From positions 2,195,501 through 2,259,500 of the forward strand of contig NZ_CP070982.1 in assembly GCF_018417595.1 (NCBI RefSeq): a stretch of 64,000 nucleotides of DNA. Direction: 5' to 3'. Shown here one piece after another: positions 1-64,000 of this stretch. The DNA comes from Pseudomonas entomophila (GTDB lineage Bacteria > Pseudomonadota > Gammaproteobacteria > Pseudomonadales > Pseudomonadaceae). The notes below the pieces were generated by a model. That model was not told where the DNA came from, searched no databases, and worked only from the letters and a program-made list of their open reading frames with translations. Position numbers and translations under genes: made by a program. Numbering within the stretch: position 1 is the stretch's first letter; the number at the start of each line of letters is the position of its first letter.

Positions 1-57
1 GACAACGACTCACCGGCTTCCCGTTTCACCCTGCGCGCGGCGGCGCAGGACACCTGA
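1..57 (+). CDS. C-terminal end of an upstream gene (partial)
   Basis: Reading frame 1 is open from the window edge and ends at TGA 55-57, giving the last 18 residues (ending RAAAQDT). A strong hairpin follows about 50 bp downstream, as expected after a gene end. The fragment is too short to assign a family, and a chance open frame of this length is possible. Confidence 0.35.
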   Translation, partial: DNDSPASRFTLRAAAQDT

Positions 58-106
58 AACTGGCGCGCATCTGACCATCGAACGAGGGGGGAGTCAATCA
101 TCCGGA

Positions 107-141
107 GGGGCAGACCTGTCAGTGTGCGACAGGTCTGCCCC
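107..141. terminator. Perfect 14-bp stem hairpin between converging genes
   Basis: GGGGCAGACCTGTC at 107-120 pairs perfectly with 128-141 across a 7-base loop. It sits 8 bases after the stop of the minus-strand transporter gene and downstream of the plus-strand gene end at 57, so it can serve as a bidirectional terminator. There is no clear T-run, so a factor-independent mechanism is not certain. Confidence 0.6.
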
Positions 142-148
142 GGGGCGT

Positions 149-1522
149 TCAGTGCCCGAACGCTTTCAGGCTGCCCTTGCGGTTGGCTTCATAGGCTTCC
201 TGCGCCATGGGCGTTGCCTGCGGGTTGCCCAGGTCTTCCATGGCCAGCCGGTGGGTCTCCGGCGCCAGGTACGCCGCGAACGCGCACACGCAGGTGATGA
301 AGAACGCCAGCCCGCCCACCACCAGCGGGATGTTGTCCGAGCCCGGTGGCGCCACGGTGGCGAACAGCGCCGGCAGCATGGCGGTGAGCATGGTGCCGAC
401 GTTCTGCGCGATGGCCATGGCCGAGACCCGGTAGCGGGTCTGGAACAGCTCGGGGTAGAAGCTTGGGAACACCGCGTTGTAGCCCTGGTAGACCATGCCC
501 CACATGACGATCGAGGCGGCGAAGGCCAGCGGCACGTTCTGAATGCTGATCGCATACAGGTAGACGAACGCCAGCAGGCCCGAGCCCAGGCAGCCGGCGA
601 TCATGGTCGGGCGGCGGCCGATCCGGTCGGAGAGGTTGCCGACGAAGGGGATCACCAGCACCGCGACGATATTGCCCACCACCGGGATCCACAGGTACAC
701 GCTCTTGTCGAAGCCGACGCCGTAGGCCGGCTGCACCGCGTAGGCCGCGCCGAAGATGGTGGCGACCACCGGGATCACGTTCATCAACGCCATGAACATC
801 ACCAGCACCATGTGCTTCCAGCTGTGGCGGAAGGCTTCGCTGATCGGCGACTTGGCCACCTTGGCCTGCTGCTCCTCCTGGACGAAGGCCGGGGTCTCGT
901 GGACCTCCTTGCGGATGATGAAGCCGGCCACCAGCACCAGCGCGCTCATCAGGAACGGAATGCGCCAGCCCCATTCGTTGAAGGCCTCGCTCGGCATGAA
1001 GTAGGCCAGCGGCAGGAACACCGCCGCCGCCATCACCTGGCCGGCCTGCACGCCTTGCAGCGTGTAGCTGGCGTAGTAGCCACGGCGGCCGAACGGTGCG
1101 TGCTCCATGATCATCGAGCTGGCCCCGGAGATCTCGCCGGCCACGGCGAAGCCCTGGACCAGGCGCAGCAGCACCAGCAGCGCCGGGGCGAGCAGGCCGA
1201 TGTCGTGGTAGGTGGGCAGCAGGCCCACGGCCATGGTCGACAAGCCCATCAGGAACATGCACAGCAGCAGCACGTTCTTGCGCCCGCGGGTGTCGCCCCA
1301 GTGGCCGAGCACGAAGGCGCCCAACGGGCGGGCCAGGTAGCCGACGCCGTAGGTGGCCAGCGAGGCGATGATGGCCATCTTCGGGTCGGTGGAGGGGAAG
1401 AAGATCTGCGGAAAGATCAGCGCCGCGGCCTGGGCGTAGATGAAGAAGTCGTAGTACTCGAGGGCAGAGCCGATCCATCCGCTGGCGGTGGCTTTCTTGG
1501 CTTGGGAGCTTGAGCGGGCCAT
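149..1522 (-). CDS. MFS transporter, metabolite:H+ symporter (shikimate/dicarboxylate type)
   Basis: A 457-residue inner-membrane permease of the major facilitator superfamily, MHS subfamily (relatives of ShiA and KgtP). The N-terminus carries the family-typical stretch around SALEYYDFFIYAQAAALIF in TM1, and the cytoplasmic loop motif GHWGDTRGRKNVL lies between TM2 and TM3. Twelve hydrophobic segments can be followed. The start was set at ATG 1522 because GGAGACAAC lies directly before it; upstream in-frame codons have no such site. It is divergent from the dehydroshikimate dehydratase gene, so uptake of shikimate, quinate, dehydroshikimate or protocatechuate is the natural inference. The substrate itself cannot be read from the sequence. 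Confidence 0.85.
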   Translation of the reverse strand: MARSSSQAKKATASGWIGSALEYYDFFIYAQAAALIFPQIFFPSTDPKMAIIASLATYGVGYLARPLGAFVLGHWGDTRGRKNVLLLCMFLMGLSTMAVGLLPTYHDIGLLAPALLVLLRLVQGFAVAGEISGASSMIMEHAPFGRRGYYASYTLQGVQAGQVMAAAVFLPLAYFMPSEAFNEWGWRIPFLMSALVLVAGFIIRKEVHETPAFVQEEQQAKVAKSPISEAFRHSWKHMVLVMFMALMNVIPVVATIFGAAYAVQPAYGVGFDKSVYLWIPVVGNIVAVLVIPFVGNLSDRIGRRPTMIAGCLGSGLLAFVYLYAISIQNVPLAFAASIVMWGMVYQGYNAVFPSFYPELFQTRYRVSAMAIAQNVGTMLTAMLPALFATVAPPGSDNIPLVVGGLAFFITCVCAFAAYLAPETHRLAMEDLGNPQATPMAQEAYEANRKGSLKAFGH

Positions 1523-1804
1523 GTTGTCTCCGTTGTGCTTGTCGGTGGCCGAAAGGTCAGCGCGCACGGGGCGCGTGAACCGGGGGGCGATAAGGAGAGG
1601 ACGAACATGGCGGTGCGGATCGCAGGGCGAGGAACGTGAGCATAAGTCGGTACCCGTTTTATTGAACTTATTATGTGGTGACGTTGGGCGGTGCGGCGCA
1701 GGCCCCGCCGAATGACCGGCGTGGCAGCGAGAAAGGCCGGCGGGGCCTGCGACTGGTGTTCATGGTTGTTCACGGGGGTGGCTGAATCAATTCGTCGGAA
1801 CGGG

Positions 1805-1827
1805 TTTTGTTCGGTAATCGAACAAAA
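1805..1827. promoter_or_regulatory. 23-bp palindrome upstream of quiC; PcaR-like box
   Basis: TTTTGTTCG (1805-1813), spacer GTAAT, then CGAACAAAA (1819-1827) is a perfect 9-bp inverted repeat. Its core GTTCGGTAATCGAAC (1809-1823) matches the PcaR box I remember from P. putida pca promoters, GTTCGATAATCGCAC, at 13 of 15 positions. It lies in the 536-bp region between the divergent transporter and quiC genes. A second such site lies before aroQ. The palindrome is seen; the regulator is inferred. The neighbouring TetR protein is the alternative ligand. Confidence 0.55.
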
Positions 1828-1930
1828 ACTAACTGTTCCGTACAAAGTTCATTGCCGGGGTGACTTTACCTGCGAATAATCGGTCGTGCCAGGCCGATCG
1901 ATGCGTTATCGGCACGAACCCTATCGCCTC

Positions 1931-2016
1931 TGTAGGCGCGGCTTCAGCCGCGATCACCCGCGAAAGCGGGTGCCGGGCACCGCGTGGCCTGCATCGCGGC
2001 TGAAGCCGCTCCTACA
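1931..2016. repeat. REP-type inverted repeat (86 bp)
   Basis: Two arms, TGTAGGCGCGGCTTCAGCCGCG and its near-complement ending GGCTGAAGCCGCTCCTACA, flank an inner CACCCGC/GCGGGTG hairpin. It is the same element, with the same length and layout, as the one at 12455-12540, and is closely related to those at 43606 and 60170. It lies just before the quiC ribosome-binding site. It is a Pseudomonas extragenic palindrome, not a gene. Confidence 0.85.
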
Positions 2017-2058
2017 GAGGGGCGCAGCCCCAAGACACCTACAACAAGGAACCCCAGC

Positions 2059-3966
<1,908 letters not shown>

Positions 3967-3991
3967 GGGAAATGAATGTTTGTCTGCAGTG

Positions 3992-4083
3992 GCCCTTTCG
4001 CGGCTGAAGGCCGCTCCTGCAGGTACAGTGCCGAACTCAATACCTGTACTGTCCCTGTGGGAGCGGGTTTACCCGCGAAGGGC
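3992..4083. repeat. Composite REP elements of two types
   Basis: A CCTTTCGCGGCTGAAGGCCGCTCC hairpin is followed after about 40 bp by a GTGGGAGCGGGTTTACCCGC hairpin, two different pseudomonad REP cores side by side, between quiC and the TetR gene. No gene is visible in the 220 bp between them. Confidence 0.75.
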
Positions 4084-4189
4084 CGTCCACGGTCCATGGA
4101 TCCTGACCACCCGACCAACACCGCGCTTCCCTGCACCGCCCGGCTCACGGATAATCCCCCGGATTCCTCTAACGAGCCTGTGAGTCGGT

Positions 4190-4852
4190 ATGCGTGATTC
4201 GGTAGCCAAGCCTGAAGTCGAAGGGGCGCGCAAGACGCGCAAGAACAACCCGGAGAAGACCCGCGAGAACATCCTCCAGGCCGCCATCACCGAGTTCGTC
4301 CAGCAGGGCCTGGCCGGTGCCCGGGTCGACGCCATCGCCGAGCGCACCGCCACCTCCAAGCGCATGATCTACTACTACTTCGGCAGCAAGGAGCAGCTGT
4401 ACGTCGAGTGCCTGGTCAAGCTCTACGGCGACATCCGCAAGACCGAACAGCGCCTGGACCTCGAGTCGCTGCCCGCCGAACAGGCGATCCGCCGCCTGGT
4501 GGAGTTTACCTTCGACCACCACGACCACAACGTCGATTTCGTGCGCATCGTCTGTACCGAGAACATCCACTACGGCGAGTACGTCAAGCAGTCGCCGGTG
4601 ATCCGCGAGATGAGCAGCCTGGTGCTGGAGTCGCTTGGTCGCACCCTGCAACGCGGCGTGGAGGAGGGCGTGTTCCGCCCGGGCATCGAGGTGATCGACC
4701 TGCACATGCTGATGAGTTCGTTCTGCTTCTACCGGGTGTCCAACCGCCACACCTTCGGCGACATCTTCCAGATCGACCTGGCCGACGAGCAGATCAAGCT
4801 GCGCCACAAGCAGATGATCGGTGACGCGGTGATGCGCTACATCAAGGCCTGA
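4190..4852 (+). CDS. TetR/AcrR-family transcriptional regulator
   Basis: A 220-residue regulator. The basic N-terminal tail (residues 1-25) precedes a TetR helix-turn-helix at about residues 28-72, including AIAERTATSKRMIYYYFGSK, whose YYYFGSKE end is the family signature. The C-terminal ligand domain shows no recognisable specificity. It is downstream of and codirectional with quiC, separated by REP elements, so a role in shikimate/quinate gene control is likely. It is equally adjacent to the oxidase/carbamoyltransferase operon that starts 260 bp downstream and could control that instead. The ribosome-binding site (GAGTCGG) is moderate. Confidence 0.85.
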   Translation: MRDSVAKPEVEGARKTRKNNPEKTRENILQAAITEFVQQGLAGARVDAIAERTATSKRMIYYYFGSKEQLYVECLVKLYGDIRKTEQRLDLESLPAEQAIRRLVEFTFDHHDHNVDFVRIVCTENIHYGEYVKQSPVIREMSSLVLESLGRTLQRGVEEGVFRPGIEVIDLHMLMSSFCFYRVSNRHTFGDIFQIDLADEQIKLRHKQMIGDAVMRYIKA

Positions 4853-5112
4853 CCAGGCGGCACTGCAGCATTAGCGAGGCTCATGCTTGTCGCCAATGCG
4901 GCCCGTTTTACATTTTCATGACCACTGCCCAGAATCCCTCTCGCAAAGCGTTATAAGCATATTCCCTCGTATCAGGAAGATGCTTCGCATCAAGGACGAT
5001 GCACTCTTCACCCAGGTCTTCGGCCGCCAGCCTACGCGATAGCCTCGCGCGGCTCGGCCTGGCCTGGGTGAGGTCTGTCTTCAGGCCATCATGAAGAGGA
5101 GGGGCTGGCGCA
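4853..5112. other. AT-richer leader of the oxidase operon, with a possible gene remnant
   Basis: 260 bp between the TetR gene and the diiron-oxidase gene, visibly richer in A+T than its flanks. On the minus strand, about 4911-5080, an open frame lacking a start and ribosome site reads like protein (ending ALREGFWAVVMKM and a stop); it may be a decayed 3' gene end or chance. On the plus strand TTTACA (4907-4912), 17 bp, then CAGAAT (4930-4935) is a weak sigma-70-like pair. Nothing more certain is visible. Confidence 0.3.
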
Positions 5113-7290
5113 ATGGCCAACCTGGCGCAGGAAGTGCCTGCGTTCACCGCACCCAGCTTTCTGGCGATCACGCCGACAGCGCTCGGGCAGGTGCGATTGA
5201 ACGCCCGGCAATGGTTCTTCAGACTGGTCAACCAGGAAGAGCGACATGGCTTGCTGGAGCTGGTCTGGACGCAGGTGACGCAGCGCCTCGAGGCGTATCG
5301 CGACACGGGCACGCTGCAAGCGGCCGCAATCGACCAGCCATCGCGAGCGCTTCACGAGGGCCTGCGGGCCCACTATCCCGCGCTGATCCCCGATAAAGCG
5401 CGCAAACGTCACTTCTATTGCCAGCACGCCCCCTTGTTCAAGGTGATGGGGGGCTGGCTCGATGGGGTGACCTCGATCGCCCATGCCTGGCGAGCGGACA
5501 GTGGCCAGTTGCTCAAGATCCATGCGCTGATGGTCGGTGGCGGTTATCCGCAGCGTAGCCAGAGCCGGCTGTTCGACCAGGCGGCGCAACGTGTGGGCAC
5601 GGCCGTGGCCGAGGTGTTCAGCCATCGCTTCTGCGACGATCCGGCCATCGAGGACGCAGCATTCGAACTGCCGGTCTTTTTGCTGGCCCTGGCCTGCTTC
5701 CCGCGGGCATTCCATGCCGAGACACTGGGCGTCAACCTGGCCCTGTGCGACTACGTCGACCAGCTCAATGCCCTGCGTGAAGGTGACACCGCGCTGTTCG
5801 GACAGCCCCAGGCAACGGCCTACCATGGCATGGCCGTGACCGCGCTCGATCTCTTCCAGCAACGGGCATCGGTGGCCGATGGCGCCCGGGTCGGCACGGG
5901 CTATCGTTGCGCACTGACGATGATCGAAACCCACGAGCGGCAACTGGTCCAGGTGCTGGCCGACCCGCTGCGCTTCAACGAACATGCCGCCATGGTGGCC
6001 CTCATCGACAGGCTGGGGCGTCACGGTTGTGGTTACCACCAGCGCGGGCAACTGGCGGGCGAGCCCATCGACCAATGGCTGGCGGCGGAGACGTTCTGCC
6101 CCCACGCCACGGTCCGGGCGTTGGCCGCTTCGCGCTATGTTCGCCCTGGCCAGCCGGCGCGCAGCGCGCTGCTGAACATCATCGGCAAACCCACCGGCAG
6201 CATGTTCGGGGTGTTCTCCAGCGACGACATCGCGGTGGTCGAGCGATGGATCTCGACGCTGGCACCCACCGCCGAGCGCCCGACGGCAAGCGTCGAGGGC
6301 ACCCCGACCACGCCTGTGGCCGTGACCTTGTGCGACCAGGCATTGGCCCAGGCCAACCGGCTTGCCTTGAGAAAGTACCGGCACCTGCCGCTGCGGGCCT
6401 TGTATCCCCTGTTTCTGCAGATCGACCAGGCGCCCGACGCCTTGCCCGCAGCCCGGGCCTTCGCCGACGCCTGGCTGGCGCGGCACCGGCTTGGCCTGCG
6501 CCGCGAAGGGCTGCCGTTCAGCCCATACCGCCATGAAGCCCTGGCGCAATGGCTGGAGGCGCAGCATGCGCGGCAGGTGCAGAGCTATCGCCCTCTGGTT
6601 GGCGCCCCCGAGGAAACTCGCGAGGAGATCGTCGCCGACGCCCTGAGCCTGGCCCCCCTGACCCTGATCGACGGTGCCTGGCTGCGCCAGGTGGTGGCCC
6701 CGGCCAGTGTCACCACACCGATTGGCGCCTTGCTCTACCGCACGTTGATCGACGAACTGGGGCAGGGCGACAGCGCGCTGCACCACGGCAACATCTATCA
6801 ACAACTGCTGGCGAGCATGGGCCAGGACGTGGGCAGCTTCGTCGAGCCGGACTTCGCCGCGGCGCGCCATTTCGAGGAAGACGACCTGCGGGTGCCGGTG
6901 TTCTGGTTGGCCATCTCGCTGTTCCCGCAGCGATATCAACCGGAAACCCTGGGCCTGAACCTGGCCATGGAGCTGTCGGGTGTGGGCGGTGAATACCGGC
7001 GCTCCGCCGATGTCCTGCGCCACTACGGTTTCAGCTCGCTGTTCACCGACCTGCACAACACCATCGACAACGTGGCCAGCGGCCACACCGCCTGGGCCAT
7101 CGAGGCAATCCGCCAGCACCTGGACGATGCCCTGCAGCGCGGCGGCGAGCAGGAGCAGGCGCGGCACTGGGAGCGGATCTGGGTGGGTTATCGCGCCCTG
7201 AGCCCACCGTCGGGGTCGCCGTTGCAGTGGGTCAAGGACCGCCTGCACAGCATTCGCCACACATTCACTCAACGACGAGGTGCGCCATGA
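5113..7290 (+). CDS. Haem-oxygenase-like diiron oxidase (HDO), two tandem repeats
   Basis: A 725-residue protein of the iron-containing redox enzyme (haem-oxygenase-like) superfamily, whose characterised members perform oxygen-dependent C-C cleavage, N-oxygenation or hydroxylation in natural-product pathways. The C-terminal repeat (about 470-700) keeps a full ligand pattern: E548 and H557/H558 in DELGQGDSALHHGN, E611 in ETLGLNLAME, and H648, D652, H658 in LHNTIDNVASGH. The N-terminal repeat keeps E203 (ETLGVNLAL) and H274 but the E-x-G-x-G...H segment reads ALMVGGGYPQRSQ, so it appears to have lost metal ligands. A linker with ASRYVRPGQPA joins them. Start ATG 5113 follows AGGAGGGG. It overlaps the exporter gene by 4 bases (ATGA). 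The substrate is unknown; the layout reminds me of the PvfB/MgoB type but no NRPS is present. Confidence 0.8.
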   Translation: MANLAQEVPAFTAPSFLAITPTALGQVRLNARQWFFRLVNQEERHGLLELVWTQVTQRLEAYRDTGTLQAAAIDQPSRALHEGLRAHYPALIPDKARKRHFYCQHAPLFKVMGGWLDGVTSIAHAWRADSGQLLKIHALMVGGGYPQRSQSRLFDQAAQRVGTAVAEVFSHRFCDDPAIEDAAFELPVFLLALACFPRAFHAETLGVNLALCDYVDQLNALREGDTALFGQPQATAYHGMAVTALDLFQQRASVADGARVGTGYRCALTMIETHERQLVQVLADPLRFNEHAAMVALIDRLGRHGCGYHQRGQLAGEPIDQWLAAETFCPHATVRALAASRYVRPGQPARSALLNIIGKPTGSMFGVFSSDDIAVVERWISTLAPTAERPTASVEGTPTTPVAVTLCDQALAQANRLALRKYRHLPLRALYPLFLQIDQAPDALPAARAFADAWLARHRLGLRREGLPFSPYRHEALAQWLEAQHARQVQSYRPLVGAPEETREEIVADALSLAPLTLIDGAWLRQVVAPASVTTPIGALLYRTLIDELGQGDSALHHGNIYQQLLASMGQDVGSFVEPDFAAARHFEEDDLRVPVFWLAISLFPQRYQPETLGLNLAMELSGVGGEYRRSADVLRHYGFSSLFTDLHNTIDNVASGHTAWAIEAIRQHLDDALQRGGEQEQARHWERIWVGYRALSPPSGSPLQWVKDRLHSIRHTFTQRRGAP

Positions 7291-7904
7291 CGTACGGCTT
7301 TCTCTCCTTTCTGCTGGCAGTCCTGATCATCAATGCCTCCCCCGGGCCGGCCATGCTGTACGTGATGAACCAGTCACTGCGCCACGGCGTGCGCACGGGG
7401 CTCAAGGCCGCCGCCGGGGTCGAGTTCGGGGTGTTTTTCTACGTGCTGCTGGCGGCGTTCGGCCTGATGCTGATCTTCAAGGAAGTACCGTTGCTGTACC
7501 GCATCGTCCAGGTGGCCGGCGCCCTGTACCTGCTGTACCTGGCCTACACCTGTTGGCCACGGCGCGCCGCGGCCGGTGCCAGCGCCAGTGGCGAGGGTAC
7601 GCCGCCGCCCGCGCGCTTCGCCTTCGGCAAGGGCGTGCTGATCAACCTGTCCAACCCCAAGATCGGCCTGTTCTTCGTCAGCCTGCTGCCGCAATTCGTG
7701 CCGGCCGACGCCCAACCTGCCTGGCTGTATTTCCTGATCTACGGCCTGGTGTTCAACATCGGCGGCATCCTGGTGAACATGACCGTGGGCCTGGCGGCTC
7801 ATAACCTGCGGGCGTTCATCCAGCGCAGCTCGTGGTTCGACTACGTGCCACCGGTGCTGTTCCTGGCCATCGCGGTACTGACCCTGACACGGGAGTTCGC
7901 ATGA
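7287..7904 (+). CDS. LysE/RhtB-family small-molecule exporter
   Basis: A 205-residue inner-membrane protein with the family pattern: the N-terminal NASPGPAMLYVM motif in TM1, hydrophobic segments around 40-60, 65-85, 120-140, 145-170 and 180-200, and the NLSNPKIGLFF stretch before TM4. Members export amino acids and derivatives. Its ATG overlaps the oxidase stop (ATGA at 7287-7290) and its own stop overlaps the carbamoyltransferase start in the same way, so it is translationally coupled in the operon. Inference: it secretes the operon product, or a modified amino acid. Confidence 0.87.
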   Translation: MTYGFLSFLLAVLIINASPGPAMLYVMNQSLRHGVRTGLKAAAGVEFGVFFYVLLAAFGLMLIFKEVPLLYRIVQVAGALYLLYLAYTCWPRRAAAGASASGEGTPPPARFAFGKGVLINLSNPKIGLFFVSLLPQFVPADAQPAWLYFLIYGLVFNIGGILVNMTVGLAAHNLRAFIQRSSWFDYVPPVLFLAIAVLTLTREFA

Positions 7905-9733
7905 CTTACATCCTCGGGCTATCGGCCTTCTACCACGACAGCGCGGTCACCCTGATCAAGGACGGGCAGATCGTCTGCGCCTTGCAGGAAGAGCGCTTTT
8001 CCCGGATCAAGCAGGACCGCGGCTTCCCCCGCCATGCCCTGCGCGCCTGCCTGGAGCAGGCCGGCATCAGCCTGGCCGATGTCGCCTGGCTGGCCTACTA
8101 CGAAGACCCGGAGGTGAAGTTCGAGCGCATCTGCACCACCTACAAGCGCAACTTCCCCCGTGGCGCGCTGGCCTTCGCCCAGCAATACACCAGTTTTGCC
8201 GCGCGCCGGGACATCAAGGGCATCATCAACACGGAGTTGCAGGGGCTGTTCCCGGACCAGCCGCTGCCGGCGATCTTCATCAGCCAGCACCACCTGAGCC
8301 ACGCCGCGTCGGCGTTCTACCCGTCGCCCTATCAAGAGGCCGCGGTGCTGTGCGTGGACGGGGTCGGCGAGTGGTCGACCACCACGGCCTGGCAGGGCAA
8401 GGGCAACCAGCTCGAACCGCTGTTCGAGGTGCGCTTCCCGCACTCGTTGGGCTTGCTCTATTCGGCGTTCACCTACTACTGCGGCTTCAAGGTCGACTCC
8501 GGCGAGTACAAGCTGATGGGGCTGGCGCCCTATGGCGAGCCGCGCTTCGTCGACACCATCCTCGAGCACCTGATCACCCTCGAGGAGGACGGCAGCTTCA
8601 GCCTCGCCCGCAAGTACTTCGACTACGAAGTCGGCGAGCGGATGATCAGCACGGCGTTCGAGACCCTGTTCGGCGCGCCGGCCCGGGAGCCGGAAAGCCC
8701 CATCGGCCAGCGCGAAATGGACCTGGCGGCGTCGATTCAGGTGGTTACCGAGCGGGTCATGCTGGCCCTGGCGCGGCGGATCAAGGCACAGACCCAGGCC
8801 GACTACCTGTGCCTGGCCGGTGGCGTGGCGCTCAACTGCGTCGCCAATGGCAAACTCCTGCGTTCGGGGCTGTTCAAGGGCTTGTTCGTCCAGCCGGCCT
8901 CGGGTGACTCGGGCGGTTCGCTGGGCGCGGCGCTGCATTGTCACTACCAGACCAGCCAAGCGGCGCGCCAGGCCAATGGCGTGGACGACACAATGCAGGG
9001 CGCCTACCTGGGCAATGCCTACGACAGCCCGCAGATCGAACGCACCCTCAACCACCACGGCGCGCCGTACCAGAAGCTCGACCGGGCCGCGTTGCTCGCC
9101 GCCACCGCCCGGCACCTGGCCGAGGACAAGGTGGTGGGCTGGTTCCAGGGGCGCATGGAGTTCGGCCCGCGCTCGCTGGGTGCGCGCTCGATCCTCGGTA
9201 ACCCGCGTTCGGCGACGATGCAGAGCGTGATGAACCTGAAGATCAAGAACCGCGAGTCGTTCCGCCCGTTCGCCCCGGCGGTGCTGGCCGAGCAGGCCGG
9301 GCAGTGGTTCGAGCTGGATACGCCGTCGCCCTACATGCTGATCGTCGCCCCGGTGCACGCGCAAAAGCGCCTGGCCGGGTTGGACGAGCGCGGCTACAGC
9401 GGCATCGAAAAACTGCAACTGGTGCGTTCGCAGATCCCGGCGGTCACCCACGTCGACTGTTCGGCCCGGGTGCAGACGGTGGACGGGCGGCACAACCCGC
9501 TGTTCCGCGACTTGCTGGCCAGCTTTGCCGACCTCACCGGCTGCCCGGTGCTGATCAACACCTCGTTCAACGTGCGCGGCGAACCCATCGTCGAGAGCCC
9601 GGAAGACGCCTACCGCTGTTTCATGCGCACCGAAATGGATTGCCTGGTGCTCGGCGACTACCTGCTGCTCAAGGACGAGCAGCCGCGCTGGCACGAAGTG
9701 GCCGACTGGAGAAGCCAATATGCACTCGACTGA
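7901..9733 (+). CDS. Carbamoyltransferase, NodU/CmcH/TobZ family
   Basis: A 610-residue enzyme of the O-carbamoyltransferase family, which uses carbamoyl phosphate and ATP to make carbamoyl-adenylate and passes the group to a hydroxyl. The N-terminal Kae1-like domain begins GLSAFYHDSAV, with SQHHLSHAASAFY and VLCVDGVGEW for metal and nucleotide binding and LAGGVALNCVANGKL near residue 310. The C-terminal YrdC-like domain has FGPRSLGARSILGNPR and NVRGEPIVESPEDA. Full family length. ATG 7901 overlaps the exporter stop; the gene end overlaps the SGNH gene by 14 bases. In antibiotic and Nod-factor pathways these enzymes add the final carbamate. The acceptor here is unknown. Confidence 0.92.
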   Translation: MTYILGLSAFYHDSAVTLIKDGQIVCALQEERFSRIKQDRGFPRHALRACLEQAGISLADVAWLAYYEDPEVKFERICTTYKRNFPRGALAFAQQYTSFAARRDIKGIINTELQGLFPDQPLPAIFISQHHLSHAASAFYPSPYQEAAVLCVDGVGEWSTTTAWQGKGNQLEPLFEVRFPHSLGLLYSAFTYYCGFKVDSGEYKLMGLAPYGEPRFVDTILEHLITLEEDGSFSLARKYFDYEVGERMISTAFETLFGAPAREPESPIGQREMDLAASIQVVTERVMLALARRIKAQTQADYLCLAGGVALNCVANGKLLRSGLFKGLFVQPASGDSGGSLGAALHCHYQTSQAARQANGVDDTMQGAYLGNAYDSPQIERTLNHHGAPYQKLDRAALLAATARHLAEDKVVGWFQGRMEFGPRSLGARSILGNPRSATMQSVMNLKIKNRESFRPFAPAVLAEQAGQWFELDTPSPYMLIVAPVHAQKRLAGLDERGYSGIEKLQLVRSQIPAVTHVDCSARVQTVDGRHNPLFRDLLASFADLTGCPVLINTSFNVRGEPIVESPEDAYRCFMRTEMDCLVLGDYLLLKDEQPRWHEVADWRSQYALD

Positions 9734-10853
9734 AAAGCCTGCACTGACCCACCACGAGGCCGTGCAGGAGGTGTACCGCTGGACGCCGCAGATCCGCGAC
9801 TACGACCGCTTCATGCACATCGGCGCGCGCTGGGTGCCGTACACCATGTATTTCCACGAAAAAATGTTCCGCTCGCCGACCATCAACACCGATGCCCTGG
9901 GCTTTCGCTACACCGAATTCGACGGCAAGCGCCATTCGGTGGCCGAGCGCCCGCTGGCGGGCAAGGTCAACCTGCTGGTGGGCGGCTCCACCGCGTTGGG
10001 TGTGGGGTCGACCCACGACGGTGCCACGGTGGCTTCGTATCTCAGCGCGATCACCGGCGAGGTTTGGCTGAATTTCGCCGGGCGCGGCTATAACGCCACG
10101 CAGGAGCTGCTGATGTACCTGATGCAGCAGAAACGCATCGGCGAGGTCGGCCACGTGGTGGTGTTCAGCGGCATCAACACGCTAGCCCTGGAGGGCATTC
10201 CCGACGCCTTCGCCAGCGACCATGGGCGCTACTACTACTCGTTCGAATTCCAGCACTACATGAACAAGTTCAACGAGGACATGAAGCGCAAGAAGAACAC
10301 CTTCGGCGGCGCCGGTGGCGAATCGCTGTTCAAACGCTGGAAGAGCGCCCTGTTCGACGAGAACCCGGCCGATGAGGTGATCACCGACGAAGGTGTCTCG
10401 CTGGACGAGCGCCTGGAGCGGGCGGCCCTGGCGATCACCGATGCGCTGAAGCAATGGCGGTTGCTGCTGGCCGGCCATGGCGCCAGCCTGAGCTTTGTCC
10501 TGCAGCCGTTGGCGCATTGGTGCCGGGAACGCCTGACCGCTGAAGAAGAGGCAGTGTTCCACGCCATCGACAGCTGCCCGAACAACTTCTACCGCCTGTT
10601 CAGCGGCGTGCTCGGCAAGGAGGTGCATGCACCGTTCTTCCAGCACATCCAGGCCAGCGCCGACGGCATTCCCTGCCTGGACATGAACGAAATGCTCAAA
10701 TCCAGCCCCGTCTTCGAGGAAACGCTGTTCGTGGACCGCGTCCACTTCAACGACCTCGGCAACCAGCAACTCGCTCAATTGATCAGTGACGAACTCGGCC
10801 TTTACCAGGAGAAAAGCCATGAGCCTCATTCGCAAGCTGTTAAGCCTGTTTAA
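9720..10853 (+). CDS. SGNH/GDSL hydrolase-like protein
   Basis: A 377-residue protein with an SGNH-type active-site layout: S90 in VGGSTALG (block I), G123 in AGRGYNATQE (block II), N153 in FSGIN (block III) and D339/H342 in DRVHFNDLGN (block V). There is no signal peptide or membrane segment, so it should be cytoplasmic. Members act as esterases or acyltransferases; which is not decidable here. Its start lies inside the carbamoyltransferase gene and its last 35 bases contain the start of the 25-residue peptide, so it is locked into the operon. I recall SGNH proteins beside NodU-type carbamoyltransferases in other genomes, which supports a shared pathway. Confidence 0.8.
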   Translation: MHSTEKPALTHHEAVQEVYRWTPQIRDYDRFMHIGARWVPYTMYFHEKMFRSPTINTDALGFRYTEFDGKRHSVAERPLAGKVNLLVGGSTALGVGSTHDGATVASYLSAITGEVWLNFAGRGYNATQELLMYLMQQKRIGEVGHVVVFSGINTLALEGIPDAFASDHGRYYYSFEFQHYMNKFNEDMKRKKNTFGGAGGESLFKRWKSALFDENPADEVITDEGVSLDERLERAALAITDALKQWRLLLAGHGASLSFVLQPLAHWCRERLTAEEEAVFHAIDSCPNNFYRLFSGVLGKEVHAPFFQHIQASADGIPCLDMNEMLKSSPVFEETLFVDRVHFNDLGNQQLAQLISDELGLYQEKSHEPHSQAVKPV

Positions 10854-10896
10854 GCGCAAGAAGAAACGCGGCGGGTCGATCTACCCGCTGCGGTAG
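10819..10896 (+). CDS. 25-residue basic peptide at the operon end
   Basis: ATG 10819 is preceded by CCAGGAGAAAAGCC, an excellent ribosome-binding site with ideal spacing, and the frame closes at TAG 10894. The peptide has an amphipathic start (MSLIRKLLSLF), a Lys/Arg block (residues 12-17), then GG and a short tail ending IYPLR. It overlaps the SGNH gene by 35 bases in another frame. It may be a substrate (RiPP-like leader and core), a small membrane-associated partner, or a shrunken relative of the small DUF5989 proteins I recall near carbamoyltransferase/SGNH pairs, lacking their membrane segment. Translation is likely; function is unknown. I see no peptidase or dedicated RiPP enzyme next to it. 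Confidence 0.55.
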   Translation: MSLIRKLLSLFKRKKKRGGSIYPLR

Positions 10897-10898
10897 CC

Positions 10899-11013
10899 GT
10901 AGGAGCGGCCTTCAGCCGCGAAAGGGCTGCGTAGCAGCCCCAGGATTTCAGATTTAGCAAAGATCGTCGGGGCCGCTCTGCGGCCCTTTCGCGGCTGAAG
11001 GCCGCTCCTACAG
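10899..11013. repeat. REP pair (inverted) after the oxidase operon
   Basis: GTAGGAGCGGCCTTCAGCCG is mirrored by CGGCTGAAGGCCGCTCCTAC about 80 bp later, with an inner GGGCTGCGTAGC/CGCTCTGCGGCCC part. It starts 3 bases after the peptide stop and lies between convergent genes, where it can act as a transcript end. Confidence 0.85.
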
Positions 11014-11038
11014 GGGGCGTGTTGAACCCAAAGTATGT

Positions 11039-11887
11039 TCAGCCCAGGCTGGCGAAATGCGCCTGCATGCGCTCGGCATCGGCCGGGCGACCGCTGAACA
11101 GCTCGAACGCCTTGACCGCCTGGAACACCGCCATGGTGCCGCCATCCAGGGTGCGGCAACCCAGCGCCCGGGCCTGGCGCAGCAGTTCGGTCTCCAGCGG
11201 GAAATAGATGATCTCCGCCACCCACAGGCGTGCCTGCAACAGCTGCACAGGCAACGGCATGCCCGGCAGCTTGGCCATGCCCACCGGGGTGGTGTTGACC
11301 AGGCCATCGGCTTCGGCCATCGCACTTGCCAGGTCCTGCCCGAGCACCGCGCGCCCGGCACCAAAACGCTGCGCCAGATTGGCCACCAGTGCCTGCCCAC
11401 GGGCCGTGTCCACCTCGAACAGCACCAGCCGTTCGACACCTTCAGCGAGCAGGGCATGGGCCACCGCCGAGCCCGCGCCGCCCGCGCCCAGTTGCACCAC
11501 CTGGCGCCGCTCGACATCCGGCAAACCGCGCCGGAAACCCTCGGCAAAGCCAAGACAGTCGGTGTTGTGGCCAATCCGCCGACCGTCGCGCAGCACCACG
11601 GTGTTGACCGCGCCGATACCGCGGGCCTCCTCCGACAGTTCATCGAGCAACGGCAGGATCGCCTGCTTGAACGGGAAGGTGACGTTAAGCCCGGTGAAGC
11701 CGGTGCGCTGGGCGGCGTCGAGCAACTGGGGCAGGGCGCTGTCGTCAACGCCCAACTGGTCGGCGTCGATCAGCCGGTAGAGGTAGCGCAGCGCCTGGGC
11801 GTCGCCTTCCGCCTCGTGCAGCGCGGGGGTGCGCGAGGCCTGGATGCCACGGCCGATCAGGCCGGCGAGAATGCCGGGAGCGCTCAT
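11039..11887 (-). CDS. aroE: Shikimate/quinate 5-dehydrogenase (catabolic AroE paralogue)
   Basis: A 282-residue shikimate dehydrogenase family protein. NVTFPFKQ carries catalytic K74 and HNTDCLGF carries D110; the nucleotide loop GAGGAG spans 134-139. After the next strand comes FEVD with D160, where NADP-dependent AroE proteins have an Asn-Arg-Thr motif, so NAD use is expected, as in catabolic quinate/shikimate dehydrogenases. It follows aroQ with a 4-base ATGA overlap. Together with QuiC it would turn shikimate or quinate into protocatechuate. This is probably a second, catabolic copy rather than the housekeeping aroE; an allele number cannot be assigned. Confidence 0.88.
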
Positions 11888-12333
11888 GCCGCCTGCTCCT
11901 TGAACAACCCGCTGAAGTAGCCGAGGGCCATGGCGTAGCCCTGGCTGCCAAGGCCGCAGATCACCCCGACGGCGATGCTGGAGACGAACGACAGGTGGCG
12001 AAAGGGCTCGCGCTTGTGCACGTTGGACAGGTGCACCTCGATCACCGGCAACTCGGTGGCCACCAGCGCGTCGCGGATGGCCACCGAGGTGTGGGTCCAG
12101 GCGGCGGGGTTGATCAGGATGCCGTGGCAGCGGCCACGGGCGGCGTGGATCCAGTCGATCAGCTCGCCTTCGTGGTTGGTCTGGCGGAATTCCAGTTCCA
12201 GGCCCAGTGCGCGGGCGCTGGCGGCGCACTGGGTGGCCAGGTCGGCGAGGGTTTCGTGACCGTACTGGGTGGGTTCGCGGGTGCCCAACAGGTTCAGGTT
12301 GGGGCCGTTGAGCACGAGGATTCGGGGTGTCAT
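11884..12333 (-). CDS. aroQ: Type II 3-dehydroquinate dehydratase
   Basis: A 149-residue type II dehydroquinase that interconverts 3-dehydroquinate and 3-dehydroshikimate. Family motifs are complete: [15 protein letters not shown] with R19 and Y24, [16 protein letters not shown], and [15 protein letters not shown] with H101 and R112. Typical length. First gene of a two-gene unit with aroE; a PcaR-like site lies about 85 bp upstream. In this context it serves quinate catabolism, feeding QuiC. Confidence 0.93.
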
Positions 12334-12417
12334 GGCGGGGCATCGCTTTGTTGTTTTTGGATGTCCTGATATATGTACTACCTGGTTAGTTTCGTCAAAT
12401 GACGCGCCTTGAAAAAT

Positions 12418-12432
12418 GGGCGATTATCGAAC
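12418..12432 (-). promoter_or_regulatory. PcaR-like box upstream of aroQ-aroE
   Basis: Read on the minus strand this is GTTCGATAATCGCCC, differing at one of 15 positions from the PcaR site I remember (GTTCGATAATCGCAC) and at two from the palindrome before quiC. Being upstream of the aroQ start and in its orientation, it supports joint control of both arms. The identity of the regulator is inferred from memory of the motif. Confidence 0.55.
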
Positions 12433-12454
12433 TTGGTTTGATTGGCACGACCTC

Positions 12455-12540
12455 TGTAGGCGCGGCTTCAGCCGCGATCACCCGCGCAGCGGGTGCCAAC
12501 CAAAGCGTTGTCTGCATCGCGGCTGAAGCCGCTCCTACAG
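12455..12540. repeat. REP-type inverted repeat (86 bp)
   Basis: The same element and length as at 1931-2016: TGTAGGCGCGGCTTCAGCCG to GGCTGAAGCCGCTCCTACA with an inner CACCCGC/GCGGGTG. It fills the region between the divergent aroQ and czcC promoters; no gene is visible from 12334 to 12662. Confidence 0.85.
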
Positions 12541-12562
12541 GCATGACAGTTCGCATGGCTTG

Positions 12563-12578
12563 ATTACAGAATTGTAAT
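12563..12578. promoter_or_regulatory. ATTACA-N4-TGTAAT palindrome before czcC
   Basis: A perfect 6-bp inverted repeat with a GAAT spacer, about 85 bp upstream of the czcC start. Sites of this kind (TTACA...TGTAA) are bound by OmpR-family heavy-metal response regulators of the CzcR/CopR/CinR group in pseudomonads. No such two-component pair is in the window, so the regulator would act from elsewhere. Confidence 0.45.
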
Positions 12579-12662
12579 TTTCACGCCACCGCCCCGATAA
12601 CCACCTCTCCCTAAAGTCCCACGCCAAAGCATTCCGCCGCTTTGTCGACGAGGACCCACGCC

Positions 12663-13877
12663 GTGCCCATCCCCCGCAAGATCGCCTTGCTCTGCCTGCT
12701 CCTGGCCGGCCCCGCCGGTGCCCAGGGCCTGAGCCTGGAACAGGCGCTCGACGCCGCCTACGCCCGCAACCCGGAGCTCGCCGCCGTCGGCCGCGAAATC
12801 GGCATCGCCGAGGGCGAGCGCCGCCAGGCCGGGCTGATCCCCAACCCCGAGCTGTCCTGGGAGGTCGAGGACACCCGCCGCGACACCAGCACCACCACCG
12901 TCACCCTCAGCCAGGCCCTGGAGCTGGGCGGCAAGCGCGGTGCGCGCATCGACGTCGCCGAGGCCGGCCAAGCGGTCGCCCGGCTGGAGCTGGAGCGCCA
13001 GCGCAATGGCCTGCGCGCCGACGTGATCCAGGCTTTCCACGCCGCCCTGCGCGCACAGACCGCGCTGGAGCTGGCGCAGCAGTCGCAGGCGCTGACCGAG
13101 CGTGGCCTGCGGGTGGTGGAGGGGCGGGTCAAGGCAGGCCAGTCCTCGCCGGTGGAGGCCACCCGCGCCCAGGTGCAACTGGCCCAGGCCCAGGCGGCGG
13201 TGCGCCGCGCGCAGACCGAGCGTGGCGTGGCCTGGCAGTCACTGGCACGCCTGACCGGCAGCGCCGAGACAAGCTTCGACCGGCTCGACGCCACGACCCT
13301 TTCGCCGGGGCCAGCGCCCAGACCTGAGCCACTGCTGGCCAAGGTCGAGCAGACCGCCGACTGGCGCCTGGCCGCGGCGCAGATCGAGCGCGGCGAAGCG
13401 AGCCTGGGTTCGGAGAAGGCCCAGCGCATTCCCAACCTGACCGTCAGCGTCGGCAGCCAGTACAGCCGCGAGGACCGCGAGCGGGTCAACGTGGTGGGGC
13501 TGTCGATGCCGCTGCCGTTGTTCGACCGCAACCAGGGCAACGTGCTGGCCGCCGCGCGCCGCGCCGACCAGGCCCGCGACCTGCGCAACGCCGTGGAGCT
13601 GCGCCTGCGCAGCGATACCCGCAGCGCCCTGGAACAGTGGGCCACGGCCATGGGCGAGGTGCAGGCCTACGACCGCACCATCCTGCCGGCTGCCCAGCAG
13701 GCGGTGGATACCGCCACCCGTGGCTTCGAGATGGGCAAGTTCGCCTTCCTCGATGTGCTCGATGCGCAGCGCACCTTGATCGAGGCGCGGGGGCTGTATC
13801 TGGACGCACTGGCTTCGGCCACCGATGCGCGGGCGCAGGTGGAGCGAATCTATGGCGAGCTCTCGAACGCGCTGTGA
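12663..13877 (+). CDS. czcC: CzcC-type outer-membrane efflux protein
   Basis: A 404-residue TolC-family outer-membrane channel for an HME-RND pump. A signal peptide is clear (PRKIALLCLLLAGPAGAQG), followed by two outer-membrane efflux repeats rich in Ala, Gln and Arg heptads. The start was set at GTG 12663, with GAGGA eight bases upstream; an upstream TTG would add seven residues before the signal peptide without a good site. First gene of czcCBA, separated from czcB by a REP pair. Confidence 0.87.
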   Translation: MPIPRKIALLCLLLAGPAGAQGLSLEQALDAAYARNPELAAVGREIGIAEGERRQAGLIPNPELSWEVEDTRRDTSTTTVTLSQALELGGKRGARIDVAEAGQAVARLELERQRNGLRADVIQAFHAALRAQTALELAQQSQALTERGLRVVEGRVKAGQSSPVEATRAQVQLAQAQAAVRRAQTERGVAWQSLARLTGSAETSFDRLDATTLSPGPAPRPEPLLAKVEQTADWRLAAAQIERGEASLGSEKAQRIPNLTVSVGSQYSREDRERVNVVGLSMPLPLFDRNQGNVLAAARRADQARDLRNAVELRLRSDTRSALEQWATAMGEVQAYDRTILPAAQQAVDTATRGFEMGKFAFLDVLDAQRTLIEARGLYLDALASATDARAQVERIYGELSNAL

Positions 13878-13892
13878 AAGGGGGCTGCTGCG

Positions 13893-13990
13893 CAGCCCAT
13901 CGCGACACAAGGCCGCTCCCACAGGGAACGCGCAGAACTGACGATCGATACCAAAACCTTGTGGGAGCGGCCTTGTGTCGCGATGGGCCG
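13893..13990. repeat. REP pair between czcC and czcB
   Basis: CATCGCGACACAAGGCCGCTCCCAC and its inverse GTGGGAGCGGCCTTGTGTCGCGATG lie about 40 bp apart. The element is inside an operon, where it may tune mRNA stability; it is the same type as that at 24196-24311. Confidence 0.85.
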
Positions 13991-14039
13991 CACTGCGGCC
14001 CCGACGAGGTAACGCCCCAGCCTGGAACCAGGAGCAACA

Positions 14040-15257
14040 ATGACCAACCCACGCAAACTCGCCATTCTCGCCGCCGCCATTGCCGCCCTCGGCCTGGGTG
14101 GCTTGGCCTGGACCGGCACCCTCGGCCAGGCCTCCAGCGGCCAGGCCCAGCAAGACGACCACGGCCACGCCGAAGAACAGGACGACGGTCATGGCCACGG
14201 CGCCGCCGAAGGCGAGGGCGAAAGCCACGGTGAGGAGGAGGGCAAGCTGCACCTCAGCGCCGAGCAGATCCAGGCCGCCGGCGTGCAGCTGAGCACCGCC
14301 GGCCCGCAGACCCTGGGCACCGCCATCAGCTTCCCCGGCGAGATCCGCTTCGACGAAGACCGCACCGCCCACGTGGTGCCCCGGGTACCAGGCGTGGTCG
14401 AGTCGGTGCACGCCGAGCTGGGCCAGGCAGTCAAGCGCGGCCAGGTGCTGGCGGTGATCGCCAGCCAGCAGATCTCCGAGCTGCGCAGCGAACAGCAGGC
14501 CGCCCAGCGCCGCCTGGAACTGGCACGGCTGACCTTCGAACGCGAGAAGCAGCTGCGGCAGGAGCGCATCAGTGCCGAGCAGGACTACCTGCAAGCCCGC
14601 CAGGCCCTGCAGGAGGCCGAGATCGCCGCCGCCAACGCCGGGCAGAAGGTCGCCGCCGTGGCTCCGGCCGGCAAGGGCAACCGCTATGAGCTGCGTGCGC
14701 CGTTCGACGCGGTGGTGGTGGAGAAGCACCTGACCGTGGGCGAGGTGGTGGACGAGACCAGCAACGCCTTCACCCTGTCCGACCTGAGCCGGGTCTGGGC
14801 CACCTTCGCCGTCGCCCCGCGTGACCTGGACAAGGTGGTCAGCGGCCGTGGCGTCACCGTCAGCGCGCCGGACCTCGGCGCCCAGGTCGAGGGCAAGGTC
14901 AACTACGTCGGCAGCCTGCTTGGTGAACAGAATCGCGCCGCCACCGTGCGTGCCACCCTGGCCAACCCCAACGGCGCCTGGCGCCCGGGGCTGTTCGTCA
15001 ATATCGCGGTCACCGTCGAGCGCTTCGACGCCGCCGTGGTGGTACCGGAAAGCGCCTTGCAGACCTGGGAGGAGCAGACCGTGGTGTTCGTGCGCAACGA
15101 CGAAGGTTTCGAGGCCCGCCCGGTCAAGCCCGGGCGCCGCGACAGCGGCCAGGTGGAGATCCGCGAGGGGCTGGCCGCCGGCGCCGTGGTGGCTGCCGCC
15201 GGCAGCTTCGTCCTCAAGTCCGAGCTGGGCAAAGGCTCGGCCGCGCACAGCCACTGA
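14040..15257 (+). CDS. czcB: CzcB-type periplasmic adaptor, His/Asp/Glu-rich N-terminus
   Basis: A 405-residue membrane-fusion protein linking the inner-membrane pump to CzcC. An N-terminal membrane anchor/signal (residues 5-30) precedes a His- and acid-rich stretch at about 40-75 (DDHGHAEEQDDGHGHG), a probable metal-binding segment. Then come a beta-barrel/lipoyl half (ELGQAVKRGQVLAVI), a long helical hairpin (about 140-190), the second lipoyl half (LRAPFDAVVVEKHLTVGEVV) and the membrane-proximal C-terminus. Fifteen bases separate it from czcA. The His-rich insert suits zinc, cadmium or cobalt. Confidence 0.9.
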   Translation: MTNPRKLAILAAAIAALGLGGLAWTGTLGQASSGQAQQDDHGHAEEQDDGHGHGAAEGEGESHGEEEGKLHLSAEQIQAAGVQLSTAGPQTLGTAISFPGEIRFDEDRTAHVVPRVPGVVESVHAELGQAVKRGQVLAVIASQQISELRSEQQAAQRRLELARLTFEREKQLRQERISAEQDYLQARQALQEAEIAAANAGQKVAAVAPAGKGNRYELRAPFDAVVVEKHLTVGEVVDETSNAFTLSDLSRVWATFAVAPRDLDKVVSGRGVTVSAPDLGAQVEGKVNYVGSLLGEQNRAATVRATLANPNGAWRPGLFVNIAVTVERFDAAVVVPESALQTWEEQTVVFVRNDEGFEARPVKPGRRDSGQVEIREGLAAGAVVAAAGSFVLKSELGKGSAAHSH

Positions 15258-18428
<3,171 letters not shown>

Positions 18429-18758
18429 GGTCCAGCATGAGCGCGAGTGCTGCCCGCACGGCGCTCGAGTTCATCGGCGCAGCCACGGGCCCATCAGGCG
18501 ATGCGCGCCCTGGCCGCCTGCTGCATCTCCAGCCCATTGTGTCGCTGCTTGATTCAATGGAGCCGCCACTCGGGTGGCGACTGTGCGCGGGTTGGTAGAC
18601 CAGGAATCAAGGAAACCGGCGCGCACGAGTGCGCCCTACGCACAGCCGCCATTGAACGAAACGAGCGGGCACAAAAAATGCGCCGTTCGGGAACACGTTT
18701 CAAGGCGGGGTCATGTGCGGATACACTTCCTGCCTCACCCCCACAAGGATTGTGCCCC
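18429..18758. other. Intergenic region without recognised content
   Basis: 330 bp between czcA and the second LysE-type gene. A 53-codon open frame starts at ATG 18437 but shows no family and has only a weak ribosome site. No REP core and no strong hairpin were found. The downstream promoter presumably lies in the last 100 bp. Confidence 0.3.
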
Positions 18759-19391
18759 ATGCCCGACACCACGAACCTCCTGGCCTTCGCCCTGATCTGC
18801 CTGGGCATGGTCCTCACCCCCGGCCCGAACATGATCTACCTGATCTCCCGCTCCATCTGCCAGGGGCGCATGGCCGGGCTGATCTCGCTGGGTGGCGTGG
18901 CCCTGGGCTTCGTCGTCTACATGCTGTGCGCGGCACTGGGCATCACCGCCCTGGTGATGGCCGTGCCGTTCGCCTACGACGCCCTGCGCATCGGCGGCGC
19001 GCTGTACCTGTTGTACCTGGCCTGGCAGGCCCTGCGCCCGGGCGGTCGTTCGCCGTTCCAGGTTCGCGACCTGCCGGCCGACAGCCCGCGCCGGCTGTTC
19101 GGCATGGGCTTGCTGACCAGCCTGCTCAACCCCAAGATCGCGGTGATGTACCTGTCGCTGATGCCGCAGTTCATCGAGCCGGGCCATGGCAGCGTGCTGA
19201 GCCAGTCGCTGGTGCTGGGCTGCACGCAGATCGCCATCAGCGTCACGGTGAACGCGCTGATCGCGGTGATGGCCGGTTCGATCGCCGTGTTCCTCGCCGG
19301 GCGGCCACTGTGGCAGCAGGTCCAGCGCTGGCTGATGGGCACCGTGCTGGCGGGGCTGGCGCTGCGCATGCTGGCCGAAGGGCGTCGTTGA
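18759..19391 (+). CDS. LysE/RhtB-family amino-acid exporter
   Basis: A 210-residue inner-membrane exporter with VLTPGPNMIYLIS in TM1, SLGGVALGFVVYMLC and NPKIAVMYLSLMPQF, all typical of the RhtB (homoserine/threonine) branch. The start at ATG 18759 follows ACAAGGA; a longer open frame upstream has no ribosome site. It is only distantly similar to the exporter at 7287. It stands alone between czcA and a histidine kinase gene, so its substrate cannot be deduced from context. Confidence 0.85.
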   Translation: MPDTTNLLAFALICLGMVLTPGPNMIYLISRSICQGRMAGLISLGGVALGFVVYMLCAALGITALVMAVPFAYDALRIGGALYLLYLAWQALRPGGRSPFQVRDLPADSPRRLFGMGLLTSLLNPKIAVMYLSLMPQFIEPGHGSVLSQSLVLGCTQIAISVTVNALIAVMAGSIAVFLAGRPLWQQVQRWLMGTVLAGLALRMLAEGRR

Positions 19392-19498
19392 ACGCTTTGT
19401 TCGCTCGACAAGCGAATTGATTGGAACGTCTGGCGCCGGCTGATTTCATACGCTGTGAAGGATGGCAATCTGACAGGATCGACCATGGCCCGCACGAC

Positions 19499-21673
19499 AT
19501 GAAATCAGCCCGGCATGCTCCCGCCAAATGCCGCGATCCCGCGGCGAACTTCCTGTTCCACGGCGGCGTGGTCAGTGGCCTGCTACAAGCCATGGACTGG
19601 TCCGCCTCACCCCTGGGCCAGCCGGTTGACTGGTCGCCCGGCCTCAAGTCGGTCACCGCCACGTTGCTCTCGGCCCAGGCCCAGATCGTGCTGTTCTGGG
19701 GGCCGCAGTACATCGCCCTGTACAACGACGCCTACTTCCCGACCATCGGCAACAAGCACCCACGCGCACTGGGGCGGCCGGGGCAGGAGAGCTGGGGCGA
19801 GCTGTGGGATGACCTGGAACCCTTGCTGCGCGGCGTGCGTGAAACGGGCGACACGTTCTCGGCGAAGGACCGGCCGTTCTACATCGAGCGCAGCGGCGCG
19901 GGCGAAACGGCCTATTTCGATGTGTCCTATTCCGCCGTGCGCGAGGCCGACGGTGGGGTGGGCGGGGTGCTGGGCATCGTCACCGATACGACTGAGCGGG
20001 TGCGCTTCGAGCGTCGCCAGGCGTTCCTCCTGGCGCTGCGCCAGGCCTCGCTCGAACTGGGTGACGCCGAGCAAATCGAAGGGCATGCCACGCGCCGGCT
20101 GGCGGAGGAGCTGGGGGCCGCGCGGGTGTGCTTCGGCGAGCACCTGGGCGATGGCAAGCGCTTTCGCGTCGCCCACGAATGGGCCGATGGCGTGCCCTCG
20201 CTGCTGGGCGACTTCCCCTTCTCAGGCGTCGACCCGAACCTGTACGGGGCGATGCAGGCCGGGCATGTCGCCCGGCACAGCTACCAGCAGGACGATCCAC
20301 GCCCGTTCCACCTGGAGGGGCTGTGCGCCGCGCTGTACGTGCCGCTGCTGCGCGCCGAGCGCCTGGAGGCGATGCTGATCGTGCATTTCCATGGCGCGCA
20401 CCCGGTGCTGGACGATGAATGCCTGTTGGCCGAAGAAGCCGCCGAGCAGACCTGGACGGCGATCACCCATGCCCGGGCCGAACACGCCCTGCATGTGCTC
20501 AACGAATGCCTGGAGGAGCGCGTGGCGACCATGCTGGCCCAGCGCGAGGCGGGCCTGCAGCAACTGCATGAAGCGCACAAGATGGAGATGATCGGCCAGC
20601 TCACCGGCGGGATCGCCCACGACCTCAACAACATGCTCACGCCGATCATCGCGTCCCTGGAACTGCTGCGCCGCCACCCCGAGCCGGCGCGCGGCGACCG
20701 GCTGATCGATGGCGGCCTGCAGGCGGCGGAGCGGGCGCGCAACCTGGTCGGGCGCCTGCTCAGCTTCGCCCGGCGCCAGACCCTCAAGCCGCAGGTGGTG
20801 TCGCTGGCGCTGCTGGTCGACGACATGCACGAGCTGATGGTGCGTACGCTGGGGCCGACCATCGCCGTGCAGGTGTGCATCGACGCGGCGTTGCCGCAGG
20901 TCATGGTCGATCCCCATCAACTGGAACTGGCCCTGCTCAACCTGGTGGTCAATGCCCGTGATGCCATGACCGAAGGCGGGCGCCTGAGTATCGTCGCCGG
21001 CCTGGATGACGACAGGAAGGGGCCTGGCAGGCCTGCCGGACTGGCTGCGGGCCGCCAGGTGTGGCTGCAGGTGGCCGATACCGGCTGCGGCATGAGTGCG
21101 GACGTGTTGAAGCACTGCACCGAGCCGTTCTACTCGACCAAGGGCGTGGGCAAGGGGATAGGGTTGGGATTGCCGATGGTTCAGGGCTTGGCGGTGCAGT
21201 CTGGCGGTGGCTTTGGCATTCGCTCACGGCCGCAGAAGGGGACCGAAGCGACCTTGTGGCTGCCTGTCAGTGACACCGAGGCAGCCGCTGTCAGGCCTGT
21301 CGAGTCAACACACCCGCAGCGGCCGCTCCGGGTGTTGTTGGTGGAGGATGAGCCGCTGGTGCGCCAGGCCACAGTGCTGCTGCTGCGTGAGTTGGGGTAT
21401 GAGGTCACCGAGGCGGATGGGGTGGTCCAGGCGCTGGTGTTGCTCGATGGCGGGCTGTGTCCGGATGCGCTGTTGACCGACCATGTCATGGCCGGGATGA
21501 CGGGGGTGCGGTTTGCCCGGCAGGTGCGTGAGCGGTTCGCGGACTTGCCGGTGTTGGTCATTACCGGGTATGCCAATCTCGCGCCTCGCGAGCTGCATGG
21601 GTTCGAGGTGCTGCGCAAGCCGTTTCGCCAGGAGGAGCTGGCGCGCAGCCTGGCGCGGTTGTTGGGGAGATAA
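19499..21673 (+). CDS. Hybrid histidine kinase (PAS-GAF-HisKA-HATPase-REC)
   Basis: A 724-residue soluble sensor kinase without membrane segments. Order: PAS-like domain (about 20-165), GAF domain (170-330), HisKA with phosphoacceptor H374 in GGIAHDLNNML, HATPase with NARDAM (N box), DTGCGM and GKGIGLGLPMV, then a C-terminal receiver with D661 in LLTDHVMAG. The ATG at 19499 was chosen; a TTG at 19421 would add 26 residues, and neither has a strong ribosome site. It converges on a second kinase of the same layout at 21865-24036. No separate output regulator is adjacent, so phosphotransfer partners lie elsewhere. The signal is unknown. Confidence 0.87.
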   Translation: MKSARHAPAKCRDPAANFLFHGGVVSGLLQAMDWSASPLGQPVDWSPGLKSVTATLLSAQAQIVLFWGPQYIALYNDAYFPTIGNKHPRALGRPGQESWGELWDDLEPLLRGVRETGDTFSAKDRPFYIERSGAGETAYFDVSYSAVREADGGVGGVLGIVTDTTERVRFERRQAFLLALRQASLELGDAEQIEGHATRRLAEELGAARVCFGEHLGDGKRFRVAHEWADGVPSLLGDFPFSGVDPNLYGAMQAGHVARHSYQQDDPRPFHLEGLCAALYVPLLRAERLEAMLIVHFHGAHPVLDDECLLAEEAAEQTWTAITHARAEHALHVLNECLEERVATMLAQREAGLQQLHEAHKMEMIGQLTGGIAHDLNNMLTPIIASLELLRRHPEPARGDRLIDGGLQAAERARNLVGRLLSFARRQTLKPQVVSLALLVDDMHELMVRTLGPTIAVQVCIDAALPQVMVDPHQLELALLNLVVNARDAMTEGGRLSIVAGLDDDRKGPGRPAGLAAGRQVWLQVADTGCGMSADVLKHCTEPFYSTKGVGKGIGLGLPMVQGLAVQSGGGFGIRSRPQKGTEATLWLPVSDTEAAAVRPVESTHPQRPLRVLLVEDEPLVRQATVLLLRELGYEVTEADGVVQALVLLDGGLCPDALLTDHVMAGMTGVRFARQVRERFADLPVLVITGYANLAPRELHGFEVLRKPFRQEELARSLARLLGR

Positions 21674-21721
21674 GGTGCCTGGCGGCAGAGTTGCAGCGCC
21701 TATCAGATCGGGCACCGCTCG

Positions 21722-21851
21722 CGCAGCGCATCGCGGATGAATCCGCTCCTACATCTTTTGCATCGTGCCGTACCTGCCTGTAGGAGCGGATTCATCCGCG
21801 ACGCGCCGCTGCGGCGGCGCTCGATCTCAAGCGCCCTGCAAGGTTACCGCC
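21722..21851. repeat. REP pair plus GATCGAGCGCCGC-type repeat
   Basis: GCATCGCGGATGAATCCGCTCCTAC is mirrored by TAGGAGCGGATTCATCCGCGA over 21722-21813. It is followed by GCGGCGGCGCTCGATCTCAAGCGC at about 21808-21851, a second repeat type also found at 37409 and 47467. Lies between the two convergent kinase genes and can terminate both transcripts. Confidence 0.75.
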
Positions 21852-21864
21852 ATACGCCCATGAC

Positions 21865-24036
21865 TCACCCCCCACCCAGCACCGTCCCCAGCATCTGGCA
21901 CACCTGCTCGGCCGAATACGGCTTGGCCAGGAACGCGAACCCCTGGTGCCCTTCCTCGGCGATCGCCTCGCTGTAGCCGGAGGTGAGAATCACCGGCAGG
22001 TCTGGGTGGCTCTGGCGCAACTGGCGCGCCAGCGCCAACCCGCCCATGCCGGGCATCACCACATCGGAAAACACCGCGTCGAACGGCACCCGCGCAGCGC
22101 CGATCTGCGTCAGGGCCTGCTCGGCACTGGTCGCCCAGCTGATCTGGTAGCCGTGGTCGCGCAGGATCTGCGCGGTGAAGCTGCCGACATCGGGGTTGTC
22201 CTCCACCACCAGGATCCGCCGCCGTTCGCCATGGGCGGGCAACACCGTGCCGGCAACGCTGGGCTCCACCTGGGCCAGGGCCACCTGGGGCAGGTAAAGG
22301 GTGAAGGTCGTGCCCTTACCCTCGACGCTGCTGACCTTCACGTCGCCGCCGGACTGCTTGGCGAAACCGAACACCTGCGACAGCCCCAGCCCCGTGCCCT
22401 GGCCCGAAGCCTTGGTGGTGAAGAACGGGTCGAAGATGCGTTCGAGCAGGTGCGGGGCGATGCCCACGCCACTGTCGATCACCGAGATCGCCACGAACGG
22501 CCCGGCCAGGTCGTGTGCCCCGGGCATGGCCTGGTCGGCTTCCAGGCGCAGGCACAGGGTGCCTTCGCCGGCCATGGCGTCGCGGCCGTTGATCATCAGG
22601 TTGATCACCGCGGTTTCCAGCTGGCCCAGGTCGGCATGGACGTGGCAGGGCACCTCGGGCAGTTCCAGCTTCACCTCGATTCGGGCGCTGGTGGCGGTGT
22701 CGAGCATGTCGGCCATGGCTTCGAGCCTGGGGCCGGCTTCGAACACCTGGGGGCTCAGGGCCTGGCGGCGGGCGAAGGCCAGCAGTTGCCCGGTGAGCTT
22801 GGCGCCGCGGTCGACGGTGTCGGCCACGGTCTTGAAGTAGCGGGCGCGGCGGGTCTCGTCGAGGTCGGGGCGCTGCAGGAAGTGAATCGAGGAGCGGATG
22901 ATGGTCAGCAGGTTGTTGAAATCGTGGGCCACGCCGCCGGTGAGCTGGCCGATGGCTTCGAGCTTTTGCGTTTGGCGCAACACGGCCTCGGTGTGCTGCA
23001 GTTGGCGGGTGCGTTCCTCGACGCGTTGTTCGAGCGTCGTGTTGAGCGCCTCGAGCGCGGCGAACGCCTCGCGCACTTCGGCATGGGCCTGGACCCGCTG
23101 GATGTGCGCCCAGCAGCGTTCGGTCACTTCGCCGAGCAGCATCTGCTCGTAGTGGCTCCAGGCACGTGGCAACTTGTCGTGAATGGCCATCAGCGCGGTC
23201 AGGCAACCCTCTTTGATCAGGGGCATGCAGATGGTCGCGGTGATACCGATGGCCTGGAAGGTCGCCGCGGCCTTGGCCGGCAACTGCATGAGGTTGTTGT
23301 CGATCACCAGCGGCAGGCCCGTACGCAGGCGGCTGACCGCCAGCTCACCGAAATCGGCCAGGCGGTAATGGCCCAGCAGCCGTGGCGAGCCGGGCGCGAC
23401 CCAGTCGCCGCAGATGGTGAAGCTGTCCTGGTCGGCGGCCATGACCGCATAGGCGCAGCTGGAAAGTTGCAGGTGCTCGCCTAGCAAACGTGTGGTGGTG
23501 GCCATGATCCGTTCAGGATCGTTGGCGTTGGCAATGGCGCGCCCCAGGCTGTCGAGGAACTTCAGGCGGTGGTTGGCGACCACGCTGGTGGTGGTCTCGG
23601 TGACGGTGTCGAGCATGCCGACGACCTTGCCCTCATGGTCGCGGATGGGGCTGTAGCAGAAGGTGAAGTAGGCACGCTCAGGGTTGCCGTGGCGCTCGAT
23701 CAGCAGCGGGAAATCCTCGATGTACACCGCTTCGCCGGCCAGCGCCCGCTCGGCCAGGTGGCTGATCTCGCTCCAGGCTTCCTGCCACACGTCGCTGAAC
23801 GGGCGGCCCAGGGCGAAAGGTTTCTCGCCGAGGATGGCGCTGAAGGCATCGTTGTGCAGGGTGGTCAATTGGTCGCCCCACAGCACGGCCTGGGGGAAGC
23901 GCGAGGCCAGGCACAGGGTGACGGCGGTGCGCAGCACGTCGGGCCAGGTATGTAACGGGCCGAGTGGGGTCGCCGCCCAGTCGTGGGTGCGGATACGTTC
24001 GGCCATCAGTCCGCCACCGTCCAGCCATTTCGCCAT
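21865..24036 (-). CDS. Hybrid histidine kinase (PAS-GAF-HisKA-HATPase-REC)
   Basis: A 723-residue soluble hybrid kinase with the same domain order and length as its convergent neighbour: PAS-like (about 15-140), GAF (145-310), a coiled linker ([21 protein letters not shown]), HisKA with H371 in [11 protein letters not shown], HATPase with NGRDAM, DSGVGI and GTGLGLSQV, and a receiver with D658 in [12 protein letters not shown]. The pair probably arose by duplication and has diverged strongly in the sensor half. It is a single-gene unit ending about 50 bp from the REP elements. The stimulus is unknown. Confidence 0.9.
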
Positions 24037-24195
24037 GAGGTTTGCCGGTCCTTTTGCGTGAGAGCATCAGGGTGCACCGTGAGGTGGCGCTTGGCGAGGG
24101 TTTTGTTTCATTGGGCTGCCTGTGCTGTCGCGCAGGCAGCAGCCCGCTGTTGGAGCAACTGTTTTGCAGGTTATTCGCGATTTTCGCTTGCCCCA

Positions 24196-24311
24196 GTGGG
24201 AGCGGCCTTGTGTCGCGAAAGGGCTGCGTAGCGGCCCCAGGATCTCGGCGTTGAGCAAACATCGCCGGGGCCGCTTTGCGGCCCTTTCGCGACACAAGGC
24301 CGCTCCCACAG
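24196..24311. repeat. REP pair
   Basis: GTGGGAGCGGCCTTGTGTCGCGAAAGGG is mirrored by CCCTTTCGCGACACAAGGCCGCTCCCAC around a CGCCGGGGCCGC centre. It lies in the 306-bp gap between the kinase and Nudix genes, where no gene is visible. Confidence 0.85.
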
Positions 24312-24342
24312 GGATCGCGCAAGTCTGAGGCTGGCGTGGGGC

Positions 24343-24906
24343 TCAGCGAATGAAATGCACCTTCCCGGTATCGTCGTTGCCCATGTAGATCCCGTACACC
24401 CCGGCTTGGCGTTCGAGGATGTAGCGCTCCAGGATCTGCCGGATCGCCGGGTAGTAGATCTCGTCCCAGGGGATCTCGTCCGGCGCGAAGAAGCGGTAGG
24501 CCAACGTCTCTGGCCCGTACTGCCCGGTCTCCTCGGTGGCGATGGCGCGGAAGATGATGTACACCTCGCTGATCGTCGGCACGCTGAAGATCGAGTAGGG
24601 CGAGATGATCTCGCCGCGCACGCCGCTCTCTTCCCACACCTCGCGCAGGGCCGCCTGCTCGGTGGTCTCGCCGGCCTCCATGAAGCCGGCTGGCAAGGTC
24701 CAGGTGCCGGGGCGCGGGGGGATGGCGCGTTGGCACAGCAGGTACTTGCCGTCGCGCTCGATGATGCAGCCGGCGATGATCTTCGGGTTGACGTAGTGCA
24801 CGTAGCCGCAGGCGGTGCAGTGCAGGCGCTCGTGGGTGTCGCCGTTGGGGACGCCCCGGGCCAGTTGCGTGGTGCAGTGCGGGCAGTAGCGCGGGGCGGT
24901 GGGCAT
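24343..24906 (-). CDS. Nudix hydrolase with N-terminal zinc ribbon
   Basis: A 187-residue protein. C8, C11, C30 and C33 form a zinc ribbon; the Nudix box runs from G74 (GFMEAGE...REVWEESGV) with E80, R88, E89, E92 and E93 all present, so it should be an active Mg2+-dependent diphosphate hydrolase. It resembles NudC-like or ADP-ribose/NADH-type enzymes but is shorter than E. coli NudC (about 257). It starts 2 bases after the GntR stop and is probably cotranscribed with it. Its tie to the catabolic cluster is unclear. Confidence 0.85.
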   Translation of the reverse strand: MPTAPRYCPHCTTQLARGVPNGDTHERLHCTACGYVHYVNPKIIAGCIIERDGKYLLCQRAIPPRPGTWTLPAGFMEAGETTEQAALREVWEESGVRGEIISPYSIFSVPTISEVYIIFRAIATEETGQYGPETLAYRFFAPDEIPWDEIYYPAIRQILERYILERQAGVYGIYMGNDDTGKVHFIR

Positions 24907-24908
24907 GG

Positions 24909-25661
24909 TCAGCGGCCTATGCGGGGGTCCTTGAGGGGCAGGGGCTCGACGATTTCGCGGACCTTGGCGTTGTCGTCCTGTTTCTGGCGCAGGTAGTCCA
25001 GGGCCACCTTGGCGGCGGCGCGCACGTGGTCGACCGAGGCCTGGTGGGCGGCTTGCGGGTCGCCGCTCTTGATCGCCTCGACGATCTGCTCCATCTCCCG
25101 GTTGCTGGCGCCGCGGCGGTTCTCCTGGGACACCGAAGTGGCGCGCAGGTAGCTGATGCGCGCCTGCAACTGGCGCAGTTGCTGGGCGGCGACCTGGTTG
25201 CCGGAGCCTTCGAGCAGCACGTCGTAGAAACCCTGCACCGAGTCCAGCACCTGGGCCAGTTCGCCGTCTTCCAGCGCCTCGCGGTTGACCGCCAGGGCAC
25301 GCTCCAGGGCGCGGATGTCCTTTGATTTGGCGTTGAGGGTGAACAGCTGGACGATCAAGCCTTCGAGCACACAGCGCAGCTCGTAGATGTCGCGGGCGTC
25401 TTCCAGGGTGATGATGGCCACACGCGGGCCCTTGGCGTCGGCGAACTCGACCAGGCCTTCGGACTCCAGGTGGCGCAGGGCCTCGCGCACGGAGGTGCGG
25501 CTGACACCCAGGCGCTCGCAGAGGTCGCGCTCGACCAGGCGATCGCCGGGCAGCAGGTGGAAGTTCATGATCGCGCCGCGCAGCTTGTCGAGCACGATTT
25601 CACGCAGGGTGACGGGGTTGCGGTTGACCTTGAAGCTGTCGTCGAGGGGCTGGCGTTTCAT
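24909..25661 (-). CDS. GntR-family regulator, FCD subfamily
   Basis: A 250-residue transcription factor: winged helix at about 15-80 (LREIVLDKLRGAIMNFHLLPGDRLVERDLCERLGVSRTSVREALRHL, shown here in part for its typical spacing) and an FCD ligand-binding domain from about 90 to 220, with the helical metal/ligand pattern D...E...H. The start was set at ATG 25661 (KRQPLDDSF) because the upstream extension is low-complexity. It lies in the catabolic cluster and very probably binds the TGGTATACCA-type sites at 29750, 31779 and 31957, with a pathway intermediate as inducer. Confidence 0.88.
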   Translation of the reverse strand: MKRQPLDDSFKVNRNPVTLREIVLDKLRGAIMNFHLLPGDRLVERDLCERLGVSRTSVREALRHLESEGLVEFADAKGPRVAIITLEDARDIYELRCVLEGLIVQLFTLNAKSKDIRALERALAVNREALEDGELAQVLDSVQGFYDVLLEGSGNQVAAQQLRQLQARISYLRATSVSQENRRGASNREMEQIVEAIKSGDPQAAHQASVDHVRAAAKVALDYLRQKQDDNAKVREIVEPLPLKDPRIGR

Positions 25662-25753
25662 CAGGTGCGCTCTGTATGAGGCTGTTGCGCCAGGTTCGCG
25701 CAGCACCACGAACCGTGGGGGCTGCTCCTTGCCGTGGTTCGCACAGCCCGCGG

Positions 25754-26143
25754 TTAACGGGGTTGCTCTGCGTCGGCTGCGGCGAACGCTTCGCGGGCCA
25801 GGCGGAAACTGTCCACCGCCGCGGGCACGCCGCAATAGATGCCGACCTGGAGCAGGATCTCGCGAATCTGTTCGCGACTCAGGCCATTGCGCAGGGCGCC
25901 GCGGATATGCAGCTTGAGCTCATGGGGCCGGTTGAGCGCGGAAATCATCGCCAAGTTTATCATGCTGCGCTCTTTGAGCGACAAACCATCACGGCCCCAG
26001 ACATGACCCCAGCAGTACTCGGTGACCAGGTCTTGAAGGGGCTTGGTGAAGTCGTCGGCGTTCTGGATCGAACGATTGACGTATTCCTCGCCCAGCACCT
26101 GGGTGCGGATCTGCAGGCCCTTCTCGTACTTTTCGTTGCTCAT
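25754..26143 (-). CDS. Carboxymuconolactone decarboxylase (CMD)-family protein
   Basis: A 129-residue alpha-helical protein of the gamma-carboxymuconolactone decarboxylase family (PcaC-like): LSLKERSMINLAMISALN, ELKLHIRGALRNGLSREQIREILLQVGIYCG. It lacks the CxxC pair of the AhpD branch, so it is not a disulfide peroxidase. ATG 26143 is preceded by GGAGCACGGTA. It follows a terminator-like hairpin and may start a unit with the GntR and Nudix genes. In the pathway it may be a lyase or decarboxylase; the reaction is not known. Confidence 0.85.
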   Translation of the reverse strand: MSNEKYEKGLQIRTQVLGEEYVNRSIQNADDFTKPLQDLVTEYCWGHVWGRDGLSLKERSMINLAMISALNRPHELKLHIRGALRNGLSREQIREILLQVGIYCGVPAAVDSFRLAREAFAAADAEQPR

Positions 26144-26159
26144 TACCGTGCTCCGAATG

Positions 26160-26204
26160 AAAAAAGGGGCCGCAACCGAGGGTGAGAGGGTGGGCGCGGC
26201 CCCT
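26160..26204 (-). terminator. Rho-independent terminator after flavin reductase A
   Basis: On the minus strand a 9-bp stem (AGGGGCCGC / GCGGCCCCT, at 26196-26204 and 26165-26173) is followed by a run of six T (26160-26165). It separates the flavin reductase gene from the CMD gene, cutting the catabolic cluster into two transcription units or attenuating read-through. Confidence 0.75.
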
Positions 26205-26242
26205 GAAAACAGGGTCATCAGTGTTGGCTTCTTCGCGGTCTT

Positions 26243-26728
26243 TCAGCCCAAGGGCGGCAGGGCACCCAGCTTGCCCTTGTGGTACACCATCGGCGTCACT
26301 GGCTGCTCGGGCAGCACCAGGTTCTTCACCTGGCCGACGATGATCGCGTGGTCGCCGCCGTCGTACTCGCGCCACAACTCGCACTCGATGATCGCCGTGG
26401 CCTTGTTCAACAGTGGGTTGCCCAGCGCGCTCAGGTGCCAGTCGATGCCCTTGGCCTTGTCCTTGCCTTTGCCGGCGAAGGCATAGGCCTCGGCGGTCTG
26501 CTCGGCCGACAGCAAATGGATGGCGAACTGCTTGCTGTCACGCAGCACCGGGTAGGTGTCGGAGGCGTAGTTGGGGCAGAACAGCACCAGCGCCGGCTCG
26601 ATCGACAACGCGCTGAACGCGCTGGCGGTGATGCCGACGATGCCGCCGTCGGCGTCCAGGGTGGTGACCACGGTGACACCGGACGGGAACGAGCCCATCA
26701 CGTCTTTGTAGATGCCAGGTTCGATCAT
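26243..26728 (-). CDS. Flavin reductase (RutF/HpaC-like), copy A
   Basis: A 161-residue NAD(P)H:flavin oxidoreductase of the split-barrel family that supplies reduced flavin to a partner monooxygenase. Typical motifs: GSFPSGVTVVTT, ITASAFSALSIEPALVLFC, FAIHLLSAEQ and the C-terminal GGDHAIIVGQV. A hand alignment gives 113 of 161 identical residues with copy B at 31244, without gaps. It is the last gene of the unit, 12 bp after the aldehyde dehydrogenase. Its partner is presumably the luciferase-like monooxygenase. Confidence 0.9.
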   Translation of the reverse strand: MIEPGIYKDVMGSFPSGVTVVTTLDADGGIVGITASAFSALSIEPALVLFCPNYASDTYPVLRDSKQFAIHLLSAEQTAEAYAFAGKGKDKAKGIDWHLSALGNPLLNKATAIIECELWREYDGGDHAIIVGQVKNLVLPEQPVTPMVYHKGKLGALPPLG

Positions 26729-26740
26729 TTTGCGGTCCTC

Positions 26741-28222
26741 CTAGCGCATCACGAAGGGGTCGGGCATGGGCGCGGTGGACAGGTTGATCCACACCGTCTT
26801 CAGCTCGGTATAGGCCAGCACCGAATCGATGCCGCTCTCGCGGCCGTAGCCGCTGTTCTTGAAGCCGCCGATGGGGGCCATGGCCGACACGGCGCGGTAG
26901 GTGTTGACCCAGATGATCCCCGAGCGCACGTCGCGGGCCAGGCGGTGGGCACGGCCCAGGTCGCGGGTCCAGATGCCGGCGGCCAGGCCGAACTGCGAGT
27001 CGTTGGCCATGGCCAGGGCCTGTTCCTCGGTCTTGAAGCGGATCACCGCGGCGACCGGGCCGAACACCTCTTCCTGCATGATGGTCATGGCGTTGCTGTC
27101 GCACTCGAACAGGGTCGGCTCGTAGAACCAGCCGTCGCCCTCTACTTCGGCGCGCTTGCCGCCCATGCGCAGCCGGGCGCCTTCGGCCTGGGCCGCGGCG
27201 ACCAGGCCTTCGACCACGGCCAGTTGCTGGGCGGTGGCCATCGGGCCCATCTCGCTGGCGTCGTCCTGCGGGTTGCCGATGCGGATGCGCTGGGCGCGGG
27301 CGATCAGGCGCTCGACGAATTCATCGAAGATTTCGTCCTGCACCAGCAGGCGCGAACCGGCCACGCAGCTCTGCCCGGAGGCGGCGTAGATGCCGGCCAC
27401 CGCGCCGTTGACGGCGCTGTCCAGGTCGGCGTCGGCGAAGATGATGTTGGGCGACTTGCCGCCCAGCTCCAGCGACAGCTTGGCGAAGTTCTCGGCGCTG
27501 CTGCGCACCACATGGCGGGCGGTGGCCGCGCCGCCGGTGAAGGCGATCTTGCGCACCAGCGGGTGGCGGGTCAGCGCCGCGCCGGTGCTCGGGCCGTAGC
27601 CGGTGACCACGTTGACCACGCCGGCCGGGAAGCCGGCTTCCAGCGCCAGGCGGGCCAGTTCGAGGATGGTCGCCGAGGCGTGCTCGGAGGGCTTGAGCAC
27701 GATGGTGTTGCCGGCGGCCAGGGCCGGGGCGAGCTTGATCGCGGTGAGGTACAGCGGGCTGTTCCACGGGATGATCCCGGCCACCACGCCGATCGGTTCG
27801 TGCACGGTGTAGGCGAACAGGTCGGGCTTGTCCAGCGGCAGGGTGCCGCCTTCGAGCTTGTCGGCCAGGCCCGCGGTGTAGTGGAAGAACTCCGGCAGGT
27901 AGCCGACCTGGCCGCGGGTCTCGCGGATCAGCTTGCCGTTGTCGCGGCTTTCCAGCTGGGCCAGGTGTTCCTTGTTCTCGGCGATCAGGTCACCGAGGCG
28001 GCGCAGCAGCTTGCCGCGGGCGGTGGCGCTGAGGCCGCGCCAGGCCTTGCTGTCGAAGGCGCGCTGGGCGGCCTGCACGGCCAGTTCAACGTCTTTTTCA
28101 TCGGCGTCGGGCAATTGCGCCCAGGCCTTGGCGGTGGCCGGGTCGAGGCTGTCGAAGGTCTTGCCGCTGTGGGCATCGCGCCATTGGCCGTCGATGCACA
28201 TCTGGAAACGAACGAGGGTCAT
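26741..28222 (-). CDS. NAD(P)-dependent aldehyde dehydrogenase
   Basis: A 493-residue member of the ALDH superfamily that oxidises an aldehyde to an acid. Catalytic C286 (SGQSCVAGSR) and general base E252 (LELGGKSPN) are present with the usual spacing of 34, along with PWNSPLYL and GPVAAVIRF. It is full length. The ATG overlaps the hydrolase stop by 4 bases. In a Rut-like scheme it would handle a semialdehyde released after ring opening; the substrate is inferred only. Confidence 0.92.
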   Translation of the reverse strand: MTLVRFQMCIDGQWRDAHSGKTFDSLDPATAKAWAQLPDADEKDVELAVQAAQRAFDSKAWRGLSATARGKLLRRLGDLIAENKEHLAQLESRDNGKLIRETRGQVGYLPEFFHYTAGLADKLEGGTLPLDKPDLFAYTVHEPIGVVAGIIPWNSPLYLTAIKLAPALAAGNTIVLKPSEHASATILELARLALEAGFPAGVVNVVTGYGPSTGAALTRHPLVRKIAFTGGAATARHVVRSSAENFAKLSLELGGKSPNIIFADADLDSAVNGAVAGIYAASGQSCVAGSRLLVQDEIFDEFVERLIARAQRIRIGNPQDDASEMGPMATAQQLAVVEGLVAAAQAEGARLRMGGKRAEVEGDGWFYEPTLFECDSNAMTIMQEEVFGPVAAVIRFKTEEQALAMANDSQFGLAAGIWTRDLGRAHRLARDVRSGIIWVNTYRAVSAMAPIGGFKNSGYGRESGIDSVLAYTELKTVWINLSTAPMPDPFVMR

Positions 28223-29052
28223 GCAACTATCCCCTTGGCGGATTCGGTGAGGGTGCGGGCCTGCCTGAGGAAGTCCAGCAGCATCTTGTTGACTTCGCGC
28301 GGTGCTTCCACCGGCATCATATGCCGTTGCTCGGCGAGCACCACGCAGTGGGCGCCGGGTATGCGCGCGGCGAGCTGGCGGGCCATGGCCGGGGTGGAGC
28401 CGGCGTCGAGCTCGCCGGTGGCGATCAGCGTCGGCACCTGGATGCTGCCAAGGGCTTCGGCGCGGTACATGTCCTGGGTGGCGAACAGCGCGTAGGTGGT
28501 GTGGTAGCCCTGCGGGTCGTTGCTGGCCAGCACCTGGCGAATGGCCGCGACCTGGGCCGGGTTGGCGGCCTTGTACTCGCGGCTGAACCAGCGATCCAGC
28601 GCGGCGTCGACGTTGGCGTCCGGGCCCAGAGCCTGCGCCTGGGCGGCGCGGGCGATGACCCCGGCGCTTTGTTCAGGGGTACGGTTGAACACGCTGTTGA
28701 GCACCACCAGCGCGGCAAGGCGTTGCGGGTGGTTGAGGGCGAAGGCGCGGGCGACCAGGCCACCCATGCTGAAGCCGATCACGGTCGCCTGTTGAATCTG
28801 CAGATGGTCGAGCAGTTCGGCGAGCTGGTCGGCGTAGCCTTCCAGCGCGGTGTCGGCGGCGGGCACGCGGCTGTGGCCGTGGCCGAGCATGTCGTAGGCG
28901 ATGACGCGGTAGTCGTTGGCCAGGCCCACGAACTGCCCGCCCCACATTTCCTTGTTCAGGCCCACGCCGTGGATCAGCACCACGGGATGGCCCTGGCCGA
29001 GGGCCAGGTAGCTGGTCCCGGCCGGTGTACGTTCAGCGACAGGCTGAATCAT
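28219..29052 (-). CDS. Alpha/beta hydrolase (RutD-like)
   Basis: A 277-residue alpha/beta-fold hydrolase. The nucleophile elbow GFSMGG gives S95, with D216 (GELDAGS) and H244 (EQRHMMPVEAP) completing the triad; HGVGLNKEMW forms the oxyanion region. Its size and the short cap resemble RutD and 3-oxoadipate enol-lactonase. It is coupled to the aldehyde dehydrogenase gene by overlap. It likely hydrolyses an acyclic amide, carbamate or enol-lactone product of the monooxygenase. Confidence 0.87.
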   Translation of the reverse strand: MIQPVAERTPAGTSYLALGQGHPVVLIHGVGLNKEMWGGQFVGLANDYRVIAYDMLGHGHSRVPAADTALEGYADQLAELLDHLQIQQATVIGFSMGGLVARAFALNHPQRLAALVVLNSVFNRTPEQSAGVIARAAQAQALGPDANVDAALDRWFSREYKAANPAQVAAIRQVLASNDPQGYHTTYALFATQDMYRAEALGSIQVPTLIATGELDAGSTPAMARQLAARIPGAHCVVLAEQRHMMPVEAPREVNKMLLDFLRQARTLTESAKGIVA

Positions 29053-29119
29053 CGAGGGCGCTCCTTGAAGGTCGGGCGCGGCGGGGAGTTCGCCACGCCC
29101 AGGCCCGTCTTGGTTGTTG

Positions 29120-29716
29120 TTATCGAGCGTTGGCCTTTTCCGCCGCCAGTTCTTCCAGGTCGATGTAGCGGTTGCCGATGCGCGGGTGCAGGCGGCCGCC
29201 GTCGGCGGCGCCCAGCACCACGACGATCTCGTCGGCGCGCGGGGCGTCCTCGATCTGCATTTCCAGGGTGATGTAGTGCGAGCGCAGGCCTTCGTCGTCC
29301 TTCTGCATCATCGGGATCTGGATCGAGGTGCCGGGGCCGCCGCGCTTGTTGGTGAAGCTCAGGTAGCTCTTGGCCTGCACGGCTTCGCGGTAGTGGTTGC
29401 CGAAGCGCAGGGTGTGGATCACCGCCGAGGCGTGCTCGATCTCGCCGTCGGCGCCGACCACGGCGGCCTTGCCGTAGGCCTCGATCTTGTCGGCGCCACC
29501 GATGGCGGCGGTCAGGCGCTCGACCATCAGCGCGCCGAGGTCGGAGCAGTTGGCGCGGATTTCAGGCTTGAGGTCCTCGACGAAACCGCGGCCGGCCCAG
29601 GGGTTCTTGATCACCACGGCCAGGCCGACCATGGTCACCGGCGTGTCGGTGGCCTTGCCGCCTTCGATGCGGGTCTCTTCGGAGTAGGTGACGATCTTGC
29701 GGATTTCGAAACTCAT
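29120..29716 (-). CDS. AA_synth-family protein (DUF1185)
   Basis: A 198-residue protein of the so-called amino acid synthesis family (DUF1185), whose biochemical role is not established. Recognisable family stretches are KNPWAGRGFVEDLKPEI near the N-terminus and a C-terminal GAADGGRLHPRIGNRY. ATG 29716 is preceded by GGAGGGCTC region bases with good spacing. First gene of a minus-strand unit with the hydrolase, aldehyde dehydrogenase and flavin reductase A; an operator-like site lies 34 bp upstream. The family often accompanies amidohydrolases and N-compound catabolism, as I recall. Confidence 0.8.
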   Translation of the reverse strand: MSFEIRKIVTYSEETRIEGGKATDTPVTMVGLAVVIKNPWAGRGFVEDLKPEIRANCSDLGALMVERLTAAIGGADKIEAYGKAAVVGADGEIEHASAVIHTLRFGNHYREAVQAKSYLSFTNKRGGPGTSIQIPMMQKDDEGLRSHYITLEMQIEDAPRADEIVVVLGAADGGRLHPRIGNRYIDLEELAAEKANAR

Positions 29717-29749
29717 GGAGGGCTCCTGGGTAGGGTGATCAGGTCTTGT

Positions 29750-29771
29750 TGTCTGATGGTATACCATAATA
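29750..29771. promoter_or_regulatory. Probable GntR operator, site 1
   Basis: TGTCTGATGGTATACCATAA (29750-29769) contains the perfect palindrome ATGGTATACCAT (29756-29767) and continues TA. TGGTATACCA fits the GntR-type consensus. The 22-bp site recurs with one change at 31779-31800. It sits just upstream of the AA_synth start. Confidence 0.6.
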
Positions 29772-29854
29772 TTTGATGTGCAAGAGGGGGTAGGAAAAAT
29801 CTCTGGGAAGGGGATGAAAGGTGGCGGATGGCCCGGGTTTTGTGGTGTTTGGGA

Positions 29855-30018
29855 GATCGAGCGCCGCTGTGCGGCGCATCGCGGATGAATCCGCTCCTAC
29901 AAAGGCAGGTGGGGGTACGTCGTGCAAACAGGGCGAACAACCGTGGCCTGTCAGGCATGGCCACGTTGCAATATCCGCGATGCGCCGCGCGGGTGGCGCC
30001 CGATCTGATAGGCGCCAT
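29855..30018. repeat. Mixed REP-like repeat region
   Basis: GATCGAGCGCCGCTGTGCGGCGC is joined to ATCGCGGATGAATCCGCTCCTAC, and further on GCGATGCGCCGCGCGGGTGGCGC lies in inverse arrangement. The same modules occur near 21700-21813. The gap between the monooxygenase and AA_synth genes (29717-30051) holds these repeats and operator site 1, and no gene. Confidence 0.6.
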
Positions 30019-30051
30019 AGGGGGCCCGGCGAGCCCCTCTGCCAAGGGAAT

Positions 30052-31092
30052 TCAGGCGAACGCCGGCACCACTTCCTTGATGAACAACTCCAGCGACTTC
30101 TTCTTCTCGCTATGGGGCAGGCTGTTGTCGCACCAGAAGCTGAACTCATCGACCCCCAGTTCCTGGTAGTAGCGGATGCGCGCGATGATCTCCTCGGGCG
30201 TGCCGATCATGGTGTTCTTGCGGATGTTCTCCAGCTGGAAAGCCGGCACCTCGGCGAACTTCGACTCCGGGCTAGGTTCGAGGAAACCATTGACCGGGAC
30301 GGTCTTGTTGCCGAACCAGGCATCGAAGGTGCGGTAGAAGCGCGAAATGGCCTGGGCGCCGACCTTCCAGCCGTCCGGCTCGGCGGGGCTGTGCACATGG
30401 GTGTGGCGCAGCACCATCAGTTGCGGGCGTGGCACATCGGGGTTGTTGTCCAGGGCGGCCTGGAACTTGTTCTTCAGGTCCAGCACTTCCTCGTCGCCCT
30501 TCATCAAGGGGGTGACCATGACGTTGCAGCCGTTGGCCACGGCGAAGTTGTGCGAGTCGGGGTCGCGGGCGGCGATCCACATCGGCGGCGCGGTGTTGAA
30601 CGGCTTCGGCACGCTGGTGGAGGTGGGGAACTTGTACACCTCGCCGTCGTGGGCGCAGTCGCCCTGCCACAGCTTGCGCACCACCGGCACCATCTCGCGC
30701 AGGGCCTTGCCGCCGTCGGTGGCCGGCATGCCGCCGGCCATGCGGTCGAACTCGAACTGGTAGGCGCCACGGGCCAGGCCCACTTCCATGCGGCCGTTGC
30801 TGATCACGTCGAGCAGGGCGCATTCGCCGGCCACGCGCAGCGGGTTCCAGAACGGCGCGATGAGGGTGCCGGCGCCCAGGCGGATCTTCTCGGTGCGTGC
30901 GGCGAGGTAGGCCAAGAGCGGCATCGGGCTTGGCGAGATGGTGTATTCCATGGCGTGGTGCTCGCCGATCCACACGGTGCTGAAACCGCCGTCCTCGGCC
31001 ATCAGGGTCAGTTCGGTCAGGTCTTCGAACAGCTGGCGGTGGCTGACCTGTTCATCCCAACGTTCCATGTGCACGAACAGCGAAAATTTCAT
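30052..31092 (-). CDS. Luciferase-like flavin-dependent monooxygenase
   Basis: A 346-residue LLM-class (FMNH2-dependent, TIM-barrel) oxidoreductase. Family stretches: FSTVWIGEHHAMEYTISPSP, RIRLGAGTLIAPFWNPLRVAGE-like region, SNGRMEVGLARGAYQFEFDRM and a C-terminal IGTPEEIIARIRYYQELGVDEF. RutA, DszA and NtaA belong to the same class. It needs reduced flavin, supplied by one or both flavin reductases of the cluster; copy B is directly upstream. Probable first step on the substrate taken up by the NCS1 permease. Confidence 0.9.
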   Translation of the reverse strand: MKFSLFVHMERWDEQVSHRQLFEDLTELTLMAEDGGFSTVWIGEHHAMEYTISPSPMPLLAYLAARTEKIRLGAGTLIAPFWNPLRVAGECALLDVISNGRMEVGLARGAYQFEFDRMAGGMPATDGGKALREMVPVVRKLWQGDCAHDGEVYKFPTSTSVPKPFNTAPPMWIAARDPDSHNFAVANGCNVMVTPLMKGDEEVLDLKNKFQAALDNNPDVPRPQLMVLRHTHVHSPAEPDGWKVGAQAISRFYRTFDAWFGNKTVPVNGFLEPSPESKFAEVPAFQLENIRKNTMIGTPEEIIARIRYYQELGVDEFSFWCDNSLPHSEKKKSLELFIKEVVPAFA

Positions 31093-31140
31093 GGGGCTTT
31101 CCTCGGAGCTTGTTGTTGTCGCCTGCCGGGCAGGCTTTTC

Positions 31141-31225
31141 TGTAGGAGCCGGCTTGCCGGCGAAGCGGGCGACGCGGTGGATGGCACCGGCATCGCCGGT
31201 GTTCGCGGGTAAACCCGCTCCTACA
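31141..31225. repeat. REP elements of two types
   Basis: TGTAGGAGCCGGCTTGCCGGCGAA is followed by GTTCGCGGGTAAACCCGCTCCTACA. The two pseudomonad cores face each other between the monooxygenase and flavin reductase B genes. Confidence 0.8.
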
Positions 31226-31243
31226 CGGTCCCCTGCTGAATGT

Positions 31244-31729
31244 TCAGGCGAAGGCCGGCAGGCTGGCCATCTTGCCGCGGCAGTAGACCATCGGGCGGGG
31301 CGCCTCTTGCGGGACGATCAGGTTGTGTACCTTGCCCACCATGATCGCGTGGTCGCCGCCTTCGTATTCACGCCACAGTTCGCATTCGATGACGGCGGTG
31401 GCGCCGGCCAGGATCGGGTTGCCCAGTTCGCTCAAGGTCCAGTCGATACCCGCCGCCTTGTCCTTGCCCTTTTTGGCGAACGCATAGGCTTCGGCCTGCT
31501 GCTCACCGGAGAGCAGGTGAATGGCGAAGCGTTTGTTCCTGATCAGCACAGGGTAGGAGTCGGAACTGTAGTTGGGGCAGAACAGCACCAGCGGTGGTTC
31601 CATCGACAAGGACGAAAAGGCGCTGGCGGTGAGGCCGACGATTGAACCGTCGTCGTCCAGGGTGGTGATGACCGTGACGCCGGACGGGAAGGAACCCAGG
31701 ACGTGCTTGTAGACGGTTGCGTCGATCAT
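31244..31729 (-). CDS. Flavin reductase (RutF/HpaC-like), copy B
   Basis: A 161-residue flavin reductase paralogous to copy A at 26243 (113 of 161 residues identical by eye). Motifs GSFPSGVTVITT, LTASAFSSLSMEPPLVLFC and GGDHAIMVGKV are kept, so both appear active. The start is ATG 31729; an upstream in-frame extension to about 31852 crosses the operator and is not credible. It heads the transcript that includes the monooxygenase. Having two reductases in one cluster is unusual. Confidence 0.9.
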   Translation of the reverse strand: MIDATVYKHVLGSFPSGVTVITTLDDDGSIVGLTASAFSSLSMEPPLVLFCPNYSSDSYPVLIRNKRFAIHLLSGEQQAEAYAFAKKGKDKAAGIDWTLSELGNPILAGATAVIECELWREYEGGDHAIMVGKVHNLIVPQEAPRPMVYCRGKMASLPAFA

Positions 31730-31778
31730 GGTGTGATCCTCGAGGGGCTGCGGTGGTCCGCGGTTTTTATCGTTGATG

Positions 31779-31800
31779 TGTCTGATGGTATACCGTAATA
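31779..31800. promoter_or_regulatory. Probable GntR operator, site 2
   Basis: Identical to site 1 (29750-29771) over 22 bp except for one base (ATGGTATACCGT at 31785-31796). It lies about 50 bp upstream of the flavin reductase B start, where repressor binding would block transcription. Confidence 0.6.
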
Positions 31801-31956
31801 CCTGCTTTGCAAGCGGAATTTTCCAGCCCGCGCAGAACGCGATGAACGGCACAGCCCCCCGGATTCATTGGCGTGGCCGCTGAAAACAGTGCGCGGAGCA
31901 AGGATGCAGAGCGGATCAGCTGTGCCGAAAAACCCCGGTGCAGTGTTGTCAAAAGA

Positions 31957-31976
31957 TTGGAATACCATAATATGGT
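31957..31976. promoter_or_regulatory. Probable GntR operator, site 3, before the permease
   Basis: TTGGAATACCATAATA (31957-31972) matches the 16-bp core of sites 1 and 2 at 14 positions against site 1, and continues as ACCATAATATGGT, a second overlapping palindrome. It is about 70 bp upstream of the permease ATG in the divergent promoter region (31730-32045). Confidence 0.55.
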
Positions 31977-32045
31977 GCGCAGCTGAGAGGCCGCCCCGAG
32001 CGGTTTCCTTACAACGATAAAAACGACCTTTCGAGCTGAAATCCT

Positions 32046-33449
32046 ATGTCCCAACCGTCGTCGCAACACGCGTTTGTCGAAAACCACACGGTCGATTACG
32101 TGCCACCTGCCGAGCGCCACGGGAAGGCGCGCGACCTGTTCACCCTCTGGTTCAGCACCAACATCGCGCCACTGCCCATCGTCACCGGCGCCATGGTGAT
32201 TCAGGTGTTCCACCTGAACCTGTTGTGGGGCCTGGTCGCTATCGTGCTGGGGCATCTGGCCGGTGGCGTGGTGATCGCCCTGGCCTCGGCGCAGGGGCCG
32301 CAACTGGGCATTCCGCAGATGGTGCAGAGCCGTGGCCAGTTCGGCCGTTACGGCGCGCTGCTGATCGTGTTCTTCACCGCGCTGATCTATGTCGGCTTCT
32401 TCATTTCCAACATCGTCCTGGCCGGCAAGACCATCCACGGCATCACCCCGAGCGTGCCGATGCCGGGCGCGATCGTGATCGGTGCGTTGAGCGCGACGGC
32501 CATCGGTGTGATCGGCTACCGCTTCATCCATATCCTCAACCGCATCGGCACCTGGGTGATGGGTTCGGCACTGCTGGCCGGCTTCGTCATGATGTTCGTC
32601 CAGGACCTGCCGGCCGACTTCTTCAGCCGTGGCGCCTTCAACCTGTCGGGCTTCATTGCCACCGTGTCGCTGGGCACCATCTGGCAGATCAGCTTCTCGC
32701 CGTACACCTCCGACTATTCGCGCTACCTGCCGCGTGAAGTGGGCATCGCCAGGCCGTTCTGGGCCACCTACTTCGGTGCCACGCTCGGTACCATCCTGTG
32801 CTTCAGTTTCGGCGCGGTGGCGGTGCTGTGCGTACCCGCAGGCACCGACGCGATGGATGCGGTCAAGCAGGCCACGGGTTGGCTGGGGCCGATCCTGATG
32901 GTGCTGTTTTTGCTCAACATCATCAGCCACAACGCTCTCAACCTGTATGGCGCGGTGCTGTCGATCGTCACTGCGATCCAGACCTTCGCGGCGCAGTGGA
33001 CGCCGAGCATCAAGGTGCGGGTGGTGCTGGCCTCGATGATCCTGGCGGGTTGCGGGCTGGTGGCGCTGAATGCGTCGGCGGGCTTCATCGGCCAGTTCAT
33101 CGGGCTGATATTGGCACTGCTGCTGGTGCTGGTGCCGTGGGCGTCGATCAACCTGGTCGACTTCTACGTGATCAAGAAGGGCCAGTACGACATCGCGTCG
33201 ATCTTCCGTGCTGACGGCGGGATCTATGGCCGCTTCAACCACCACGCGATCATCGCCTATGCCTGCGGGATCCTGGTGCAGCTGCCGTTTGCCAATACGT
33301 CGCTGTATGTGGGGCCGTATTCGAACATCGTCGAAGGGGCGGACCTGTCGTGGTTGTTCGGGTTGATCGTGACGGTGCCGCTGTATTACTGCCTGGCGAC
33401 GCGCAGCCAGCCGGTGAAGGCGGGGCGGGTGATCGAGGTGAATGACTGA
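32046..33449 (+). CDS. NCS1-family nucleobase/heterocycle permease
   Basis: A 467-residue inner-membrane symporter of the NCS1 (purine, cytosine, hydantoin, allantoin) family. About 12 TM helices follow a hydrophilic N-terminus; family marks are WFSTNIAPLPIVTGA in TM1, GPQLGIPQMVQSRGQFG after TM2 and SPYTSDYSRYLP in the middle loop. It is divergent from flavin reductase B and shares operator-like sites with the catabolic genes, so it is the likely importer of the pathway substrate, a nitrogen heterocycle. The exact compound is not deducible. Confidence 0.9.
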   Translation: MSQPSSQHAFVENHTVDYVPPAERHGKARDLFTLWFSTNIAPLPIVTGAMVIQVFHLNLLWGLVAIVLGHLAGGVVIALASAQGPQLGIPQMVQSRGQFGRYGALLIVFFTALIYVGFFISNIVLAGKTIHGITPSVPMPGAIVIGALSATAIGVIGYRFIHILNRIGTWVMGSALLAGFVMMFVQDLPADFFSRGAFNLSGFIATVSLGTIWQISFSPYTSDYSRYLPREVGIARPFWATYFGATLGTILCFSFGAVAVLCVPAGTDAMDAVKQATGWLGPILMVLFLLNIISHNALNLYGAVLSIVTAIQTFAAQWTPSIKVRVVLASMILAGCGLVALNASAGFIGQFIGLILALLLVLVPWASINLVDFYVIKKGQYDIASIFRADGGIYGRFNHHAIIAYACGILVQLPFANTSLYVGPYSNIVEGADLSWLFGLIVTVPLYYCLATRSQPVKAGRVIEVND

Positions 33450-33453
33450 CAGG

Positions 33454-33517
33454 GCGGTTCGCCGGCAAGCCGGCTCCTGCAGCGATCCCCTGCAGGAGCC
33501 GGCTTGCTGGCGAACGG
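33454..33517. repeat. REP pair between convergent genes
   Basis: TTCGCCGGCAAGCCGGCTCCTGCAG is mirrored by CTGCAGGAGCCGGCTTGCTGGCGAA, between the permease and chemoreceptor 3' ends; a likely shared terminator. Confidence 0.8.
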
Positions 33518-33524
33518 GCTGCGC

Positions 33525-35150
33525 TCAGACCTTGAACTGCGCCACCATCCCGTTCAATTCCACCGCCAGTCGCGACAGGTCCTGCGCCGCCGCGCTGGTC
33601 TGGTTGGCCCCCGCCGAGGTCTGCATCGCCAGGTCGCGGATGTTCACCAGGTTGCGGTCCACCTCCCGCGCCACCTGCGCCTGCTGCTCGGAGGCGCTGG
33701 CGATCACCAGGTTGCGCTGGTTGATCGCGGCGATGGCTTCGGCAATTACCTCAAGCGCCTGCCCGGCAGACTGCGCCACCTCCAGCGTGCCACTGGCCCG
33801 GCCCTGGCTGCTGTGCATGGCACTCACCGCACGCTCGGTGCCGGTCTGGATACCACCGATCATCTGTTCGATCTCCGCGGTGGATTGTTGAGTGCGGTGG
33901 GCCAGGGCGCGTACTTCGTCGGCGACCACGGCGAAACCACGCCCGGCCTCGCCGGCACGGGCGGCTTCGATGGCGGCGTTGAGGGCCAGCAGGTTGGTCT
34001 GCCCGGCGATCGAGCCGATCACATCGAGCACCTGGCTGATTTCGTTGGCGCGGGTGGCCAGCTGTTCGATCTCCTGCGAGGTGCCGGTCACGTCCGCGAC
34101 CAGCAGTTGGATCGAGCTCAGGGCCTGGTTGACCCGGTCGCGGCCGTCGCGGGTGTTCTGGTCGGCGCCTTTCGAGGCGTCGGCCGTGCTCACTGCGTTG
34201 TTCGCCACTTCTTCCACGGCGGCGGTCATCTGGTTGACCGCCGTGGCGGCCTGGTCGATCTCGGCGCTTTGCTGGTGCAGGCCGCGGCTGGTGTCTTCGG
34301 TAACGGAGTGCAGTTCTTCCGAGGCCGAGGCGAGTTGGTCGGAGGAGGCGGCGATCTTGCGCAGGGTTTCGCGCAGGCTCTGTTGCATCTGGCCCAGGGC
34401 GCGTAGCAGCAGGGCAGGTTCGTCGCGGCCGGTCACCACGATGTCGCGGGTCAGGTCGCCGACGGCGACGCGCTCGGCCACCGCCACGGCGTCGGCCAGC
34501 GGCAGCACGATGCTGCGGGTGAGCAGGGTGGAGATGGCCACCAGCGCCAGCAGGATCACCACCAGGGCACCGACCAGCAACCTGAAGGCTTCGTCGGAGG
34601 CCTCGCTGCTACGCAACGAGGCCTGCTCGGCGCCCTGGGTGTTGTATTCGATCAGTGCGCCCAGGGCTTTCATCATGCTGTCGGCGTACTCGGCCAGCGG
34701 GCCGTTGACCAGGCGTCGGGCCTCGTCCATCTGGTCGTGGCCGGCCGCCTCGCGGATGGCTTTCTGCAGGCCGTGGTAGCGCTCGCTCAGGCTCATGAAG
34801 GTGGTGAACAGGGCCCGGTCGTCCTGGGCGATGATGGTGCTTTCGTAGGCCTTGAGATCGCCTTCGAGCTGCTGGTTGACCTCGACGATGCGGGCCAGGG
34901 TGGCGTGGCGGGTGGCGGGGTCGTCCTCGAGCACACTGCGCAGGGTGAGGGCGCGGGCACGGCCCAGGTTGGTGCTGACATCGCCCAGGGCGATGACCGC
35001 GGGCATCCAGGTGACGCGGATCTCGTCGGTGGCGCTGTCCATCTTGCGGGTTTCATAGAGGGCGATCAGGCCCATGGCCAGGACCAGGATCCCGAGGAGG
35101 GTGAACACAGTGGCTGCCCGAATGCCGATCTTCATGTTCCTTAATTGCAT
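33525..35150 (-). CDS. Methyl-accepting chemotaxis protein
   Basis: A 541-residue chemoreceptor. TM1 is at about 10-30, a roughly 155-residue periplasmic four-helix-bundle ligand domain follows, TM2 is near 190-210 ([19 protein letters not shown]), then a HAMP domain and a cytoplasmic signalling hairpin whose tip reads [20 protein letters not shown]. The start ATG 35150 has GGAGCG before it; an ATG five codons on with AAGGAA is an alternative. No ligand motif for amino acids is obvious. It is next to the heterocycle permease, so sensing of the same compound is possible, but the genes are convergent and this is speculative. Confidence 0.92.
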
Positions 35151-35331
35151 GCAACGCTCCTTGACGATGGCTGGCAGGCGTCAAGAGCGCGGGTTTACCG
35201 GGCTCGGTGGTTCAGGCTCTCGATGCACTGCGTGGGGGTGTGATTTCCTCATTTTTCGTATTGTTTTTCTTCGATAGTGCCATAACGCCACTATTATTGA
35301 CCAGTCATTCAATGTAATAACGAAAATTGAA

Positions 35332-35365
35332 AGGCCCGTCACTTGTGAGACGGGCCTGTCTTTTT
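35332..35365. terminator. Bidirectional terminator hairpin
   Basis: AGGCCCGTC (35332-35340) pairs with GACGGGCCT (35349-35357) around an 8-base loop, with a T-run (GTCTTTTT) on the plus side and a T-rich flank on the minus side. On the minus strand it lies immediately after the flavoprotein stop at 35369. The region 35151-35331 holds the chemoreceptor promoter; no clear sigma-28 site was found. Confidence 0.75.
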
Positions 35366-35368
35366 GCG

Positions 35369-36571
35369 TCACGCCACGATTGGGATCATCGGGTCGGCGG
35401 CCGCCAGGGCTTGCGCGCGATCGGCGGCGGGCGGGTAGATCCACACCGAGTTGATCTGGCGCTTGAGGTGCTTGCCTTCCTGGCCCTCGAGCACCAGTTC
35501 GCGTTCCCAGCCTTCGCTGTAGGCCGCCCCCCAGTCGCCCAGGTCGAGGCAGGTGACGTACTTGGGCTGGCGGTAGGCCACCGGCGCCAGGCCCAGCAGG
35601 TCGGCCATGGCGTTGTTGCCCGAGTGGCGGCCCATGGGGATGGCGTGCTGGCAGGTCATCAGGGCGTGGTTGCCCAGTTCGTCGACCTTGGCCCAGGCCG
35701 TGTCGCCGGTGGCGTAGATGTGCGCCTGGCCGACCACTTTCAGGTGGTCGTCGACCCGCAGGCGGCCGAAGCCATCGCGCTCACCGTCGATTTGCGCGGT
35801 CAGCGGGCTGGCCTTGACGCCCACGGTCCAGATCACCGTCTTGCTGGCGATGTATTCGCCGTTGTCGAGGGTCACGCCACCGGCGTCGACCGCCACCACC
35901 GAGGTATTGGTCAGCCACTGCACGCCAGCCTGCTCGCTGGCGGCGACGATGGACGGGGTGATGCCGGCGCCCAGGGCCGCGCCGATGCTCTGGCCACGGT
36001 CGACCAGGATCACCCGGGCATTGCCTTCACCGAGGATGGCACGCAGCCGGGCAGGCATTTCGGTGGCGGTCTCGATGCCGGTGAAACCACCGCCGCACAC
36101 CACCACGGTGTTGCGCGCCGGAGAGGCCGGTTGCGCGGCCAGGGCCACCAGGTGCTGCTCCAGGCGCACGGCCGATTCCATCTGGTCGACATCGAAGGTG
36201 TGCTCGGCCAGGCCCGGCACGGCAGGGCGGGCGACCTGGCTGCCGGCGGCGAGGATCAGGCGGTCGTAACCGAGCTGCTGGCGCTGGCCGTTGCCGTCGA
36301 GGTAGCCGACCTGGCGTGCGGCGCTGTCGATGTGCTCGGCGTTGCCCTGGATGAACGCGACACCGACCGCGTCGAGCAGTTCGCCCACCGGGGCCTTGAG
36401 CGTGTGCGCGTCGGCCTCGTAGAAGCGCGGGCGGATACGCAGTTCCGGTTGCGGGGCGAGCACGCTGATGCGCACGTCGCCACGTTGGGCCTGGTCGAGC
36501 AGACGGGCGGCGCTCAGGGCGCTCCAGACACCGGCAAAGCCGGCACCGATGATCAGGATATGGGAAGTCAT
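35369..36571 (-). CDS. NAD(P)/FAD-dependent oxidoreductase (NDH-2-like)
   Basis: A 400-residue two-dinucleotide-fold flavoprotein. FAD-binding GAGFAGVWSAL is at the N-terminus (residues 8-18), the NADH-binding VVCGGGFTGIETATEM near 160, and the second FAD contact YATGDTAW near 290. It lacks clear C-terminal membrane anchors. It is related to type II NADH dehydrogenases and ferredoxin/sulfide reductases; the acceptor is unknown. Start ATG 36571 follows GGAGCACCCAC. It is divergent from the Rrf2-type regulator and is probably its target. Confidence 0.85.
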   Translation of the reverse strand: MTSHILIIGAGFAGVWSALSAARLLDQAQRGDVRISVLAPQPELRIRPRFYEADAHTLKAPVGELLDAVGVAFIQGNAEHIDSAARQVGYLDGNGQRQQLGYDRLILAAGSQVARPAVPGLAEHTFDVDQMESAVRLEQHLVALAAQPASPARNTVVVCGGGFTGIETATEMPARLRAILGEGNARVILVDRGQSIGAALGAGITPSIVAASEQAGVQWLTNTSVVAVDAGGVTLDNGEYIASKTVIWTVGVKASPLTAQIDGERDGFGRLRVDDHLKVVGQAHIYATGDTAWAKVDELGNHALMTCQHAIPMGRHSGNNAMADLLGLAPVAYRQPKYVTCLDLGDWGAAYSEGWERELVLEGQEGKHLKRQINSVWIYPPAADRAQALAAADPMIPIVA

Positions 36572-36630
36572 GTGGGTGCTCCGCAAGGGTGGGAAAGGGG
36601 ATTCGGTCAGGGTTTGGCTATCTGGCGAAT

Positions 36631-36655
36631 AACTACGACTCTATTGATCGTAGTT
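36631..36655. promoter_or_regulatory. Inverted repeat in the flavoprotein/Rrf2 divergent promoter
   Basis: AACTACGA (36631-36638), 9 bp, TCGTAGTT (36648-36655) is a perfect 8-bp inverted repeat centred 71 bp upstream of the flavoprotein start. A smaller ATTTG-CGA-CAAAT lies at 36812-36824 before the Rrf2 gene. Both are candidate operators for the Rrf2 protein. Confidence 0.5.
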
Positions 36656-36840
36656 TTGTGGGGCAAGTGTTTTTTTCGTTCGCGCGTGCCGATGGCATCG
36701 CAGGAACCTGCCGTAAGCGGCGTGAATAAAGGCTTTCAGACGCTTCAGTTTTTTTTGGCGAACGGCGGACGGCGCGGGATGGTTTTGCGTGGAATTGTTG
36801 GAAGGCGTACTATTTGCGACAAATTAAGTCGGAGATTGAC

Positions 36841-37377
36841 ATGTCGCTTTACAGTGCCGGCGTCGAGTACGGCATCCATTGCCTGCTGTTCCTGGTGGAC
36901 GAGCGTGGGGATAGCCGCGAGGCCAGCGTGCGCGACCTGGCCGAGCTGCAGGGGGTGCCTCAGGAATACCTGGCCAAGGTGTTCACCAAGCTGGCCCGGG
37001 CCGGGCTGGTGGTGGCCACCGAGGGCGTGCGCGGCGGGTTCCGCCTGGCGCGGCCGTCGGACGAGATCACCGTGCTGGATATCGTCACGGCCATCGATGG
37101 GGCGAAGAAGATCTTCGACTGCCGGGAGATCCGCGAGCGTTGCGCGGTGTTCGAGGGCTCGGCGCCGGGGTGGGCCACCGAGGGCACCTGCGCGATCCAT
37201 GCGGTGATGCTGGGGGCGCAGAAGCGCATGGAGGAAGCGCTGGCGCAGCAGACCATTCTCGACCTGGCGCGACGGTTCGGGCGCAAGGCGCCGGCTGAGT
37301 TCGGGCAGAAGGTCAATGACTGGATGAGCGAGCGGCGGGACGGGAAGGGCGGTGATATTCCGCTGGTGGAGGTTTGA
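36841..37377 (+). CDS. Rrf2-family transcriptional regulator
   Basis: A 178-residue winged-helix regulator: YGIHCLLFLVDERG start, helix-turn-helix about 28-65, and the wing GVRGGFRLARPSDEITVLDIV typical of Rrf2 proteins. Cysteines C94, C101 and C117 lie where NsrR and IscR hold an iron-sulfur cluster, though the last spacing is wider. ATG 36841 has GGAGATTGAC before it. Divergent from the NDH-2-like gene, which suggests redox or nitric-oxide-responsive control of that enzyme. Cluster binding is inferred. Confidence 0.87.
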   Translation: MSLYSAGVEYGIHCLLFLVDERGDSREASVRDLAELQGVPQEYLAKVFTKLARAGLVVATEGVRGGFRLARPSDEITVLDIVTAIDGAKKIFDCREIRERCAVFEGSAPGWATEGTCAIHAVMLGAQKRMEEALAQQTILDLARRFGRKAPAEFGQKVNDWMSERRDGKGGDIPLVEV

Positions 37378-37408
37378 TCTGCTGGTGATTTGCAGTGGCC
37401 TCAAGACC

Positions 37409-37475
37409 GAGCGCCGCGCGGGCGGCGCTCGATCTCAAGCACGCTGCAAGGCCATCGCCAAGCCCCTGGCCGCCC
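37409..37475. repeat. GAGCGCCGC-type repeat
   Basis: GAGCGCCGC-GCG-GGCGGCGCTC hairpin continuing GATCTCAAGCACGCTGCAAGGCCATCGCC in similar form to 47467-47535. It lies between the convergent Rrf2 and DUF2970 gene ends. Distinct from the REP types seen elsewhere. Confidence 0.6.
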
Positions 37476-37477
37476 AA

Positions 37478-37696
37478 TCACCGCGCGGTCAAATGCATCG
37501 CCAACTGCACCAACCCAATCAACACGAAAATGAACACCAGGGTGAACACCGTCCCCATCACGATGAAATGACTGGCCTTGCCATAGGTGAAATCCCGCGC
37601 CCGGTTCTTGCCGCTCTGCACGCCAAACGCCGCCGCCAGCACACTTTGCAGCATCTGCCAGAACCCGGGCGCCTTGCCGGAATCATGATCGTCCAT
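37478..37696 (-). CDS. Small membrane protein, DUF2970
   Basis: A 72-residue protein with the DUF2970 pattern: GFWQMLQSVLAAAFGVQSGK in the N-terminal half and a single hydrophobic segment at about 45-66 (FIVMGTVFTLVFIFVLIGLV). ATG 37696 is preceded by AGGAGCTACTC. The family is widespread in proteobacteria and its function is unknown. Single-gene unit. Confidence 0.85.
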   Translation of the reverse strand: MDDHDSGKAPGFWQMLQSVLAAAFGVQSGKNRARDFTYGKASHFIVMGTVFTLVFIFVLIGLVQLAMHLTAR

Positions 37697-37787
37697 GAGT
37701 AGCTCCTCAAGTCAGAAGCAATCACGACCAGTGTAGGAGATCGATCGGCAGGCTGCCCGCAGCGCCCACTCATCCGGCCAGCTTTGA

Positions 37788-37955
37788 CTATCCTTGCCCT
37801 TTCACCGGAGGCTCCTCGCTGGGCGGATCGCCCACGGTCGGCGGCACGGTCGGTCTGATCGGCGGTTCGTCCGGGTCTTGTTCAGGCACCGGCGGCGGCA
37901 ATGTCGGGTCGTCGATGTTCGGATCGGGTGTTTCCGGTGGGATGGGAATGTTCAT
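37788..37955 (-). CDS. 55-residue proline-rich acidic protein
   Basis: Begins MNIPIPPETPDPNID after GAGGTCAGGCC, so translation is credible. Nearly 40 percent of residues are proline, with acidic residues between (PVPEQDPDEPP, PPSEEPP). No signal peptide, membrane segment or known domain; probably disordered. It is divergent from glgE by 138 bp, so it may be part of the same stress response. Function unknown. Confidence 0.6.
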   Translation of the reverse strand: MNIPIPPETPDPNIDDPTLPPPVPEQDPDEPPIRPTVPPTVGDPPSEEPPVKGQG

Positions 37956-38030
37956 GGCCTGACCTCGCGGGGTGAATGAAGAGGTAGTGCAGGCTTCGAC
38001 CCTGGCCACCGTCATTCGCTCATATTTTTT

Positions 38031-38058
38031 GAACCCCTGCGCGCCAGCACGGCTCTGA
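38031..38058 (+). promoter_or_regulatory. Candidate AlgU (sigma-22) promoter of glgE
   Basis: GAACCC (38031-38036), 17 bp, TCTGA (38054-38058) fits the envelope/osmotic stress consensus GAACTT-N16/17-TCtgA with two mismatches in the -35 element. It ends 35 bp before the glgE ATG. Trehalose genes of P. aeruginosa are known to respond to osmotic stress through AlgU/RpoS; assignment here is inference. Confidence 0.4.
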
Positions 38059-38093
38059 ACCCTTACCGCCACCAGCCAAACGGAGCGCGTGCG

Positions 38094-40112
38094 ATGTCAG
38101 GTAACGAGCCCTTCGAAAGCGGGCCCACGGCCAACGATCACCCGGACCAGGCCATCAGCCTTTCGCAAGCATTGCTGGCGCCTCGCATCGTGATCGAGGA
38201 CGCAAGCCCGGTGCTCGATGCCGGTGCCTTCGCGGCCAAGGCGGTGCGCGGGCAGAAGGTCGACGTCAGTGCAAAGGTCTACTGCGACGGTCACGATCGC
38301 CTGGCGGTGACGCTGCACTGGCGCCAGGCCCATAGCCGACGCTGGCATTGCGTGGCCATGCATTCACCGGGCAATGACCTGTGGCTGGCCGCGTTCACCC
38401 CCACGGACCTGGGCCTGCATGTGTTCAATATCCAGGCCTGGATCGACCCTTTCGCCACCTATTGCCACGACCTGGAAAAAAAATATGCCGCAGGCGTGGA
38501 CGTGCGGCTGGAGCTCGAGGAAGGCCGCCTGTTGCTGGGCAAGGGCATCGAGCGCAGCGACGGTGCCTTGCGCGAGCAGCTAGAGCAACTGTGCCAACAC
38601 CTGCCGGATTGGCCGGTGGACGAACAGGTCGCACAGTTGCTGCACCCTGCTACCGCGCGATTGATGGGCGAGGCCGAGCACCGCTGTTACCTGACCCGCA
38701 GCCCCGAGTACCCGGTGGATGTCGACCGCGAGGCGGCGTTGTTCGCCAGTTGGTATGAGCTGTTCCCGCGTTCGGTCACCGATGATCCGCAGCGTCACGG
38801 CACCTTCGACGCTGTGCACCAGCGTCTGCCGATGATTCGCGACATGGGGTTCGATGTGCTGTATTTCCCGCCCATCCACCCCATCGGCATGAAGCATCGC
38901 AAGGGCCGCAACAATGCGCTCCAGGCCGAGCCTGGCGACCCCGGCAGCCCCTACGCCATTGGCAGCCCGGAGGGTGGCCACGACGCCATCCACCCGCAGC
39001 TGGGCAGCCGCGACGACTTCCGCCGGCTGGTGGCCGCGGCGGCCGAGCACGGCCTGGAGATTGCCCTGGACTTCGCCATCCAGTGCTCCCAGGACCACCC
39101 CTGGCTGACCGAGCACCCCGGCTGGTTCAGCTGGCGCCCCGACGGCACCATCCGCTACGCCGAGAACCCACCGAAGAAATACCAGGACATCGTCAATGTC
39201 GACTTCTACGCGCCCGAGGCCGTGCCGTCGCTGTGGCTGGCCCTGCGCGACGTGGTGGTCGGCTGGGTGGAGGAGGGCGTCAGGACGTTCCGCGTCGACA
39301 ACCCGCACACCAAGCCGCTGCCGTTCTGGCAATGGTTGATCGCCAATGTGCGTGGCCAGTACCCCGACGTCATCTTCCTCGCCGAAGCCTTCACTCGCCC
39401 GGCGATGATGGCGCGGTTGGGCAAGGTCGGTTACGCCCAGAGCTACACCTACTTCACCTGGCGCAACAGCAAGCAGGAGCTGCGCGAGTACTTCGAGCAA
39501 CTGAACCAGCCGCCCTGGAGCCAGTGCTACCGGCCGAACTTCTTCGTCAACACGCCGGACATCAACCCCTTCTTCCTGCAGACCGCCGGCCGCCCAGGCT
39601 TTCTCATCCGCGCCGCGCTGGCGACCATGGGCTCGGGATTGTGGGGCATGTATTCGGGTTTCGAACTGTGCGAGGGCACGCCGCTGCCGGGCAAGGAGGA
39701 GTACCTGGATTCGGAGAAGTACGAGATTCGCCCACGCGATTTCAGCCAGCCGGGCAACATCGTCGCCGAGATCGCCCAGCTCAATCGCATCCGCCGGCAG
39801 AACCGCGCGTTGCAGACGCACTTGGGGGTGCTGTTCCTCAACTGCTGGAACGACAACATCCTCTGCTTCGCCAAGCGCACCCCCGAGCGCGACAACGTCA
39901 TCCTCGTCGCCATCAGCCTCGACCCTTACAACGCCCAGGAGGCCAGTTTCGAACTGCCTCTGTGGGAGCTGGGTTTGGACGACAACGCCGACACCCAGGG
40001 TGAAGACCTTATGAACGGCCATCGCTGGACCTGGCACGGCAAGACCCAGTGGATGCGCATCGAGCCCTGGCAGCAGCCGTTCGGTATCTGGCGTATCGAA
40101 AAAGCCCTGTAG
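38094..40112 (+). CDS. glgE: Alpha-1,4-glucan:maltose-1-phosphate maltosyltransferase
   Basis: A 672-residue GH13_3 enzyme that extends alpha-1,4-glucan using maltose 1-phosphate. An N-terminal beta-sandwich (about 40-140) precedes the catalytic barrel: nucleophile D402 in FRVDNPHTKPLPFW and acid/base E431 in LAEAFTRP, with the 29-residue spacing of characterised GlgE. ATG 38094 has GGAG eight bases upstream. The stop codon lies inside the following REP element. Maltose 1-phosphate would come from the TreS-maltokinase fusion encoded next. Confidence 0.93.
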   Translation: MSGNEPFESGPTANDHPDQAISLSQALLAPRIVIEDASPVLDAGAFAAKAVRGQKVDVSAKVYCDGHDRLAVTLHWRQAHSRRWHCVAMHSPGNDLWLAAFTPTDLGLHVFNIQAWIDPFATYCHDLEKKYAAGVDVRLELEEGRLLLGKGIERSDGALREQLEQLCQHLPDWPVDEQVAQLLHPATARLMGEAEHRCYLTRSPEYPVDVDREAALFASWYELFPRSVTDDPQRHGTFDAVHQRLPMIRDMGFDVLYFPPIHPIGMKHRKGRNNALQAEPGDPGSPYAIGSPEGGHDAIHPQLGSRDDFRRLVAAAAEHGLEIALDFAIQCSQDHPWLTEHPGWFSWRPDGTIRYAENPPKKYQDIVNVDFYAPEAVPSLWLALRDVVVGWVEEGVRTFRVDNPHTKPLPFWQWLIANVRGQYPDVIFLAEAFTRPAMMARLGKVGYAQSYTYFTWRNSKQELREYFEQLNQPPWSQCYRPNFFVNTPDINPFFLQTAGRPGFLIRAALATMGSGLWGMYSGFELCEGTPLPGKEEYLDSEKYEIRPRDFSQPGNIVAEIAQLNRIRRQNRALQTHLGVLFLNCWNDNILCFAKRTPERDNVILVAISLDPYNAQEASFELPLWELGLDDNADTQGEDLMNGHRWTWHGKTQWMRIEPWQQPFGIWRIEKAL

Positions 40113-40223
40113 GAGCGGCCTCGTGCCGCGAAAGGGGCGCGAAGCGCCCCAGGATTTCAGCGGCGCTGCAGATATCGCTGGGGCTGCTTCGCAGCCCTTT
40201 CGCGGCACAAGGCCGCTCCTACA
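40108..40223. repeat. REP pair between glgE and treS, overlapping the glgE stop
   Basis: TGTAGGAGCGGCCTCGTGCCGCGAAAGG is mirrored by CCTTTCGCGGCACAAGGCCGCTCCTACA. Its first bases provide the TAG stop of glgE (40110-40112), so the repeat has encroached on, or supplied, the gene end. Confidence 0.85.
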
Positions 40224-40260
40224 GGAAGCGTGCCGAACCAGAAAAAGCAAGGAGTCGCAC

Positions 40261-43578
<3,318 letters not shown>

Positions 43579-43605
43579 ATTTCCCAAGGCCGTGCGCAAT
43601 ACCTC

Positions 43606-43690
43606 TGTAGGAGCGGCTTGAGCCGCGATGAAGGCAGCGCGGTGTCTGGCACCCGCTTTGCGGGTGAGCGCGGCTGAAGCCGCTCCTACA
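43606..43690. repeat. REP-type inverted repeat
   Basis: TGTAGGAGCGGCTTGAGCCGCGATG to GCGGCTGAAGCCGCTCCTACA, with inner CACCCGC/GCGGGTG. Variant of the 86-bp element at 1931 and 12455. Lies between treS and glgB. Confidence 0.85.
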
Positions 43691-43734
43691 GGGGGCGGCG
43701 GGCTTTTTTTGAACCTATGAAAAGGGGCAGTGAG

Positions 43735-45945
43735 ATGAATGCAACCACGCGTGACAACGGCGGCCTTCGGCAACGGGACCTGGATGCCCTGGCCCGCGCC
43801 GAGCACGCCGACCCGTTCGCCGTACTCGGCCCGCACTCCGATGGTGCGGGCGGTCAGTTGATCCGTGCCTTCCTGCCCAACGCCCTGAGCGTGCGCGTGC
43901 TGGCGCGCCACGACGAGCGAGTGCTCGTCGACATGCAACAGGCCAGCCTGCCGGGCCTGTACACCGCGCACCTGGACGAAGCGATCCCCTACCTGCTGCA
44001 GATCGGCTGGGCCGGTGGCGAGCAGGTCACCGAGGACCCTTACAGCTTCGGTCCGCAGCTGGGCGACATGGACATGTACCTGTTCTCCGAAGGCAACCAC
44101 CGCGACCTGTCCGGGCGCTTCGGCGCTCAGCCAATCCAGGTCGACGGTATCGACGGGGTGTGTTTCTCGGTATGGGCACCCAACGCCCGGCGGGTGTCCG
44201 TGGTCGGCGACTTCAACAACTGGGATGGCCGGCGCCACCCCATGCGCCTACGCCACAGTGCCGGGGTGTGGGAGCTGTTCGTGCCCCGGCTTGGGGTGGG
44301 GGAAACCTACAAGTTCGAAGTGCTCGGCCAGGACGGTGTGCTGCCGCTCAAGGCCGACCCCCTGGCCCGCGCCACCGAGCTGCCGCCCAGCACCGCTTCG
44401 AAGGCGGCCGGGGCTCTGGCCCATGATTGGCGCGATCACGACTGGATGGAACAGCGCGCCCAGCGCCACGCCTACAGCGCACCGCTGTCGATCTACGAGC
44501 TGCATGCCGGCTCCTGGCGTTGCGAGCTGGATGATGCCGGCGAGGTCGCCCGCTTCTACAACTGGCGCGAACTGGCCGATCGTCTCGTGCCTTATGTTCA
44601 GGAACTGGGCTTCACCCATATCGAGCTGATGCCGATCATGGAGCACCCGTTCGGCGGCTCCTGGGGCTACCAGCCGCTGTCGCTGTTCGCACCCACCTCG
44701 CGCTACGGCAGCGCCGAGGACTTCGCCGCGTTCGTCGACGCCTGCCACCAGGGCGGCATTGGTGTGATCCTCGATTGGGTGCCGGCACATTTCCCCACCG
44801 ACGAGCATGGCCTGGCGCGTTTCGACGGCACCGCGCTGTACGAGTACGACAACCCGCTGGAAGGCTTCCACCAGGACTGGAACACGCTGATCTACAACCT
44901 CGGGCGCAACGAGGTGCGCGGTTTCATGCTGGCCTCGGCGCTGCACTGGCTCAAGCACTTCCACATCGACGGCCTGCGCGTCGACGCGGTGGCTTCGATG
45001 CTCTACCGCGACTACTCGCGCAAGGCTGGCGAGTGGGTGCCCAACCGCCACGGCGGGCGCGAAAACCTCGAGGCCATCGACTTCATCCGCCACCTCAACA
45101 GCGTCGCGGCCCATGAAGCGCCGGGCGCCTTGATCATCGCCGAAGAGTCCACCGCCTGGCCCGGCGTCAGCCAGCCGGTGCAGCAAGGCGGGCTGGGGTT
45201 CGCCTACAAGTGGAACATGGGCTGGATGCACGACACCTTGCACTACATCCAGAACGACCCGATCCACCGCACCTACCACCACAACGAGATGAGCTTCGGG
45301 CTGATCTACGCCTACTCCGAGCACTTCATCCTGCCCATCTCCCACGACGAGGTGGTGCATGGCAAGCACTCGCTGATCGACAAGATGCCCGGCGACCGCT
45401 GGCAGAAGTTCGCCAACCTGCGCGCCTACCTGACCTTCATGTGGACCCACCCGGGCAAGAAGTTGCTGTTCATGGGCTGCGAGTTCGGGCAATGGCGCGA
45501 GTGGAATCATGACCAGCAACTGGACTGGTACCTGTTGCAGTATTCCGAGCACCAGGGCGTGCAGAAGCTGGTGAGCGACCTCAACCGGCTGTACCGCGAG
45601 CTGCCGGCGCTGCATGAGCAGGACTGCCAGCCCCAGGGTTTCCAGTGGCTGATCGGCGACGACGCGCACAACAGCGTGTATGCCTGGTTGCGCTGGAGCA
45701 GCCAGGGCGAGCCGCTGCTGGTGGTGGCCAACTTCACCCCGGTACCGCGGCAGGGGTACCGGATCGGCGTGCCGTTCGGCGAGCGTTGGGAAGAATTGCT
45801 GAACAGTGATGCCGGGCTGTATGCAGGGTCGAACGTGGGCAATCTGGGGGCGGTGGTGGCCGATGAGGTCGCCAGCCATGGGCAGCCGGTGTCGCTGGCG
45901 TTGAACCTGCCGCCGTTGGGGGTGTTGGTGATGAAGCCGGCCTGA
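43735..45945 (+). CDS. glgB: 1,4-alpha-glucan branching enzyme
   Basis: A 736-residue GH13_9 enzyme that introduces alpha-1,6 branches. Two N-terminal CBM48-like domains (about 30-115 and 125-225, [21 protein letters not shown]) precede the barrel with nucleophile D417 ([17 protein letters not shown]) and E470 (IIAEEST), spaced as in E. coli GlgB. The start at 43735 (MNATTRD) has AGGGGCAGTGAG upstream; an ATG six codons earlier is the alternative. Third gene of the GlgE pathway block. Confidence 0.93.
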
Positions 45946-45962
45946 TTGCCAGGCTGTGATGG

Positions 45963-45990
45963 CCTCTTCGCGGGCAAGCCCGCGAAGAGG
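45963..45990. terminator. Perfect 12-bp stem hairpin after glgB
   Basis: CCTCTTCGCGGG, loop CAAG, CCCGCGAAGAGG. It lies between the convergent glgB and autotransporter-barrel gene ends, 18 bp from each, and is a REP core used as a shared terminator-like structure. Confidence 0.7.
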
Positions 45991-46008
45991 GGGGCGCCGC
46001 ACCAAGGC

Positions 46009-47085
46009 TTACCAGCGCATTCTCACCCCCAGGCTGCCGATCAGCCCATTCAGGTCATTGTCATCCACATCACTGCTGTAGTCGGCGCTGACGAACAGCG
46101 CCACATTGGGCGTGACCCGTGCCACCAGCCCCAGCCCCAACTCCACCGTGGTGGCGCTGCGTGAACTGGAGATCTTGTCCACCTGGTCCAGCTTCACCGC
46201 GTCGGTGTTGCTGAAGTCGTGCCAGACGTTGGTACGCACGTAGGGCTCGATGGGCATGCCGCTGACTTCGTAGCGCGCCGACAGCTTGGCACCGACCCGG
46301 CCGCTCCAGGTGGGCTGGCTGTCGAAGGCCTGCAGGGTCTCCTCCTGGGCCTGGCTGCCGGGGAAGAACTGCTGGTTGATCAACTGCGCCTGGGGTTCGA
46401 TCACCCAGCCGCCGCCCAGACCGATGGGGTAGCCACCCTCCACCGAGAAGGTCATCGCATGGCCGCTGTCATCGACCCGTTCGCCGGCCTGGGAGCGGCC
46501 GTTGACGTCGATGCGCGTGCCCATGGCCACCGCGTCCACGTGCCAGCCCTGCTCGTGGGTCATGCTCCAGTACACGCCCAGGCTCTCGCCGCTGAGGTTG
46601 ACCGCGTCGCGCTGCTTGTCACCGAGCAGGGGGCGCATGCCGTTGAAGCTGCTCTGCAGGTTGTTGTGCCCCATGAAGATCCCCGCGCGGTGCACGCTGC
46701 CGTCGCTGGCCTCGCGCACGAACAGGTCCGGGCCGATCATCAGTTGCTGGCTGGGGGCTTCCAGTTGCGCCGGCGCCTGGGCGCCGATGCGCGGGGCGCC
46801 GGGGAAGAACTGCGCCCACTGGCTGGCGATGGTATCCGGCATGGCCTGGCCGTGGCGCTCGCCCATGCGCGCGGAGAAGGCGTTGAGCAAGCCCTGGTTG
46901 AGGCCGCTGGCGTTCATTGGGTCCAGGGATAGTCGCGGCACCTCGGGTTGTTCCAGAAAGCGGGCGAAGGGCTCGCCTTCCTGCGCTTGGAAAGCGAAGG
47001 TTTCCACCGGGGTTGCCAGAAGCAGCGACGTGGAAACCGCGTAGAAAAAGACGTCGAAACGCGAGGGATTCGAGGTGCTTTTCAT
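46009..47085 (-). CDS. Autotransporter-type outer-membrane beta-barrel without passenger
   Basis: A 358-residue protein: signal peptide-like N-terminus (FDVFFYAVSTSLLLATPVETFAFQ), about 80 residues of linker, then a beta-domain of about 240 residues typical of the C-terminal translocator (GLGGGWVIEPQAQLINQQF, GRVGAKLSARYEVSG, IEPYVRTNVWHDF), ending GVRMRW with a terminal aromatic residue as outer-membrane proteins do. Autotransporters usually have a large passenger; here almost none is left. ATG 47085 has AGGAGATCC before it. It could be a truncated gene, or a stand-alone barrel. Its place inside the trehalose/glucan island is unexplained. Confidence 0.8.
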   Translation of the reverse strand: MKSTSNPSRFDVFFYAVSTSLLLATPVETFAFQAQEGEPFARFLEQPEVPRLSLDPMNASGLNQGLLNAFSARMGERHGQAMPDTIASQWAQFFPGAPRIGAQAPAQLEAPSQQLMIGPDLFVREASDGSVHRAGIFMGHNNLQSSFNGMRPLLGDKQRDAVNLSGESLGVYWSMTHEQGWHVDAVAMGTRIDVNGRSQAGERVDDSGHAMTFSVEGGYPIGLGGGWVIEPQAQLINQQFFPGSQAQEETLQAFDSQPTWSGRVGAKLSARYEVSGMPIEPYVRTNVWHDFSNTDAVKLDQVDKISSSRSATTVELGLGLVARVTPNVALFVSADYSSDVDDNDLNGLIGSLGVRMRW

Positions 47086-47540
47086 GGCGGATCTCCTGTT
47101 GAGGGTTGAGGGACAGCGCGTGGGGCAACCGCAGAGCAGGCCTGATGTCACGAGCTGTACGTCAGAAACAGGGCGACCCAAACCAGCGCGCCAGCCTCGA
47201 AGGGCGCGCACGAAGGCGCGAGCTAGAGGCCCGGCACGAGTTTTTACGTCTGCTGATTACTGTTCAGCTAAGGAGAGGACAGGGCTTGCGTCAAGAAATC
47301 GTGAATGACGTGGTAAAGGCTCGTTTATCAATGCAACTGTTTGATTTTCGGCGTTTTTGAAGTTGGTATATCGATAATGGTGATTTACCGTTGCCGCGCT
47401 ATGCCGAATCGTTGCTAGCGTCGGTGTTTTTCAGGTGTTCGACGGTAGAGTTGTAGCGTCTATGCGATCGAGCGCCGCCCGCGCGGCGCTCGATCTCCGG
47501 GGCGCTGCAAGGCCATCGCCAGGCACCTGGCCGCCACCAC
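47086..47540. other. Long intergenic region, partly AT-rich, with a repeat
   Basis: 455 bp between divergent-facing barrel gene start and the glgX gene end. About 47260-47460 is distinctly AT-richer than the surroundings. A GATCGAGCGCCGCCCGCGCGGCGCTCGATC hairpin at 47467-47493 begins the repeat that runs to 47535. No gene is supported. The barrel promoter should lie here. Confidence 0.5.
47467..47535. repeat. GAGCGCCGC-type repeat downstream of glgX
   Basis: GATCGAGCGCCGC-CCG-CGCGGCGCTCGATC stem, continuing GGGCGCTGCAAGGCCATCGCC. About 60 bp are shared with 37409-37475 and the first part with 21808-21851. In all three cases it lies just after a gene end. Confidence 0.65.
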
Positions 47541-49694
47541 TCATTCCTCCTCACGCTGCAGCGCCATCAACAGCAAAGACCGCCCCTTGACCTCGAACAG
47601 CGCCTCGAACTGCAGGTGCTGCGGCTTGCGCATCTCCGGCCGGTCGGTGTCCACCAGGCAGCTCCAGTAGTCGCCCTCCGGCACCGTCGGTAGCTTGAAC
47701 GGCACCACGTCATGGTAGGCATTGACGATCAGCAGCAGCGTCGCCTCGGCACCGGGCCGGGCGATGCCGCTGACCTGGGCGCGGCCGTCCATCAGCATGC
47801 CCAGGCAGCGCCCGTGCGGGTCTTCCCACTGCTCGACGGTCATCTCCTCGCCGTCGGGGGCGAGCCAGGTGACGTCCTTGACGCCGATCGCCTCGTTGTA
47901 ATCACCGACCAGGAAGCGCGAGCGGCGCAGGATCGGGTAGGCCAGGCGCAGCCGGGTCAGGCGCTTGACGAAGGCCAGCAATTCCTTGCCATCCTGGTCC
48001 AGGTCCCAGTTCACCCAGCCGATCTCGCTGTCCTGGCAGTAGGCGTTGTTGTTGCCGTGCTGGGTACGGCTGAACTCGTCGCCGGCGACGATCATCGGCG
48101 TGCCCTGGGCCAGCAGGAGGGTGGCGAAGAAGTTGCGCATCTGGCGCATGCGCAGGGCGTTGATCTGCGGGTCGTCGGTGGGGCCTTCCACGCCGCAGTT
48201 CCACGACAGGTTGTTGCTGGTGCCGTCCTGGTTGTTCTCGTCGTTGTCCTCGTTGTGTTTCTCGTTGTACGAGACCAGGTCGCGCAGGGTGAAACCGTCG
48301 TGGGCGGTGACGAAGTTGACCGAGGCGTAGGGGCGTCGCCCACGGTTGTTGAACAGGTCGCCCGAGGCGGTCAGGCGCGCGGCGAAGTCGGCGAGCATGC
48401 CTTCGTCGCCCTTCCAGAAACTGCGCACGGTGTCGCGGAAGCGGTCGTTCCACTCCGCCCAGCCGGGGGCGAAGTTGCCCACCTGGTAGCCGCCAGGGCC
48501 ACAGTCCCAGGGCTCGGCGATCAGCTTGACCTGGCTGAGCATCGGGTCCTGGCGGCAGGCGACGAGGAACCCGTGGCGCTCGCTGTAGCCGTCGTGGTAG
48601 CGCCCGAGGATGGTCGCCAGGTCGAAGCGGAAACCGTCCACGTGCATTTCGCCGGCCCAGTAGCGCAGCGAGTCGGTGACCAGTTGCAGCACGCAGGGGT
48701 GGCTCAGGTCGAGGGTGTTGCCGGTGCCGGAATCGTTGATGTAGAAGCGCTTGTCGTCGGGCATCAGGCGGTAGTACGAGGCGTTGTCGATGCCGCGCAT
48801 CGACAGCGTCGGGCCGCGCTCGTTGCCTTCGGCGGTGTGGTTGTAGACCACGTCGAGGATCACCTCGAGCCCGGCGTCGTGCAGGTGCGCGACCATCTCC
48901 TTGAACTCGGCGATCTTGCCGCTGGCCAGGTAGCGCGGGTGCGGGGCGAAGAAGGCGATGCTGTTGTAGCCCCAGTAATTGTTCAGGCCCTTGTCCAGCA
49001 GGTGCTGGTCGTTGACGAAGGCGTGGATCGGCAGCAGCTCGATGCTCGACACACCCAGGGCCTTGATGTGCCCGAGCAGTTCGTCGTTGGCAAGGCCAGC
49101 GAAGGTGCCGCGCAAGTCCTCCGCTACCGCAGGGTGGCGCATGCTGATGCCGCGGGTGTGGGCCTCGTAGAGGATCGTGCGTTCCCAGGGGATCAGCACG
49201 CGCTGGTCGCGGCCCCAGGTGAAGGCCGGGTCGATCACCTTGCACTTGGGCACGAAGGGCGCGCTGTCGCGCTCGTCGAACGACAGGTCGCCGTCGGGGT
49301 GGCCGATGGTGTAGCCGAACAGCGCCTCGGACCATTTCAGCGTGCCCACCAGTTGCTTGGCGTAGGGGTCGATCAGCAGCTTGTTGGGGTTGAAGCGATG
49401 GCCGTTGGCCGGGTCGTACGGGCCGTGCACGCGGTAGCCGTAGACCAGGCCGGGGTGGGCGTCCGGCAGGTAGCCGTGGTAGATCTCGTCGGTGTACTCG
49501 GGCAGCTCGATGCGCTCGAGCTCGTGCTCGCCGGTCGAGTCGAACAGGCACAGTTCGACCTTGCTGGCGTTGGCCGAGAACAGGGCGAAGTTGACCCCCA
49601 GGCCATCCCAGTTGGCGCCGAGCGGGAAGGGCAGGCCTTCGCGGATGCGCGACGGGGCGACGGAGCGGGTTTTCTTCGGGGCGCGGGGGCTCAT
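47541..49694 (-). CDS. glgX: Glycogen debranching enzyme
   Basis: A 717-residue GH13_11 isoamylase-type enzyme that hydrolyses alpha-1,6 branches. CBM48 domain about 20-125, then the barrel with D358 (HVDGFRFDLATILGR) and E394 (LIAEPWDCGPGGYQVG), the spacing of E. coli GlgX. The start was put at ATG 49694 (SPRAPKKTR) with GAGGACTGCC upstream. Last gene of the minus-strand glucan operon, after a REP pair. It would deliver linear chains to TreY/TreZ. Confidence 0.92.
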   Translation of the reverse strand: MSPRAPKKTRSVAPSRIREGLPFPLGANWDGLGVNFALFSANASKVELCLFDSTGEHELERIELPEYTDEIYHGYLPDAHPGLVYGYRVHGPYDPANGHRFNPNKLLIDPYAKQLVGTLKWSEALFGYTIGHPDGDLSFDERDSAPFVPKCKVIDPAFTWGRDQRVLIPWERTILYEAHTRGISMRHPAVAEDLRGTFAGLANDELLGHIKALGVSSIELLPIHAFVNDQHLLDKGLNNYWGYNSIAFFAPHPRYLASGKIAEFKEMVAHLHDAGLEVILDVVYNHTAEGNERGPTLSMRGIDNASYYRLMPDDKRFYINDSGTGNTLDLSHPCVLQLVTDSLRYWAGEMHVDGFRFDLATILGRYHDGYSERHGFLVACRQDPMLSQVKLIAEPWDCGPGGYQVGNFAPGWAEWNDRFRDTVRSFWKGDEGMLADFAARLTASGDLFNNRGRRPYASVNFVTAHDGFTLRDLVSYNEKHNEDNDENNQDGTSNNLSWNCGVEGPTDDPQINALRMRQMRNFFATLLLAQGTPMIVAGDEFSRTQHGNNNAYCQDSEIGWVNWDLDQDGKELLAFVKRLTRLRLAYPILRRSRFLVGDYNEAIGVKDVTWLAPDGEEMTVEQWEDPHGRCLGMLMDGRAQVSGIARPGAEATLLLIVNAYHDVVPFKLPTVPEGDYWSCLVDTDRPEMRKPQHLQFEALFEVKGRSLLLMALQREEE

Positions 49695-49738
49695 GGCAGT
49701 CCTCGTGGTGCGGCGGAATGCTTGGGTGGCAATGCGGG

Positions 49739-49804
49739 CCTCTTCGCGGGTAAACCCGCCCCTACAGGAGAGCATGTGGGAGCGGGTTTACCCGCGAAGA
49801 GGCC
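49739..49804. repeat. REP pair between the DUF2934 gene and glgX
   Basis: GCCTCTTCGCGGGTAAACCCGC and GCGGGTTTACCCGCGAAGAGGC in perfect inverse orientation around a 22-bp centre. Inside an operon. Confidence 0.85.
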
Positions 49805-49814
49805 GGTGCAGCTT

Positions 49815-50054
49815 TCAGCCCGCCGCTGGCTTTTTCACCGCCCGAGGCTTCTTGGCGACAGTGGGTTTGTCCACTGGCGTCACCTTGGGCTTGGCCACCG
49901 CCTTCTTGCGCGGCGCGGCTTTAGGCGCCAACGACTCGGCCTCGGCGAGCTTGCGCGCCATGTCCCAATGGCGGTCCTCCTGGCCGTCCGGCTTACCCTC
50001 CGACTCCCAGATCTGATAGGCGAATTCGCGAATACGTTTTTCATCGACACTCAT
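49815..50054 (-). CDS. DUF2934 protein with basic Lys/Ala/Pro tail
   Basis: A 79-residue protein. The first 40 residues fit DUF2934 (IREFAYQIWESEGKPDGQEDRHW), and the remainder is a histone-like Lys-Ala-Pro tail (PRKKAVAKPKV, KKPRAVKKPAAG). ATG 50054 follows AGGAGTGTCGTG. It lies 20 bp after treY and is cotranscribed. Such proteins recur in pseudomonad glg/tre islands; function unknown, perhaps nucleic-acid or glucan-associated. Confidence 0.85.
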   Translation of the reverse strand: MSVDEKRIREFAYQIWESEGKPDGQEDRHWDMARKLAEAESLAPKAAPRKKAVAKPKVTPVDKPTVAKKPRAVKKPAAG

Positions 50055-50074
50055 CACGACACTCCTGAATGCAG

Positions 50075-52849
50075 TTAGGCATGATCAATCAACACATTGA
50101 CCGGAAACTCCGCCAGTACGGTGCTCAACATCAGCTCCCTTGAAGGGGTGACCGCGGCACCGGCGAAAAGTCCCGAACAATTGGCAGGCGACAAGGCGAA
50201 CGGCAAGGTCAGCCGGGTATCGTCCCAGTTCTGCGCCGGGATCAAGGGGGTCGGGGCGTTGCCCAGCAGGGCGCTGGCCAGCCTCGGTACGACGATGACG
50301 GCGCGTTCGCCCTCGCCCAGGCGGGCGAAGGCGAGCACCTTGTCAGCGTGGCGCCCGCGCACGCTGAGCGGCAGGTAGGCGCCACGCTGGAACAGCTCGG
50401 GGTGGGCCTGGCGGCAATCCAGCACCCGTGCGATCAATGCCTGCTTGATGCGGCCGTCGCGCCAGTGGGCGAGCAGTTCGGCCGTTGGCGCGCTGTCGTC
50501 CAGGCTGGCCCGCCGTGCAGCGTAGTCCACCGCGCGGCGGTTGTCCGGGTCGACCAACGACAGGTCCCAGTACTCGTTGCCCTGGTACAGGTCGGGCACG
50601 CCGGGCGTGGTCAAGCGCAACAGGCACTGGGCCAGGCCATTGAGGGCGCCGGGGCAATCGAGGCGGCGCGCGGCGTCGTGCAGGGACTGGCGCAGTTGCT
50701 GGTTCTCGTCGTCCAGCAACAGGCCGTCGACATACCCGGCGCAGGCCTGTTCATAGGCTTCGTTGGGCGCCGCCCAGCTGCTGCGCAACTTGGCTTCGCG
50801 CAGCGCCTTGCATTGCCACTGGCGAATGCGTTCGGCATAGGCGCGCAGTGCGGCGGGTTCGTGCAGGTCGAGGTCCAGTGGCCAACTGCCGAGCAGGGTC
50901 TGGTACAGCATCAGCTCATCGCCCGGACTGGGGGCGACGCCATCGTCCAGCACGGCGCGCAGGGGCGTTGCCAGCTCGCGCCAGTGCTCGCAGCGGCTGG
51001 CCAGCCAGGGCCCGCGCTCGCTGAGCAGCGCCAGGCGGGCGCGGCAGTCTTCGCCACGCTTGTGGTCGTGGGTGGCGGTGGCCAGCAGGTTGTCGGGGAA
51101 GTCGCGCAGGCGGCGTTGCGCCTCGTTGTGGAACCAGGCGGGCTCGGCGCTGAAGCGTTCGGCGTCGAAGCCGACATCGTTGCGCGACAGCAGGCGGCCG
51201 GAGCGGTAGAAGGCGGTGTCCTCCACCGCCTTGGCGGCGCTGGGCGCGGTCAATTGCTGGAAGCGCACGCAGGCATGGCGCCGGTGCTTGCGTGGCGGGC
51301 CTGGCGGTAGCTGGCGCCAGGGCTGGCCACCCAGCCATTGCCCAAGGTGATCGAGCAACGGCCAGTCGGCTTCACCCAGTGACAATCGCGCACCGGCCAA
51401 CGCCTGCTGGAAGAACGCTTCATCTTCGTCAGGACGGCCGCCTGCGTGGATGTAGGTGCGGTACACCGGATAGTGCTCGACCAGGGCTTGCAATGCGCGA
51501 CGGATGGCCCCCAGCGTGAGGTCGCGGGTCATCAGGTCGTCGCGGGCCACCTGCAGCAGGGCCTGGGCCACCGACTCGCAGTCGCCGGCCAGGCTGGCGT
51601 TGAGCACCAGGTGGCGGGCTTCGCGGACTTCGTCGGGGAAATCGGGGCGCTCGCCGACATCGCGCCACAGGTCGCTCAACGGGGCCTCACCGGCGGGGTC
51701 GTGCTGCAACAGCGACACCTGGTTCATGAACTCGTAGCCCGTGGTGCCGTCGGTGAGCCAGTCGCGGTGCAGATGTTCGCCCGGCCCGAGGATCTTCTCC
51801 ACGTAGATCGGGAAATGCTCGACAGCGGCCTGCACAGGCCGGCAGGCCAGCAGCCGCTCGACGCGCCGTCGCAAGTTGCGGCAGTAGCGGCGTGGGTCGG
51901 CGAGGCCGTCGATATGGTCGATGCGCAGGCCATCCACCAGCCCGCGCTCGATCAGCGCGAACAACGTGGCATGGGTCGCCTCGAACACTTCCGGGCGTTC
52001 CACCCGCAGGCCACCCAGTTCATTGATGTCGAAGAAGCGTCGCCAGTTGATGTCGTCGGCGGCGGTGCGCCAGCTGGCCAGGCGGTAGACCTGGCGTTCG
52101 AGCAGCAGGTGCAGGCGCTTGAAGCCCGCTTCGTGGCGGCTGTCGAAGGCGGCGAGGGCGCCTTCGAGGCGCGCTCCGCCGGCGGCCAGGCGCGCCAGTT
52201 CACGGTGCAGGGGCAGGGCGTCGGCCAGCGGCTCGGCGGCTTCGTGCAGGGCGCTGAAGCGTTGGGCCAGTGCGTGCAGGCGAGGGTCCTCGGCCTGGCC
52301 GAGGATGCGTCCGTAGTCCAGCGGGCAGATGGGGAAACGGTGTTGATGGTGGGCGACTTCGAACTGGCCCTGATCCGCGTCGAACGTCAGCGGGATCTCG
52401 CCGTCGCGCAAGGCCACGCCGTAGTCGCTGCCGAGGAAGGGCAGCAGCAGTTGCCCGGCCAGCAGCGGGTCGCTGGAGTGCCACTGGATATCGAAGAACG
52501 CCGCGTACGGGCTGCGCCGCCCCCAGGCCAGCAGGCTCTGCCACCAGGGGTTGTCGGCGCCGCCCACGGCCATGTGGTTGGACACCGTGTCGAGGATCAG
52601 CCCCATGCCATGCTGGCGCAGGGCGGCCGCCAGGCGCTCCAGCGCCGCCTCGCCCCCCAGCTCGGGGTTGACCCGGGTCGGATCGACCACATCGTAGCCG
52701 TGGCGCGAGCCTGCGCGGGCGGTGAGGATCGGCGAGGCGTAGACATGGCTGATGCCGAGCCGGGCGAAATAAGGCACCAGCGGCACCGCGTCATCGAGGG
52801 TGAAGTCGCTGTGCAGTTGCAGGCGCAGGGTCGCGGTCAGCGCCTTCAT
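50075..52849 (-). CDS. treY: Maltooligosyltrehalose synthase
   Basis: A 924-residue GH13_26 enzyme that turns the reducing end of maltodextrins into a trehalosyl unit. Motifs: TLRLQLHSDFTLDDAVPLVPYFARLGISHVY at the start region, LILDTVSNHMAV, GLRIDHIDGLADPRRY (nucleophile Asp) and EKILGPGEHLHRDW (acid/base Glu). Full length. It overlaps malQ by 4 bases. Works with TreZ to release trehalose from glucan. Confidence 0.92.
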   Translation of the reverse strand: MKALTATLRLQLHSDFTLDDAVPLVPYFARLGISHVYASPILTARAGSRHGYDVVDPTRVNPELGGEAALERLAAALRQHGMGLILDTVSNHMAVGGADNPWWQSLLAWGRRSPYAAFFDIQWHSSDPLLAGQLLLPFLGSDYGVALRDGEIPLTFDADQGQFEVAHHQHRFPICPLDYGRILGQAEDPRLHALAQRFSALHEAAEPLADALPLHRELARLAAGGARLEGALAAFDSRHEAGFKRLHLLLERQVYRLASWRTAADDINWRRFFDINELGGLRVERPEVFEATHATLFALIERGLVDGLRIDHIDGLADPRRYCRNLRRRVERLLACRPVQAAVEHFPIYVEKILGPGEHLHRDWLTDGTTGYEFMNQVSLLQHDPAGEAPLSDLWRDVGERPDFPDEVREARHLVLNASLAGDCESVAQALLQVARDDLMTRDLTLGAIRRALQALVEHYPVYRTYIHAGGRPDEDEAFFQQALAGARLSLGEADWPLLDHLGQWLGGQPWRQLPPGPPRKHRRHACVRFQQLTAPSAAKAVEDTAFYRSGRLLSRNDVGFDAERFSAEPAWFHNEAQRRLRDFPDNLLATATHDHKRGEDCRARLALLSERGPWLASRCEHWRELATPLRAVLDDGVAPSPGDELMLYQTLLGSWPLDLDLHEPAALRAYAERIRQWQCKALREAKLRSSWAAPNEAYEQACAGYVDGLLLDDENQQLRQSLHDAARRLDCPGALNGLAQCLLRLTTPGVPDLYQGNEYWDLSLVDPDNRRAVDYAARRASLDDSAPTAELLAHWRDGRIKQALIARVLDCRQAHPELFQRGAYLPLSVRGRHADKVLAFARLGEGERAVIVVPRLASALLGNAPTPLIPAQNWDDTRLTLPFALSPANCSGLFAGAAVTPSRELMLSTVLAEFPVNVLIDHA

Positions 52850-54915
52850 CGGTCACGCTCCCAGGCCTGCTCGCGGGCCTGGGCCAGCAGCTCCAGGCGG
52901 CGGGCGGCGTCCTCGTCGTCGAGCAGGTCGCGCACCGGCGTCCTGAAGCGCCGCCGCCAGTTGGGGTGGCCCTCGGTGGTGCCGGGCAGGTTGGGTTGCT
53001 CGTCGCAACCCAGCAGGTCCTCCAGGGGCACCAGCACCAGCGGGGCGCGGGTATGGCCGACGTAGCGGATCGCGGCATCGATCAGCGCGCTGTCGTCCGC
53101 CTGCGGGCCGTAGTTCTGCTCCAGGGTGCGACGCAGGCCGTCGCGCTCCAGCGCCCGGGTATGCCGCCAGTGCAGCTCGGCGGCGGCCTCGATCAGCTTC
53201 AGGCGGTGGCTCCAGTCGATATCGCGCCCCCCCAGCCAACCGGCCAGGGGCGCGAGGTCATGGGTGCCGGTGGTGGCCAGGGCGTTGTCGGGCCAGTCGA
53301 GGATCGCTGTGAAATGCCCGGGCGCGGCCTGCTCGAAGGGCAGCACGCGCATGCCCAGCACGGCCTTGTCGGCCAGGCGTTCACGCAGGCCTGCGGGCAC
53401 GGTACCCAGGTCTTCGCCGAGGATGATCGCCTGGTGGCGTACCGATTCCAGGGCCAAAAGGCGCAGCAGGTCGTCCAGCGGATAGTTCAGGTAGGCGCCT
53501 TCGCGGGGTGTGGCGCCACGGGGGACCAGCCACAGCCGGCGCAGGCCCATCACATGGTCGATGCGCAGGCCGCCGGCATGGGCCAGGTTGGCCCGCAGCA
53601 TCTCGATGAAGGCGCGGTAGCCGTTGCGCCTGAGGCCTTCGGGCGAGAACGCGCAGATGCCCCAGTCCTGCCCGGCGCGGTTGAGGATGTCCGGGGGCGC
53701 GCCGACCTTGAGGTCGGCCAGCAGCTCGTCCTGGCGGCTCCAGGCCTGGCTGCCGGCGCCGTCGGCGCCCACCGCCAGGTCGGCGATCAGGCCGATGGCC
53801 ATGCCATTGCCGCGCGCGGCGTCCTGGGCCCGTTGCAGGCTGCGTTCGGTCAGCCACTGGCAGAAGGCATGGAACTCTACGCGGGCGGGGTAGGCATCGG
53901 CGAAGGCCGCGACTTCCGGGTGGTAGGGGTCGTGCCAGGCCGCCGGCCAGGTGCGCCAGTCGCTGCCCAGGCCGTGTTCCATGGCGTGGGCCTGCAGCAC
54001 CTCGAAGCGGCAGTGGTGCTCGAGCTTTTCGCCGCCGCCGGCGCGGAAACGGTCGAAGTCTTCGCGCAGCGGGTGATCGCCCTGGCTGAAGTCATGGTAG
54101 AGCGCTTCGAGCAGGCGCAGGCGGGCGTCGGCGGCCCGTGGCCAGTCGACCAGCGGACGCTGCTCCAGGTCTTCGAGCGTCTGTTCCAGGCCGCAGGCTT
54201 CGATCGCCATGCGCACGGCGCGCTCGCCCAGCAGGGCGGCGGGGCTGGCGTACAGGGTGTTGAGCAACAGGCGGCTGGAGGGCGAGTAGGGGCTGTAGTG
54301 CTGCTGGTCGACGACCGACAACGCATGGATCGGGCTGATCGCCAGGGCATCGGCGCCGCGTTCGGCGGCGCTGCGTGCCAGTTGCTCCAGAGCGAGGCAG
54401 TCGCCATAGCCGCCATCGCCGGGGCGACGCAGGCTGTACAACTGCACCGCCAGGCCCCAGCTGCGGGGTGGCGCTTGCTCCACGCGGTCTTGCAGGGCAT
54501 GGCAGCGCGAAGGCGCCACCGCCACGGTGAAGGTTCGGCCGTCGATGTCCAGTTGGTGGTAACCCAGCGGCAGCTCGCCCGGCAGGCGAGCCTGGGCGTC
54601 CAGTTGCAAGGTGTGCGGCGTACCGTCTTCCAGGGTGCATCGCACGGTGCTTGCGGCACTGAAGTAGCGTTGCAGGTCGAGCGGCTGGCCGCTGTCGACG
54701 GTCAGCAACGGTGGCAGGTGTTCGCTGTCCTCGGCCTGTTCGACGGCGCGCAGGCTGGCGTCGATGGCTGCACGGTCGTGGGCCGGGTGACCCAGGCCTT
54801 GCAGCACTTGGCGCAATACGTCGTCGCTCACCTGCTGCGGACGGTTGTTGGCGTCGATCCAGTCGCGGGCCAGGCCCACCCGGGCGGCCAGGCGATGGAG
54901 GGGGTGCTCGCTCAT
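52846..54915 (-). CDS. malQ: 4-alpha-glucanotransferase
   Basis: A 689-residue GH77 disproportionating enzyme that transfers maltodextrin segments. Motifs: LRIDHVMGLRRLWLVPRG with the nucleophile Asp, IILGEDLGTVP with the acid/base Glu, and TGTHDLAPLAGW. An N-terminal extension of about 130 residues is common in bacterial MalQ. ATG 54915 follows CAGGAGACGCC and overlaps treZ by 4 bases. Confidence 0.92.
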   Translation of the reverse strand: MSEHPLHRLAARVGLARDWIDANNRPQQVSDDVLRQVLQGLGHPAHDRAAIDASLRAVEQAEDSEHLPPLLTVDSGQPLDLQRYFSAASTVRCTLEDGTPHTLQLDAQARLPGELPLGYHQLDIDGRTFTVAVAPSRCHALQDRVEQAPPRSWGLAVQLYSLRRPGDGGYGDCLALEQLARSAAERGADALAISPIHALSVVDQQHYSPYSPSSRLLLNTLYASPAALLGERAVRMAIEACGLEQTLEDLEQRPLVDWPRAADARLRLLEALYHDFSQGDHPLREDFDRFRAGGGEKLEHHCRFEVLQAHAMEHGLGSDWRTWPAAWHDPYHPEVAAFADAYPARVEFHAFCQWLTERSLQRAQDAARGNGMAIGLIADLAVGADGAGSQAWSRQDELLADLKVGAPPDILNRAGQDWGICAFSPEGLRRNGYRAFIEMLRANLAHAGGLRIDHVMGLRRLWLVPRGATPREGAYLNYPLDDLLRLLALESVRHQAIILGEDLGTVPAGLRERLADKAVLGMRVLPFEQAAPGHFTAILDWPDNALATTGTHDLAPLAGWLGGRDIDWSHRLKLIEAAAELHWRHTRALERDGLRRTLEQNYGPQADDSALIDAAIRYVGHTRAPLVLVPLEDLLGCDEQPNLPGTTEGHPNWRRRFRTPVRDLLDDEDAARRLELLAQAREQAWERDR

Positions 54916-56654
54916 GGCGTCTCCTGGTCGGGGGGCAGCAGGCTGACCACGCAACTGTGCGCGGCCAGGGTCGAGTCGGGATGGGCGTTGTCGCTGCTGT
55001 CGTACAAGCGCCGTTCCAGCGGCGGCAGCTGTACCGGTTGCGGCTGCGCGTCGAGGTTGAGGTCGATGCGCAGTACGTGGCCATCACCCAGGCGCCAGCG
55101 GGCGGTCAGTGCCTTGTCGCCCAGCACGTCGGTGCCCAGGGCGCGGGTGCCGGGCAGGTGCGCGATGATGTGGCGCCTGCGCAGGTCGAGCAGTTGCTGA
55201 TACAGGCCGTGCCAGCCGGCCAGCACTTCCTTGTGCTGCAGCCTGGAGGTTTCGAAGGTGGTTTCGGCATTGGGGTCGGGGATTCGCTCGCGCTGCCGCA
55301 GGTCGGTGAAGGCGCTGAAACGGGCGAACTCACCGCGCCGGCCTTCGCGCACGGCATCGGCCAGTTCATCGTGGAAGTCGGTGAAGAACAGGAACGGCTC
55401 GCGGCTGCCGTCGTCGTCGCCCATGAACAGCAATGGGATCATCGGCGCCAGCAGTAACAATGCAGTGGCGGCACGCAAGGCCTGCGGCGGGCACAGGCGG
55501 GTCAGGCGCTCGCCCAGGGCACGGTTGCCGACCTGGTCGTGGTTCTGCAGGAACAGCACGAACGCGCTGGGCGCCAGGTGGCCGCTGGGCTCGCCCCGTG
55601 GCACGCCATGGCGATCGGGCTGGCCCTGGAATACGAAACCCTCGGTGAGGCAGCGGGCCAGTTGCTCGATGGGGCGTTTCGCGTAGTCGGCGTAGTAGCC
55701 TTCGGTTTCGCCGGTCAGCAGCACGTGCAGGGCATTGTGGCCGTCGTCGTTCCACTGGGCGTCGAAGCCTTGCTGCAGCAGCGAGGCCTGGTTGTGTTCG
55801 TTTTCCAGCACCAGCCAGACCTGGCGCCCCGGCTCGACGGCGGCGCGTACCCGCCGCGCCAGTTCAACCAGGAAATCCGGCTGGTCGATGGCGTGCACGG
55901 CGTCCAGGCGCAGCCCGTCGCAGCGGTAATCGCACAGCCACATCAGCGCATTCTGGATGAAGTACTCGCGCACCTCGGGCTTGCGGAAGTCGATGGCCGC
56001 GCCCCAGGGCGTCTGCCGGTCATCGCGAAAGAACGGGCTGGCATAGCGGTGCAGGTAGTTGCCGTCGGGCCCGAAGTGGTTGTAGACCACGTCCACCAGC
56101 ACCATCAGGCCGTGGCCATGGGCAGCGTCGACCAGCGCGCAGAATTCCAGGGGCGTGCCGTAGCTGTGCTGGGGCGCAAAGGGCAGCACGCCGTCATAAC
56201 CCCAGTTGCGCTCGCCCGGGAACTGCCCCAGGGGCATCAGCTCGATGGCGCTGATGCCCAGCGCGGCCAGGCGTGGCACTACCTCGGCGACACCGGGGTA
56301 ACCGCCGAGCAAGCCGACGTGCAGCTCCTGGATCACGGCTTCATGCCAGGGGCGGCCCTGCCATGGGTGTTGCCAGGCGTAGCCGCTCAGGTCCACCAGC
56401 GCGCTGGGCCCTTGTACGCCTTCGGGCTGGCAGCGCGAGGCCGGGTCGGCCACCCGCAGCTCATCGTCGATCTGGAAGTGATAACGATCCCCCGCCTGGC
56501 AGGCGGTGACCACGCTGTACCAGCCATCGCCCTCGGCCAGCAGCTCGACGGGCGGCTGCTGCCCGATCATCACGCTCACGCTGCGCGCATCCGGTGCCCA
56601 GAGGGCGAAGCGCGCCGACGTGGCGTCCAGCAGCTGTGCGCCATGCCTGTGCAT
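54912..56654 (-). CDS. treZ: Malto-oligosyltrehalose trehalohydrolase
   Basis: A 580-residue GH13_10 enzyme that cleaves trehalose from TreY product. N-terminal CBM48-like domain (FALWAPDARSVSVMI), then the barrel with D251 (GLRLDAVHAID) and E284 (LVLENEHNQA), and LLFMGDDDG. 15 bp after glgA and overlapping malQ, hence one operon. Confidence 0.92.
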   Translation of the reverse strand: MHRHGAQLLDATSARFALWAPDARSVSVMIGQQPPVELLAEGDGWYSVVTACQAGDRYHFQIDDELRVADPASRCQPEGVQGPSALVDLSGYAWQHPWQGRPWHEAVIQELHVGLLGGYPGVAEVVPRLAALGISAIELMPLGQFPGERNWGYDGVLPFAPQHSYGTPLEFCALVDAAHGHGLMVLVDVVYNHFGPDGNYLHRYASPFFRDDRQTPWGAAIDFRKPEVREYFIQNALMWLCDYRCDGLRLDAVHAIDQPDFLVELARRVRAAVEPGRQVWLVLENEHNQASLLQQGFDAQWNDDGHNALHVLLTGETEGYYADYAKRPIEQLARCLTEGFVFQGQPDRHGVPRGEPSGHLAPSAFVLFLQNHDQVGNRALGERLTRLCPPQALRAATALLLLAPMIPLLFMGDDDGSREPFLFFTDFHDELADAVREGRRGEFARFSAFTDLRQRERIPDPNAETTFETSRLQHKEVLAGWHGLYQQLLDLRRRHIIAHLPGTRALGTDVLGDKALTARWRLGDGHVLRIDLNLDAQPQPVQLPPLERRLYDSSDNAHPDSTLAAHSCVVSLLPPDQETP

Positions 56655-56669
56655 TGTGCGCTCCCTGTC

Positions 56670-58229
56670 TCAGTAGTGGGCGAAGTGCGCCTGCTTGACC
56701 AGGTCCTCGTACAAACGGGCGTAGGGTTCCACCGCCTGGCACCAGTTGAACGGCTGGGTCATCGACAGGCAGCGCATGGCGTTGAGCAGGTGCTTCTTGC
56801 CGTATACATAGAAGGCGCGGCCCAGGGCCTCGCGGTAGCTGTCGACGGTGGAGTCGTCGAACAGGAATCCGGTCACGCCGTTCTCGATGGTGTCGGCCAG
56901 CCCGCCGGTGTTGCGCGCCACCGGCAGCGAACCGAAGCGCTGGGCGTACATCTGGCTCAGGCCGCAGGGCTCGTAGCGCGAGGGCATCAGCAGGAAATCG
57001 GAGCCGGCGAACATGCGCCGGGCGTCGGTTTCGTTGAAACCGATGCGCACGCCGATGCGGCCCGGGTGGCGCAGGGCAAGTTCGCGCATGGCCTGTTCCT
57101 CTTCCGGCTCGCCGCGGCCGATGATCGCCAGCTGGCCGCCTTGTTCGACGATGGAGTCGGCCACCCCCAGGGTCAGGTCCAGGCCCTTTTGGTAGACCAG
57201 CCGCGACACCACCGCGAACAGCGGCCCTTCGGACGGTTCCAGTTCGAACAGCTCGCGCACCTGCTGGGCGTTGCGCGCCTTGCCGGCCCAGTCATTGATG
57301 CTGAAATTGTGGTGCAGGTGCTGGTCGGTGGCCGAGTCCCAGCTCTCGTCGATGCCGTTGGGGATGCCACCGAGCAGGCCTTTCTGGGCCTTGCTGGCGA
57401 GGAAACCGTCCAGCCCGCAGCCGAACTCCGGCGTGGTGATCTCCCGGGCGTAGGTGGCGCTGACCGTGGTGATGTGGCTGGAGTAGGCCAGCCCCGCCTT
57501 GAGGAACGACAGCTTGCCGTAGAACTCCATGCCTTCCTGCTGCATGGCGTGGTCCGGGATCGCCAGCTCCGGGCTGCAACCGCGGCTGTACACGCCCTGG
57601 TAGGCGAGGTTGTGGATGGTGAACAGGGTTGGGGTGCTCAGCCCGCGCCAGTGCATGTACGCCGGGGCCAGGCCGGCCGGCCAGTCGTGGGCGTGCACCA
57701 GGTCCGGGCGCCAATGGGCCATGCCTTCGCCGGCGGCGATCTCGGCTGCGGCCAGGCCCAGGCGGGCGAAGCGAATATGGTTGTCGGGCCAGTCGCGGCC
57801 GTTGTTGGCGCCGTAGGGGGTGCCGTCGCGCTGGTACAGCTCGGGGCAGATCAGCACGTAGATCACCAGGCCGTCGGCCAGGTCCATGCGCCCGATCTTG
57901 CACGGTGGCAGCGCGGCATGGCCGCCCAGTTCGCCTACGATATGGATGGGGTTGTCGCTCTCGACCACCTGGCGGTAGCCGGGGATCAGCACGCGCACGT
58001 CATGCAGGTGCGCCAGGGCCCGGGGCAGGGCAGCGGAGACGTCGCCCAGGCCGCCGGTCTTGACCAGGTCGGCGATCTCCGAGGTGACGAACAGGACCTT
58101 GCGCTTGTTCGGGTTGTGCTGGCGCTGGGCGCCGGGTGCCTTGGCTGTCGGGGCGAAATCCGCGCTGAGCGGTTCGCGGTTGTCCGGGTTGAATGCGTCT
58201 ACGTGAGGTTCGACAGCGGCACTGATCAT
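56670..58229 (-). CDS. glgA: Glycogen synthase (GT5)
   Basis: A 519-residue glucosyltransferase that extends alpha-1,4-glucan from a sugar nucleotide. KTGGLGDVSAALP near residue 50 is the nucleotide-sugar-binding K-x-G-G-L motif; the C-terminal part has SRLVYQKGLDLTL and the EPCGLSQMYAQRFG GT-B signature. About 38 residues precede the domain, an N-terminal extension. ATG 58229 follows GGAGAGAAGT. First gene of the minus-strand operon. No glgC (ADP-glucose pyrophosphorylase) is in the window. Confidence 0.92.
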   Translation of the reverse strand: MISAAVEPHVDAFNPDNREPLSADFAPTAKAPGAQRQHNPNKRKVLFVTSEIADLVKTGGLGDVSAALPRALAHLHDVRVLIPGYRQVVESDNPIHIVGELGGHAALPPCKIGRMDLADGLVIYVLICPELYQRDGTPYGANNGRDWPDNHIRFARLGLAAAEIAAGEGMAHWRPDLVHAHDWPAGLAPAYMHWRGLSTPTLFTIHNLAYQGVYSRGCSPELAIPDHAMQQEGMEFYGKLSFLKAGLAYSSHITTVSATYAREITTPEFGCGLDGFLASKAQKGLLGGIPNGIDESWDSATDQHLHHNFSINDWAGKARNAQQVRELFELEPSEGPLFAVVSRLVYQKGLDLTLGVADSIVEQGGQLAIIGRGEPEEEQAMRELALRHPGRIGVRIGFNETDARRMFAGSDFLLMPSRYEPCGLSQMYAQRFGSLPVARNTGGLADTIENGVTGFLFDDSTVDSYREALGRAFYVYGKKHLLNAMRCLSMTQPFNWCQAVEPYARLYEDLVKQAHFAHY

Positions 58230-58641
58230 ACTTCTCTCCGTCCCATGTGCATTTCAGGTGCGTGGCGTTGGCTCGTTCTGGTTCTCTCTGGTGTTGGTCA
58301 CTGCATCTTCGTAGTGCGATCCTTGCCCCAAAGCTGTGCGCGCAAGCGCGGCACGTGCGGCATTCCGGCCGAAAGGCGCGTGGACTGGCTGGGGTGGGTT
58401 GGCCTGGCGTGAGGAAGTCCCTTTGCGTTGGCCTACTTAGTTCCTGACCTGCCCGCATTTCGGAAAGTTCGACTTTTTTACGTCACTTTTTCCGAGCAAT
58501 TCGCGGGCCGAAACTGGAGTGTAGGAGACGAACGGGCATTAAAGTGACCCACTGGTCATTTTTATTGCGGTGTTTTTTTGCGCAAACGTTGGCGGGTTGT
58601 CACAGCAGGTGACCGATGGTGCGCAGGGGTGGGATAGAGAA
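58230..58641. other. Long leader/promoter region of the glgA operon
   Basis: 440 bp up to ppnN with no gene. It contains a candidate AlgU promoter (next entry). On the minus strand CTACACT (58518-58524) resembles the RpoS -10 element CTATACT. The stretch 58460-58500 is AT-rich. Confidence 0.4.
58443..58470 (-). promoter_or_regulatory. Candidate AlgU (sigma-22) promoter of the glgA operon
   Basis: On the minus strand a perfect -35, GAACTT (58470-58465), 17 bp, and TCAGG (58447-58443), a partial match to TCtgA. It is about 215 bp upstream of the glgA start. The same type of site lies before glgE, which makes joint stress control plausible. Confidence 0.35.
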
Positions 58642-58660
58642 GGGGCCGCGATGCGGCCCC
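58642..58660 (-). terminator. Hairpin terminator after ppnN
   Basis: GGGGCCGC (58642-58649), loop GAT, GCGGCCCC (58653-58660), read on the minus strand with a T-rich tail (TTCTCT). It lies 9 bases after the ppnN stop. Confidence 0.65.
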
Positions 58661-58668
58661 GGGGTGTC

Positions 58669-60042
58669 TCAGGTCACGACCTGGTAGCACGGCACATAGG
58701 CCGCGCCGCCCGGCAGCTTCATCCGGTGCTGATCGACGAACGCCTGCAGCAGGCGCCCCAGCGGGTCGAGGATCGCCGCGTCGCCGCGGATCTGGTAGGG
58801 GCCGTGCTCTTCGATCAGGCGGATGCCCTTGTCCTTGACGTTGCCGGCGACGATGCCGGAAAACGCCCGGCGCAGGTTGGCCGCCAGCTCGTGGGGCGGC
58901 AGGTCGCGGCGCAGGGCCAGCGCGGCCATGTTCTCGTGGGTTGGGTCGAACGGATGCTGGAAGCCTTCGGCAATCTTCAGCAGCCAGTTGAAGTGGAAGG
59001 CATCGTTGCGCTCGCGGCGGAACTGCTTGACCTCCTTCAACCCCTCGACCATCTGCCGGGCCACTTCGGCCGGGTCGTCGATGATGATCTGGTAGTGGCG
59101 CTGGGCGGCCTCGCCCAGGGTTGCGCCGACGAAGGCGTGCAGTTGCTGCAGGAACGGTTCGGCACTGCGCGGGCCGGTGAGGACCACTGGGAACGGCAGG
59201 TCCTGGTTGTCCGGGTGCATGAGGATGCCGAGCAGGTAGAGGAACTCTTCGGCGGTGCCGGCGCCGCCGGGGAAGATGATGATGCCGTGGCCGACACGGA
59301 CGAAGGCCTCCAGGCGCTTCTCGATGTCCGGCAGGATCACCAGCTCGTTGACGATCGGGTTGGGCGCCTCGGCGGCGATGATGCCCGGCTCGGTCAAGCC
59401 GAGGTAGCGGCTGCCGTGCATGCGCTGCTTGGCGTGGGCGATGGTGGCGCCCTTCATCGGGCCCTTCATCACGCCCGGGCCGCAACCGGTGCAGACATCC
59501 AGCTTGCGCAGGCCCAGCTCGTGGCCGACTTTCTTGGTGTACTGGTATTCCTCGCTGCTGATCGAGTGGCCGCCCCAGCACACCACCATCTTCGGTTCCA
59601 CGCCCGGGCGCAGGGTGCGGGCGTTGCGCAGCAGGTGGAAGACATAGTCGGTGAGGCCCTGGGAGCTTTCCAGGTCGATGCGCTGGCTGGCCAGCTCGCT
59701 TTCGGTGTAGACGATATCGCGCAGGGCGCTGAACAGCATTTCCCGGGTGCTGGCGATCATCTCGCCATCGACGAAGGCGTCGGCCGGGGCGTTGAGCAGC
59801 TCAAGGCGCACGCCGCGGTCCTGTTGGTGGATGCGCACCTCGAAGTCCTTGTAGGCCTCGAGGATGGTCTTGGCGTTGTCGACATGGGCGCCGGTGTTGA
59901 GGATGGCCAGGGCGCACTGGCGGAACAGGGTGTAGAGGCTGCCGGTACCGACTTCGCTCAGTTGCTGGACTTCACGTTGCGACAGCGTCTCCAGGCTGCC
60001 CTTGGGGCTGACGGAGGCGTTGATGACATTGCGTTGGGGCAT
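58669..60042 (-). CDS. ppnN: Pyrimidine/purine 5'-monophosphate nucleosidase (YgdH/LOG family)
   Basis: A 457-residue protein that cleaves nucleoside monophosphates to base and ribose 5-phosphate; in E. coli it is allosterically activated by (p)ppGpp. The LOG core with IIIFPGGAGTAEEFLYLLG (the PGGxGTxxE nucleotide loop) is central at about 265-285, flanked by the N- and C-terminal PpnN-specific domains, giving full family length. ATG 60042 has AGGAAAGACTTAC upstream. Single-gene unit. Confidence 0.92.
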   Translation of the reverse strand: MPQRNVINASVSPKGSLETLSQREVQQLSEVGTGSLYTLFRQCALAILNTGAHVDNAKTILEAYKDFEVRIHQQDRGVRLELLNAPADAFVDGEMIASTREMLFSALRDIVYTESELASQRIDLESSQGLTDYVFHLLRNARTLRPGVEPKMVVCWGGHSISSEEYQYTKKVGHELGLRKLDVCTGCGPGVMKGPMKGATIAHAKQRMHGSRYLGLTEPGIIAAEAPNPIVNELVILPDIEKRLEAFVRVGHGIIIFPGGAGTAEEFLYLLGILMHPDNQDLPFPVVLTGPRSAEPFLQQLHAFVGATLGEAAQRHYQIIIDDPAEVARQMVEGLKEVKQFRRERNDAFHFNWLLKIAEGFQHPFDPTHENMAALALRRDLPPHELAANLRRAFSGIVAGNVKDKGIRLIEEHGPYQIRGDAAILDPLGRLLQAFVDQHRMKLPGGAAYVPCYQVVT

Positions 60043-60169
60043 GTAAGTCTTTCCTGTGCGGGTAAAACATCCTTCTTGGACAACACCATACAAGCAAATG
60101 TGCGTGGCAACGAGGGGGTGGGTGAAAATCCGGTTCGGCCCTCCATACCCATGGATTTGGTGCGACCTC

Positions 60170-60254
60170 TGTAGGAGCGGCTTCAGCCGCGATCACCCGC
60201 CAAGCGGGTGCCATGCCCCGTGATAGCCCGCATCGCGGCTGAAGCCGCTCCTAC
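60170..60254. repeat. REP-type inverted repeat
   Basis: TGTAGGAGCGGCTTCAGCCGCGATC to GCGGCTGAAGCCGCTCCTAC, with inner CACCCGC/GCGGGTG, matching those at 1931 and 12455. In the divergent gap between ppnN and arfB; no gene here. Confidence 0.85.
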
Positions 60255-60336
60255 GGAGCAGCGCAATCAGAAAGGGTGGGGTATGGAAGAGCGGCGGAGG
60301 CTGTGATAATGGGCGGGCAATTACAAGGGCCATGTC

Positions 60337-60750
60337 ATGCTGACCATCTCCAACAACGTGCATCTGCCGGATGCCGAAATAGAACTCACCTACATCCGCG
60401 CACAAGGCGCGGGTGGGCAGAATGTCAACAAGGTGTCCAGCGCCGTGCACCTGCGCTTCGACATCCCGGCCTCATCGCTGCCCGAGTTCTACAAGGGGCG
60501 GCTGCTGGCGCTGCGTGACAGCCGCATCACCGGCGACGGCGTGTTGATCATCAAGGCCCAACAGTACCGCACCCAGGAGCAGAACCGTGCTGATGCGCTG
60601 GCGCGTCTCGCCGAGTTGATCATCGCGGCCGGCAAGACTGAGAAGAAACGCCGCCCGACCAAGCCGACCCTTGGCTCGAAGACACGCCGCCTTGAAGGAA
60701 AGGCCAGGCGGAGTACTGTCAAGGCGGGGCGGGGTAAGGTGGATTTCTAA
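60337..60750 (+). CDS. arfB: Ribosome-rescue peptidyl-tRNA hydrolase ArfB (YaeJ)
   Basis: A 137-residue class I release-factor-like protein that frees stalled ribosomes. The catalytic GGQ is at 26-28 ([20 protein letters not shown]), and the C-terminal tail is long and basic ([19 protein letters not shown]...), which enters the empty mRNA channel. Typical length. ATG 60337 is preceded by ACAAGGGCC. Single gene. Confidence 0.93.
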
Positions 60751-60828
60751 GAAAACCCGGTGCATTGAGCAGCTGATTATCGAGAGACGGGCCATCGATG
60801 CAGAGTGGATGCGCCATCCGGCCTCGAA

Positions 60829-62028
60829 TCAACCAACCTGAAACACATGCCGCAGATACGCCACAAAATTCTCATCCCGGCACTGGGTCTTCCCTGGACT
60901 GTCGGAAATCTTCGCCACCGGCGCCCCGTTGCAGGCGGTCATCTTGATCACCATGTTCATCGGCTTCACCCCAGGAATGTCGCAGGTAAGGTTGGTGCCA
61001 ATCCCGAAGCTGACATGGATCCGGCCATTCAACGCCCGGTACAGCTCAAGCATCTTCTGGAAATCCAGCCCATCCGAGAAGATCAGCGTCTTGCCCTTCG
61101 GGTCGATCCCCAGCCGCTCATAGTGGGCGATGGCCTTCTCGGCCCAGGCCAGCGGTTCGCCCGAATCATGGCGCAAGCCGTCGAACAGCTTTGCGAAGTA
61201 CAGATCAAAATCGCGCATGAACGCATCCATGCCAATGCAGTCGGTCAGGGCGATGCCCAACTGCCCCCGATACTCACGCACCCAGCATTCCAGCGCGGCG
61301 GCCTGGCTGTCGACCAGCCGCGGGCCCAACTGCTGGTGGGCCATGAACCATTCATGGGCCATGGTCCCGATGGGCTTGAGCTGGTACTCACGGGCCAGGT
61401 GCACGTTGCTGGTACCGACGAAACGCCCCGGGAAGTCGCGCTTTAAAATGTGCACCACCTCTTCCTGCACCCGGTAGGAGAAGCGCCGGCGGGTGCCGAA
61501 GTCGGCCAGTTGCAGCCCAGCCAGTTCATCCGTGCTGGCTTCTGCCTTGAGCCAGTCGAGCTTCTGGTACAGGCGCTCGCCCACTTGCTCGATCACCACG
61601 TCGCGATAGCGGTAGCGGTTGCGCACCTCGGAGATGATCGCCAGCAGCGGGATCTCGAACAGGATCACGTGCAACCACGGCCCGCGAATGCGGATCGCCA
61701 GTTGCCCGGCGTCGTCGAGGCCGACCTGGACATAGCGCAGGTTGAAGCGGAACAGGCTGAGAAAGCGGATGAAGTCAGGCTTGATGAACGGAATCTTCTC
61801 CAGGTACGCCAGCTGGTCGAGGGTCACCGAGACATCGGCCAACTGTTCGACCTGGTAGCGGATCTCGGCGAGGTAGGGCGCCAGGTCCTCGTCGTTGCGG
61901 CAGCGGAACTCCCACTCCACCTCGGCGTTGGGGTAGTTGTGCAGCACCGCCTGCATCATGGTGATCTTGTAGAAGTCGGTGTCCAGCAGATTCTGGACGA
62001 TCCGTGGGCCAAATACGCTGTCGGTCAT
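60829..62028 (-). CDS. pncB: Nicotinate phosphoribosyltransferase
   Basis: A 399-residue NAD-salvage enzyme converting nicotinate and PRPP to nicotinate mononucleotide. N-terminal [56 protein letters not shown] (with the phosphorylated-His region) and [23 protein letters not shown] identify the short type I family. It starts within the stop of the nicotinamidase gene (4-base overlap). Confidence 0.94.
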
Positions 62029-62675
62029 GAACGGGCTTCCTGCAGCAGGGTGAGTCGGGTGTCGAGCGCGGCTTCGTCGGCGCAGAGGTGGATGCCGGCG
62101 GCCCCCATCGCTGCGCAGGCGTCGTTGGCGCCTTCGCTGCTCAGGGCACGGCAGGCCGGAAGGTACAGCAGCACTTCGAAGCCGGCGCGGCGCAGTTGCA
62201 GGGCGGTGGTGCGCACGCAGTAGTCCAGGGCCAGGCCGCCGACGATGATCGCCTGCACCTGTTGCACCTTGAGGTATTCGATCACGCCGGTGGAGCGGCG
62301 CTCGGCCAGGTCGTGGTAGCAGGCGCCGTAAGGGTGCAGGTCGGGCTCGACGCCTTTCCAGACGAAATAGTCGTAGTCGATGGGGGCGGGCAGGCCGGGC
62401 AGCAGCTCGAAGCCCGGGGTGCCGGGGACGCAGTGGCTCACCCAGGTCAGGTCGGCATTGGTTAGCGTCAGCGGTTGCAGCATCTGCTCCGGCTCGGCCA
62501 CGACCCAGGCGGCGTTGGCCGGGTGAGCGTCCTTGCTGCCCAGGCGCAGGGTGGCGCGGCGGGCCATGAGGTTGAGCGCGGGGGCGATCTGCTCGCCGCC
62601 AGGCACCGGCAGTTCCTGCGGTGCATTGGCGGTGAAGCCGTTCTGCGCGTCGACATCGAAACTGGCGATTTTCAT
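62025..62675 (-). CDS. pncA: Nicotinamidase (PncA-type)
   Basis: A 216-residue isochorismatase-fold amidase converting nicotinamide to nicotinate. Catalytic triad D9 (FDVDAQNGF), K107 (FVWKGVEPD) and C153 ([13 protein letters not shown]), and metal ligands D49 and H51 (GSKDAHP), are all present. ATG 62675 follows GAGGAGACGCCTCCG. Coupled with pncB as a salvage operon, divergent from the NrtR-type gene. Confidence 0.92.
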
Positions 62676-62728
62676 CGGAGGCGTCTCCTCGGCTGGAATG
62701 TCGATATAATTCACCTGGTGTATTAAGT

Positions 62729-62760
62729 GTGTCAAGTGGGAAATAGAGACGAATTGACAC
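62729..62760. promoter_or_regulatory. Inverted repeat in the pncA/nrtR divergent promoter
   Basis: GTGTCAA (62729-62735) and TTGACAC (62754-62760) form a perfect 7-bp inverted repeat with 18 bp between. On the minus strand TTGACA at 62735-62730 could be the -35 of the salvage operon, with TTATAT near 62704-62709 as -10. Position suits autoregulation and repression by NrtR. Confidence 0.45.
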
Positions 62761-62817
62761 TTGATCGATTTATTTGCTCTGGTGGAATATATGACGATCT
62801 TGGAAGGGAGCCTTGCC

Positions 62818-63519
62818 GTGAGCACAGCAGAAGTCCTGGCCAGCGTGGATATCGTCGCGTTGCGCCTGTCACCGCATACCCAGCGCCTGCAGGTGCTGCT
62901 TCATCAGCGCGAGCGCGAGCCCCATGCCGGGCAGTGGGCCTTGCCGGGGGTGATCGTCAACGGGCGCACGCCGGACAACAGCCTCGACGCGGCCGCCGAG
63001 CGGGCCTTGGCCGAAAAGGCACGGGTGGTGCCACGCCACCTTGAGCAGGTGGGGACCGAGGGCAATGCCTTCCGTGACCCGCGCGGTTGGTCGCTGAGCA
63101 CCTATTACCTCGCGTTGCTCGATCCCACCGTGGAGGTGGAGGAGGGGGTGTTGGCGTTCTTCGACCTGGACAGCCTGCTGACGCGCAAGGTGCTGCTGCC
63201 ATTCGATCACCGGCTGCTGGTCGAGCGGGCCTGTGAGCGCCTGGCGAGCAAATCGGTGTACACCAGCCTGCCGCTGTACCTTGTCGCGGAGTGCTTCACC
63301 GTGCTCGATGCCCTGGCAGCGGTGCAGGCGTGCCTGGGGCAGTCGATCAACAACACCTCGCTGCGCAAGCGCCTCGAGCGCATGAAAGCCGCAGGCTGGG
63401 TGGCGGACACTGGCGAGAAACACCAGCCCAGGCTGGGGCGCCCGCAGCAGCTGTACCGGCATACGCCGCAAGGGGCGGGCGCCTTCGTGTTCGACCGCAG
63501 CCTGCTGGCGGCGGGCTGA
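62818..63519 (+). CDS. nrtR: NrtR-type regulator of NAD metabolism (Nudix + winged helix)
   Basis: A 233-residue protein: N-terminal Nudix-like domain (VDIVALRLSPHTQRLQVLLHQRE, HAGQWALPGVIV) in which the Nudix box is degenerate (DNSLDAAAERALAEKARV, lacking the EExG catalytic end), then a C-terminal winged helix (SINNTSLRKRLERMKAAGWV). In NrtR proteins the degenerate domain senses ADP-ribose. Start GTG 62818 was chosen for GGAAGGGAG seven bases before it; ATG 62791 is the alternative. Divergent from nicotinamidase-pncB. Confidence 0.88.
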   Translation: MSTAEVLASVDIVALRLSPHTQRLQVLLHQREREPHAGQWALPGVIVNGRTPDNSLDAAAERALAEKARVVPRHLEQVGTEGNAFRDPRGWSLSTYYLALLDPTVEVEEGVLAFFDLDSLLTRKVLLPFDHRLLVERACERLASKSVYTSLPLYLVAECFTVLDALAAVQACLGQSINNTSLRKRLERMKAAGWVADTGEKHQPRLGRPQQLYRHTPQGAGAFVFDRSLLAAG

Positions 63520-63521
63520 GG

Positions 63522-64000
63522 TTACCGAGGGCCACCCGTGCCGCGTGCGCGCAGGGCTTTCGCCACCTCGGCCTCGATCTTGTAGGCCGGACCCTCCAGA
63601 TCCTCCGCGTTGTGGGTGTAGCGCTGGGCGAAGGTCTCGACCCCCAGTTCCTGGTACTGCTGCACATGCTTGAGCTCATGGGCCCACAGCGCCACGTTGT
63701 CCTCGGCATCGCCGGGGCGGCGGAAGATGACCGTGTCGATCAGGGTCACCGCGTTCACGTCGGGGTTCTGCAGCAGCGCATTGGCCGCGCTGATCTGCTG
63801 GTCGTCGCCGACCCGGTAGCGGGCAGCGTCGAGCACGGCGAAGTCGTACCAGGGTTCGAGCTGGGCGCGAATGTGCAAGGGGATGGGCTGGGTGCCGTTG
63901 GCCGTGGCTTCATCCCGTGCCTGGCGCAGGGCGAAGGCAAGGCTGGCGGCAGCCACGCGCTCGACATCCTGCAAAACCTGGCCACCCTGGCCGGGGTCGA
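63522..64000 (-). CDS. DUF4157 (eCIS core)-like metallopeptidase-type protein, 5' end beyond the window
   Basis: The frame stays open to the window edge, so the N-terminus is missing. About 159 residues are visible. HELKHVQQY in WAHELKHVQQYQELGVETF is a zinc-peptidase-like HExxH motif, and the arrangement with IPLHIRAQLEPWYDFAVLDAARYRVG before it is that of DUF4157 proteins, which accompany toxins and contractile injection systems. No secretion genes are visible here. It ends 3 bases after the nrtR stop on the other strand. Confidence 0.75.
   Translation of the reverse strand, partial: DPGQGGQVLQDVERVAAASLAFALRQARDEATANGTQPIPLHIRAQLEPWYDFAVLDAARYRVGDDQQISAANALLQNPDVNAVTLIDTVIFRRPGDAEDNVALWAHELKHVQQYQELGVETFAQRYTHNAEDLEGPAYKIEAEVAKALRARGTGGPR

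Follow-up and report, generated by a model that had tools for sequence, protein, structure and literature searches.

The herbicide FVG is tied to the gvg cluster of P. fluorescens WH6, and "gvg-like" clusters with the core genes gvgA, gvgB, gvgC and gvgF were reported in 2021 by Davis et al., most of them being presented as uncharacterised in the accessible text (PMC8064604). Eight cluster variants are distinguished there, and the gene order described below may be one of them. In the accessible part of another report, how FVG is made and what the two micro-ORFs essential to it do are called unknown or unclear, and a lysine content of about 30% is given for GvgB (PMC8067088). A gvg cluster is also listed in the literature for P. 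fluorescens FW300-N2E3. In this strain, whose locus (L075) was our reference, the peptide is encoded between the SGNH and HDO genes and contains 8 lysines among 27 residues (30%), in line with the value reported for GvgB.

Two further systems are relevant for comparison. In Chondromyces crocatus, the crocagin precursor CgnA has 21 residues with a K/R-rich leader and the core Ile-Tyr-Trp, and CgnD, which was assayed as a leader peptidase and not as a transferase, frees the core from this lysine-rich, IYW-ending precursor; the cluster additionally includes the carbamoyltransferase CgnI (PMC10070186). In the acyl shuttles DltX/DltD and PatA/PatB, acylation of the tyrosine in an FXYXXF motif and passage of the group to the serine of an SGNH protein are established, according to the accessible text of PMC12148441.

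Layout and recurrence of the operon

In the window, a stretch of 64,000 nucleotides from Pseudomonas entomophila, five codirectional genes follow each other with overlaps of 4, 4, 14 and 35 bases (Table 1), as the first-pass annotation had described. Its reading as one biosynthesis-and-export unit built around the carbamoyltransferase, the HDO and LysE fits the gene order and the overlaps, with the peptide as an integral part, whereas its label "unrecognised" has to be given up: the core set gvgA/B/C/F is published, with most variants described as uncharacterised in the accessible text (PMC8064604, PMC8067088). Homologues of gvgA (SGNH), gvgB (lysine-rich small ORF), gvgC (heme-oxygenase-like) and gvgF (carbamoyltransferase) are united in this one cluster together with LysE, but their order is C-LysE-F-A-B instead of A-B-C-(D-E)-F, and the peptide ends in SIYPLR instead of the SIYPMF of gvg.

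Table 1. Features of the operon and its left border, in window coordinates
Feature	Position	Strand	Length	Remarks
TetR regulator, left border of insertion	4190..4852	+		PF00440/PF17938
HDO, GvgC-like tandem heme-oxygenase-like diiron oxidase	5113..7290	+	725 aa	PF14518, E 1.4e-16
LysE-family amino-acid exporter	7287..7904	+	205 aa from ATG	PF01810, E 1.2e-31
GvgF-like NodU/TobZ-type O-carbamoyltransferase	7901..9733	+	610 aa	PF02543, E 7e-90; PF16861, E 5e-73
GvgA/CgnD-like SGNH protein	9720..10853	+	377 aa	triad S90, D339, H342
GvgB/CgnA-like mini-peptide MSLIRKLLSLFKRKKKRGGSIYPLR	10819..10896	+	25 aa	K/R-rich ORF adjoining SGNH gene
SIYPLR-tail codons	10876..10893	+		Tyr22, proposed acyl/carbamoyl attachment site

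Seven loci from Pseudomonas, Acinetobacter, Agrobacterium and Dyella (window, L026, L027, L028, L029, L031 and L152) have all five genes in the order HDO-LysE-carbamoyltransferase-SGNH-peptide, always with LysE in the same position, and L030 shows it as far as its contig reaches before the contig end cuts the locus. This recurrence indicates that the grouping is more than chance and settles in its favour the question of co-occurrence in other genomes, on which the earlier proposal had been made to depend. Among 14 chosen Pseudomonas genomes, a DNA pattern for SIYPLR followed by a stop was found in exactly the four that carry the operon, and the reversed control gave no match. Scans for promoters and terminators returned matches at chance level only. 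The five overlapping genes are a rare variant within a family of small-molecule clusters that is known but has mostly not been characterised, and we are highly confident that they form a gvg-like operon whose GvgB-type peptide is functional.

In 7 of the 10 relatives' loci that were read, the TetR gene lies beside aroE (aroE-aroQ) without the operon, which probably represents a horizontally acquired insertion; TetR would probably belong with the neighbouring quiC gene and not with the operon. Genes for arginase and tryptophanyl-tRNA synthetase stand beside the Dyella operon, which may be chance.

Conserved features of the enzymes

The Pfam match of the HDO exceeds the cut-off and covers residues 514-692 in its second half, where E548, H558, E611, H648, D652 and H658 are the same in all 103 aligned rows and, judging from this conservation, are the probable diiron ligands. 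The domain and the full putative ligand set place the protein in the HDO superfamily. The first half is itself HDO-like in fold, and both the fully conserved E/H/D set and the sole HDO Pfam match belong to the second. In the AF2 model (pLDDT 87.8), the protein resembles N-oxygenases, which makes N-oxygenation a candidate activity: its nearest solved folds are RohS, HrmI and SznF. In addition to the conserved set and these folds, N-oxidation is supported by N-hydroxylase-family genes beside the same gene set, namely a PF08892 gene 73 bases upstream of the HDO ORF in G383 and a SidA/IucD/PvdA-family gene in Agrobacterium vitis. It is weakened by the Foldseek E values of 5e-3 or worse and by VIA-align, which puts the N-oxygenase neighbours on the N-terminal half rather than on the one that carries the conserved positions. 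PF08892 was found over cut-off in all four operon-bearing Pseudomonas genomes versus 62 of 396 species genomes. Outside G383 this link is weak, because the gene lies in a separate operon in three of the four genomes, two of the four are closely related, and PF08892 is absent from the G109, Dyella, Nostoc, Irchel 3A7 and P. fungorum genomes and from two plasmid-collection records. The mapped set also contains HDO loci with neither an IYP peptide nor a DUF5989 tail (e.g. L048, L062, L079, L101 and L102), and BLAST of the mapped loci found no CgnD-type SGNH protein in these five.

Both Pfam domains of the carbamoyltransferase are over the cut-off and the conserved positions are kept (H130, H131, H134, D336, R424, R429, K449 and R455 in all 83 rows, H12 in all but one of them), as expected for a NodU/TobZ-type O-carbamoyltransferase; such enzymes use carbamoyl phosphate and ATP. 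Its solved relatives are decarbamoylnovobiocin carbamoyltransferase, GdmN and TobZ. A second carbamoyltransferase of the genome (L151) is probably unrelated to the system, as it adjoins a glycosyltransferase gene and its locus yielded no K/R-rich peptide ending in IY.

The SGNH protein does not reach the Pfam cut-off (PF13472, E 5e-4); its nearest characterised relative is CgnD, to which it is closely related. The fold matches listed for it include neither DltD nor PatB, which may nevertheless be similar. A paralogue with 43-50% identity occurs in PF08892-LysE-SGNH operons, in which no IYP peptide was found, indicating that members of this SGNH family can sometimes do without such a peptide.

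The mini-peptide as a possible carrier, substrate or adaptor

The window peptide has no Pfam family; it is rich in lysine and arginine, with IY following the basic part. A K/R-rich mini-peptide that ends in IYP followed by two further residues is encoded in all 82 mapped SGNH loci, of which at most 75 are distinct; it was called by position and composition beside the SGNH gene in 77 loci and lies somewhere in the locus in the other five. S-I-Y-P is unvarying in 22 chosen peptides, four of 77 tails have T instead of S, and the last two residues differ by clade (LR, MF, MH, MY or LF), with a final F in 56 of 77. The basic part in front of this constant tail varies in length. A search for SIYP[ML]F-stop, a pattern that leaves out the SIYPLR type of the window, matched 3 of 398 Pseudomonadota genomes versus one control match; such near-chance counts show that the tail is rare and do not make every match real. 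By its sequence, the peptide is a member of a cross-phylum mini-peptide family with a nearly unvarying ending, which is probably the part on which the enzymes work.

Most likely, the operon makes a small carbamoyl-derived, N-oxidised amino-acid-like compound, for which the peptide serves as a carrier or substrate, with handling by the SGNH protein and export by LysE. From the observed gene content, conserved order, near-invariant tail, CgnD homology, conserved HDO positions and operon-free site we infer a chemistry in which the peptide is a carrier; as a four-step mechanism, this is a tentative proposal with a somewhat less than even chance of being right. The carbamoyltransferase would load a carbamoyl group onto the unvarying Tyr22 of the SIYPLR tail, and the tandem HDO might N-oxidise the carrier-bound group, as its fold neighbours and the N-O bond in FVG suggest. 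By analogy with DltX-DltD and PatA-PatB, the SGNH serine would then take the group off the tail and transfer or release it to a small acceptor, and LysE, going by its family, would export the product.

A carrier fits better than a product with the observation that the IYP tail is common to loci of four phyla while the clusters differ in their other genes. Further support comes from the established passage of acyl groups from tyrosine to SGNH proteins (PMC12148441, accessible text). Like DltX/DltB/DltD and PatA/PatB, the operon pairs an SGNH protein with a C-terminal hexapeptide whose fourth-last residue is Tyr, but it has a carbamoyltransferase and no MBOAT acyltransferase among its five proteins, and no membrane helix is evident in the peptide. 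Since S and R replace both F, SIYPLR keeps the tyrosine of FXYXXF but departs from its first and last positions, which weakens the carrier mechanism; the 56 tails with a final F fit the last position. A second resemblance of the tail is to five DUF5989 microproteins ending in [FL]IY[TA][LI]F. A carbamoyltransferase gene is present in 4 of their 5 loci (L054, L069, L040 and L141), which supports the carrier mechanism; GDSL (L040 and L054) or SxtJ (L141) genes are near in three, and in L140 DUF5989 alone was seen. Unlike the window peptide, these microproteins have a long hydrophobic stretch, and BLAST found no CgnD-type SGNH protein in L040, L054 and L069. The aldgamycin alm genes were followed as a lead to the chemistry and yielded nothing useful in the papers found on them. 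The SGNH paralogue operons in which no IYP peptide was found weaken the carrier mechanism, and the assay of CgnD as a leader peptidase weakens its transferase step (PMC10070186).

For the scaffold, the first-pass annotation had offered a choice between primary metabolism and the peptide. The match to CgnD favours the peptide as substrate and leads to the strongest alternative, a crocagin-like RiPP, which we regard as rather unlikely. Here the C-terminal residues (about IYPLR) would be the product scaffold: the HDO would oxidise the tail, the carbamoyltransferase add a carbamate, the SGNH protein cut off the K/R-rich leader, and LysE or another system export the small modified peptide. The composition of the 25-residue peptide, the IY after its basic part, the clade-dependent last two residues and the carbamoyltransferase shared with the crocagin cluster are in accordance with this. 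Compared with the crocagin pathway, PLR stands in place of the final Trp, the HDO takes the place of the alpha-ketoglutarate dioxygenase CgnC, and LysE is present. Against this reading, Pfam matches revealed no counterpart of CgnC or of the peptide-binding proteins CgnB and CgnE among the five proteins. RiPP cores are also usually less constant than IYP, and the usual cargo of LysE proteins is single amino acids. FVG is an amino acid of four carbons with an N-O bond; although a SIYPMF-type member of the peptide family takes part in its synthesis, FVG contains no peptide, which favours the carrier role.

A non-covalent adaptor is quite unlikely. Its basic amphipathic part would bind the membrane or an acidic enzyme face, and SIYPxx would dock to and activate the SGNH protein or the carbamoyltransferase, while the small molecule is made in solution. 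A constant tail after a basic part of variable length also resembles a docking tag, and the SGNH and peptide genes are adjacent in both gene orders, but docking alone requires no constant tyrosine at the acyl-acceptor position of DltX and PatA. Covariation of tail and SGNH protein was rejected as evidence of contact: in quick, unbootstrapped trees of 64 loci with several long branches, the tail type needs three changes, the smallest possible number, whether the tree is that of the SGNH protein, the carbamoyltransferase or the HDO, and thus does not single out an SGNH-peptide contact. That the operon is an FVG cluster, intact or decayed, is extremely improbable despite the four core genes, as gvgR, gvgG, gvgH (aminotransferase) and gvgI (formyltransferase) are not in the operon or its immediate neighbours, none of the reading frames is broken, and distant genera have the variant order as well. 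A relationship of GvgG to SxtJ was considered and dropped for want of Pfam support.

Implications for gvg-like clusters

Placing GvgB in a cross-phylum IYP-tail family paired with a CgnD-type SGNH protein makes its role approachable by a single mass-spectrometry experiment and points to a common mechanism behind several carbamoyltransferase cassettes; in the open-access PubMed Central literature, searched mostly at abstract level, we found no report tying GvgB to CgnA or to an acyl shuttle. For genome mining, IYPxx-stop beside an SGNH gene offers a handle on micro-ORFs dropped by annotation. Carried further, the carrier mechanism becomes a peptide-borne carbamoyl relay, in which a NodU-type enzyme charges the tyrosine of a soluble GvgB-type or membrane-bound DUF5989-type mini-peptide, an HDO oxidises the carbamoyl nitrogen to an N-O unit and an SGNH protein transfers it; as a joint claim we consider this doubtful. 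If true, it would extend the shuttle logic of teichoic-acid D-alanylation and peptidoglycan O-acetylation to small-molecule biosynthesis, and would account for the N-O bond in FVG as well as for micro-ORFs that so far stand unexplained next to carbamoyltransferases.

Gene order and class of the operon

The five-ORF layout, strand and overlaps described in the first-pass annotation were all confirmed by an ORF check of the window, but the operon is not unrecognised, as had been claimed there, because it is a member of the published class of gvg-like clusters (PMC8064604). The gvg cluster of Pseudomonas fluorescens WH6 produces 4-formylaminooxyvinylglycine (FVG) and comprises genes for a lipase/esterase (gvgA), a heme-oxygenase-2 (gvgC), LysE proteins (gvgE/J/K), a NodU carbamoyltransferase (gvgF), an aminotransferase (gvgH), a formyltransferase (gvgI) and a regulator (gvgR), together with a lysine-rich (gvgB) and another (gvgG) small ORF (PMC8067088). 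Gvg-like clusters were reported to share the core gvgA, gvgB, gvgC and gvgF, and to occur in many genera and at least eight variants, with the 'vast majority' of clusters uncharacterised at that time; the words crocagin, RiPP and entomophila are absent from the main text of the report (PMC8064604). In the reference locus of P. fluorescens FW300-N2E3 (L075) and likewise in L103, L089, L077, L041 and L058, all of canonical order, a small hydrophobic ORF with a TAWD or TYW stretch close to its end follows the carbamoyltransferase gene at the gvgG position; in the window, the carbamoyltransferase and SGNH genes overlap at this point.

Matches above 1100 bits to the heme-oxygenase-like diiron oxidase (HDO) were found in 4 of 398 Pseudomonas species genomes, including the window's own, followed by one match at 608 bits and 17 at 425–477 bits, which are of the gvg or another gvg-like type; among the matches listed, one second HDO copy reached 294 bits and the rest were below 100 bits. 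BLAST mapping with the five window proteins, which covered, among others, the best 80 of 181 relatives from a scan of named genomes (L028–L107), revealed two chief architectures. The order SGNH-peptide-HDO-(LysE)-carbamoyltransferase is present in L075 and most actinobacterial loci. The window order, HDO-LysE-carbamoyltransferase-SGNH-peptide, is complete in the window, Acinetobacter baumannii (L026), an Agrobacterium vitis plasmid (L027), L028, P. entomophila COR5 (L029), Dyella flava (L031) and Pseudomonas G383 (L152), and is interrupted by a contig end in L030. In Nostoc (L036), Pseudomonas sp. Irchel 3A7 (L039) and Paraburkholderia (L044, L047), the order is HDO-carbamoyltransferase-SGNH-peptide, with no intervening LysE gene. 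From these recurrent architectures, it follows that the operon genes travel together across genera, and their core across phyla, which answers the co-occurrence check proposed in the first-pass annotation.

In Nostoc and Irchel 3A7, a second, more distant carbamoyltransferase gene (30–33% identical) lies directly 3' of the peptide gene. The A. baumannii copy, in a record classed as plasmid despite its 4.09 Mb, lies between a transposase gene on its upstream side and a nitronate monooxygenase gene on its downstream side. The arginase (over the TIGR01229 cut-off) and tryptophanyl-tRNA synthetase genes 3' of the Dyella operon could reflect chance, chemistry or self-resistance. L028 stems from a record named 'Pantoea sp. 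Cy-639', in which a neighbouring gene is 93% identical to a window gene, and G366, a genome of the window's genus, carries the operon with the same identities; by its sequence, L028 is probably a mislabelled Pseudomonas.

Insertion site

Among 29 retrieved TetR-region loci of relatives, 10 were read (L206–L215): TetR adjoins aroE with the operon absent between them in seven, and aroE was not seen in the flank examined in the remaining three. Because of these seven loci, the operon is an insertion between TetR and aroE. COR5 carries it at the same site, with enzymes and exporter 95–99% identical. The GC content of the operon (65.5%) nearly equals that of the window (66.3%), so its base composition does not point to a recent foreign origin. 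By eye, an imperfect inverted repeat was noted 3' of the peptide gene between convergent genes, which we take to resemble a Pseudomonas REP pair.

Features of the window and of related loci
Feature	Locus	Position	Remark
quiC (3-dehydroshikimate dehydratase)	window		left neighbour of operon
TetR gene	window		left neighbour of operon
aroE (shikimate dehydrogenase domains)	window		right neighbour, opposite strand
aroQ (type II dehydroquinase)	window		right neighbour, opposite strand
Inverted repeat	window	10890-11010	
Transposase gene	L026	6383-7315	opposite strand
Nitronate monooxygenase gene	L026	13943-14929	opposite strand
Peptide gene	L027	13612-13701	
Peptide gene, duplicated part	L029	14799-14981	
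Arginase, tryptophanyl-tRNA synthetase	L031	14736-17265	
Second carbamoyltransferase	L036	6840-8429	
Second carbamoyltransferase	L039	9403-11073	
gvgG-position ORF	L075	after 14025	
DUF5989 microprotein	L054	2480	
DUF5989 microprotein	L069	13920	
DUF5989 microprotein	L040	13580	
DUF5989 microprotein	L140	1498	
DUF5989 microprotein	L141	1644	
PF08892 (YqcI/YcgG)-LysE-SGNH operon	L150 (G000:C1:3706000-3725900)	9642-12189	PF08892 loci examined: L158-L187

The mini-peptide and its tail

We are confident that this is a gvg-like operon with a functional peptide. Small ORFs were picked solely for their closeness to the SGNH stop and their K/R content, and the picked ORF ends in IYP plus two residues in 77 of 82 SGNH-bearing loci, which were found via their HDO and are thus a non-random sample of SGNH genes (75 distinct SGNH sequences). 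Sixty-five of these loci come from 40 Actinomycetota, 21 Pseudomonadota, one Cyanobacteriota, one Chloroflexota and two plasmid-collection records, and at least seven of the other 17 repeat one of the 65. In the five loci without such a pick, a search of the locus did find an IYP-ending peptide, either several kb off (L087, L099) or in the expected position, having been missed because of a split SGNH frame or by the selection filter (L047, L093, L105). The 77 tails are SIYPMF (52), SIYPMH (10), SIYPLR (8), TIYPMF (3), SIYPMY (3) and TIYPLF (1), and S-I-Y-P is the sole invariant block in 22 peptides chosen for diversity. Two planctomycete loci in which SGNH was not detected (L032, L033) contain a longer K-rich ORF ending in EIYPLF; no ORF ending in IYP was found in the short-HDO loci L130–L137. 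Of 14 selected Pseudomonas genomes, the four that carry the operon, and no others, contain the pattern SIYPLR-stop, with 0 control matches.

The COR5 locus contains, downstream of the peptide gene, a further copy of its second part, which has an identical KRGGSIYPLR tail and a different N-terminus. The L075 peptide at the gvgB position contains 8 lysines in 27 residues, and about 30% lysine was reported for GvgB (PMC8067088). The A. vitis peptide gene is missing from the gene list of its record; gvgB was reported as taken out of NCBI annotations (PMC8064604).

During D-alanylation and the O-acetylation of Gram-negative peptidoglycan, the tyrosine of a C-terminal FXYXXF motif, carried by DltX and PatA (FIYANF in one PatA), is acylated and the group is passed to an SGNH serine (PMC12148441). 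The IY of the mini-peptides is as far from the C-terminus as in DltX and PatA, and the commonest mini-peptide tail also ends in F. DUF5989 microproteins, all over the family cut-off, are encoded in three HDO loci that lack a CgnD-type SGNH match, L054 (ending APFIYTIF), L069 (APLIYTIF) and L040 (APLIYAIF), each with a carbamoyltransferase; GDSL genes are nearby in L040 and L054. A family search among distant relatives (2 of 57 genomes) yielded two more, in L140 and L141, ending APFIYTLF, and in L141 a carbamoyltransferase and an SxtJ gene adjoin the DUF5989 gene. FXYXXF fits the ends in L054, L140 and L141, and carbamoyltransferase genes are present in four of the five DUF5989 loci. SxtK is a DUF5989 protein as well. 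For saxitoxin, the carbamoyltransferase SxtI was proposed to work with SxtJ and SxtK (PMC2679770). The likeness of the IY tail to FXYXXF, the DUF5989 tails beside carbamoyltransferases and the SxtI-SxtJ-SxtK proposal led us to the hypothesis that the peptide might be a carrier or shuttle of the carbamoyl group. We favour this role, tentatively, on three grounds: the tail is constant while the clusters differ, FVG holds no peptide, and amino acids are substrates of LysE exporters.

SGNH paralogues and alternative roles of the peptide

The window's own genome encodes a second SGNH protein, 50% identical, within a PF08892-LysE-SGNH operon. PF08892 exceeds its cut-off in 62 of 396 Pseudomonas genomes; in the 30 loci examined out of 63 matches, a LysE-like match, sometimes short, is always present and an SGNH match adjoins in 29, the SGNH proteins of these operons being 43–50% identical to that of the window. 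Reading of 13 PF08892-LysE-SGNH loci turned up neither an IYP-ending peptide within 700 bases 3' of the SGNH stop nor any match to HDO or carbamoyltransferase in the surrounding 9–20 kb, and SIYPLR-stop was found in none of 10 genomes with this operon. Judged from this gene content, this SGNH family can function where the peptide is missing, and the simple reading in which SGNH equals peptide processor is weakened accordingly. That the peptide is a RiPP precursor, which would be a direct transfer from CgnD, the leader-removing SGNH protein of the crocagin pathway, appears doubtful to us, and a non-covalent adaptor appears unlikely. Production of FVG itself by the operon is hardly credible. Taken together, the comparison shows that the recurrent partners of the SGNH family are LysE and a nitrogen-oxidising enzyme family.
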